A DNA stretch of 38,525 nt, taken from assembly GCA_024230295.1 (NCBI GenBank), contig JAAERN010000069.1, positions 97,752 through 136,276 of the forward strand, written 5' to 3'. This document shows positions 1 to 38,525 of this stretch, in pieces (within the stretch, counting starts at the first letter, position 1; every line of letters starts with the position of its first letter). Made by a program: the position numbers and the translations under genes. The notes below the pieces were generated by a model that was not told the origin of the DNA, ran no database searches, and saw only the letters and a list, made by a program, of their open reading frames with translations. Source of the DNA: Planctomycetota bacterium (GTDB lineage Bacteria > Planctomycetota > Phycisphaerae > Phycisphaerales > SM1A02).

Positions 1-1021
1 CCTGAGCGGAGGCTGCTCCAGGAAGGAATGCGGCAGCGCCGCGTCGAAGTTGTTCAAGCCGCGCCCGATCCAGTCGGTGGTTGAATCCCGACAGTTCCAA
101 AGTCCCCGCGAGACGGACGCGGCCGCCAAGGGGCGTGACTGCAATCTTCGCCTCGCGAAGTACTCCTGCCATGATCGGTGGCTGTGGCATCGCAAGCATC
201 GTGTGATATCCCTTGGCGGGTTGCATTTGAACGGTGACGCCAAGTTGGCGAGCGAGTGGAGACGACCAAACGCCTGCAGCGACCAGTAGTTTGTCTGCTT
301 TGTGAGACTCGCCACATGCCGTTGCCACGCTCCAAGAGTCATGGTCTTGTTGCAATGACGTGACGGATCGTGCTTGAAGCACCTGTCCCCCGAGCGAACA
401 AATGGACCGCCGAAGTTCATCACACAGGCACGCAGGGTCGACTGTCATGCCTGCTTCATGGACGATGGCGCCGCGGACGGTCTCGCCCCAGACCGGATCC
501 CGCGCTCGCAGTTCGCCGCCGCTGAGGTAGGTCGTTGCAAAGCCCAACTTCTCCATCCAGACAAGTTCCGCCTCTGCCTCTGCTTCTCCTTGCTTTGTCA
601 GCCAGAAGTCTGTGATGCCGGAGGCGGTCAGTGTGGAGTTTGCCTCAAGATCTTCGATCAACGCGTCGAAGCCATCGCGGCTGAAGGCCGACATAGCGCC
701 AAGAGTCACCATGGAGTTGTGATAGTGGCGATCGCGGCAGGCGAGTCGGAACGAAACGAGCCAACGCGTCAGAGGGAGGCTTGGTCGAGGAGGGATGAAG
801 AGGGGACTCCGGCGATCCAGTAGCATTTGGAGTGCCTGGGGAGGCACCGCAGGCGATGGAATGGGGGGGTGGCCGGGGGCGATTTGACCGGCGTTTCCTC
901 GAGACGGTGTGACAGAGTCCGGCCCCGCATCCAGTACAAGGACATCCATACCTCTCTTGAGCAGTGCATGTGCGGTAGTGAGTCCGACGATGCCTCCGCC
1001 GACGATGATGACTCGCTCCAT
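1..1021 (-). CDS. FAD-dependent oxidoreductase, D-amino-acid dehydrogenase (DadA)-like, 3' end outside the window
   Basis: The reading frame is open from an ATG at 1021 to the left edge, giving about 340 residues; family members are usually a little over 400, so the C-terminal part is missing. The N-terminus carries the Rossmann dinucleotide-binding motif (VIIVGGGIVGLTTA, residues 4-17) followed by an acidic strand end (VLVLDAG). A short GNAGQIAPGH stretch resembles the flavin-contacting segment of DadA-type enzymes. Such enzymes oxidise D-amino acids, or other amines such as glycine or sarcosine, to 2-oxo acids and pass electrons to the respiratory chain or oxygen. The substrate cannot be read from the sequence. 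It is divergent from a Gfo/Idh/MocA oxidoreductase with 90 bp between the starts, so the two may share a control region. Family assignment is firm; the DadA subtype is moderate. Confidence 0.85.
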   Translation of the reverse strand, partial: MERVIIVGGGIVGLTTAHALLKRGMDVLVLDAGPDSVTPSRGNAGQIAPGHPPIPSPAVPPQALQMLLDRRSPLFIPPRPSLPLTRWLVSFRLACRDRHYHNSMVTLGAMSAFSRDGFDALIEDLEANSTLTASGITDFWLTKQGEAEAEAELVWMEKLGFATTYLSGGELRARDPVWGETVRGAIVHEAGMTVDPACLCDELRRSICSLGGQVLQARSVTSLQQDHDSWSVATACGESHKADKLLVAAGVWSSPLARQLGVTVQMQPAKGYHTMLAMPQPPIMAGVLREAKIAVTPLGGRVRLAGTLELSGFNHRLDRARLEQLRRGAAAFLPGAASAQ

Positions 1022-1111
1022 GGTCACATGCGGCATGCTACGCTCAATCAGATGGTGCCAGCTGAAGTGGGTGGCTTGGTGCAGTATTTCAGATTGAACG
1101 AGGAGAATTCG

Positions 1112-2185
1112 ATGGCAATTGGGATCGGTATTCTGGGTGCAGGCGCGATCGCAAGAGTTCACGCGCAAGGCATCGCGGACGCTGGCGGACACTTGGTCGG
1201 TTTCTGTGATTTGGATGGCGCCAAAGCGAGCGAAGCTGCCGCCGAGTGGGATACCCAGTCGTGGTCAGATCCAACGGCGCTGCTCTCATGTGATGACGTC
1301 AAGGCAGTCGTTGTTGCCGTGCCGAATGCGGCGCATGCGGCCATGGCGATTGCAGCGATGGAAGCGGGCAGGGATGTGCTCCTTGAGAAGCCCATGGCGA
1401 TGACGGTGGAACAGTGCCGTGAGATTCTGGCTGCACGGGATCGAACGGGGCGGCGTCTGCAGGTTGGATTTGTATGCCGATTTGCAGCAACGGTCCTTGC
1501 TGCGCGGCAACATATCGAGGCTGGGCGACTTGGCCGAATCTACCAAGCGCGTGCCGTCATGTTGCGGCGGCGAGGGATTCCCGGCCTTGGCCGCTGGTTT
1601 ACAGATAGAGCCCGATCTGGCGGCGGAGTCTTGATTGATCTGGGGCCACATCTCGTCGACTTGGTGCTCTCCCTTTGTGGTCGACCCGAGGTATCCCGGG
1701 TGAGCGCTGCTACCAGCAGTCGCTTTGGACAACCTCCTCGCGGCTATCGATTCACTGAGATGTGGTCCGGCCCGCCTGAATTGGACGGTGTCTTTAACGT
1801 GGATGACGCAGCAACTGCCATGCTGCGGTGCCGAGATGGCCTGAGTATTACGTTGGAAACAGCATGGGCCTCGCATTTGCCTGACGGCACGATTGCCGAT
1901 GGTGTCACACTCTTCGGTGAAGACGCCGCTATGCACTTCGACATATGGGGCAATAGTGTGACCATCGGCACGCAACTTGATGATGAGGTCGTGGACGTGT
2001 CGCATCCGATTCCTGCGAATGAAGGCTGGGGGACAGCCTTCAAACGTGAGCATGATTGCTTCGAGTCGTACTGCTCGGGCGGAGACGCCGGACCAAGCGG
2101 TGAAGACGGTCTTGGCGTTCAGCGGGTCCTGGAGGCGATGTATCGATCAGCAGAGGCTCAGGCAGAAGTCGAAGTCAGCTCGTGA
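1112..2185 (+). CDS. Gfo/Idh/MocA family NAD(P)-dependent oxidoreductase
   Basis: This 357-residue protein has an N-terminal Rossmann fold beginning GIGILGAGAIARVHAQG and the family EKP motif (residues 92-94, in LLEKPMAMT), whose lysine is the usual catalytic residue. The second half contains GGGVLIDLGPHLVDLVL, typical of the substrate-side alpha/beta domain in sugar and inositol dehydrogenases. The open frame extends upstream to 827, but that part runs over the divergent DadA-like gene. The ATG at 1112 is chosen because it has a good Shine-Dalgarno (AGGAG, 1101-1105) and starts directly at the Rossmann strand. Members oxidise or reduce sugars, inositols, bile pigments or related substrates with NAD(P); the substrate here is unknown. 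Its last 11 bases overlap the end of the convergent CPBP protease gene. No signal peptide is seen, so it is probably cytoplasmic. Confidence 0.9.
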   Translation: MAIGIGILGAGAIARVHAQGIADAGGHLVGFCDLDGAKASEAAAEWDTQSWSDPTALLSCDDVKAVVVAVPNAAHAAMAIAAMEAGRDVLLEKPMAMTVEQCREILAARDRTGRRLQVGFVCRFAATVLAARQHIEAGRLGRIYQARAVMLRRRGIPGLGRWFTDRARSGGGVLIDLGPHLVDLVLSLCGRPEVSRVSAATSSRFGQPPRGYRFTEMWSGPPELDGVFNVDDAATAMLRCRDGLSITLETAWASHLPDGTIADGVTLFGEDAAMHFDIWGNSVTIGTQLDDEVVDVSHPIPANEGWGTAFKREHDCFESYCSGGDAGPSGEDGLGVQRVLEAMYRSAEAQAEVEVSS

Positions 2186-2900
2186 CTTGTCCAAGCAGGA
2201 CGACGACGTCATAGCCTGCATGGGCGACGACAGCGACCGCAAAGCCGCGAAACACATAAAGCCACCCGAGGTAGGCTCCGGCGAGCGTGACAAATACCAC
2301 GCCGTTAGCAGGCATTGCTGAAGGATCGTGGTAGAGCGTGAAAGCAACGGTGGTCGCGATGATCGCGGCGAGCGTGCCGGTAGCAGGCTTGAACTTCGCC
2401 ACGTCAACCAGCAACCAGTGCACAGTCGCAATGCCCACCATGCGAAAGAGCAATTCCTCTGAGAGTCCCGCACCGATGGCGATGGCTACCGCGTCCATCG
2501 CAGACACCGGTTCGACCGGATTGATAGTTAACGCGTGCGACTGCATCGTGCCAAGGAAGGCGGCGGCTGCAAGAAGGGGGGCAACTCCGATGAACCCCTC
2601 CAGCAGCAGGCGAGCAGGTTCTGTGAGTGATAATCGCCACTTTTCACCAACGAGCACGTGCCATGCAATGAGAGTTGCCAGCACGACGAAGCTCGTTGCA
2701 TGAAGGACGAATAATGGAGAGAGCCCGAAAAAATGAAGCGCTGCTCCGATCTGAACATGGGCGAGAATCCGAGAAGCGGAGGGGCTTGCGGCGTTGAACA
2801 GGAGTGCTGCTTCGAGAAAGACAATCAGCGGCAACAACGCGGCCAGAGTTGGAAGTGGCCGGTGCCCAAGAGCACTCGTAGATGTGTCATGGGGCTGCAC
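2175..2900 (-). CDS. CPBP family intramembrane glutamic protease (CAAX protease-like)
   Basis: The 241-residue protein is almost entirely hydrophobic, with roughly six to eight membrane segments. The CPBP (Abi/Rce1-like) motifs are present in order: SEELLFR with the paired glutamates at about 148-149 and Arg 153, FTLYH with His 191, and a C-terminal HAGYD (His 227 to Asp 231). These residues form the intramembrane active site in the family. Substrates of bacterial members are mostly unknown. The start is uncertain: translation from the GTG at 2898-2900 gives the listed length, but no convincing ribosome binding site precedes it. The gene lies downstream of rpsT, after a GC-rich hairpin, and overlaps the 3' end of the convergent oxidoreductase gene by 11 bp. 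Confidence 0.85.
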   Translation of the reverse strand: MQPHDTSTSALGHRPLPTLAALLPLIVFLEAALLFNAASPSASRILAHVQIGAALHFFGLSPLFVLHATSFVVLATLIAWHVLVGEKWRLSLTEPARLLLEGFIGVAPLLAAAAFLGTMQSHALTINPVEPVSAMDAVAIAIGAGLSEELLFRMVGIATVHWLLVDVAKFKPATGTLAAIIATTVAFTLYHDPSAMPANGVVFVTLAGAYLGWLYVFRGFAVAVVAHAGYDVVVLLGQVTS

Positions 2901-2923
2901 AGGGGAAGTGTCTCATATGAACA

Positions 2924-2949
2924 GCGACCCGGCACCGGGGCCGGGTCGC
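2924..2949 (-). terminator. GC-rich hairpin after rpsT
   Basis: A perfect 9-bp stem (GCGACCCGG, 2924-2932, with CCGGGTCGC, 2941-2949) and an 8-base loop lie 27 bases past the rpsT stop codon. It is followed on the minus strand by TGTTCAT rather than a clean U-run. It could act as a weak intrinsic terminator or attenuator that limits readthrough from the strong rpsT promoter into the CPBP gene. Confidence 0.55.
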
Positions 2950-2976
2950 GAGGTTGTTCTTGATTGAGAGCAGGGT

Positions 2977-3255
2977 TCAGCCAGCCAGTGACGTCTTGAG
3001 ATCCCGAAGTCGCTGTGAGAGCCTGCTCTTGCGACGGGCTGCATGATTCTTGTGAATCGTGCTGGTCGTCGAAACTTGATCAAGTGCTTTTTGGACCGCG
3101 CGGAACGCAGTTTCAGCAGACTCGACATTGCGATCTTGGATTGCGACCAAGAATTCCTTGGTGCGGTCCTTGAGGACTCGCTTACGCCACCTATTGCGGG
3201 CTCGTCTGGCGTCGTCCTGTCGCATCTGTTTTTTGCGGGCGGGGGTATTGGGCAC
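2977..3255 (-). CDS. rpsT: 30S ribosomal protein S20
   Basis: The product is a 92-residue, strongly basic protein starting MPNTPARKKQMRQ, the usual S20 opening, and continuing with an Arg/Lys-rich helical body containing HKNHAARRKSRLSQRL near the C-terminus. S20 binds 16S rRNA early in assembly of the small subunit. The frame opens further upstream to 3291. The GTG at 3253-3255 is chosen because it matches the conserved S20 N-terminus and has GGAG about eight bases upstream. A sigma70-type promoter lies at 3318-3346 with a hairpin in the predicted leader. The gene is monocistronic or weakly joined to the CPBP gene, and divergent from tRNA-Arg. Confidence 0.96.
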   Translation of the reverse strand: MPNTPARKKQMRQDDARRARNRWRKRVLKDRTKEFLVAIQDRNVESAETAFRAVQKALDQVSTTSTIHKNHAARRKSRLSQRLRDLKTSLAG

Positions 3256-3283
3256 CGAATCATCTCCAGATCTCTTGAGGCCA

Positions 3284-3301
3284 GTCCCCACCGGAGGGGA
3301 C
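3284..3301 (-). promoter_or_regulatory. hairpin in the rpsT leader
   Basis: A perfect 6-bp GC stem (GTCCCC with GGGGAC) and a 6-base loop sit between the predicted transcription start (about 3311) and the GTG start at 3255. Flanking CCAG/CTGG bases allow an alternative pairing. Many ribosomal protein genes are autoregulated through leader structure; that role here is inference only. Confidence 0.4.
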
Positions 3302-3317
3302 CAGACTGGAATCGGGG

Positions 3318-3346
3318 AGTATCCCAGCCCCGGCCCTCCAAGTCAA
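3318..3346 (-). promoter_or_regulatory. sigma70-type promoter of rpsT
   Basis: Read on the minus strand, a -35 box TTGACT (3341-3346) is separated by exactly 17 bases (3324-3340) from a -10 box GATACT (3318-3323). Transcription would begin near 3311 and give a leader of about 55 bases before the rpsT GTG. This is the best promoter match I found in the window, and it is correctly placed for a highly expressed ribosomal gene. Confidence 0.75.
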
Positions 3347-3419
3347 CTGGCAGGCCGATATCCGGGGCTTCGCCCCCGTGGCGATGCGGTAAGGCAGGCG
3401 GTACCATCCCCGCTCCCCA

Positions 3420-3493
3420 GCGGGTGTAGCTCAATTGGATAGAGCATCGGTCTACGAAACCGAAGGTTGCAGGTTCGAATCCTGCCACCCGCG
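3420..3493 (+). tRNA. tRNA-Arg, anticodon ACG
   Basis: A complete cloverleaf can be folded by hand. The acceptor stem GCGGGTG (3420-3426) pairs with CACCCGC (3486-3492), and the D stem GCTC pairs with GAGC. The anticodon stem TCGGT/ACCGA closes the loop CTACGAA with anticodon ACG at 3454-3456. The T arm is GCAGG-TTCGAAT-CCTGC. The discriminator is G3493 and CCA is not encoded, so it must be added after transcription. ACG is normally deaminated to ICG and reads CGU, CGC and CGA. Confidence 0.97.
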
Positions 3494-3948
3494 TTCCTCT
3501 CCATTGGTCCATACCTATCTTGAGAGAGGCCCATTTGGAAGTGCATGGGTGTCCTCTCTTTGTCGCCCCTATTGGAGCGTTCTCCTTGGCAGGCCACGGA
3601 CCGCCCACTTGGTGGGGCGGCAGGGGCCAGCATGCATCGCGTTTCAGTCTACACGGGGGTACACCAGATTAGAATTTAATTCACACGATCTGATGTTGGT
3701 CACCCGTCGCAGGCAAAAACCGGCGATGGCGACGTCTGAAGGCTTGATGACCGCACCTTTGTGGGAAGGCGACTTTCTCGTCGGTGCCAAGTCCGGCTGT
3801 TCGAACTGACGCACCACTGTGGCAAGGCGTTGACCGTGCTGCCATTGAGAGGCACAGGCGAAACCGTTCAGTGAGCGCGGTGGTTCTGACATATCTGAAA
3901 CATGCTGCGCAACGAGCACGCTGCTAGCATCGCCAATGGAGGCGTACT
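3494..3948. other. 455-bp region between tRNA-Arg and the kinase gene
   Basis: No convincing gene was seen. The longest minus-strand frame here (3644-3967) has no recognisable features, and a 27-codon plus-strand frame at 3726 is too short to judge. A locally AT-rich stretch contains the perfect inverted repeat GAATT-T-AATTC (3672-3682), which could be an operator or promoter element. A TTGACC at 3830-3835 has no good -10 partner. The kinase promoter presumably lies here but I cannot place it. Confidence 0.5.
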
Positions 3949-6237
3949 GTGACAGAATCGGACACACCCAAGGTCAACCCGTCTGCTGAGACGGTGAGTG
4001 CGTCATCGCACTCCGAAACGGAGTCGATGTCCTTCGGCCACTTCCGGCTGCTTCGGCTGCTCGGGGAGGGTGGCATGGGCACCGTGTGGCTGGCCGATCA
4101 ACTCGAGCCTGTCAAGCGACGGGTCGCCATCAAGATCATCAAGCAGGGGATGGACACCAAGTCTGTCGTGGCACGCTTTGAGGCCGAACGACAGGCGATG
4201 GCGATGATGGACCATTCGGGAATCGCCAAAGTCTTCGAAGCCGGCGCGACGCCCGAAGGTCGACCTTACTTCGCGATGGAGTACACGCCGGGACTTCCCG
4301 TCACCCAGTTTTGTGATCAGAATGCATTTCCCATCAAGGATCGACTGCGGCTATTCATCGATATCTGCGACGCCATCCAGCATGCGCACACCAAGGGCAT
4401 TATTCACCGCGATATCAAACCATCGAACGTGCTCGTGCACCGTGGCGATGACGACACCCCGCACGTCAAGGTCATTGATTTTGGCGTGGCTAAGGCAACC
4501 TCGCAGCCGCTTACTGACAAGACGCTCTGCACCAACGTTGGGCAGTTTATCGGCACGCTTGAGTTCATGAGCCCTGAACAGGCGGAACTGACCGAGTCGG
4601 GCATCGATACGCGAACTGACGTCTACGCGATGGGGGTGCTGCTCTACGAATTGTTGACCGGTGAAGTGCCATTTACCAGTAAGCAGCTGCAAGGTGCAGG
4701 CTTTGACGAAGTCAGGCGGATTATTCGCGAAGACGAGCCGACCAGACCAAGCACCCGGCTGAGCACCTTCGATGCCAAGGAAGTCACGCGGATCAGCAAG
4801 GCCAGAAACGCCCGCATCGAGGAACTGGCTGCCATGCTCAGGCGAGAACTCGAGTGGATTCCGCTCAAGGCGCTCCGAAAGAATCGCGACGAACGATACG
4901 ATTCGCCCAAGCACATGGCCGACGATGTCAATCGGTATCTCTCAGGCGAACCTCTTGAGGCCGGACCAGTATCGCGTTGGTACCGCACGCGGAAGTTTGT
5001 CGGTCGCAACAAACTCGCAGTAGGAGTGACGTCTGTTGTAGCGCTCGGCGTGATCATCGCGCTTGGGGCGATCATCTTGCTCTACGGCGTATCGAAGTTC
5101 CATTTGGCTCGAGCCCAAGTCGCCGGAGAGTTCTCCAGTGAGTTGCTTGCGTCGATGCAGTATGTACAGGCCGAGGGCATGGATAAGGAATTGGTCACCG
5201 TCATGCTCGATCGCACATGGGAGCGAATGAGCAAGGACTTCTATACGCAGGCCGATGAGATTGAACTGCGAAACAGGATCGGGATGGCCTTTGTGAACCT
5301 CCGACTGTATGAGAAGGCCGAGCCGCACTTTCTCGGAGCGCTCGCCGTGGCACGACGAAGTGGCGAGGGAGCACGGGACACCATCGAGCGAAAACTCATG
5401 CTGGCCATGCTCTATCGCAAGTGGGCTCGGTATGACCAGGCGGCGCGCTATGCACAAGATGCACTGGATGTCAGCAGGCGGTTCCAAGGCGAAGATTCCG
5501 ATTCGGCGATTGCGGCCATTGGGCACATAGGTGCCATTCTGACCATGCAGAAGAAGTTTGATGAGGCCTTGCCCTACTACGAGCAATCTATTGCAGGTAA
5601 CCGACGCAATCTTGGAGACGATCATCACGAGACTTTGTATGCAATCGGCAATATGAGCGCCTGGTTGATGCGACAGGGACGGCTTGAAGAGGCGCTGCCT
5701 TATGAACAGGAGCGGATGGATGGACTCATTCGTGCACTGGGGGCCAAGCACGAACAGTCCATCGAGAGCCTGTATCGCATGGGTGTTCTCTTGAATCGGC
5801 TTGAGCGAGGGGAGGAGGCTGTGTCCTATCTGAGGCAGGCGCTGGATCTCGCGCCAGCGGCGCTGGGCAACAGGCATATGGTGACAGCGCGAGCGAGAAC
5901 CAGTCTGGCGGAGATTCTTCGAAAACAAGATAAGTGCGATGAGGCAACGCCGCTCCTTCGCGACGCATTGGCGGCCTTCCGCAGCCAGCTGGGCGACCAA
6001 TCGAAACAGACGATGTACACGATGTACTACCTTGCGGATTGTCTGATCACCATCGGCCAGTACGAGGAAGCTGAGCCGCTGGCGATTGAATGTCACGCGC
6101 TCAACGTCGCTGAATTTGGCGACGCGCATCAGGAGACCTACGACGCAGTCACACTGATGGTGTCGCTGCGTGATGGGCAGGGAAAGCCCGACGAAGCGCA
6201 GCGCTGGCGTGATCTCTTGCCTGAGGACACGGAGTAA
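3949..6237 (+). CDS. membrane-anchored Ser/Thr protein kinase with C-terminal TPR repeats
   Basis: This 762-residue protein starts at a GTG preceded by GGAGG (3938-3942). Residues about 30-340 form a Hanks-type kinase with all key motifs: glycine loop GEGGMGTV (39-46), AIK lysine 62, HRDIKPSN (153-160), DFG (177-179) and SPE (208-210). A single transmembrane helix lies near 356-380. The C-terminal half is roughly seven tetratricopeptide-like repeats of about 42 residues, of the kinesin-light-chain style (for example YYEQSIAGNRRNLGDDHHET), a protein-protein interaction scaffold. This kinase-TM-TPR layout is common in planctomycetes, and targets are generally unknown. All catalytic residues are present, so it should be active. 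It appears monocistronic and is followed by a strong hairpin. Confidence 0.93.
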   Translation: MTESDTPKVNPSAETVSASSHSETESMSFGHFRLLRLLGEGGMGTVWLADQLEPVKRRVAIKIIKQGMDTKSVVARFEAERQAMAMMDHSGIAKVFEAGATPEGRPYFAMEYTPGLPVTQFCDQNAFPIKDRLRLFIDICDAIQHAHTKGIIHRDIKPSNVLVHRGDDDTPHVKVIDFGVAKATSQPLTDKTLCTNVGQFIGTLEFMSPEQAELTESGIDTRTDVYAMGVLLYELLTGEVPFTSKQLQGAGFDEVRRIIREDEPTRPSTRLSTFDAKEVTRISKARNARIEELAAMLRRELEWIPLKALRKNRDERYDSPKHMADDVNRYLSGEPLEAGPVSRWYRTRKFVGRNKLAVGVTSVVALGVIIALGAIILLYGVSKFHLARAQVAGEFSSELLASMQYVQAEGMDKELVTVMLDRTWERMSKDFYTQADEIELRNRIGMAFVNLRLYEKAEPHFLGALAVARRSGEGARDTIERKLMLAMLYRKWARYDQAARYAQDALDVSRRFQGEDSDSAIAAIGHIGAILTMQKKFDEALPYYEQSIAGNRRNLGDDHHETLYAIGNMSAWLMRQGRLEEALPYEQERMDGLIRALGAKHEQSIESLYRMGVLLNRLERGEEAVSYLRQALDLAPAALGNRHMVTARARTSLAEILRKQDKCDEATPLLRDALAAFRSQLGDQSKQTMYTMYYLADCLITIGQYEEAEPLAIECHALNVAEFGDAHQETYDAVTLMVSLRDGQGKPDEAQRWRDLLPEDTE

Positions 6238-6255
6238 TTTCCGCGTACTGCGCAC

Positions 6256-6289
6256 CACAAGACCGATCGTCGCTCCGATCGGTCTTGTG
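6256..6289 (+). terminator. terminator hairpin after the kinase gene
   Basis: A perfect 14-bp stem (CACAAGACCGATCG with CGATCGGTCTTGTG) and a 6-base loop sit 18 bases past the kinase stop codon. It is followed by TTGAAC rather than a long U-run. The arms are symmetrical, so it could also stop minus-strand transcripts coming from the PEP-CTERM remnant. Confidence 0.75.
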
Positions 6290-6315
6290 TTGAACAAGGG
6301 ATTGATGAGTGAGGT

Positions 6316-6459
6316 TTAGCCGCGGAGGCTTCGGCGGCGGCGGGTTCCTAGCAGCGATGCTAGGCCGATCAAGGCTAGGGCGCCCGGTGCAGGCACCCCA
6401 TAGATGGTTGGGTTGTCCAGTCGGCAGGTGCCGTCCATGCCAACCACATTGATGGCGGT
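6316..6459 (-). pseudogene. orphan PEP-CTERM sorting-signal fragment
   Basis: The minus strand encodes a short tail ending VPAPGALALIGLASLLG followed by four arginines and a TAA at 6316-6318. This is a textbook PEP-CTERM C-terminal signal: a PAP/PEP box, a membrane helix and a basic cluster, which directs exported proteins to the exosortase-type sorting pathway. The open frame is only 47 codons, from the TGA at 6460-6462. An ATG at 6436-6438 would give just 40 residues and no signal peptide. Just upstream the neighbouring frame reads SGVVDLR, which would fit the end of such a protein if one frameshift had occurred. I read it as the 3' remnant of a decayed gene. A functional very short protein is a less likely alternative. 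Confidence 0.6.
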
Positions 6460-6584
6460 TCACGCAGATCCACGACCCCTGACGGTGGGCGGGCGTCACT
6501 CATTGGACTCACGAGATGCTTCTCACCTGCTCCGCGGGTGATCCAGCAGCCTGCCGGCCGGTCCGAGTCCCCTGGGCCTGAGAC

Positions 6585-6633
6585 CAATTGCAAACATCCC
6601 CAACTGGCGGACCAGCCGGGGATGCTGCAATTG
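6585..6633 (-). terminator. branched hairpin after the beta-helix gene
   Basis: The arms CAATTGCAAACATCCCC (6585-6601) and GGGGATGCTGCAATTG (6618-6633) pair over about 15 bp with one bulge. They enclose a small inner stem CTGG/CCAG (6604-6607 with 6612-6615). The structure lies 20 bases past the stop of the beta-helix gene on the minus strand and is probably its transcription terminator. Confidence 0.65.
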
Positions 6634-6653
6634 AGTTCTTTCTCTGGGCACGA

Positions 6654-9545
6654 TTACTCGACGGGGCATTCCTTGCCGTAGTGGATGAGCACTTCCAGTA
6701 GATCCAAGACCTCGACAACGTAGTCGCCATTGACGTCTTCGTCACACAGTACTGGAAGCGGATCGTCAAATGGATCGTCTTCGCAGTTGCCCCATTCACC
6801 GACCACCCTGATCAGATCGTGGTAATCGACCCGCATGTCGCGGTTGACGTCGGGATTGCAATAGAGGCACTCGGTGTCATCATTGAAGGGCACGATCTCC
6901 ATGTAGGGATCCCACCATGCACTGGCATCTCCCCAGATTGACTTTGGTTCATTGCATGCGAAGGATGAAGCCCCCACACCATCGTCATCTAGATCGGCGA
7001 ACACTGGATACCCGATGAGCTCATCCGGGTAGCCAGGATGCGGCCCGAATGTGAATGAGTCGGATGCATCTGAATACTCGCTCATACTCTGGACGTAGAC
7101 GCCTCCGCCAGACCACTCAGCAACGTTGTTCTGGAAAGTGCAGTTGTCGAACCAGGGTTCGCAGGCGAAGCCTGACCAGACCGCTCCACCGTAGCGAGCG
7201 GATGAGTTCGTCGCGAAGCTGCAATTGAAGAAGGTCAGCAAACTTCCGCCGACTCCATAGGGGTAGGGGTTCGGTATGCCGACTGGGTAAGACGACTCTT
7301 TGCAAACGGCTGCGACAGCACCACCCATTTGACCAGTTTCATTGTCTGTGAACGTGCAATTCGAAAAGATGGGCGCTGAACGCTTGAGTGCGTAGGCGGC
7401 GCCGCCGCCCCAGTTGGCGGTGTTCTGATCGAAACGGCAGTTGTCAAAGAGGGGTTTGGCTCCGTCCGACATGTATACAGCTCCGCCACGACTTTCGGCG
7501 ACGTTGCTTGAGAATGTCACGTTGGAGAACGCGGGGCTCGACGCGGTCAGTGCGACGCCGCCACCGCGAGACCCACGGCCGGAGGAGATGGATAGATCCT
7601 CAAACCTCGTGTCGTTGGTCTCTCCCTCGCGGCACGTGATGACTGTTTGCGAATCGCCGCCATCAAGGATGGTTTCGGTCGGTCCGGCACCGCGGAAGAG
7701 CAGGGCTTTGCCGAGCGGGTTAATCGTTACGGCGTAGGTACCGGAAGGGAACTCGATCACATCGCCATGGTGCGCCACATCGATAGCGGCGTCCAATGCA
7801 ACTTGTAGCAAGGCAGAATCCAAGTCTGGATCCATTGGCGTGACTATTGGCGGAACGTGAAGGTCGCATGTGTCGGGAATGCCGTTGCCATCGTCATCCA
7901 CGCATGTGAGAGATTCACAGGTGCCGCCTTCAGAGATGATGGGTCCGAAAAAGTTGCCCGGTTGGTTTCCGCAGGTGATGGTGTTCAGGACCGACGGTTC
8001 GGAACCGGCACCAGAAAAAACGCCGCCGCCCAAACCGCTCGCGAAGTTGTCGTGAATGTAGCAGTCTTCGATTCTTGGGAATGCGTTGCCGCATAGGATT
8101 CCGCCACCAACTCCCCCTGTGACGCCGGCATAGGGCTCCGGAGAGTCTATGCCGTTGATCGCATCAACGAAGAATTCTGCTCCGAGGCCGTTTGTAATGG
8201 TCAGGCCGCGCAGGATAGTTTCTTCCTTCTCGCCGCTGGTCATCGTGACTACCGATGCATCCCACTTCCAGGCCGGCCACTCGTTGTCGAATTGACCATC
8301 ATTGTTGGCGTCCCAGTTCGCATTACTCGGCGCTTCGATCACCGTGGCTCCTGGGTCGGGGTCCCTTGCCTCGATGAGGATTGCCTTGCCTTCGAGGTTG
8401 ATTGTCTCCAGGTAGATTCCTGGCAACACCTCAATCTTCGTGTGATTTTGTCCGGCGGCATTGATTGCTGCCTGGATCGACTCTCCCGCATTGACCGTAA
8501 TGACGTTCACGGGGTCCACGTCAGGGTCGAGCCAGATGCACTCCGTGGGCGAGTCGCAGTCAACGGCAACGCAGCCGGGGTACGACTGGTTCCGATCAAC
8601 TCGGCCCCAAATGTTCTTTGAGAGGATCGGGATTTCCGGCATAGCCGCCATGGCATTTTCGGGTTGGTAGTTTCCACACAGGGTGCCGCCGATCATCTCG
8701 ACGATCGATCCCTCTGATGCGTAGATGCCACCGCCGAGGAGCAAAGCGACGTTGGCGTTGATTTCTGCCGCAATGAGTGTCACTTGCGCAGTGGGTTCCG
8801 CGTACACGGCTCCACCTCGGATCGCCGAGTTTGCTGTGAATATTGTTGGATAGACTCCAGCGGGGTCATTCCAGAGATCGAACAAGGTCGGCACATAATT
8901 CTGGACGACGAGGCTGGCTCCCTTACCAACATAAGCGCCGCCGCCCCAGCCGTAGTCTTCTGGCGAAAAGAAGCTGGTGTTGTTCTGGACGATGCACCCC
9001 TGCAAATCGACTTCGCCTTTGAGAATGAGAATTCCTCCACCGACGTAGGCGTTAAGTTCGCCGTCTGGCGGCTGGTCAAGTTCGATTCCCTTTGGTTGGC
9101 CCCCGGCCAGCGTCAGTCCAACCAGCGTGAGTGTTTGGTCCTCGCCCTCGAGCCTGACCAGCGGCATTGTGCTCTCGCCCGAGAGGATGACATTGTCTGG
9201 CCCAAAGACTGATTTGATTGTCAGGCTTGTGATATCTGCAGGAATTGTGATGACAGCATCTTCATCGGGCTCTTCTAGGTAGACCTCTTCGTCGCCGCCG
9301 TCGACACAATCACACAACATGATTGTGTCACCGCTGGCTGCGTCCACAATTGCTTCCTGAATCGACGAGTATTGGGCATTCTCGCAACTCCCCATCATGT
9401 CATCAGGTTCCGCGGGATCATCTATAAATTCATCGTTCACGTACAGCGTTTCAGCCATCAATGATGTTGCAGCGGCGTTGAACGCAAGTGCTAAGCCAAA
9501 GGCCAGGCTGAACCTGCTGAGGGTGCGGAGGCGAAAGTCATTCAT
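6654..9545 (-). CDS. large secreted right-handed beta-helix protein with C-terminal dockerin-like motifs
   Basis: This 963-residue protein starts at the ATG at 9543-9545, which has GGAG upstream; a TTG three codons earlier is possible. It begins with a signal peptide (basic RLRTLSR, then a hydrophobic core, with cleavage likely near MAE). The body is a parallel beta-helix. It has an N-terminal YSSIQEAIVDAASGDTI segment, a second copy (ESIQAAINAAGQN), and many GGA(V/A)Y/W and GGGI/V turns typical of polymorphic-outer-membrane-protein and pectate-lyase-like repeats. The C-terminus carries two calcium-binding dockerin-like motifs (NPDVNRDMRVDYHDL and DVNGDYVVEVLDLLEVL). Proteins of this architecture are large secreted or surface proteins of planctomycetes, possibly binding or cleaving polysaccharide. 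No catalytic residues can be assigned. It has no PEP-CTERM tail of its own, although an orphan one lies just downstream. Confidence 0.88.
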   Translation of the reverse strand: MNDFRLRTLSRFSLAFGLALAFNAAATSLMAETLYVNDEFIDDPAEPDDMMGSCENAQYSSIQEAIVDAASGDTIMLCDCVDGGDEEVYLEEPDEDAVITIPADITSLTIKSVFGPDNVILSGESTMPLVRLEGEDQTLTLVGLTLAGGQPKGIELDQPPDGELNAYVGGGILILKGEVDLQGCIVQNNTSFFSPEDYGWGGGAYVGKGASLVVQNYVPTLFDLWNDPAGVYPTIFTANSAIRGGAVYAEPTAQVTLIAAEINANVALLLGGGIYASEGSIVEMIGGTLCGNYQPENAMAAMPEIPILSKNIWGRVDRNQSYPGCVAVDCDSPTECIWLDPDVDPVNVITVNAGESIQAAINAAGQNHTKIEVLPGIYLETINLEGKAILIEARDPDPGATVIEAPSNANWDANNDGQFDNEWPAWKWDASVVTMTSGEKEETILRGLTITNGLGAEFFVDAINGIDSPEPYAGVTGGVGGGILCGNAFPRIEDCYIHDNFASGLGGGVFSGAGSEPSVLNTITCGNQPGNFFGPIISEGGTCESLTCVDDDGNGIPDTCDLHVPPIVTPMDPDLDSALLQVALDAAIDVAHHGDVIEFPSGTYAVTINPLGKALLFRGAGPTETILDGGDSQTVITCREGETNDTRFEDLSISSGRGSRGGGVALTASSPAFSNVTFSSNVAESRGGAVYMSDGAKPLFDNCRFDQNTANWGGGAAYALKRSAPIFSNCTFTDNETGQMGGAVAAVCKESSYPVGIPNPYPYGVGGSLLTFFNCSFATNSSARYGGAVWSGFACEPWFDNCTFQNNVAEWSGGGVYVQSMSEYSDASDSFTFGPHPGYPDELIGYPVFADLDDDGVGASSFACNEPKSIWGDASAWWDPYMEIVPFNDDTECLYCNPDVNRDMRVDYHDLIRVVGEWGNCEDDPFDDPLPVLCDEDVNGDYVVEVLDLLEVLIHYGKECPVE

Positions 9546-10036
9546 CTCGATCAATCTCCAGAGATGCTGGCTGATTCAAATGAACCAGCAGGAAACCCGC
9601 GTATCTCGGGGCAGTACCCCGTGGCATACCAATACCGACCGTCTAAGACGAAATGCCTTAGAGGTAACGTTCCCCCGCCGCCGATTGTACCGGCGGTTTT
9701 CAATTGGAGTTGGCTCCATCATGGTGACAGGGGCTCGTTTTTGGTCCAGAATCCAAGATTAGCCACATTCGGTTGCAATATGACAGACTCTCGCAGCAAG
9801 GTGGGCAACATGGATCGCGGCTGCTCAAGAACTCTGACGGCTCTGGTTCCGGCGATCCGCCGCCGTGACCACGCCGTTCGAGTCTCAACGGCGATCTTGG
9901 AGATGACTTCAAAATCGCCAGAGCGTTCGGGGCGAGGCATCGCCCGGCACGTGATCGCACCGGCGTTTCTAGGCAGCCTGCTAGGATTCGGGACACTGGC
10001 CAGAGCGGGAAAGGGATTGAATCTATGGAGGTCGTC
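9546..10036. other. 491-bp divergent region between the beta-helix and chagasin-like genes
   Basis: The left third holds a chain of hairpins (listed separately). The right part contains a 73-codon minus-strand frame (9719-9940) and overlapping plus-strand frames. None has a recognisable domain, a clear ribosome binding site or convincing codon use. Promoters for both flanking genes should lie here, but I found no strong -35/-10 pair. Confidence 0.5.
9570..9696 (-). promoter_or_regulatory. chain of four hairpins in the leader of the beta-helix gene
   Basis: Four perfect or near-perfect hairpins follow one another: 9570-9589 (a 20-base hairpin with GCTG/CAGC at its base), 9607-9621 (CGGGG/CCCCG), 9643-9661 (CTAAG/CTTAG) and 9678-9696 (CCGCCG/CGGCGG). 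A further CCAG/CTGG pairing (9558-9570) covers part of the Shine-Dalgarno GGAG (9556-9559). In the minus-strand mRNA they would form a structured leader. On the plus strand the last hairpin is directly followed by TTTT (9697-9700), so it would also read as an intrinsic terminator in that direction. Function is not known. Confidence 0.4.
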
Positions 10037-10405
10037 GTGAAGTCAATGAGAGTTGTTGTGGCGTCAGTCGCTGTCGCTGTGTCTGTCGGTTGCGCACCAG
10101 AGTCTGATGTCAGGGATATCGCCCTTCGCATTGGTGGAACCACGACCGTGATGTTGCCCGTGACGGCGGGGACCGGGTACGGATGGTCGGTGGATGCGGC
10201 CCGATCGAGTGGAATGGAGTGCCTCGTCGTGACGCCAGGCGCCACAAAGTTTCCCTCTGGTCGCGTGGGCGGGGCTGGTGAACAGGAATGGCATGTCGAG
10301 GGGCATGCGGCCGGACAAGCGGATCTCACCTTTGTCTACCAACGGCCGTGGGAGCCTGTGGCCCCCGCAGCCCGATCTACCGAGATTCACGTGAGCGTTC
10401 AGTGA
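10037..10405 (+). CDS. secreted chagasin-like cysteine protease inhibitor (MEROPS family I42), probable lipoprotein
   Basis: The 122-residue product carries the three inhibitor loops of the chagasin family. The first loop TGYGW is at residues 46-50 (family pattern NPTTGY.W), the second is glycine-rich RVGGAGEQEW (76-85), and the third is RPWE (103-106). Family members form an immunoglobulin-like beta-sandwich that inserts these loops into the active site of papain-type proteases. The start chosen is the GTG at 10037, because GGAGG (10027-10031) is five bases upstream; an ATG at 10025 overlaps that site. The N-terminus is a hydrophobic export signal ending SVGC, with Cys 19 as a likely but imperfect lipobox cysteine. 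It precedes the pyruvate dehydrogenase operon by 58 bp but has no obvious functional link to it. Confidence 0.82.
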   Translation: MKSMRVVVASVAVAVSVGCAPESDVRDIALRIGGTTTVMLPVTAGTGYGWSVDAARSSGMECLVVTPGATKFPSGRVGGAGEQEWHVEGHAAGQADLTFVYQRPWEPVAPAARSTEIHVSVQ

Positions 10406-10413
10406 GCCGTCTG

Positions 10414-10444
10414 TCGGCGGCACATCTGTTTCCGCCGATATACT
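10414..10444 (+). promoter_or_regulatory. hairpin and -10-like box between the inhibitor gene and pdhA
   Basis: A 7-bp GC stem (TCGGCGG 10414-10420 with CCGCCGA 10432-10438) directly precedes a TATACT (10439-10444) that resembles a strong -10 box. No -35 box lies at the right distance. If it is used, transcription would begin near 10451, only about a dozen bases before the first pdhA ATG. The hairpin could also end the inhibitor transcript. Confidence 0.4.
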
Positions 10445-10463
10445 GCACTGCCTCAACATACCC

Positions 10464-11594
10464 ATGACGGCGATTCCCATGAACCAGACCGATCCAACGA
10501 CCGAGTCAAGCCCTGAGACCGAGGTGGTATCCCTGCCCACGGGCGACGTGCTGCTCGGTTGGCTCCGAGACATGATGTTGATTCGGGAGTTCGAGGTGCG
10601 GTCGATGCAGGCCTACCAGAACCGTCTGGCAGGTGGCTTTCTTCATGTCTACAACGGGCAAGAGGCCGTCGCCGTAGGAACGATTGCAGCCGTCAATTCG
10701 GACGATCCTGTGATTACGGCGTATCGGGATCACGGCCATGCGCTTGCTCGCGGAATGAAGCCTGAAGTCGGAATGGCTGAGTTGTTCGGTCGAATTGGTG
10801 GATGTGCCAAGGGCAAGGGTGGCTCGATGCACTTTTTCGATGCCGAGCACCATATGTACGGGGGCCATGGAATTGTCGGTGCTCAGGTGCCACTCGGTGC
10901 CGGGCTTGCCTTTGCGACGAAATACCGGGACGAGGTTATTGATGGTGGCAAGAGCAACCATGTGACGCTTTGCTTCATGGGCGACGGAGCCATCAATCAA
11001 GGGGCCGTCCACGAGGCGATGAATCTTGCTGCCGTTCTTGAACTTCCCGTCATCTTCATTGTGGAGAACAACCTGTACGCAATGGGAACGGCTGTCGAGC
11101 GGTGTACTGCTGCGGGGACGCATCTCGTCGAACGTGCTCGGGCGTACGGCATGAATGCGGCCTGCTTGGAAGGCATGGATGTGTTGGATGTCTACCGCGG
11201 GATGAAGCCATTGGTAGATCGTTGTCGTGAGACCAGCCGCCCCTGCTGGATCGACATGCGGTGCTATCGATTCAAAGGGCACTCGATGTCCGATCCTCGC
11301 AAGTACCGCACGCACGAAGAAGAAGAGCAGTGGGAATCTCGAGATCCGATCGAACGACTCGCTGCATGGCTTGTTGATCGAGATCTATTGACTGGCGAGA
11401 ATTTCAAGCAACTTGGCAAGCAGGTTCGCAGTGACATCAGGCAGGCGGTCAAATGGGCAGAGGCATCTCCTCCGCCGGGCCTCGAAGAACTGCATCACGA
11501 TGTGTACACGGGAAACTGGGGTCCATATACGGGGACCAGCAAGCCTGAATTCCTCCGCCGAAGGCGGGATGATCAGGAGACTTCCGGTGCGTGA
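10464..11594 (+). CDS. pdhA: pyruvate dehydrogenase E1 component, alpha subunit
   Basis: The 376-residue protein is a full-length E1-alpha. It contains the thiamine diphosphate/Mg binding motif (GDG near residue 173, continuing to ENN in FIVENNLYAMG). It also has the GGSMHFF segment typical of branched E1-alpha subunits and the phosphorylation-loop region YRFKGHSMSDPRKYR. With E1-beta it decarboxylates pyruvate and transfers the acetyl group to the lipoyl domain of E2. The start is the ATG at 10464; a second in-frame ATG at 10479 is also possible, and neither has a strong Shine-Dalgarno. The gene opens a three-gene operon and overlaps pdhB by 8 bp. A related 2-oxo acid such as acetoin is an alternative substrate, but the E2 downstream supports pyruvate. 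Confidence 0.92.
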   Translation: MTAIPMNQTDPTTESSPETEVVSLPTGDVLLGWLRDMMLIREFEVRSMQAYQNRLAGGFLHVYNGQEAVAVGTIAAVNSDDPVITAYRDHGHALARGMKPEVGMAELFGRIGGCAKGKGGSMHFFDAEHHMYGGHGIVGAQVPLGAGLAFATKYRDEVIDGGKSNHVTLCFMGDGAINQGAVHEAMNLAAVLELPVIFIVENNLYAMGTAVERCTAAGTHLVERARAYGMNAACLEGMDVLDVYRGMKPLVDRCRETSRPCWIDMRCYRFKGHSMSDPRKYRTHEEEEQWESRDPIERLAAWLVDRDLLTGENFKQLGKQVRSDIRQAVKWAEASPPPGLEELHHDVYTGNWGPYTGTSKPEFLRRRRDDQETSGA

Positions 11595-12567
11595 AATCAG
11601 TTTTCGAGACGCGTTGCGGGAAGCGATGTCCGATGAGATGCGGCGTGACAACCGTGTTTTTCTGATCGGAGAAGAAGTCGCTCAGTACGACGGCGCCTAC
11701 AAGGTGAGCAAGGGCATGCTCGATGAATTCGGGCCAAAGCGAGTCATTGACACGCCCATCTCAGAGAGCGGATTCGCAGGGCTTGGCATCGGGGCTGCCA
11801 TGATGGGACTTCGCCCGATCGTTGAGTTCATGTCTTGGTCCTTCAGTCTCGTCGCAGCCGACCCTATTCTCAACAATGCTCCAAAGATGCTCTACATGAG
11901 CGGAGGCCAGTTCGGTTGTCCAATCGTGTTTCGTGGGAATGATGGAGCTGGCGGGCAACTTGGATCAACACACTCATGGTGCGTCGAATCGATGTATGCG
12001 AATGTCCCTGGGCTCAAGATCATCATTCCTTCGACGCCGTACTCGGCCAAGGGGCTTCTGACTCAGGCGATTCAGGATGATGATCCGGTGTTCTGTCTTG
12101 AGAGTGAACGAATGCTTTCGATGACGGGCGATGTCCCCGAGGAGTCGTACACCATCCCGATCGGGACTGCGGACATTGTCCGCACTGGTTCAGACTGCAC
12201 CATTGTGAGCTTTGGCCGGCCCGTTCATTTTTGCCTTGAGGCAGCCGAAGCGCTCGCTCGTGAGGGGATCGATTGCGAAGTTATCGACGGAAGATCTATC
12301 AAGCCACTGGACATTGATACGTTTGCAGCTTCGGTACGAAAGACCAACTACTGCGTCGTGGTCGATCAATCGTGGTCCTTTGCATCGGTGGGTTCCGAGG
12401 TTGCAGCCGAACTTCATCGTGTGTGCTTTGATGATCTGGACAATCATGTCCACCGAGTTCACAGTGACGACGTTCCGGCGCCTTACGCTTCGAACCTCGA
12501 ACAAGAGATGTTGCCCAACGCCCGGAAGATTTGCGAGGCAGTGCGTAGTGTCACCTACAACGCATGA
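11587..12567 (+). CDS. pdhB: pyruvate dehydrogenase E1 component, beta subunit
   Basis: The 326-residue protein starts MREISFRDALREAMSDEM and contains the usual E1-beta blocks: FLIGEEVAQYDGAYKVSKG, DTPISESGFAGLGIGAAM, GLRPIVEFM and a C-terminal transketolase domain. The frame is open further upstream. The GTG at 11587 is chosen because AGGAG (11575-11579) sits seven bases upstream and the family N-terminus begins there; an ATG at 11569 is an alternative. It overlaps the end of pdhA by 8 bp, indicating translational coupling. It forms the heterotetrameric E1 with the alpha subunit. Confidence 0.93.
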   Translation: MREISFRDALREAMSDEMRRDNRVFLIGEEVAQYDGAYKVSKGMLDEFGPKRVIDTPISESGFAGLGIGAAMMGLRPIVEFMSWSFSLVAADPILNNAPKMLYMSGGQFGCPIVFRGNDGAGGQLGSTHSWCVESMYANVPGLKIIIPSTPYSAKGLLTQAIQDDDPVFCLESERMLSMTGDVPEESYTIPIGTADIVRTGSDCTIVSFGRPVHFCLEAAEALAREGIDCEVIDGRSIKPLDIDTFAASVRKTNYCVVVDQSWSFASVGSEVAAELHRVCFDDLDNHVHRVHSDDVPAPYASNLEQEMLPNARKICEAVRSVTYNA

Positions 12568-12599
12568 GCACATGCTTTCGAGTGAAAGGCGAGACGCCA

Positions 12600-13901
12600 A
12601 TGACCATTGACATCACCATGCCGCGGCTCTCCGACACGATGGAGAAGGGGACCGTCGTCAAATGGCATATCGCCGTGGGCGATGAGGTTTCTGCAGGGGA
12701 TGTTATTGCCGATATCGAAACAGATAAGGCGATGATGGAGATGCAGTCATTCGATGACGGCGTGATCTTGAGCATCGACGTCGATGAGGGTCTATCGGTA
12801 GATGTTGGAACTGTGCTGGCCATACTTGCCGGAGAAGATGACGACAATTCCGTAGCGGCAGTGGATCCGGTTGCGGTAGTTCAGCCCTCGCCTACACCGT
12901 CGGAACCAACCCTGCGAGAAGAGACTCGTGCGGCAGGTGACCAGCAACGAGTGACCCCGGTGGCGAGACGGCTTGCCGATCAGTACGGCGTTGATGTGGC
13001 ATCGCTTCGCGGATCCGGCCCATCTGGCCGTGTGATCAAACGCGACGTACTCGACGCTGCCAAGATCACGGATGAGGTTCGGGCCGCGGTGCCTCCATCC
13101 GCGAAGCCAGCCGAGCCACCTGCGCCAATCATCGAGCAGCCGTCTCTTCCGGTTCCGGCGACCAAAGTGGAGGTGACTCCCTCTCCTTTGGCGCGGCTGG
13201 AGAATGATCGTCGGGAACCTGTCAGCAGCATGAGGCAGACGATTGCACGCCGGTTGGTCGAGTCCAAGCAAGATATTCCCCATTATCAGGTGTCGATGGT
13301 GTTCGCCATGGACGCGATGATGAATCTCCGTAAGCAACTCAATGCTGAGTTGGCGGATCAGGGTGTGAAGCTCTCCGTCAACGACCTCATTGTGCGAGCG
13401 TGCGCAGTTGCGATGCATCGCAATCCACTTATGAACGCATCCTGGGATAGAGATGCCATTGTGTATCACGGCGACGTGAATATCGGCATTGCTGTGGCGC
13501 TGCCTGAGGAGCGGGGCGGGGGTCTCGTTGTGCCGGTGATCCACTCGGCCAACACCAAGAGCCTGCGAGTCATCTCGTCTGAAACGCGGATGCTTTCGGA
13601 GAAGGCTCGAACACGCGGGCTGTCCATGGATGAAATGGACGGTGCCACCTTCACGATCTCCAACCTCGGCATGTTTGGAGTGGATGCATTCACCGCCATC
13701 ATCAACCCTCCAAACAGCGCGATTCTCGCGGTCGGCGCCTCGATACAGAAGCCGGTTGTTCGGGATGGCGAGCTAGGTATCGGTTGGGAGATGAATGCGA
13801 CCTTGAGCAACGATCACCGCGTTGTTGACGGGGCGACTGCGGCGAGATATCTCGCCACGCTCAAGGAGTTGATTGAGCATCCCGCAGCCATTCTGGTCTG
13901 A
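12600..13901 (+). CDS. pdhC: pyruvate dehydrogenase E2 component (dihydrolipoamide acetyltransferase)
   Basis: The product (433 residues from 12600) has the three E2 domains in order. A lipoyl domain has the modified lysine in ETDKAMMEM (Lys 43). A peripheral-subunit-binding domain reads RVTPVARRLADQYG...GSGPSGRVIKRDV. The C-terminal acetyltransferase domain ends with the active-site motif DHRVVDG. Pro/Ala-rich linkers separate them. The ATG at 12564 overlaps the pdhB stop (ATGA) and would add 12 residues. The ATG at 12600 is preferred because the lipoyl domain starts there (MTIDITMPRLSDTMEKG). Only one lipoyl domain is present. It meets the ABC permease gene tail to tail with a 2-bp gap. Confidence 0.93.
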   Translation: MTIDITMPRLSDTMEKGTVVKWHIAVGDEVSAGDVIADIETDKAMMEMQSFDDGVILSIDVDEGLSVDVGTVLAILAGEDDDNSVAAVDPVAVVQPSPTPSEPTLREETRAAGDQQRVTPVARRLADQYGVDVASLRGSGPSGRVIKRDVLDAAKITDEVRAAVPPSAKPAEPPAPIIEQPSLPVPATKVEVTPSPLARLENDRREPVSSMRQTIARRLVESKQDIPHYQVSMVFAMDAMMNLRKQLNAELADQGVKLSVNDLIVRACAVAMHRNPLMNASWDRDAIVYHGDVNIGIAVALPEERGGGLVVPVIHSANTKSLRVISSETRMLSEKARTRGLSMDEMDGATFTISNLGMFGVDAFTAIINPPNSAILAVGASIQKPVVRDGELGIGWEMNATLSNDHRVVDGATAARYLATLKELIEHPAAILV

Positions 13902-13903
13902 CT

Positions 13904-15694
13904 CTACGAGGTGCCGGCAAGTTGGCGCATGGTCCGTACGAAGCCGCGGGCAGTGGTCTTCAGGCTCATCATGACCACGGTCAACCATGCGATTGATGCC
14001 ATGCCCCCCGATGCGATGAGCCACCATTGTTCGCCATCGCTCGAAAATGATGATGCAACGATACTGCCAGAGCCTCCGGTTGCGAGCAGGATGCTCGCCA
14101 CGGGGCTCATGGAGACGATCGGTACTGCGTACCAAGGAACCGCTGCGGGGGCGGGTATGACGCAGGGAACGAGAAGTCCTGCTGCCAGACCGGCGATCAG
14201 GACGGACGCCAACATTGCTTGGCCCGAACGCCGGCTCCGCACGGACCAGTGCAAACCGATCGCAATGCAGAAGCCGACAAAGACAGGCAGGGTCATGGCA
14301 AAGCCGAGCAGGCCACCCCACGAGGCATACGTATGTTGAGTGACTCCGGCTTGAGGAGTGACATCAGGATCAGCAGGATGGAACGCCAAGGTCGCTGCCA
14401 CGACAATCGCGGTGAGAAGCGGGGCAAGTAGGAGTGGAATCAGGAGCCGGCCCACTCCAAGCAGTTTTCCATTGAGGTAGGGGGTTGCTTGAATTGGCGT
14501 CGTAAGGAGCAAGTCGAGGCTGCCATCTTCGCGATCCCGCGTGATCGATGTCGCCGAGACCGCTATGGCAGCCAAAATCAGTGTGCATGTCTCGATGATG
14601 AGGGCCATGAGCAGTGCGGATCTTGCAGTTGTTGGCGAAATGAGCCCTCCTCCTAGAAGCGACACGATGACAACCGCGGTAATGAACGCAGCACCAGCCC
14701 AGCCCCAGCGGATGACATCCTTGACTCTTCGGCGGGGTCGACCGGACGATGCTCGCCATGAAATTGGGTTGAGGCCGATGGGTCGCGGCCCTCTGCTCAG
14801 GCTCTTTCGGTCGGCGGTTCCTTGTCCGATGAGCGGGCCGAGTGTTCGAACGCGGAGCGTTGCCCACCCAACGAGTGCGACCGACGTGAGCCCACACGTA
14901 GCTGCAAATGCTGCAACAGGGTTACCAAGCCAGAATTGTGTGAAACTGGTGCTCTCAAGCGGAGCGATTGCGACGTAGCTCGCGGGTCGAAGGAGAGATT
15001 CGAGAACAAGGAACGGGTTCAACGCGGTGGCCCAAGTTGTTCCAGTGGCTCCAATTGAGCCGGCGAGCGGCTCGCGGAGGGAGGCATCAGCCACCCACGT
15101 GATCGCCAATACCACGGCGATGCCGGTGTAAAAGGCGAGGACGGCCCGCCGGCCTCCCGTTCGACTTGCCGACAGCATGACCGCCGCTGCCCCGACAACA
15201 CAGGCCGTCCCAGCTGCAATGACCGCCGACTGCATGATTGACGCGGGATTGACGCCACCGAAGAGTTGGAGGCTGAGCAAGATCGGAAGGCCTGCAAGAA
15301 TGAGTGCGAGTACGAAGAACACTCTTCCAGCCAGATTGCCAACGACGATTCCAATCGAGGACAGGGGGGTGGTCAACAGGAGATCCCATGTTCGAGGTGA
15401 GGACTCCTGTTGGATCGCTCCTGCCATAAAAATAGGCGTGACGAGACAAATAAGCACGATTTCCACGACTGATGTCGCCTCGAAGATAAATGCCCCTGCC
15501 ATAGCCAGACTTCGGAGCGAGACGTTCCCCCCGAGCCCAGCAGTCGTCAGAACCGAGATTGCTGCAGTTCCTGCCAGAATCGCAAGGAATAGCATTCGGA
15601 TGAATTGATGCTTCTTCCGCTTGGATCCGGACACGATGATCCGCTCTATCAACGGCCTGAAATGGGTTTTTGTGATTGGTTTCGAGGATGGCAT
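13904..15694 (-). CDS. ABC-2 type transporter permease made of two tandem copies
   Basis: This 596-residue membrane protein has about a dozen hydrophobic segments and an internal duplication. Around residues 96-125 it has QQESSPRTWDLLLTTPLSS, and around 386-415 it has TRDREDGSLDLLLTTPIQ, each preceded and followed by membrane helices. The DGSLDLLLTTP signature is typical of the cytoplasmic coupling helix in ABC-2/NatB-like permeases, so one polypeptide seems to supply both halves of the channel. No ABC ATPase is encoded next to it in this window, so its partner must lie elsewhere. The substrate is unknown. The ATG at 15694 lacks a strong ribosome binding site. A weak TTCTCG/TATTCT pair with a 17-base all-GC spacer (15729-15757) could be its promoter. 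Confidence 0.85.
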   Translation of the reverse strand: MPSSKPITKTHFRPLIERIIVSGSKRKKHQFIRMLFLAILAGTAAISVLTTAGLGGNVSLRSLAMAGAFIFEATSVVEIVLICLVTPIFMAGAIQQESSPRTWDLLLTTPLSSIGIVVGNLAGRVFFVLALILAGLPILLSLQLFGGVNPASIMQSAVIAAGTACVVGAAAVMLSASRTGGRRAVLAFYTGIAVVLAITWVADASLREPLAGSIGATGTTWATALNPFLVLESLLRPASYVAIAPLESTSFTQFWLGNPVAAFAATCGLTSVALVGWATLRVRTLGPLIGQGTADRKSLSRGPRPIGLNPISWRASSGRPRRRVKDVIRWGWAGAAFITAVVIVSLLGGGLISPTTARSALLMALIIETCTLILAAIAVSATSITRDREDGSLDLLLTTPIQATPYLNGKLLGVGRLLIPLLLAPLLTAIVVAATLAFHPADPDVTPQAGVTQHTYASWGGLLGFAMTLPVFVGFCIAIGLHWSVRSRRSGQAMLASVLIAGLAAGLLVPCVIPAPAAVPWYAVPIVSMSPVASILLATGGSGSIVASSFSSDGEQWWLIASGGMASIAWLTVVMMSLKTTARGFVRTMRQLAGTS

Positions 15695-16126
15695 TGAGTG
15701 TGTCCCGGGCGGAGCTGCTCTAGGGCGGAGAATACCCGGGGGCCCCGGGGGCGAGAACCGTTATAGTGGCTCCTTCATGAAGCGTGGTGGCGGGATTATG
15801 CCTGAAGCGGGCACCGTCACCTATTTTCACGGCTGGCCAAGACACGGGCTGGACCGATTTTCTCGACCGATGGGTCGACACCGTCCGCAGTGCGGCGGTG
15901 ATAGATGAAGTGTGCTCAAGGGATGGCTGAAGTCGTCCAACGCCTGGGGGTTCTTCGTGGGCATTCGCCCACACCACACATCGGCCGATGTCAGGCCGAT
16001 GATCGGTCTGGTACTTCGGTTGCGTGCCTCACGCGGCCGGAGAATCTGGCGGGTTTATTCCCGTACGTGTCGACATTGTCCGTTTGAGGGCATGTGAGGG
16101 CTAGTCGGTACTTGGAGTAACCCCCG
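15695..16126. other. 432-bp divergent region between the ABC permease and rny
   Basis: No gene can be firmly called. The region is rich in inverted repeats: a GC palindrome at 15735-15751, CGACC/GGTCG at 15864-15877, and CACCG-CCGC / GCGG-CGGTG at 15879-15900. A small basic frame (15912-16097, GTG start, 61 codons, ending RTCRHCPFEGM) stops 29 bases before rny. A second short frame ending near 15926 contains GQDTGWTDFLDRW. Either could be a small gene or a remnant, but neither has a clear ribosome binding site. A structured RNA is also possible; I could not match it to RNase P RNA, SRP RNA or tmRNA. Confidence 0.4.
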
Positions 16127-17794
16127 ATGCCGACGCGGGAAGTGATATTCGAGAACACGATGCTTGCAACCGACTCTCAATTCGGTGCATGGAGCGACCA
16201 TGTGATGGAGGGGATGCCGGTGTTGCTCGCCTTCGACTGGACCGCAGCCTTTACGCTCTTGGCTGGGATTCTTGTCGGGGGTGTGGGCGGGGCTGTGGCG
16301 CTCAAACTGATCGCGGGAAGCGTCGTCACCGCTGCTCGAAAGGAAGCGGAGACGATTCGAGCCGCCGCGGAGTCCGAGGCAGAAGCTTTGAGGCAAAGGG
16401 CCGAACTTGATGCTGAGCGGGCCGCGAAGGACCGCCGAAAGGAAGTTGACCGAGAAGTCAGCGAGGCGAAGAAGGACATCAAGGCGAATCAGGAACGCCT
16501 CTCGAAGCGTGAAGACAGCCTTGAAGAAAAGCTCGAACGGCTTTCGGGCCGGGAGTCGTCGCTTGATCGGCGGCAGTCGAAGGTCCAATCTCGCGAGGAT
16601 GATGTCGAGAAGCGTGCTGAGGTCGTTGAAGCTCGGGACGGCGAAATCACGATTCGGCTCGCCGAAGTCTCTGGCCTGACGCTGGAGGATGCCCGAACCG
16701 AAGTTCTGGAGCGAGTCGGGCACGAGGCTGAGGAGGAGTCAGCGGCCTTGAAGCGACAGATCATTGAGTCGGCGGAGGGGGATGCCAAGCGGCAGAGTCG
16801 CGAGATTACGCTCATGGCGATTCAACGCTTTGCAGCAGAGCATGTCGCTGACTCGACGGTGAAGTCCGTCAAGATCCCTTCAGACGATTTGAAGGGCCGC
16901 ATCATCGGGCGAGAGGGTCGAAACATCCGCGCGATCGAACGGGCGACGGGGGCGGACATTCTGGTTGACGACACGCCCGGTGTGATCTCAGTGTCATGCT
17001 TCGATCCGATCCGGCGTGCCATTGCCGGAGAATCGCTTGCCCGCCTTGTGGCGGATGGCCGGGTCCACCCCTCGCGGATTGAGGAGATCGTCGCGGGTGT
17101 GAAGAACGACCTCGAAGAGCGGGTTGTTGAAAAGGGGAACGCTGCGATTGTTGAAGCAAAGATGCGCGGGCTGCACCCAAAGATTGTCGAGGCGATGGGC
17201 AAACTGCACTTCCGGACGAGCTTCGGGCAGAACGTTCTCCGTCACTCCGTGGAAGTCGCATTCCTAAGCCAGTGCATTGCGGATCAATTAGGACTTGATG
17301 GCGCCATTGCGAGACGTTGTGGCTTCTTGCACGACATCGGCAAGGCGATGGACCATGAAATGGAGGGCGGACATCCGGCGATCGGAATGGAATTCGCCCG
17401 ACGCTTTGGAGAAACGCGAGATGAGGTGCTCAACGCCATCGGTGGGCACCATGGCGACATCCCGTCGACCAGCCCGTATACGCCGATTGTCATGGCAGCC
17501 GATGCCGTATCGGGAGCGCGTCCGGGAGCTCGTCGCGAGTCCATGGAGCTGTACATTCAGCGGCTCAAGCAGTTGGAAGATATTGCTCGCGAGAGCGGCT
17601 CGATTCGAGAGGCCTACGCTATTCAGGCGGGGCGAGAAGTACGGGTGATTGTCGACTCAGGGCGAGTCAATGATGACCAGGCTTTTGTCATTGCTGACAA
17701 AATTGCGCGTCGTGTCGAGGATGAAATGACCTTCCCTGGTGAAATCAAAGTGACGGTACTACGAGAAACACGAGCCGAAGCGACGGCTCGCTGA
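16127..17794 (+). CDS. rny: ribonuclease Y
   Basis: The 555-residue protein has the full RNase Y layout. An N-terminal membrane segment (LLAGILVGGVGGAVALKL) is followed by a long charged coiled coil (about residues 65-210), a KH domain with GRIIGREGRNIRAIE near 255-275, and an HD domain with RHSVEVAFL and the metal-binding HD pair in FLHDIGKAMDHE near residue 401. RNase Y is the membrane-anchored endonuclease that starts mRNA decay in bacteria lacking or supplementing RNase E. The start at 16127 has GGAG about nine bases upstream. An N-terminal extension of about 35 residues before the membrane helix is longer than usual, so a downstream ATG (for example 16157) is possible. It is the first gene of an rny-efp-rsmA operon. 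Confidence 0.95.
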   Translation: MPTREVIFENTMLATDSQFGAWSDHVMEGMPVLLAFDWTAAFTLLAGILVGGVGGAVALKLIAGSVVTAARKEAETIRAAAESEAEALRQRAELDAERAAKDRRKEVDREVSEAKKDIKANQERLSKREDSLEEKLERLSGRESSLDRRQSKVQSREDDVEKRAEVVEARDGEITIRLAEVSGLTLEDARTEVLERVGHEAEEESAALKRQIIESAEGDAKRQSREITLMAIQRFAAEHVADSTVKSVKIPSDDLKGRIIGREGRNIRAIERATGADILVDDTPGVISVSCFDPIRRAIAGESLARLVADGRVHPSRIEEIVAGVKNDLEERVVEKGNAAIVEAKMRGLHPKIVEAMGKLHFRTSFGQNVLRHSVEVAFLSQCIADQLGLDGAIARRCGFLHDIGKAMDHEMEGGHPAIGMEFARRFGETRDEVLNAIGGHHGDIPSTSPYTPIVMAADAVSGARPGARRESMELYIQRLKQLEDIARESGSIREAYAIQAGREVRVIVDSGRVNDDQAFVIADKIARRVEDEMTFPGEIKVTVLRETRAEATAR

Positions 17795-17809
17795 GTCAGG
17801 AGGCATCCA

Positions 17810-18382
17810 ATGCCCATCAAAGCAACAGACGTAAGAAAAGGCCAAGCATTGATCTACGAAGGTCAACTGCAGGTGGTGCTCGATACAGACCACGTCAAGC
17901 CCGGCAAGGGACCTGCCTACGTGCAGGCTAAAATGAAGAATGTCGACACGGGGACGATCAAGACGAATCGCCTCAATTCAAGCGACAAGCTCGAAGATGT
18001 ATCGATCGACCGTCGCAAGATGCAGTACCTCTATGACTCGAGCGGCCATGGCAAGGGACCGTTTGTCTTTATGGATACCGAGACGTTTGATCAGGTGGAA
18101 ATCGAGGGGGAACTTCTGGGCGATCAGACGAACTGGCTGCTGGAGAACCTTGAGTGCGTCGTCACTGTGTTTGATGGGCGGGCGCTCGGAGTTGATTTGC
18201 CTGCTGCTGTCGATCTTGAAATCACGGAAACGGCGCCTCAGCCAAAGGCGGCGACTGCTACCAATCAGCTCAAGGAAGCAACCGTTGAGACCGGGGCCCG
18301 CGTTCGTGTGCCGCCCTTCATTGAGACGGGGCAGCGTGTCAAGATCAATACTGAAACGGGCGAGTATCTCGGTAAGGCCTGA
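17810..18382 (+). CDS. efp: elongation factor P
   Basis: The 190-residue protein has the three EF-P beta-barrel domains. The tip loop of domain I reads HVKPGKGPAYVQ with Lys 33 at the position that is beta-lysylated in EpmA-containing bacteria. Arginine, the RhaT/EarP alternative, is absent. The C-terminal signature VRVPPFIETGQRVKINTETGEY is intact. EF-P relieves ribosome stalling at consecutive prolines. A strong Shine-Dalgarno (AGGAGG) lies directly before the ATG. It follows rny by 15 bp and precedes rsmA by 8 bp. Whether Lys 33 is modified cannot be told here because no modification gene is in view. Confidence 0.96.
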   Translation: MPIKATDVRKGQALIYEGQLQVVLDTDHVKPGKGPAYVQAKMKNVDTGTIKTNRLNSSDKLEDVSIDRRKMQYLYDSSGHGKGPFVFMDTETFDQVEIEGELLGDQTNWLLENLECVVTVFDGRALGVDLPAAVDLEITETAPQPKAATATNQLKEATVETGARVRVPPFIETGQRVKINTETGEYLGKA

Positions 18383-18390
18383 GCGGGGCC

Positions 18391-19218
18391 ATGCAGCGAC
18401 TCTCGGAGATCAAGGCACTGTTGGCCGAGTACGGCCTGAGTCCTCGCAAACGTTTTGGTCAAAACTTCCTGCACGATCACAACCTCTTGAACCGGTTGGT
18501 TGAGGCTTCTGGGGTGGGGCAGGGCGACTTGGTTCTCGAAGTTGGCCCTGGGACTGGAGCCTTGACCGAACCACTTTTGGATCGTGGCGCAGAGGTGGTG
18601 GCCGTAGAGATTGACCGCGGCTTCGCGGATCTAGTCTCGGATCGCTATGGATCGCGAGTGACACTGGTGCGTGGGGATTGCCTCGGGCATGGGCGATCGC
18701 TTTCACGCGAAGTTGTTGAGGTATTAGGCGGGCGAGCGTTTCGACTCGTTGCAAACCTTCCATATCAAATTGCAAGCCCACTGATGGCTGAGTTACTGCT
18801 CGGCGAGTATTCATGTCTTGGTCAATATGTGACAATTCAAGACGAAGTTGCTGAACGCCTCCTGGCGAATCCGGGCACCTCTGCTTGGGGACCACTTGGA
18901 ATCCTCGTGCAGTCGCGAGGAGATGTTCGACGACTCGCGACGCTCGGGCCGGGTTGTTTCTGGCCGCCGCCGAAAGTGACGAGCGCGATGATCACTATTG
19001 AGCCACGGGATCATCAGTTTGCCGGGGACGTTCGGGCGTTCGCAGCATTTGTGACCAAACTCTACTCGACACGGCGGAAACAACTCGGCGGCGTTCTTGG
19101 CGAAGCGTGTGTACGGGCTGCTGGCATTGACCCGCGAGAGCGATGTGAAAGGCTTGATATTCCGAGTTTGGAACGTCTGTTTTTTTCGTCTCAGTCGATT
19201 GAGTCACACGATAATTGA
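18391..19218 (+). CDS. rsmA: 16S rRNA dimethyladenosine transferase RsmA (KsgA)
   Basis: The 275-residue enzyme has the N-terminal signature KRFGQNFLHDHNLL, the SAM-binding motif LEVGPGTGALT and the catalytic NLPYQIASP motif of the rRNA adenine N6-dimethyltransferases. The C-terminal helical domain includes the TRRKQLGG segment. It dimethylates two adjacent adenines in helix 45 of 16S rRNA late in small-subunit assembly. The ATG at 18391 follows efp by 8 bp. It is the last gene of the rny-efp-rsmA group and is convergent with lptD. Confidence 0.95.
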   Translation: MQRLSEIKALLAEYGLSPRKRFGQNFLHDHNLLNRLVEASGVGQGDLVLEVGPGTGALTEPLLDRGAEVVAVEIDRGFADLVSDRYGSRVTLVRGDCLGHGRSLSREVVEVLGGRAFRLVANLPYQIASPLMAELLLGEYSCLGQYVTIQDEVAERLLANPGTSAWGPLGILVQSRGDVRRLATLGPGCFWPPPKVTSAMITIEPRDHQFAGDVRAFAAFVTKLYSTRRKQLGGVLGEACVRAAGIDPRERCERLDIPSLERLFFSSQSIESHDN

Positions 19219-19281
19219 TCGTGCGACGTGTTCTCGATTTGCTGAATCAGCCGGTCACCGGTGGACTGCCAACGGACACTA

Positions 19282-22200
19282 CTAGAACCTGGTGTTACTC
19301 AGTTGGAGTCCTGCAGAAGTCTCGCCCTCAATCTGGTCATAGTTGACGTAGAAAGTCAGATCAAAGTCAGGGAGGTGTCTTGTGACTCTCGCAATGACAG
19401 ACTGAAAGTCATCTTCGGCGAAGTTGTATTGCGGGGTCAGTGAGAGCTTGTAGGTCTTGGAAACTTCGTAGTCGGCCTGGAACTCAAGCAATTCACCAAG
19501 CGCATTTTGGACGTTGTTCGGGAATGCGTCGGCGTAGTCCTCTGGGACATCAAAGTATCGGTAGGCGATACCCGTTGAAAGCCGTGGGGAGTGATCAAAG
19601 TCGACGCCGATCGCATAGCGAGTCCAGCCGTCCAGGTCGAGATCCCAGGTTCCTTCGCTCACAAAGGTGACGGCTTCAGCCGGCCGGAAGTCGATTGATC
19701 CATTAACGAAGTTGCCGAAGGAAGACCACAGCGGATTTGACTCATTCCAGCGAGGGGTAAACCAGCGCCGAGTTGCGTCGGAAGTACTGAATGTTGCTGC
19801 GACGGAGGTCGTAAGCCAGTCGGCGTCGTACCAACGTCCAGCGGCCCCGCGTTGTGTTTGAAGGCGGTTTCTCAGTCCGAACTGAATAGCGCCGCCGCGT
19901 GCTGTGGCATCTATAAGCGGATCATAGTCCGGGACTTCTGCAGGGTTGAAATTGGATGCGGAAATCCAAGTCCGAACCCACGGATCCAAGAGCACCCGAA
20001 GTCGGTGTAGTCCAAGCGTGTCATTGTCAACGCCGTTGTAGACACGTTGGAGCGTCGTGGTGGCGTGAACACCGACGCCTCCGATGCCGCGAATGTCCGA
20101 ATCTTCATCAACAGTGGTCGTTTCGTTTTGCAGAAAGCCCTGGAGTTGCGCAGACGCGAATGGTGTGACTTGAAACGACCCATACGACAGTGGCATCGTG
20201 ACATGATGCATGCTATTGATTCGCATGGACCAGTCGTCACCGATTCCGCGTTGAGCTAATGCGACGCTGATGTCGTCGCCAGGGCCGAATACGACACCAG
20301 GTCCTCGGAATGCATTGGGGGTGATTCCATTTTCGCCTGCGGTACCTTTGGGGATGATCGCCTTGAAACGGCTGAAGGAAATATCGCCGCTGTAGGTCAG
20401 AGTCTCGAAAAAGTCCAAGCCGAACTTACGATACGTAGCCTTTGGGAACTCATCGAGTTGGAATCCCTGTGAGGCGAGCAGCCAACTATTTGATACGAAG
20501 TCATTCAGCGAGTAGTCAAACAGGGCTGAGAGCGAGGAGTCTCCCTCGTCCTTGGAGAGATACAGGCTTGTCTCGTATTCGCGTCGTTCCTGAAAGTTTT
20601 TCTTCCGCCATGAGTTCATGAATACAGAGTCAGAGATCAGAGAAGCCTGGGCCTGAAGTTTCCAATTGTTGCCGAGATTGATCTTGTCCTCGAACAGCAA
20701 GTACCCGCGCCAAGTTTTGGGTACTTTTTGGATGAGCCCGGTGCTGAGTTTCTCATCACGATTCGTGTCGTCGTGGATTCCCCATGTTGAGAGGCTGCCA
20801 GCCTCACCGGGGCGGTCCCACCGCCAGTTGAGACCGAGGGCGGGGCCTCGCTTGGTATAGCCGGACGTTTCCAGGGTCAGCGTGTCATCTTGTAGGGGGT
20901 CAAGCCCCAAGAGCGTTGGAAGATCCCATTTGAACTCAATCCCAATGCCCTTGTAGTCCTCAAAACTCGTGGCTTGGCCGACGAGAGGCATTCGGTCCGC
21001 ATAGCCCTTGAAGTAGGGCCAGTAGAAGAAGGGCACTCCGCCTGCACGAATCGTGTTGTGCACGCCCGTGACTTCGATCTTGGTCTCGGTTTGGGTGCCG
21101 TCGTCCAAGATTGTTCCTGGAACTTGGCGAATCGTCGCGGTGTCCGCCCCAATGGCCAGCGTGGGAGTAGCGAATGAAGATGCGGATAGTTGCACGCCGC
21201 TTCCGGACCACTGATCTGTGGCCAGTTGCCGAAGTTCCTCGGCGCGGGCGAAGACCGGGACACGTCGTTCGCGATCGTAGGTGCGCAGGACTGCGTCTAA
21301 CATGACGGCGCGATCGGTGACAAAGTCGTAATACATTCGCTGCGCCCGGATGACATAGTCCTCTCGGTCGGACTCTGCGACGACGGCGCCTTCTAAGTAG
21401 ATGCCTCTGACATCTTCGGCCGATAGGGTGTCGGCCGCCTCGGTCAGTTTGGTGGGACTCGCATAGATCACCGCTCGTTCCGCTGAAAGCCTGAGGGCCC
21501 CCAATTCGTCATTGCGGTTTGCGGGTCGATAGTGAACGACGACGTTGCCATCGACCAAAATCGTCGACTCAACTTCGCCTGCGTCCACGGTCATATGGTT
21601 GGCACTGAATGAGATCGAGGCTCCAGGTTGGCGAAGCCATTTTTCATCCAGCGTAGACGGTACAAGCGGGTTCTCAATGGCGGCAGGAAGTGAGCCGCCT
21701 GGCTTCGGGATGAAGTCTTCTGGAGGCGTGTGGCGATCCACGATGGTGGGGTGGTCTTCGAGAATGGGATGCTGGGTGTGAAGGTTGGCGACATACGCCG
21801 CCAATCGGTCATCGGCTTTCTTGATGAGATGAGCCAGCTCTCGTGGTTTCTCCGGGCTCATCATTGAAGTGTCGATGACTGTCTCGCCACGAACAGATCC
21901 GACGATGAGCAAATTTCGCCCCGTAGGGCCGCGGCCAACGCTCGACGAATGGGCAGTGGCATCGGGAATCCAGAGCGCGACTTGTGTGATGAGCCCTTCC
22001 GCACTCGGGATTCGGTCGAGCCAGATTACAAGTCGTGGTCCCTCGAATTGCCAGCCAGCGATCTTGATCAGGGCATCACCTTGGACAACCAGCCGTTGTG
22101 TACTGCCGTCTCTCCAATGCCAACCCCGAGTACAACGAATCGAAATGTCGCCATCCTTAGGCTCGACGGGGAGTACCAGTCCGCCAAGTGAGCGTCCTGA

Positions 22201-22353
22201 CTGCGCGGGAATGACGGTGGTGTTTTGGGCGGCGGCCTCAGTGCGGCTCTCATTTTCGGAGCCAGCGAGCAGTGAGCCAGAGCCAAGAAGGACGGCGGTC
22301 ACCAGACTCAATTGGAAGAGCTGCCTCGAAATGGCTGGTGGCGCATCCTGCAC
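19282..22353 (-). CDS. lptD: LPS-assembly outer-membrane protein LptD homologue
   Basis: The 1023-residue protein has a probable signal peptide (hydrophobic LFQLSLVTAVLLGSGSLLAG). A periplasmic OstA/LptA-like domain (about residues 235-400) contains ANHMTVDAGEVESTILVDG and LSAERAVIYA-type repeats. A large C-terminal beta-barrel (from about 450) ends in phenylalanine (QLSNTRF), as expected for a BAM substrate. Barrel signatures include GVPFFYWPYFKGYADR. LptD inserts lipopolysaccharide into the outer leaflet, so this supports a true outer membrane. The N-terminal region before the OstA domain (about 200 residues) is unusually long. Only one cysteine is present (about residue 74), so the disulfide maturation known from enterobacterial LptD cannot occur. 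The GTG start is uncertain and lacks a clear Shine-Dalgarno. Confidence 0.85.
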   Translation of the reverse strand: MQDAPPAISRQLFQLSLVTAVLLGSGSLLAGSENESRTEAAAQNTTVIPAQSGRSLGGLVLPVEPKDGDISIRCTRGWHWRDGSTQRLVVQGDALIKIAGWQFEGPRLVIWLDRIPSAEGLITQVALWIPDATAHSSSVGRGPTGRNLLIVGSVRGETVIDTSMMSPEKPRELAHLIKKADDRLAAYVANLHTQHPILEDHPTIVDRHTPPEDFIPKPGGSLPAAIENPLVPSTLDEKWLRQPGASISFSANHMTVDAGEVESTILVDGNVVVHYRPANRNDELGALRLSAERAVIYASPTKLTEAADTLSAEDVRGIYLEGAVVAESDREDYVIRAQRMYYDFVTDRAVMLDAVLRTYDRERRVPVFARAEELRQLATDQWSGSGVQLSASSFATPTLAIGADTATIRQVPGTILDDGTQTETKIEVTGVHNTIRAGGVPFFYWPYFKGYADRMPLVGQATSFEDYKGIGIEFKWDLPTLLGLDPLQDDTLTLETSGYTKRGPALGLNWRWDRPGEAGSLSTWGIHDDTNRDEKLSTGLIQKVPKTWRGYLLFEDKINLGNNWKLQAQASLISDSVFMNSWRKKNFQERREYETSLYLSKDEGDSSLSALFDYSLNDFVSNSWLLASQGFQLDEFPKATYRKFGLDFFETLTYSGDISFSRFKAIIPKGTAGENGITPNAFRGPGVVFGPGDDISVALAQRGIGDDWSMRINSMHHVTMPLSYGSFQVTPFASAQLQGFLQNETTTVDEDSDIRGIGGVGVHATTTLQRVYNGVDNDTLGLHRLRVLLDPWVRTWISASNFNPAEVPDYDPLIDATARGGAIQFGLRNRLQTQRGAAGRWYDADWLTTSVAATFSTSDATRRWFTPRWNESNPLWSSFGNFVNGSIDFRPAEAVTFVSEGTWDLDLDGWTRYAIGVDFDHSPRLSTGIAYRYFDVPEDYADAFPNNVQNALGELLEFQADYEVSKTYKLSLTPQYNFAEDDFQSVIARVTRHLPDFDLTFYVNYDQIEGETSAGLQLSNTRF

Positions 22354-22426
22354 AGTGCGGACGATACCCCGCCAGCGTATGTGTTGCCACTCGTGGACCG
22401 AGTCAGTCCTGGCTCAATGCACAGAG

Positions 22427-22454
22427 CCTCAAGGGCCGCAAGCGGTCCTTGGGG
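22427..22454 (-). terminator. hairpin between ftsY and lptD
   Basis: The pairing CAAGG-x-CCGC with GCGG-x-CCTTG around a 2-base turn (22430-22451), extended by three more pairs, lies about 100 bases past the ftsY stop on the minus strand. There is no U-run. It could reduce readthrough from ribH-nusB-ftsY into lptD or stabilise the upstream mRNA. Confidence 0.4.
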
Positions 22455-22552
22455 CGGTTTGTTGCTTCACTGCTCCACACTGGTCAATCTGGTCTGCTCG
22501 GCTCCACCACCGGAGCCGCATCCCCGCTTCATGGGCCAGATTCCGCAGCGTG

Positions 22553-23476
22553 CTATTCGTCGGCAAAGATGGCATCGACGAAGGCGGCGGGATCGAATGG
22601 CTCGACATCTTCCGGTCGTTCGCCGAGCCCGACGAGTTTGACAGGCACCCCGAGTTCTCGTGCGATCGGGACCATGATGCCGCCCCGGGCTGTTCCATCG
22701 AGCTTGGCAAGAAAGATGCCCGAAATGTCGACGGCCTCGCTGAAACGCTGTGCCTGCACCATCGCATTCTGACCCTGCGTGGCATCAAGGACGAGCAGCA
22801 CTTCATGGGGGGCGCCGGGGATTCGTTTGGCAAGCACATCCTTGATTTTCGTGAGTTGTCTCATGAGCCCGACCTCGGTGTGCATCCGCCCGGCGGTATC
22901 GACCAGAAGCACATCAACCTTGCGGGCGATCGCAGCCTCAACCGCGTCCCAGACGACGGCGGCAGGATCGGCTCCCTCGGCGCCACGTACCACATCAACT
23001 CCGAGGCGATCTCCCCAGATGGCGAGTTGGGCAACAGCGCCTGCGCGAAACGTATCCGCGGCGGCGAGCAGGACCGATCGCCCATCCTGACGAAGTGCGT
23101 GCGCGATCTTGGCAACCGACGTTGTCTTCCCGACGCCGTTGACTCCTGCAACGAGGATGACAAGCGGTGGCGCCTCAGTGGTGGCGAGGGGAGTCACCGC
23201 TCCGAGTTTCTCCTGCAACTGCGCCTTGAGAAAATCGATGGCATCTTCGCCTCGTTCCAATTGGCCAGCAGCGGCATCAGCTCGAAGTGCTGAAACGAGT
23301 TCTCGTGTTGTCGTTGTGCCAACGTCGGCCTGCAGCAGATAGGTTTCAATCATCTCAAGCGTCTCGTTGTCGAGTCGCCGCCCACGAAGGACTCGTGCAA
23401 GCGAGCCGCCCATCGCGTTTCGCGTTCGGCCAAGCCCTCGACGAAGAGCTCCAACGGTTGCCCGAAGAAGGCCCAT
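22553..23476 (-). CDS. ftsY: signal recognition particle receptor FtsY (NG domain only)
   Basis: The 307-residue GTPase has a short N domain and a complete G domain: P-loop GVNGVGKTT (111-119), DTFRAGA (141-147), DTAGR (193-197), and LAKLDGTARGG near the C-terminus. FtsY docks ribosome-SRP complexes at the inner membrane. The acidic A domain found in E. coli FtsY is missing, so membrane contact would rely on the basic N-terminal helix (RRGLGRTRN). The ATG shares one base with the nusB stop (TGATG), so the genes are translationally coupled. Confidence 0.95.
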   Translation of the reverse strand: MGLLRATVGALRRGLGRTRNAMGGSLARVLRGRRLDNETLEMIETYLLQADVGTTTTRELVSALRADAAAGQLERGEDAIDFLKAQLQEKLGAVTPLATTEAPPLVILVAGVNGVGKTTSVAKIAHALRQDGRSVLLAAADTFRAGAVAQLAIWGDRLGVDVVRGAEGADPAAVVWDAVEAAIARKVDVLLVDTAGRMHTEVGLMRQLTKIKDVLAKRIPGAPHEVLLVLDATQGQNAMVQAQRFSEAVDISGIFLAKLDGTARGGIMVPIARELGVPVKLVGLGERPEDVEPFDPAAFVDAIFADE

Positions 23477-23937
23477 CAGGAAACAGCTCCGGACGCTGGT
23501 GGATGATCCTCGGCTTGTGGTGTGACTGAGTCTTGTTCTGGAGTTTCATGCCACAGCCGGTCAAGCACACCATTGACAAATCGCGGCGATTCCGCGGTGC
23601 TGAATTCACGCGCCAGTTCAATCGCTTCATTAATTGCAATCTTCGGGGGAACGCGTGAGGATGAAATCTCGAACGCAGCCAGCCTGAGTAGACAGCGGTC
23701 TAGCAATGGCTGCCGATGCCGGGGCCACTCTGTCGTAAGAGGTCGAATCAGATCGTCCATGGACTCGCGGGCCGACCAGACATCTATCGCAAACCCCATT
23801 GCTTCATCGACCAACCGCTCGCTGATATCGGCGGCGAGGAGGCCCTCGCGGACGGTGTCATTCTCATCTTCTCGGCCCGACTCAAACTGACACAGAGCCA
23901 GCAACGCGCCGCGGCGTACTACATGATGATCGTTCAC
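23476..23937 (-). CDS. nusB: transcription antitermination factor NusB
   Basis: The product is a 153-residue helical protein with the NusB blocks RRGALLALCQFESG near the N-terminus, RCLLRLAAFEI in the middle, and PPKIAINEAIELAREFSTAESPRFVNGVLD, with its typical EAIELA...FVNGVLD ending. NusB, with S10, binds boxA in rRNA leaders and supports antitermination. The start chosen is the GTG at 23937, whose GTGA overlaps the ribH stop. An ATG at 23952 inside ribH would add five residues. It ends in a 1-bp overlap with ftsY. The ribH-nusB order is widely conserved in bacteria. Confidence 0.93.
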   Translation of the reverse strand: MNDHHVVRRGALLALCQFESGREDENDTVREGLLAADISERLVDEAMGFAIDVWSARESMDDLIRPLTTEWPRHRQPLLDRCLLRLAAFEISSSRVPPKIAINEAIELAREFSTAESPRFVNGVLDRLWHETPEQDSVTPQAEDHPPASGAVS

Positions 23938-24428
23938 TGTCGGAGTCCCCATTGGAGATCATTGGCTTCGTGGATCTGCTGGATGACTGCGAGCATTGCT
24001 TCTCGGCCCTTGTTGCCGCGTGCTCCGCCTGATCGCTCTCGAGCTTGCTCCATGGTGTCGCACGTCAGGATGCCCATTCCCACGGGCGTCGCGAGCCGAA
24101 CAGACAGACCAGCCAACTCCGAACATACGGCGCCGGTAATCCATCGATCGTGTGAAGTATCACCCTTGATGACACACCCCAACGCTACGAAGGCATCAGG
24201 GGTCGGTTCCAGGCGATCTTGCATTGCCGCGAGGGCCGACGGAAGCTCCCATGCACCGGCACATGGCATGATGCACAGGTGGGTTCTCGATCCGCCCGCC
24301 TCAAGGAATGCGTCGCAGGCTCCTTGTTCCAGCGGCCCGACGACTTCAGGGTGGTACATCGCCACCGCTACGGCGATTCGAACGCCTGAAGCATCATGGG
24401 TAGCACGATTCTGGTTGTACTGTGGCAC
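23934..24428 (-). CDS. ribH: 6,7-dimethyl-8-ribityllumazine synthase
   Basis: The 164-residue enzyme carries the lumazine synthase motifs: the PCAGAWELP loop for substrate binding, GCVIKGDTSHDRWI with the catalytic histidine, PVGMGILTCDT, and a C-terminal GNKGREAMLAVI. It condenses 5-amino-6-ribitylaminouracil with dihydroxybutanone phosphate in riboflavin synthesis. The GTG start (24426-24428) gives a normal length. It is the first gene of ribH-nusB-ftsY. No FMN riboswitch is visible in the short upstream stretch. Confidence 0.95.
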   Translation of the reverse strand: MPQYNQNRATHDASGVRIAVAVAMYHPEVVGPLEQGACDAFLEAGGSRTHLCIMPCAGAWELPSALAAMQDRLEPTPDAFVALGCVIKGDTSHDRWITGAVCSELAGLSVRLATPVGMGILTCDTMEQARERSGGARGNKGREAMLAVIQQIHEANDLQWGLRQ

Positions 24429-24558
24429 TGTGGAATGGGTCCAATTCTGGGGGCAGCCGACCGCCGAGCGGGCTATCGTACCGCGAACCGTTGACTACCT
24501 GTCGGATGGGAGAAGAACGCTGGCCAGGCTCCACGATGGACATACCCGGGGAACGATC

Positions 24559-25455
24559 ATGTTTGGCGTCGCTTGCGATGCAGTTCTCGCTGTCGTCGTG
24601 ACGGGGCATCTCACAGAAGATCCCCCCGTGGGGGCATCCTTGCCCCTTCTGCCGACATCCATTGCTGCGGCGACCGCTGCTGTGGCGTTGGTTGTCTTTG
24701 GTGGTGTGTTGAACGATCTGCTGGATTCTCGAAGAGATGAGGTCATCGTTGGCAGTAGCTCGGTGCAAGCCACGGGGCCGGCCATCATTGTGCTTGTGGG
24801 ATCCATGTTGTTGGCGATGTTCGCCGCCTCAGTCTTGGGGAGTGACGCTGCATACGTGTTGCTCGTTCTGGCAACGCTGTTGCTCTTCCACACCGCTGTG
24901 TCGAGGTTCATCCCAGGGATTGGGCTCTTGGTGCCAGGTGCACTTCTGGCCGGAGTCATGCTCGTACCCGACTGGCGAATGCCGCTTCCGGGAGCCGTGT
25001 GGATGCTCATGACGATCATTGTGGCAACTTCGATCGGATCTCATGTGCTGGCAGGCAAACGGCCTCGCCTGTCGCTGCGAGCGGTGCCAGTCGTCATCGC
25101 TGGTTGGATACTGATGTCGGGCGTCATACTGACATTGCATGGGAAAGCCAACTGGTATCAATGGCCAACTGGTTTGACTCCGGGGCTCATGCTGTGGCCA
25201 CTTGGTGCGGTTGTGCTGCTCGGACTTCTTCTTCGTTGGAAGATTGCGACGGCTTCTTCATCGACTGCGGCTGCGGGCAAAGTTATTCGCTATGTCGCCT
25301 TATGGCAGCCCATATTTGGCGCGGCCTGGTGCCGAGCGATCGGTGCATGGGAGGCGGCAATCATCTTTCTGATTGTGGGCATTGCAGGGCTCCTCGTCAT
25401 CGGTGGATGCCGTGAGCTTGCGGGCGCTACGGGGAAAGATCCCGGTTGGCGGTAA
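24559..25455 (+). CDS. UbiA-like membrane protein, substrate unknown
   Basis: From the ATG at 24559 the product has 298 residues and about eight to nine membrane helices. The first loop has NDLLDSRRD (Asn 52, Asp 53, Asp 56, Asp 60), matching the NDxxDxxxD motif of UbiA prenyltransferases, which bind a prenyl diphosphate through magnesium. The second aspartate motif expected about 120 residues later is absent; the equivalent loop reads SHVLAGKRPRL. It is therefore a divergent or possibly non-catalytic family member. The frame is open far upstream through ribH and nusB. The ATG at 24559 is preferred because GGGGA lies six bases upstream and the first helix begins there. A GTG at 24430 would touch the divergent ribH start. 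Confidence 0.6.
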   Translation: MFGVACDAVLAVVVTGHLTEDPPVGASLPLLPTSIAAATAAVALVVFGGVLNDLLDSRRDEVIVGSSSVQATGPAIIVLVGSMLLAMFAASVLGSDAAYVLLVLATLLLFHTAVSRFIPGIGLLVPGALLAGVMLVPDWRMPLPGAVWMLMTIIVATSIGSHVLAGKRPRLSLRAVPVVIAGWILMSGVILTLHGKANWYQWPTGLTPGLMLWPLGAVVLLGLLLRWKIATASSSTAAAGKVIRYVALWQPIFGAAWCRAIGAWEAAIIFLIVGIAGLLVIGGCRELAGATGKDPGWR

Positions 25456-25467
25456 GCGGTCTGTTTG

Positions 25468-27186
25468 TTAGTCGGCCGCTGCTTGAAGACGATCTGGGGC
25501 AATACCAAGGTACGGCAGAACGCCGTCGATGAGATCTCGCACGACCGGGCCTGCGGTTGACCCACCGTACCAGCGACCAAGCGACCGATCGGGGTCGTCA
25601 ATGACGCACAGCACGACGAGCCGCGTGTCCTCCGCTGGTGCCCCTGCGATGAAACTTGAGACGTACCGATGCTCGTGGTAGCCGCCACCCTCAGCCTTGG
25701 GGAGCTGTGCAGTGCCGGACTTCCCGAACATGGAGTACTGGTCTGATTGCACTCGCTTCCCGGTCCCTTCGGTCATGACTCGCCGCATCGTCTCTTGGGC
25801 GAGGCGGGCTATTGCCGGCTCGAAGACCGGAACCGAGAAGGGGGCGCTTCGATCCTTCGCCGCATGAATCGTGGCGGCAGGGATTCGACCTTGAGATGCA
25901 AATGCCGAGAACGCTCGGGCCATCTGAATCGGTGTGACCGCGATCTCGTGTCCCATTGCAACGGACGTCTGCGTGTACTTGGACCACTTGGTCGTTGGTG
26001 TGACAATACCGACCGTCTCACCGGGGATTCCACACCCTGTGATCCGACCGAACCCGAGTTTTGTAACGGTCTCGCGGAGCAGGCTGTGCGGCATACGTTC
26101 GGCGACGATGGCCATCCCGCTGTTGAGTGAGTAGACCAGTACATTTCGCCACGAGGTGGGCCCGCGGTCATGAGCATCTCGAATTCGCCGTCCGAACGAT
26201 GTTCGGTGAGGGCCTTGGCTCGGTGTGGGGAGTGTCTCATCTGGTCGTGCCAGGCCAGCTTCGGTTGCGGCAGCCCATACAAAGGGCTTGAAGGTCGATC
26301 CGGGTTCATAGGGATCGCTGACACATCGATTTCGACGGAGAGGTGCATCTTGTGTTGTGTTGGTGCGGTCGATGTCGGCTACAGCCAGCAGTTCACCGGT
26401 GGAAGGATCCATGATGACAACTCGCCCTCCGGCAGCACCATATTCATCGACTGCAGACTCAAGCCGTTCTTCTGCCATACGTTGGATGACCAGATCGATG
26501 CTGAGCCGAACAGAATCTCCGTTTTCTCCTGGATCAAACCCATCGGGTGGTATCCACATTGTTCGCCGTCGAACATCTCGCACGCTGACAATGCGGCCCT
26601 TCGCTGACTCAAGCACTCCATGGAGTGAGTGTTCAAGGCCAGAGAGCCCCTGGTGTTCAAAACCCACGATGCCGACGAGTGACTCGGCCGTATCGGCAAG
26701 CGGATAATGCCTGATAGCCCGCCGTTCGAGCCCAATGCCAGGAATGTCTTCTGCTCTGAGCCGTTCGACTTGCCAATCTTCGAGAAGCCAGGGAATCGGA
26801 ACATATCGGCGGTGGAGCCGTCCGGAGAGCCGTCGTTGAATGTCGATTGGCGAGACTCCAATGGATCTCTGGAGTTGGAATCCAAGCAGGGTTGGATCCT
26901 TGACGAGCGACGGATCTATAAAGGCCCGCCACCCCAAGGAACTTGTGGCAAGAACGCGTCCACGTCGGTCAGTCAGATCACCGCGACGCACGAGCGGTGT
27001 GCGGATACTGAGATCTTCAGCGACAGCCTGAGCGAGTTCCGGGCTTGGCCGCTGCTGGAGTTGCCACACTCTGATCGGGATGCAGAGCAGGCCAGCGGTG
27101 GTCATGATGGCCAAGACCGTTGCCCAACTTGCGATACGCATGCACTGAGGATTGTGATTCGGTTCGCAGCCGTGGCGGTCAGTCAT
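25468..27186 (-). CDS. ftsI: peptidoglycan D,D-transpeptidase FtsI (class B penicillin-binding protein)
   Basis: The 572-residue protein has a short cytoplasmic tail, one membrane helix (about 20-40), and a PBP dimerisation domain that starts TDRRGRVLA. The transpeptidase domain has all three active-site motifs: STFK (297-300), SLN (353-355) and KSGT (489-492). It cross-links septal peptidoglycan and works with FtsW and the FtsQLB complex. There are no PASTA repeats. It is the last gene of a six-gene minus-strand run and overlaps the ftsL-like gene by 8 bp. Its presence shows that this lineage keeps a peptidoglycan division machine, unlike some planctomycetes that lack ftsI. It ends 12 bp from the convergent UbiA-like gene. 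Confidence 0.94.
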   Translation of the reverse strand: MTDRHGCEPNHNPQCMRIASWATVLAIMTTAGLLCIPIRVWQLQQRPSPELAQAVAEDLSIRTPLVRRGDLTDRRGRVLATSSLGWRAFIDPSLVKDPTLLGFQLQRSIGVSPIDIQRRLSGRLHRRYVPIPWLLEDWQVERLRAEDIPGIGLERRAIRHYPLADTAESLVGIVGFEHQGLSGLEHSLHGVLESAKGRIVSVRDVRRRTMWIPPDGFDPGENGDSVRLSIDLVIQRMAEERLESAVDEYGAAGGRVVIMDPSTGELLAVADIDRTNTTQDAPLRRNRCVSDPYEPGSTFKPFVWAAATEAGLARPDETLPTPSQGPHRTSFGRRIRDAHDRGPTSWRNVLVYSLNSGMAIVAERMPHSLLRETVTKLGFGRITGCGIPGETVGIVTPTTKWSKYTQTSVAMGHEIAVTPIQMARAFSAFASQGRIPAATIHAAKDRSAPFSVPVFEPAIARLAQETMRRVMTEGTGKRVQSDQYSMFGKSGTAQLPKAEGGGYHEHRYVSSFIAGAPAEDTRLVVLCVIDDPDRSLGRWYGGSTAGPVVRDLIDGVLPYLGIAPDRLQAAAD

Positions 27187-27445
27187 GTGCAGGGTCGATT
27201 GGCTGGCGTTCCGATATGGGCAACCCGGAGCGAAGCTCGACGTCCTCGGGAATACTCAAGGTGGCTGGTTGGATGATCACCGCGACCTCGGCTCTCGATC
27301 GCCACAAGGCTGCCTGATCAAGTGAAGTTTGCGCGTGCAGCATGCTCATGTCGTGAATCAAGGCAATACGCTGTTGTCTGAGCGATAGCAGGATCAGCCC
27401 GATCAGGCCGCAGGCCACCACAGCTGCAACAAGTCGTCGACTCAT
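27179..27445 (-). CDS. ftsL: FtsL-like small bitopic division protein
   Basis: The 88-residue protein has a few basic residues (MSRR), one membrane helix (LVAAVVACGLIGLILLSL), then a heptad-like segment (HDMSMLHAQTSLDQAALWRSR) that could form a coiled coil. FtsL is poorly conserved in sequence, so the call rests on size, topology and position between rsmH and ftsI, where ftsL normally lies. It overlaps both neighbours: ATGA with the LysM gene and 8 bp with ftsI. It would bridge FtsB and the FtsW-FtsI synthase. Confidence 0.65.
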   Translation of the reverse strand: MSRRLVAAVVACGLIGLILLSLRQQRIALIHDMSMLHAQTSLDQAALWRSRAEVAVIIQPATLSIPEDVELRSGLPISERQPIDPAHD

Positions 27446-28113
27446 GGCGACGACGCATGCTCTGGGGGGTGGTACCGAAGCCTGAGCCCGATCCGAAGGT
27501 CATCGGCACTTGAGAGTCGATCTCGATTGAGCTCAAGCAGTCGATCTGTGTGTCTTGCCGAGCCCATGAGTTGCTGAGCCAGTTCCGAGAGTGTGTCGCC
27601 GGGGCGAACCTCGTACTCGCTGGCTGATTGGGCGACTTGGATATTCGCATCAGCCGGCGGCAGGATGGCAGGGGCGGCGAGGCTTTGTGGCATCTCCGCT
27701 GTGGGTGGGATGATGAGCCGAAGGCCCGCCCGAAGCTTGTCTGGGTTTGGAAGGCCGTTGTGTACAGACAGATCTGCCGCGAGGGTTCGATCGCCGTAAT
27801 AGCGAAGGGCGATGCTCGAGAGTGTGTCCCCAGCACTGACGATGTGCACTGGATGCGAGAGCCCATGGGCGGTTGGCAGTGGCGTGCCTGCCACGGATTC
27901 GGTCGATTGCGCGACCTCGGTAGCAGGTGCAGGAACTGCGACAAGCGGTACATACTCGATCGCTCGCTGATCATTCGCGGCCAGAGGATCTCGGGCTGCA
28001 AGGCTTCCGGGGGCTCCTCGGGCCACCTCCGCCAAATGGTCCGAGACAAGAATGCCGACAACCAGCAGCAAGGCGAAGCCGATGATGATTGCGAATTTAT
28101 TCTCTTGAGTCAT
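27442..28113 (-). CDS. membrane-anchored protein with two LysM domains inside the division cluster
   Basis: The 223-residue protein begins MTQENKFAIIIGFALLL, a cytoplasmic tip and one membrane helix. A Pro/Ala-rich linker and two LysM peptidoglycan-binding domains follow: HIVSAGDTLSSIALRYYG and, about 75 residues later, YEVRPGDTLSELAQQLMG, each followed by a N-x-L and P-terminated LysM second half. It should sit in the inner membrane and hold peptidoglycan. It lies between rsmH and ftsL, a position not occupied by a LysM protein in the classical dcw cluster, and is coupled to ftsL by an ATGA overlap. It may therefore act in division. The ATG at 28113 is chosen; a GTG two codons upstream is possible. 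A 77-bp gap separates it from rsmH. Confidence 0.85.
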   Translation of the reverse strand: MTQENKFAIIIGFALLLVVGILVSDHLAEVARGAPGSLAARDPLAANDQRAIEYVPLVAVPAPATEVAQSTESVAGTPLPTAHGLSHPVHIVSAGDTLSSIALRYYGDRTLAADLSVHNGLPNPDKLRAGLRLIIPPTAEMPQSLAAPAILPPADANIQVAQSASEYEVRPGDTLSELAQQLMGSARHTDRLLELNRDRLSSADDLRIGLRLRYHPPEHASSP

Positions 28114-28190
28114 GTCCACGCATCCATGCGAATGGGCTCACTCTGCTCTCTGCGCCAACCGGGCTGTCCGCATCCTTGCGGGCATTCTGG

Positions 28191-29135
28191 TCAACTGATT
28201 GTCGATCGGATGACCCGGAGGCGTGCCGAGCGGCAGCGCGGGTTCCGATCCAGTTCCTCCTGTTTCGCCTGAACCGCACCAGCCGAAACGTCGATCGCAA
28301 GTCCCTCGCGGACGAGTGACGCGAAGCACTGCTTGACCGGCCGATCCTCGAGGCTGTGAAAGGCAATGATGCCGATCCTCGCGCCGGGCCGAAGCCAAGC
28401 TACGTCGCCGCTCCGCAATGCCCGCGTCAGTCGATCGAGCAGCGTCTGTAACGCCGCCAATTCATCGTTCACCGCGATCCGGATTGCTTGAAAGGTCCGG
28501 GTGGCGGGATGCTGGCGCGAGGTGCGGGCTCGGACGCCGTAGGCTTCGCGGACCAAATCCGCGAGCTGACCTGTCGTTTCGATCGGCCGTCTGCTGCGTT
28601 CAGATGCAATTTTTTGGGCGATCCTTGCCGCGAGCGGCTCTTCACCATGCTGCTTGATGATTTCAGCAAGGTCCCGCTCAGACATCGAGGCAACCAGAGA
28701 GGCTGCAGTCACAGACGAACTGGAGTCGAGCCGCATGTCCAAAGGGCCGTCCTCAATGAATGAGAATCCTCGGGTGGCGTCGTCGACCTGATTCGATGCG
28801 AAGCCAAGATCTGCGAGAACCATGTCGGCGGCGAGCTTCGATTGCTTCAGGAATTCGGGTGCACGGACGAAATTGCCATGGGACGTGTGATGTTCGACGC
28901 CCTCGGCTGTCAGCAGTTCTGCTGCTGCCTGGCGATTGTGTTCGTCCAGATCCAGTCCGACCACGGTGACTCCATTCGTGGAGGTCCCGATTGCTGCGGC
29001 ATGTCCGCCTCGACCAAGCGTGCAGTCCAGCAGTGTCTCTCCTGGGGCTGGGGCGAGAAGCGACACCACCTCCTCAATGAGAACCGGTTCGTGTCCGGAG
29101 GGATTCTTCTCGGGGTTTGTCGGGGGACCACTCAC
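28191..29135 (-). CDS. rsmH: 16S rRNA (cytosine1402-N4)-methyltransferase RsmH (MraW)
   Basis: The 314-residue enzyme shows the MraW motifs [22 protein letters not shown] (SAM-binding), [20 protein letters not shown], and the C-terminal [16 protein letters not shown]. It N4-methylates C1402 in the ribosomal decoding centre and is a standard early member of the division/cell-wall cluster. The start is the GTG at 29135 whose GTGA overlaps the sucB stop; the frame extends 12 codons further but into sucB. Translation is therefore coupled to sucB. mraZ is absent from the usual upstream position and is replaced by sucB. Confidence 0.95.
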
Positions 29136-30337
29136 ATGCCCAGCAGGAGCCGCTCGGGCGACTCGATGCACTCCTTGATATGGACGAGGAAGCCGACTGC
29201 TTCGGAACCATCGACGATTCGGTGATCGTAGGACACGGCCAGATACATCATCGGTCGGAGCACAATGGCGCCAGGAGCATCAGGATCCTCGACGGCCCTC
29301 TTGGAGATTCGGTGCAATCCGAGTATGCCAGACTGTGGAGGATTGAGGATCGGGGTCGACATCATCGAGCCATAGACGCCGCCGTTACTGATTGTGAATG
29401 TCCCGCCCGTTAGATCGTCCATGCCGAGCCGGCCACTTCGGGCTTCGCCAGCAAGTCGGCCGATTTCTGCTTCAATCTCAGCGAAACTGAGCCGGTCGGC
29501 GTTTCGAACGACTGGCACGACCAGCCCGCGGTCGGTTCCTACCGCGACCGAGAGGTCTACGTAGTCGTGGTACTCGACCTCATCGCCGTCGATCCACGCA
29601 TTGATGGCGGGAACGGCCTGAAGTGCAGAGACGACCGCCTTGGCGAAGAAACTCATGAACCCCAACTTGACGCCGAAGCGATCGTGGAAGTCATCCTTGT
29701 GGGCATTGCGGAGCCGGATGACTTCGGTCATATCCGCCTCGTTGAAGGTTGTCAGCATGGCAGCGGAATGCTGGGCGGCCACGAGCCGCTCGGCAATCCG
29801 GCGGCGGAGTGGTGACATGCGTTCTCGCCGGGTTCCACGATCAGCCGACTGGGTCAGTGGCGTGGCTGCGGGCTCGTGGCGAACGGCTGGCTCGGCCGCA
29901 GAGAGGACGTCGGACTTCATGACACGGCCCGCTGGACCACTTCCATGAAGATTGCCTAAATCGACCCCGTGGTCGTGGGCAATGCGGCGGGCCATGGGTG
30001 TCGCTCGGAGGCCCGGGTCATCGGCTGACGCAGCGTTCTCGGTTGCCACTTCGACACTGGTGGCGGGATCTGGATCGGGTATCGGGCTGGCAGGCTTCAC
30101 GCCAGCCTCATCAATCTGTCCAATGACAGCGCCGATGAGCAGGTCGGCGCCTTCCGGTTCAATGATGTGGACGAGCCCGCTGACCGGAGCAGGGAGTTCT
30201 TGGGTCACTTTGTCGGATTCGACTTCAACCAATGGTGCATCACGCTCGATCCACTGACCATCTTGGCACAACCACCGGCCGAGTCGAACCTCGGAGATCG
30301 ACTCTCCTAGGCTTGGGATGATGATGTCCATACTCAT
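29132..30337 (-). CDS. sucB: 2-oxoglutarate dehydrogenase E2 component (dihydrolipoamide succinyltransferase)
   Basis: The 401-residue protein has a lipoyl domain opening [14 protein letters not shown] with the lipoylated lysine in [13 protein letters not shown] (Lys 43). A subunit-binding domain reads [13 protein letters not shown]...[13 protein letters not shown]. The catalytic domain ends with the active-site [14 protein letters not shown]. The SLGES opening and ESDKV site are typical of succinyltransferases rather than acetyltransferases, and sucA is directly upstream with an ATGA overlap. It transfers the succinyl group to CoA in the TCA cycle. The stop overlaps the rsmH start by 4 bp. 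Confidence 0.95.
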
Positions 30338-33150
30338 TCGTGCTGCTCCTGGGGAAGCGTAGATTCAAAGTGAGTCGAGAGCGCGGCGTCCAGAACAGCC
30401 TGTTGTTCCTCTCGGTGAAGGCGGGCGGATCCTACGGCGGGAGAAGCGTTTGCTGGTCGACTGACAACATCAAGACGTATGTCGAACACATCGAAGAAGA
30501 CGTCGGCGATCCAAGTCCAGGCGCCGGCATTGCGAGGTTCCTCCTGAACCCACGTCCACTTTGTTGCGTTCGAATAGGTATGGAAGATCGCTCGGATATG
30601 TTCCTCTGGGAACGGATAAAGCTGTTCGATGCGGACAATGGCCGTATCGGTGACGTCCTCAGCTCGTGCCGTCATCAGATCCAGGGCAATCTTGCCACTG
30701 CACAAGATGACGTGACGAACATCCATAGCTTGGACCTTGGTGTCGTCGAGGACCTCGCGGAAATGGCCGGCAGCGAAGTCAGAGACGCTACTGGTAGCAC
30801 TTCGATGGCGAAGCAGGCTTTTGGGTGTCATGACGATGAGCGGCTTTCGGAAGTTGCGGAGCATCTGCCTGCGAAGAAGATGGAACATCTGCGCTGGAGT
30901 GGTCGGGACTGCAACTTCCATGTTGTCGTTTGCGCACAACTGAAGGAAGCGTTCGAGTCGAGCGGAGGAGTGTTCGGGACCCATTCCCTCATAGCCGTGA
31001 GGTAGAAGGCACACGAGCCCGCTGTGCCGTCTCCACTTTCGCTCTGCGGACGCGATGAATTGATCGAAGTAGACCTGCCCGACATTGGCAAAGTCACCGA
31101 ATTGTGCCTCCCACAGCACGAGCATGTTTGGATCGCCGAGTGAGTAGCCATACTCGAACCCGATACATGCTGATTCGGTAACGGGTGTGTTATGTACACA
31201 CATGCGAGACTGGCCGGTTTCAATGTGATCGAGAGGCGACCATGCTGCGCCGGTCGTTGCGTCAAAGAAGACAGCGTGGCGATGACTGAAAGTTCCTCGT
31301 TGACAGTCCTCGCCCGTCAATCTGATCGGGTGACCCTCCAGGAGCAGGCTGCCGTAGGCGAGCAATTCTCCCATGGCCCAGTCGAGAGGCCTGTCCTCGG
31401 CGACGGCCGTCGCCCGTTCGCTTAAGAGACGTTGCAGTTTTGGGTGCAGAGTGAAGTCGCTCGGTGTCCTGGCGAATGACTCGCAAATGCGGGTGAGTGT
31501 TGGAACTGGCACCGATGTGTCGATGGAATCTCCGCTCCACGACTTGGTGAACCCCGCCCAAGTGGAATGGTCATCGAATGCGGGCGGCGTCGGTCGAACG
31601 GGAGCCGAGCGGATGCGTTGCTGGGAGTCATCCATGACAGCGAGAAGTCGCTGCTCTGCTTGATCCGACTCTGATGAATCGATGACGCCGGACTTGGCAA
31701 GGTCGGCGGCATACTGCTCGACGATCGACTGTTGGGAACGAACTGCGTCGTACAGCATCGGGTTCGTGAATGCGGGCTCGTCGGTCTCGTTGTGTCCGTA
31801 TCGCCTCCATCCCCAAAGATCAATCACGATGTCGGTGCCGAAGGCCTCTCGCCAATCTACGGCGAGGCGAGTGGCGCGAATGCACTGGTCCGGGTCGAGT
31901 CCGTTGACATGCAGTATCGGAATGTCATGTCCCTTGAGAACATCAGTGCAGTATGCCCCGGAGAAGGCTTCATCATGTTCTGCCGTGAATCCAACCTGAT
32001 TGTTGATGATGATGTGGATCGAGCCGCCTACGTCGTAGGGTTCAAGGCCCGACATATTTGCCAGTTCTTGCACGACACCCTGCCCGGCAATTGCCGCATC
32101 GCCATGCAGGAGCACGGGAAGGCATCTTTGTCTGGTCGTGTCACCACGAAGCCGCTGCTTGGCGCGCACACGGCCTAGCACGACTGGATGTCCCCACTCC
32201 AAATGCGACGGATTCGATGCCATGGTGAGATGCATCGGACGCCCACTCGTTGTGGTGATATCGGTGCTGTAGCCTCGGTGATATTTGACGTCGCCGCCAC
32301 TCTCGATGAAGTCCTCGGTCCAAGCCTCTTCGAACTCGGTGAATAGTTGGTCATACGACTTCTCGAGAATGTTGACCAGGACATTGACGCGTCCCCGGTG
32401 GGCCATGCCAAATGCAACTTCCTCGACGTTGTGATTGGCGGCCCCCTCGAGCAGTTCTGTCAACATGGGAATGAGTGTTTCGCCGCCCTCAAGACTGAAC
32501 CATTTGCTTCCCACGTAGCGACGCATAAGAAACCGTTCGAGCCCGGTAGCCCGCTGGAGGTCCAGGAGAATTCTGCGCCGAGTCTCGTCCGATAGTGGTG
32601 CATGGGCATTCTGTGACTCGATTCTCTCGTGCCACCAGGAACGCTTTTTGTCGCAGCGGAGGTGCTCACTTTCGATGCCCATGGTGCCGCACCAGCTGAT
32701 CTTGAGATGCGAAAGAATGTCACGCAGCATCGAAGGATTCGGCAGTGGGAGAGGGCCAGGGTTGAACTCAGAGTTCAGGTCCTGGTCCGTCAATCCGAAC
32801 TGGTCAATCTCGATGGCTGTCGTATCAAGTTTGCGTCGCTTGAGCGGGTCGATATCCGCCGCGAGATTTCCCCACGTGCGGTAGGCCGCCAACAATCTCC
32901 AGACGGATGCTTCCCCATTATTTTTTGTGTGGTGTGGAGTTGTTGAAGCGAGCGCAAACCCCTCGAAGAAGTGCCGCCACGACTCGGGAACGGTCTGAGG
33001 GTCTTCCTGCCACCTTGTGTGCAGGGCGTCGATCCACGGTGCATTCCAACCGTTGATTCCGACATCTGCGGATGCGAGCGCAGCCACCGGCGGGGCCGGT
33101 GTCTGGTGAGGCGAGCATTGCTGTTGCGGGTCCATGGTGGAGTCGTCCAT
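30334..33150 (-). CDS. sucA: 2-oxoglutarate dehydrogenase E1 component
   Basis: The 938-residue protein is a full-length SucA. The N-terminal segment ([19 protein letters not shown]...WRHFFEGF) resembles the E2-binding region. The thiamine diphosphate core includes [30 protein letters not shown] and [10 protein letters not shown]. The C-terminal transketolase-like domain includes [16 protein letters not shown] and [14 protein letters not shown]. It decarboxylates 2-oxoglutarate and hands succinyl to SucB. It opens the six-gene minus-strand run and overlaps sucB by 4 bp (ATGA). The 127 bp upstream, after priA, must hold the promoter; candidates there (such as TACAAT at 33209-33214 on the minus strand) lack a good -35. 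Confidence 0.96.
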
Positions 33151-33277
33151 CGTGATCGACTGGGGACTGGTTGATAATCAGGCCGGGATTGCGCTGGCAA
33201 GACCAGCAATTGTACCGCACCAATGGCTCTTGCAGGCCATCGGCGTTATTGGGCGACTTGCTCTTCGCAGAGGCGAA

Positions 33278-35593
33278 CTACAGCAGTGAGATGGGGTCGA
33301 CATCGACGACCAGCGACGGATCGTTCAAGGCCATCTCGCGGCGAGCGTGGTGGAGCCACAGTTGCAGAATGTCTGCGGTCGGGGCTGCTAGCAGAACCTC
33401 TCGCCTGTGGCGGCCGCGAATGCGGGCCAATGGGCATGGCATCGGGCCAATGACGCTTCCACCTTCAGGTGCCAGGGCATGAAACGTCTTGGCCGTATCG
33501 TCAATAGTCCGCTCGCACGCGGTGAGATCGGCGTCGCGGGTCACGATGCGCGCCATGCGGGTAATTGGTGGCAGCGCAGCGTCCTGCCGCTGGGCACGCT
33601 CATACTCCAGAAACTCCTCAATGCGCCCGTCGCATGCCATCGTGATTGAAGCGGCCTCTGGGTCAAGCGTCTGGACGATCGCTGTTCCCGTCGCGTCGCT
33701 CCGGCCACAACGGCCAGTGACTTGAGCAACCAACTGCATCGTTCGTTCGGCAGCTCGAAAGTCCGGCATGTGAAGTGCAGTGTCGGCGTCAATGACGCCC
33801 ACCAGTCGAACACCAGGAACATCGAGCCCTTTGGCGATCATCTGAGTACCGAGGAGTACTCGGATTTCACCGCGTTGAAAGGCTCCCAAAACCGTGTGGA
33901 ATTGATCGGCCCGGTTCATGGAGTCCGAGTCCATTCGATACAGCGTCTTTCCAACTATTAGGTCGGGTCGAAGGGCGACCACTTCCTCTTCGATTCGTTG
34001 CGTACCCGAACCGAGTCGGACAGGTTTGCCGCCACAGTCAGGGCAACTGCGAGGAAGGCGTACTTCACGCTGGCAGTGGTGGCATCGGAGGAATCCGCCT
34101 GTTGGGAGATCGCCCGCCCGGTGGTACACCATCGTGACGTCGCAGTGTTCGCACTCGAGAACCCAGCCGCAAGCGCGGCTACTGCACGCGATGTGGGTTG
34201 CCCATCCTCGTCGATTGAGCAGAAGGAGGGCCTGATGGCCTGCTTCGAGGGTTCGTGACAGTGCTGCGCGGAGTGTTGGCCCGAGGGCGCCGCAGTACTT
34301 TGCGTCGCGCCGTCGCTCTTCGGTCATGTTGACGATTCGTGTGCGTGGTGTACTCAGACCGGGGGCGCGTTCAGGGAGTCGGTGCAAGGTCCAGTCACTT
34401 CGCGTGTTCGCATTCTGCCATGTCTCGAGCGAGGGTGTTGCGCTGCAAAGCAGGATGGGACATTGGGCGATGTGCGCACGCTGGATTGCGACATCTCTGC
34501 CGTGATATCTGGGGGTCGAGTCCTGCTTGAAGGACGCATCATGCTCTTCGTCGACAACGACAAGTCCGAGCCGATCTGGAGGAATCGGAGCAAACACACC
34601 GCTTCGGGCTCCGAGAACAATTCTGGTTTCGCCACGGCGGATTGAGTCCCAATACGCGTGCCTGGTTGCGGGTGGAAGGGCCGAATGAATGAGTCCGACG
34701 GACTCGTCAGGGAATCGGCTCGCAAGCCTCGTTGCAGTTTGGGGCGTTAGCGCGATTTCCGGTACGAGTATGAGTGCGTGTTGATCCATTTCAAGGAGAA
34801 GCTCGATCAGCCGCAAGTAGACTTCGGTCTTGCCACTCCCCGTGACGCCGCGTAGCACATGGGATGAGAAGCCGCGGCCCATGCACTCAGCTACGGCGTC
34901 GATGATTTTCTGTTGCGTTTCGGTCGGTGTTGGTGCCGGAGAACTGTCTAGATGGCGAGGCGACCATCGCGACTCGATGACGGTCCGTCGGTGTTCTTCA
35001 AGAAGACCACGTTCAACCAGCGCCGTAATAGGTCCGAATGTTGCGACGGAAGCGCGGTCCCGCAACTGGGTGCGCTCAATGGGCAGATCCTCGGCGGGAA
35101 TTGCGAGGATTGTGTCAAGGATCTTGCGCTGCGCGGGGCCGAGTCGGCCCTCTTCTGCGGCCGCCGCTGCCGGGGAATAGAACCGCCGTTGAATGCGCCC
35201 CGTCTGCCGACGCACAGGGGCAGGCATCATGCTGGAGAGCGTTGGCCCGAGCGGGGCGAGGTAATAGCGTGCCATCCACTGGCCAAGTTCCAGAAGGTCT
35301 GGAGAAAGTTGAGGGCGATCATGTCGAGCTAGAACGTGTTTCACGCTACCGCTGCGTGTGGGGGCCGCGTCGGAGGGGCTGCACATGACCCATCCCGCAG
35401 TGCGGGTATTCCCTCGGCCAAGAGGCACGATGACGGCCTCGCCAGGTTCAAGATCGGCGAGCTCTGGGGGGACTGCGTACGACAGCCCTGTTCCAGCCTG
35501 GTCGATGGGACGGTCCACAGCAACGCGGATCCAGCCAGCAATTGGTTCGGGGAAGAGATCCTGCACGCCAGCATTGTCTACACTTCCGGGCAT
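33278..35593 (-). CDS. priA: primosomal protein N' (PriA helicase)
   Basis: The 771-residue protein has an N-terminal 3'-DNA-binding domain (WIRVAVDRPIDQAGTGLSYA). The superfamily 2 helicase core has Walker A GVTGSGKT (249-256), DEEH (348-351) and LLNRRGW. The zinc-binding insertion holds paired cysteines (CGWVLECEHCD, LRCHHCQ, CPDCGG). The C-terminal helicase lobe carries GTQMIAKGLDVPGV. PriA restarts stalled replication forks by loading the primosome. The ATG at 35591-35593 lies in a CATG shared with the divergent carA start. The GTG at 35566 is an in-frame alternative, and the conserved region begins only after it, so the exact start is uncertain. Confidence 0.95.
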   Translation of the reverse strand: MPGSVDNAGVQDLFPEPIAGWIRVAVDRPIDQAGTGLSYAVPPELADLEPGEAVIVPLGRGNTRTAGWVMCSPSDAAPTRSGSVKHVLARHDRPQLSPDLLELGQWMARYYLAPLGPTLSSMMPAPVRRQTGRIQRRFYSPAAAAAEEGRLGPAQRKILDTILAIPAEDLPIERTQLRDRASVATFGPITALVERGLLEEHRRTVIESRWSPRHLDSSPAPTPTETQQKIIDAVAECMGRGFSSHVLRGVTGSGKTEVYLRLIELLLEMDQHALILVPEIALTPQTATRLASRFPDESVGLIHSALPPATRHAYWDSIRRGETRIVLGARSGVFAPIPPDRLGLVVVDEEHDASFKQDSTPRYHGRDVAIQRAHIAQCPILLCSATPSLETWQNANTRSDWTLHRLPERAPGLSTPRTRIVNMTEERRRDAKYCGALGPTLRAALSRTLEAGHQALLLLNRRGWATHIACSSRACGWVLECEHCDVTMVYHRAGDLPTGGFLRCHHCQREVRLPRSCPDCGGKPVRLGSGTQRIEEEVVALRPDLIVGKTLYRMDSDSMNRADQFHTVLGAFQRGEIRVLLGTQMIAKGLDVPGVRLVGVIDADTALHMPDFRAAERTMQLVAQVTGRCGRSDATGTAIVQTLDPEAASITMACDGRIEEFLEYERAQRQDAALPPITRMARIVTRDADLTACERTIDDTAKTFHALAPEGGSVIGPMPCPLARIRGRHRREVLLAAPTADILQLWLHHARREMALNDPSLVVDVDPISLL

Positions 35594-36764
35594 GCCGGAT
35601 GCAACTCCATCAGCGAGATTGGTTCTGGAGGACGGTTCCGTCTTCGCAGGCCGCTGTTTTGGGGCTCATACAACCGTGTGTGGCGAGGTCGTCTTCTCGA
35701 CGGCAATGACCGGATACCAGGAGTCACTGACCGATCCCAGTTATCGGGGGCAGATTCTGGTGTCGACGCCGGCCCATGTAGGGAATTACGGGGTCTGCGA
35801 ACATGACATCGAGGCGGTCGACCCGCAGGTGGCGGGCTTTGTGGTACGGGAAATCGCTGCAGTTCGCTCTAACTGTCGCTCTGAAGAGGACTTGCCAGTT
35901 TGGTTGGAGCGTGCGGGGGTCCCAGGTCTGAGCACGATCGATACCAGGGCACTCGTGAGGCGCCTGCGGGGGGCTGGGGTGATGCGAGGGGTTCTGGCCG
36001 TGGGAGACGCTCGGCACAATGGCGATCTTGTATCGCTTGCTCGCAACCTGCCTGAGATGGCAGGACAGGATCTTGCGACCGAGGCGGGGTCTGAACCACC
36101 AACAGAGTGGCTGGAGCCCGTGGACAGATGGTGGCCCTCGTCCACCCATGCATCGCCTCTCGGCACCCCGTATCGGGTGGTTGCCATTGACTGCGGCGCG
36201 AAGCGGAATATTTTTCGCCAGTTGGTCTCGGCTGGATGCGAAGTACTGCCGGTTGCGGCTGGAACATCGGCGGCCGACATTCTGGCAATGAAGCCCGAAG
36301 GCATCTTTATCTCCAACGGGCCTGGAGACCCAGCCGCAGTCACAGCGGTGATTGGAGTGGTCCGAGAGATGATCGGCGAAGTCCCAATGTTTGGTATTTG
36401 TTTGGGTCACCAGCTGCTGGCATTGGCTTTAGGTGCCAGCACGTGGAAGCTGCCATTCGGACATCGTGGTGCCAATCAGCCGGTGCGAGATCTCGAATCA
36501 GATCGCATCTTCATTACGAGCCAAAATCACGGATTCTGCGTGGACGCCGAGTCACTTGAGGCCGTGGAATGCGTCGTGACGCATTCGCATCTCAACGATG
36601 GCACGGTTGCGGGATTCAGGCACGAATCACTCCCGATCCGCGGCGTCCAATTCCATCCGGAGGCATCTCCGGGGCCCCATGAGGCTGCGTGCCTGTTCGG
36701 CTGGTTCAGCTCGGTGATGGAATCGCGCCGAACGGCCGATGCGGTTGCAGGAAAGGCCCCCTAG
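35592..36764 (+). CDS. carA: carbamoyl-phosphate synthase small (glutaminase) subunit
   Basis: The 390-residue protein begins ARLVLEDGSVFAGRCFGA, the usual CarA N-terminus, followed by FSTAMTGYQESLTDPSY and the N-terminal domain signature. A class I glutamine amidotransferase domain has the nucleophile in FGICLGHQLLALALG (Cys 270) and the His/Glu pair in VQFHPEASPGPHE. It supplies ammonia for carbamoyl phosphate, feeding pyrimidine and arginine synthesis. The frame is open upstream inside priA, but the ATG at 35592 matches the family start. No clear Shine-Dalgarno is seen, and its promoter must lie within priA. carB is not the next gene, so the two subunits are not adjacent here. Confidence 0.96.
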   Translation: MPDATPSARLVLEDGSVFAGRCFGAHTTVCGEVVFSTAMTGYQESLTDPSYRGQILVSTPAHVGNYGVCEHDIEAVDPQVAGFVVREIAAVRSNCRSEEDLPVWLERAGVPGLSTIDTRALVRRLRGAGVMRGVLAVGDARHNGDLVSLARNLPEMAGQDLATEAGSEPPTEWLEPVDRWWPSSTHASPLGTPYRVVAIDCGAKRNIFRQLVSAGCEVLPVAAGTSAADILAMKPEGIFISNGPGDPAAVTAVIGVVREMIGEVPMFGICLGHQLLALALGASTWKLPFGHRGANQPVRDLESDRIFITSQNHGFCVDAESLEAVECVVTHSHLNDGTVAGFRHESLPIRGVQFHPEASPGPHEAACLFGWFSSVMESRRTADAVAGKAP

Positions 36765-36772
36765 GGCTACCG

Positions 36773-36789
36773 TACGCCCTCTCGGCGTA
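36773..36789 (+). terminator. small hairpin after carA
   Basis: TACGCC (36773-36778) pairs with GGCGTA (36784-36789) around a 5-base loop, with GGCT/AGCC flanks that extend it over a bulge. It starts nine bases after the carA stop. There is no U-run, so this is a weak terminator candidate. Confidence 0.4.
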
Positions 36790-36896
36790 GCCGGCGAAAC
36801 GGAATCGCCGGGAGTGGCCGGTGATCCTGCAGCCGGCTTTGAGAGAGTTGGCCGTGGGGGGTTAGTGCGTTCCGAGACTGAGAGTGGAGACCACGC

Positions 36897-38525
<1,629 letters not shown>

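Follow-up and report, generated by a model that had tools for sequence, protein, structure and literature searches.

A dcw gene fragment behind priA-sucA-sucB in one Planctomycetota family, probably joined by rearrangement rather than by a built-in link to metabolism

The minus strand of the window, a 38,525-nucleotide stretch of DNA from a Planctomycetota bacterium, carries a row of genes in the order priA-sucA-sucB-rsmH-lysM-ftsL-ftsI. The identities are given by Pfam and NCBIfam profile matches, except where stated:

33278..35593, minus strand: priA, likely the first gene of the row (TIGR00595, 511 bits, cut-off 230)
30334..33150, minus strand: sucA, 2-oxoglutarate dehydrogenase E1 (PRK09404, 1126 bits, cut-off 764)
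29132..30337, minus strand: sucB, dihydrolipoyllysine succinyltransferase E2 (PRK05704, 501 bits, cut-off 449)
29132..29135, minus strand: 4-bp overlap (GTGA) of the sucB stop and the GTG start of rsmH, read in the sequence
28191..29135, minus strand: rsmH (mraW), 16S rRNA m4C1402 methyltransferase (TIGR00006, 263 bits, cut-off 154)
27442..28113, minus strand: LysM protein with two LysM repeats (PF01476, 61 bits, 2 stretches)
27179..27445, minus strand: FtsL-like small membrane protein, named by position and form only, without a family match
25468..27186, minus strand: ftsI-type (class B) penicillin-binding protein (PF00905, Transpeptidase, 195 bits; PF03717, PBP_dimer, 34 bits)
24559..25455, plus strand: convergent 298-residue open reading frame at the end of the row, a probable membrane protein without a Pfam match

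The LysM protein has, as judged by eye, a membrane segment at its N-terminus, and the ftsI product reaches the cut-off of none of the NCBIfam penicillin-binding protein models shown. The FtsL-like product, 88 residues long, matches nothing in Pfam or NCBIfam, and when 32 of its relatives were scanned to E=1, no FtsL model appeared among 25 of the 27 matched families. In 77 loci (69 from the family of the window's genome), the open reading frames chosen as lying between lysM and ftsI are mostly of one form, an N-terminal membrane segment followed by a helix, as judged by eye; the picks at loci L111 and L130 are doubtful and look like wrong frames.

The row is closely packed. The overlaps are ATGA between sucA and sucB (4 bp), GTGA between sucB and rsmH (4 bp), ATGA between lysM and ftsL (4 bp), and ATGACTGA between ftsL and ftsI (8 bp), while rsmH and lysM are separated by 77 bp when lysM starts at the ATG at 28113, or by 71 bp when it starts at the GTG at 28119. 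A sequence-only reading of this DNA had described six minus-strand genes joined by overlaps of 4 to 8 bp and one 77-bp gap, with the sucB stop overlapping the rsmH start, and both descriptions hold. It did not mention priA, which lies on the same strand 127 bp upstream of sucA. At the other end, the row stops at ftsI because the plus-strand open reading frame converges on it, 12 bp away. The start of rsmH is taken as the GTG at 29135, the longest open reading frame beginning at 29171, and only 38 nt separate the end of sucB from the conserved HEPVL codons of rsmH. A scan limited to the sigma-70 consensus found 3 promoter matches versus 2.6 by chance, and the terminator-like sites (6 versus 7.1 expected) are uninformative. 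Given the 38 nt and the promoter and terminator matches that do not exceed chance, one message across sucB/rsmH, as the earlier reading had proposed, is likely in the window. The junction leaves no room for a promoter, the genes behind it are probably read through from priA/sucA, and translation of rsmH may be coupled to the end of sucB.

In the classical dcw cluster (mraZ-mraW/rsmH-ftsL-ftsI-murE-murF-mraY-...), mraZ sits where sucB is here, as had been pointed out: among the rows listed, mraZ lies within 3 kb of rsmH in 78 of 94 genomes of the class outside the order, versus none of 8 from other families of the order and none of 5 from the family itself. The likeness of the row to that cluster lies in rsmH and ftsI, which follow the dcw order on one strand with a gene between them that is FtsL-like in position and form, and in murE-murF-mraY, which stay together elsewhere in the genome, on contig C75. 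Unlike in the classical cluster, a LysM gene intervenes between rsmH and the FtsL-like gene, priA-sucAB lies upstream, the block ends at ftsI, and mraZ is on a different contig (C123, with rsmH on C69). The mraZ gene is thus not missing but orphan; its product is above the Pfam cut-off and scores 78 bits with TIGR00242, against a cut-off of 98. In a family sample of 99 genomes with rows listed for both genes, mraZ and rsmH share a contig in four, the nearest pair being 144 kb apart. No FtsZ (PF00091) was detected in any of the 12 genomes searched, the window's own included, and the word "septal", used earlier for the wall synthesis encoded here, is not to be assumed. Planctomycetota are reported to have fragmented dcw clusters with genes lost, and to lack FtsZ (PMC5147048), and the row resembles the broken-up clusters of the Planctomycetota/PVC group in both its fragmentation and its lack of detectable FtsZ. 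It differs from them in the placement of the fragment behind sucAB, with flips and a changing upstream neighbor, an arrangement for which no description was found in the literature at the level of titles and abstracts.

The sucA and rsmH genes lie on one contig in 96 of 151 family genomes, and 95 of these 96 pairs are within about 11 kb; in 64 of the 95, sucA is upstream of rsmH on the same strand. Outside the family, 64 genomes of the class bear SucA, 11 of them without an rsmH row to compare, and among the remaining 53 the two genes lie within 20 kb in one, at 11 kb. Among the best 80 SucB loci listed from the genome collection, rsmH is present in 2, both from Planctomycetota and one of them very likely a second record of genome G202. 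These comparisons indicate that the linkage of sucA/sucB to rsmH is a trait of one Planctomycetota family. Nor is the arrangement absent from close relatives: five more congeners with both genes were read, and in each of them the sucB-rsmH gap is at most 22 bp. That the join arose by misassembly was rejected, the arrangement being common to congeners and other genera, and so was chance linkage, on the 95 of 96 family pairs within about 11 kb versus 1 of 53 outside within 20 kb.

The stability of individual junctions was compared in family loci centered on rsmH (n=79), for which linked genomes were drawn first, mostly two per genus, with three for genera g2 and g135 and eight, the window included, for g1; neighbors were identified with tblastn and simple ORF rules. 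Several junctions are constant, namely sucA-sucB (57/57), the divergent pair carA/priA (30/30), nusB-ftsY (24/24) and rsmH followed by lysM (79/79), and priA is followed by sucA in 47 of 49 loci. The value for lysM-ftsI (51/74) is low because ftsL matches fall between the two genes. The two weakest junctions in the comparison are sucB|rsmH, present in 32 of 62 loci, and ftsI|next gene (23/65), and the adjacency of sucB to rsmH is not conserved as strongly as the functional pair sucA-sucB.

What replaces sucB is varied. The upstream neighbor of rsmH is sucB within 200 bp in 25 of the 79 loci (12 genera), at 300-400 bp in 5 and at about 1 kb in 2; an S49 peptidase gene in 15, of which 14 are on the opposite strand; a family-4 glycosyltransferase gene within 250 bp in 21; priA in 2; and another gene in 7, with a contig edge in the last 2. 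In 12 loci, from 9 genera, sucB and rsmH are separated by the opposite-strand peptidase gene. In 17 loci, the whole rsmH-ftsI block is turned round and sucB converges on it from the far side; sucB is convergent downstream in 17 of the 21 glycosyltransferase loci, the other 4 having no sucB in range. A gene for a Wzc-type protein lies upstream in 20 of these 21 loci, consistent with a probable polysaccharide operon that ends in the glycosyltransferase.

Parsimony on 69 tips, which omits the 9 of 79 loci classed as "other" or "contig edge" and locus L077, without a tip, requires 6 changes of upstream neighbor versus a mean of 31 and a minimum of 25 after shuffling, on a tree built from proteins of the locus itself. 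The root state is sucB, and by this reconstruction the family ancestor would have had sucB upstream of rsmH. The node that places genus g143 has a support of 0.21, and the number of inversions is therefore uncertain.

Two congeners depart from the row in another way. In G266 and G275, rsmH comes directly after priA, the other genes of the row being intact, and SucA was found by neither HMM nor protein search in these genomes, which are 84 and 87 percent complete; SucB was searched at the locus only. Because the two are sister tips on short branches, the absence of sucA probably reflects one loss event. A 2-oxoacid:acceptor oxidoreductase alpha subunit occurs in 10 of 10 genomes searched (in G266 in pieces, under the cut-off), and a route other than 2-oxoglutarate dehydrogenase is therefore possible in such genomes.

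The sequence-only reading had proposed a physical coupling of carbon flux to wall synthesis, in which a message common to sucAB and the division genes would make the output of division proteins follow the TCA cycle or the energy state. This is very unlikely in view of the weak sucB|rsmH junction, the intervening peptidase gene, the inverted blocks, and the two congeners that keep the row without detectable SucA; moreover, ftsI of Planctopirus limnophila is reported to be deletable without effect on growth rate (PMC6952346). It is favored by the stop/start overlap so close to the conserved RsmH motif, and by the tight junction in 12 genera and the reconstructed ancestral state. The last two also run counter to the main reading set out below, as such tightness might reflect selection for the junction. 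In E. coli, metabolism is reported to act on dcw transcription by way of PdhR (PMC3265435), and the likeness lies in this input from central carbon; PdhR is a trans-acting regulator that binds upstream of mraZ, in contrast to the gene adjacency seen here.

The comparisons are better described by a fusion of a housekeeping run, priA-sucA-sucB, with a broken dcw fragment, rsmH-lysM-ftsL-ftsI. In the order, rsmH is parted from mraZ, and in the family ancestor the fragment would have come to lie downstream of sucB. It behaves as a cassette: rearrangements fall on its two flanks, at sucB|rsmH and at ftsI|next gene, and its inside holds together behind sucB, a mostly opposite-strand S49 peptidase gene, the polysaccharide operon or priA. 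On this genomic evidence, it is probable that the dcw fragment, parted from mraZ, is read from whichever operon lies upstream, and that the join is a rearrangement with no built-in link; a conserved regulatory connection between 2-oxoglutarate dehydrogenase and division is not required to explain it. A promoter of the division block inside the sucB coding region, which would make the arrangement plain synteny with regulation not shared, is unlikely but conceivable. Where rsmH is preceded by 300-400 bp or by an opposite-strand gene, a promoter of its own is almost a necessity, the block holds together when moved, and the promoter scan covered one consensus; against it, the genes of the window overlap and the promoter matches are close to chance, which is weak evidence either way.

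The family forms a natural series, with the same four-gene block behind different upstream genes and no longer behind mraZ. With such a series, one can ask whether the block depends on any particular input, and on which, in the division timing of Planctomycetota lacking FtsZ, and it warns that function is not to be read from one overlapping junction. A bolder and quite unlikely possibility is that the cassette, once parted from mraZ, has been repeatedly wired to new driver operons (TCA cycle, polysaccharide export, replication restart), with MraZ keeping itself and other targets. If true, lineages would tie their wall-synthesis output to different physiological states, and the family would be a natural promoter-swap series on a division operon.

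The MraZ-box consensus is TGGG-N6-TGGG. It occurs 0 times in the window versus 1.66 expected by chance, and once upstream of the orphan mraZ, in a locus with 2 occurrences versus 0.81 expected (equaled by 43 of 200 shuffles). None of 75 family loci has, upstream of rsmH, a triple GTGG repeat with a 10-bp period that matches at 11 of 12 letters; with 10 of 12 letters required, 3 have one, and 7 on the reverse strand. At 11 of 12 letters, the repeat does occur upstream of the orphan mraZ and of mraZ in the congener G181. The MraZ-box idea is kept as a hint only, because the positive control was poor (4/29 class loci at 11 of 12, 1/29 on the reverse strand; the simpler pattern gave 4/30 versus 3/30).

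At the far end of the row, ribH is the next gene after the relatives of the convergent 298-residue open reading frame in 24 of 24 loci, and the family-4 glycosyltransferase gene that precedes rsmH in other loci follows ftsI, in convergent orientation, in 9 of 32 loci of the sucB type. Genome G107, assigned to another family (f5), is placed within the family by the tree, at a weakly supported position.

The division block rsmH-lysM-ftsL-ftsI, in which ftsL is named by position and form only, follows sucA and sucB on the minus strand, in an order and with overlaps that can be read directly from the window. ORF reading together with Pfam and NCBIfam identities placed all six genes where the sequence-only reading had put them, and their junctions, read from the sequence, agree with its description. 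The gene priA, 127 bp upstream of sucA, is part of the same run, which stops at ftsI because of a convergent ORF on the plus strand. Two features, one at the end of the run and one inside it, are:

24559-25455, plus strand, convergent ORF of 298 aa, probable membrane protein
27442-28113, minus strand, LysM gene, directly after rsmH

The 298-aa ORF is without a family match, and ribH comes next after its relatives in 24/24 family loci. The LysM gene follows rsmH in all 79 family loci and in 11 of the 12 rsmH loci read from the order's other families. The window sits on contig C69 of a 2.7-Mb draft genome, and an ORF at its end (36897-38525), which is still open there, carries a long glycine-rich tract. 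Among the matches listed in one genome-collection scan, which possibly omitted records very near this genome, the top-scoring named locus was JABABS010000088.1, a Phycisphaerales MAG contig with the same gene order (carA in reverse, priA, sucA, sucB, rsmH, lysM, ftsI).

RsmH was found in 142 and SucA in 136 of 151 family genomes. In 60 of the 151, sucA lies no more than 3.5 kb upstream of rsmH in the same orientation, and in 4 it does so at 3.5-5 kb. The two genes have opposite orientation in 32 (1.97 Mb apart in one, no more than 11 kb apart in the other 31) and are split between contigs in 34, and one or both matches are lacking in 21. Outside the family, 64 class genomes have SucA and 53 are comparable, and 5 of these 53 carry both genes on a single contig, separated by 11 kb, 253 kb, 330 kb, 451 kb and 1.1 Mb. 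The linkage is therefore a family trait, rare elsewhere in Phycisphaerae, and the gene order is true, family-wide and unusual. Chance and misassembly are both ruled out as its source by these counts. No report of a sucAB-dcw gene arrangement was found in the literature searched, mostly titles and the starts of abstracts.

The rsmH regions of 78 family genomes and the window (44 genera, mostly two genomes per genus, linked genomes first) show three other main states besides the window's order. In 14/79 loci the gene immediately upstream of rsmH encodes an S49 (SppA-like) peptidase and lies on the opposite strand, with sucB upstream of the peptidase in 12 of them (9 genera). In 21/79 loci the division block begins within 250 bp after a family-4 glycosyltransferase gene; in 17 of these sucB lies beyond the other end of the block and points towards it, and in the other 4 no sucB is in range. 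A Wzc-type gene (named from Pfam AAA_31 and sequence reading) lies upstream in 20/21, accompanied in 14 by an epimerase-like gene (sequence reading only). The same glycosyltransferase is convergent after ftsI in 9/32 sucB-type loci, and these placements are what an in-place inversion would give. Finally, in two sister genomes of the window's genus SucA was not detected, and 13 bp separate the end of priA from the rsmH ATG. Within this genus the spacing at the sucB/rsmH junction extends from an overlap of 4 bp (window, G208, G257) up to 22 bp, which is ordinary for an operon.

On a tree of four proteins, rooted with two other families of Phycisphaerales, parsimony over 69 tips gave sucB upstream of rsmH as the root state, with 6 changes against a mean of 31 and a minimum of 25 in 500 shuffles. 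The arrangement would therefore be old in the family and altered several times, a history that we infer from sequence comparison; how many inversions occurred is uncertain, since support for the g143 node is weak (0.21). One genome labelled as another family (G107) nests inside the window's family, also with weak support.

Among the rows listed, mraZ is no more than 3 kb away from rsmH in 78/94 class genomes outside the order, in 0/8 genomes of the order's other families and in 0/5 of the window's family. Both genes share a contig in 4 of the 99 family genomes with both listed, never less than 144 kb apart. Thus, the separation of mraZ from rsmH either preceded the arrival of sucAB or was independent of it. 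The orphan gene of the window's genome is found at:

9309-9788 of locus L162 (contig C123), orphan mraZ

Its distance to dapF is about 2.7 kb; murE-murF-mraY forms another separate piece. Three GTGG-like repeats with 10-bp spacing precede this mraZ and occur also in a congener (G181, locus L164). FtsZ was found in 0/12 genomes searched. Two papers report degradation of the dcw cluster in Planctomycetota (PMC5147048) and the deletability of ftsI and ftsW in P. limnophila (PMC6952346).

Co-transcription of sucAB with the division genes is plausible: in the window's genome the block may be transcribed by read-through from priA/sucA, and the GTGA at sucB/rsmH could permit translational coupling. 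Promoter-like (3 vs 2.6 expected) and terminator-like matches (6 vs 7.1 expected) are at chance level. If sucB and rsmH formed a functional pair, one would expect their junction to be no less stable than those of neighbours without a common message. It is kept in 32/62 loci, in 25 of which the two genes lie within 300 bp of each other, and the divergent carA/priA is kept in 30/30, priA-sucA in 47/49, sucA-sucB in 57/57, rsmH-lysM in 79/79, nusB-ftsY in 24/24 and ftsY-lptD in 21/21, denominators being unequal because contigs end and loci are centred on rsmH. The score of lysM-ftsI (51/74) is low because ftsL matches fall between. The other weak junction follows ftsI (23/65), so that the division block has a weak junction at each end. 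The proposal that gene adjacency couples carbon flux to division is thus not supported by the way relatives treat the sucB/rsmH junction. The E. coli dcw cluster is reported to be linked to pyruvate by PdhR (PMC3265435).

In eight genomes (G204, G235, G248, G259, G268, G276, G284 and G295) the RsmH profile match stops near position 225-228 of 309, and a second RsmH piece is listed for 7 of them, which suggests that the enzyme carries an insertion in the genera g141 and g152.
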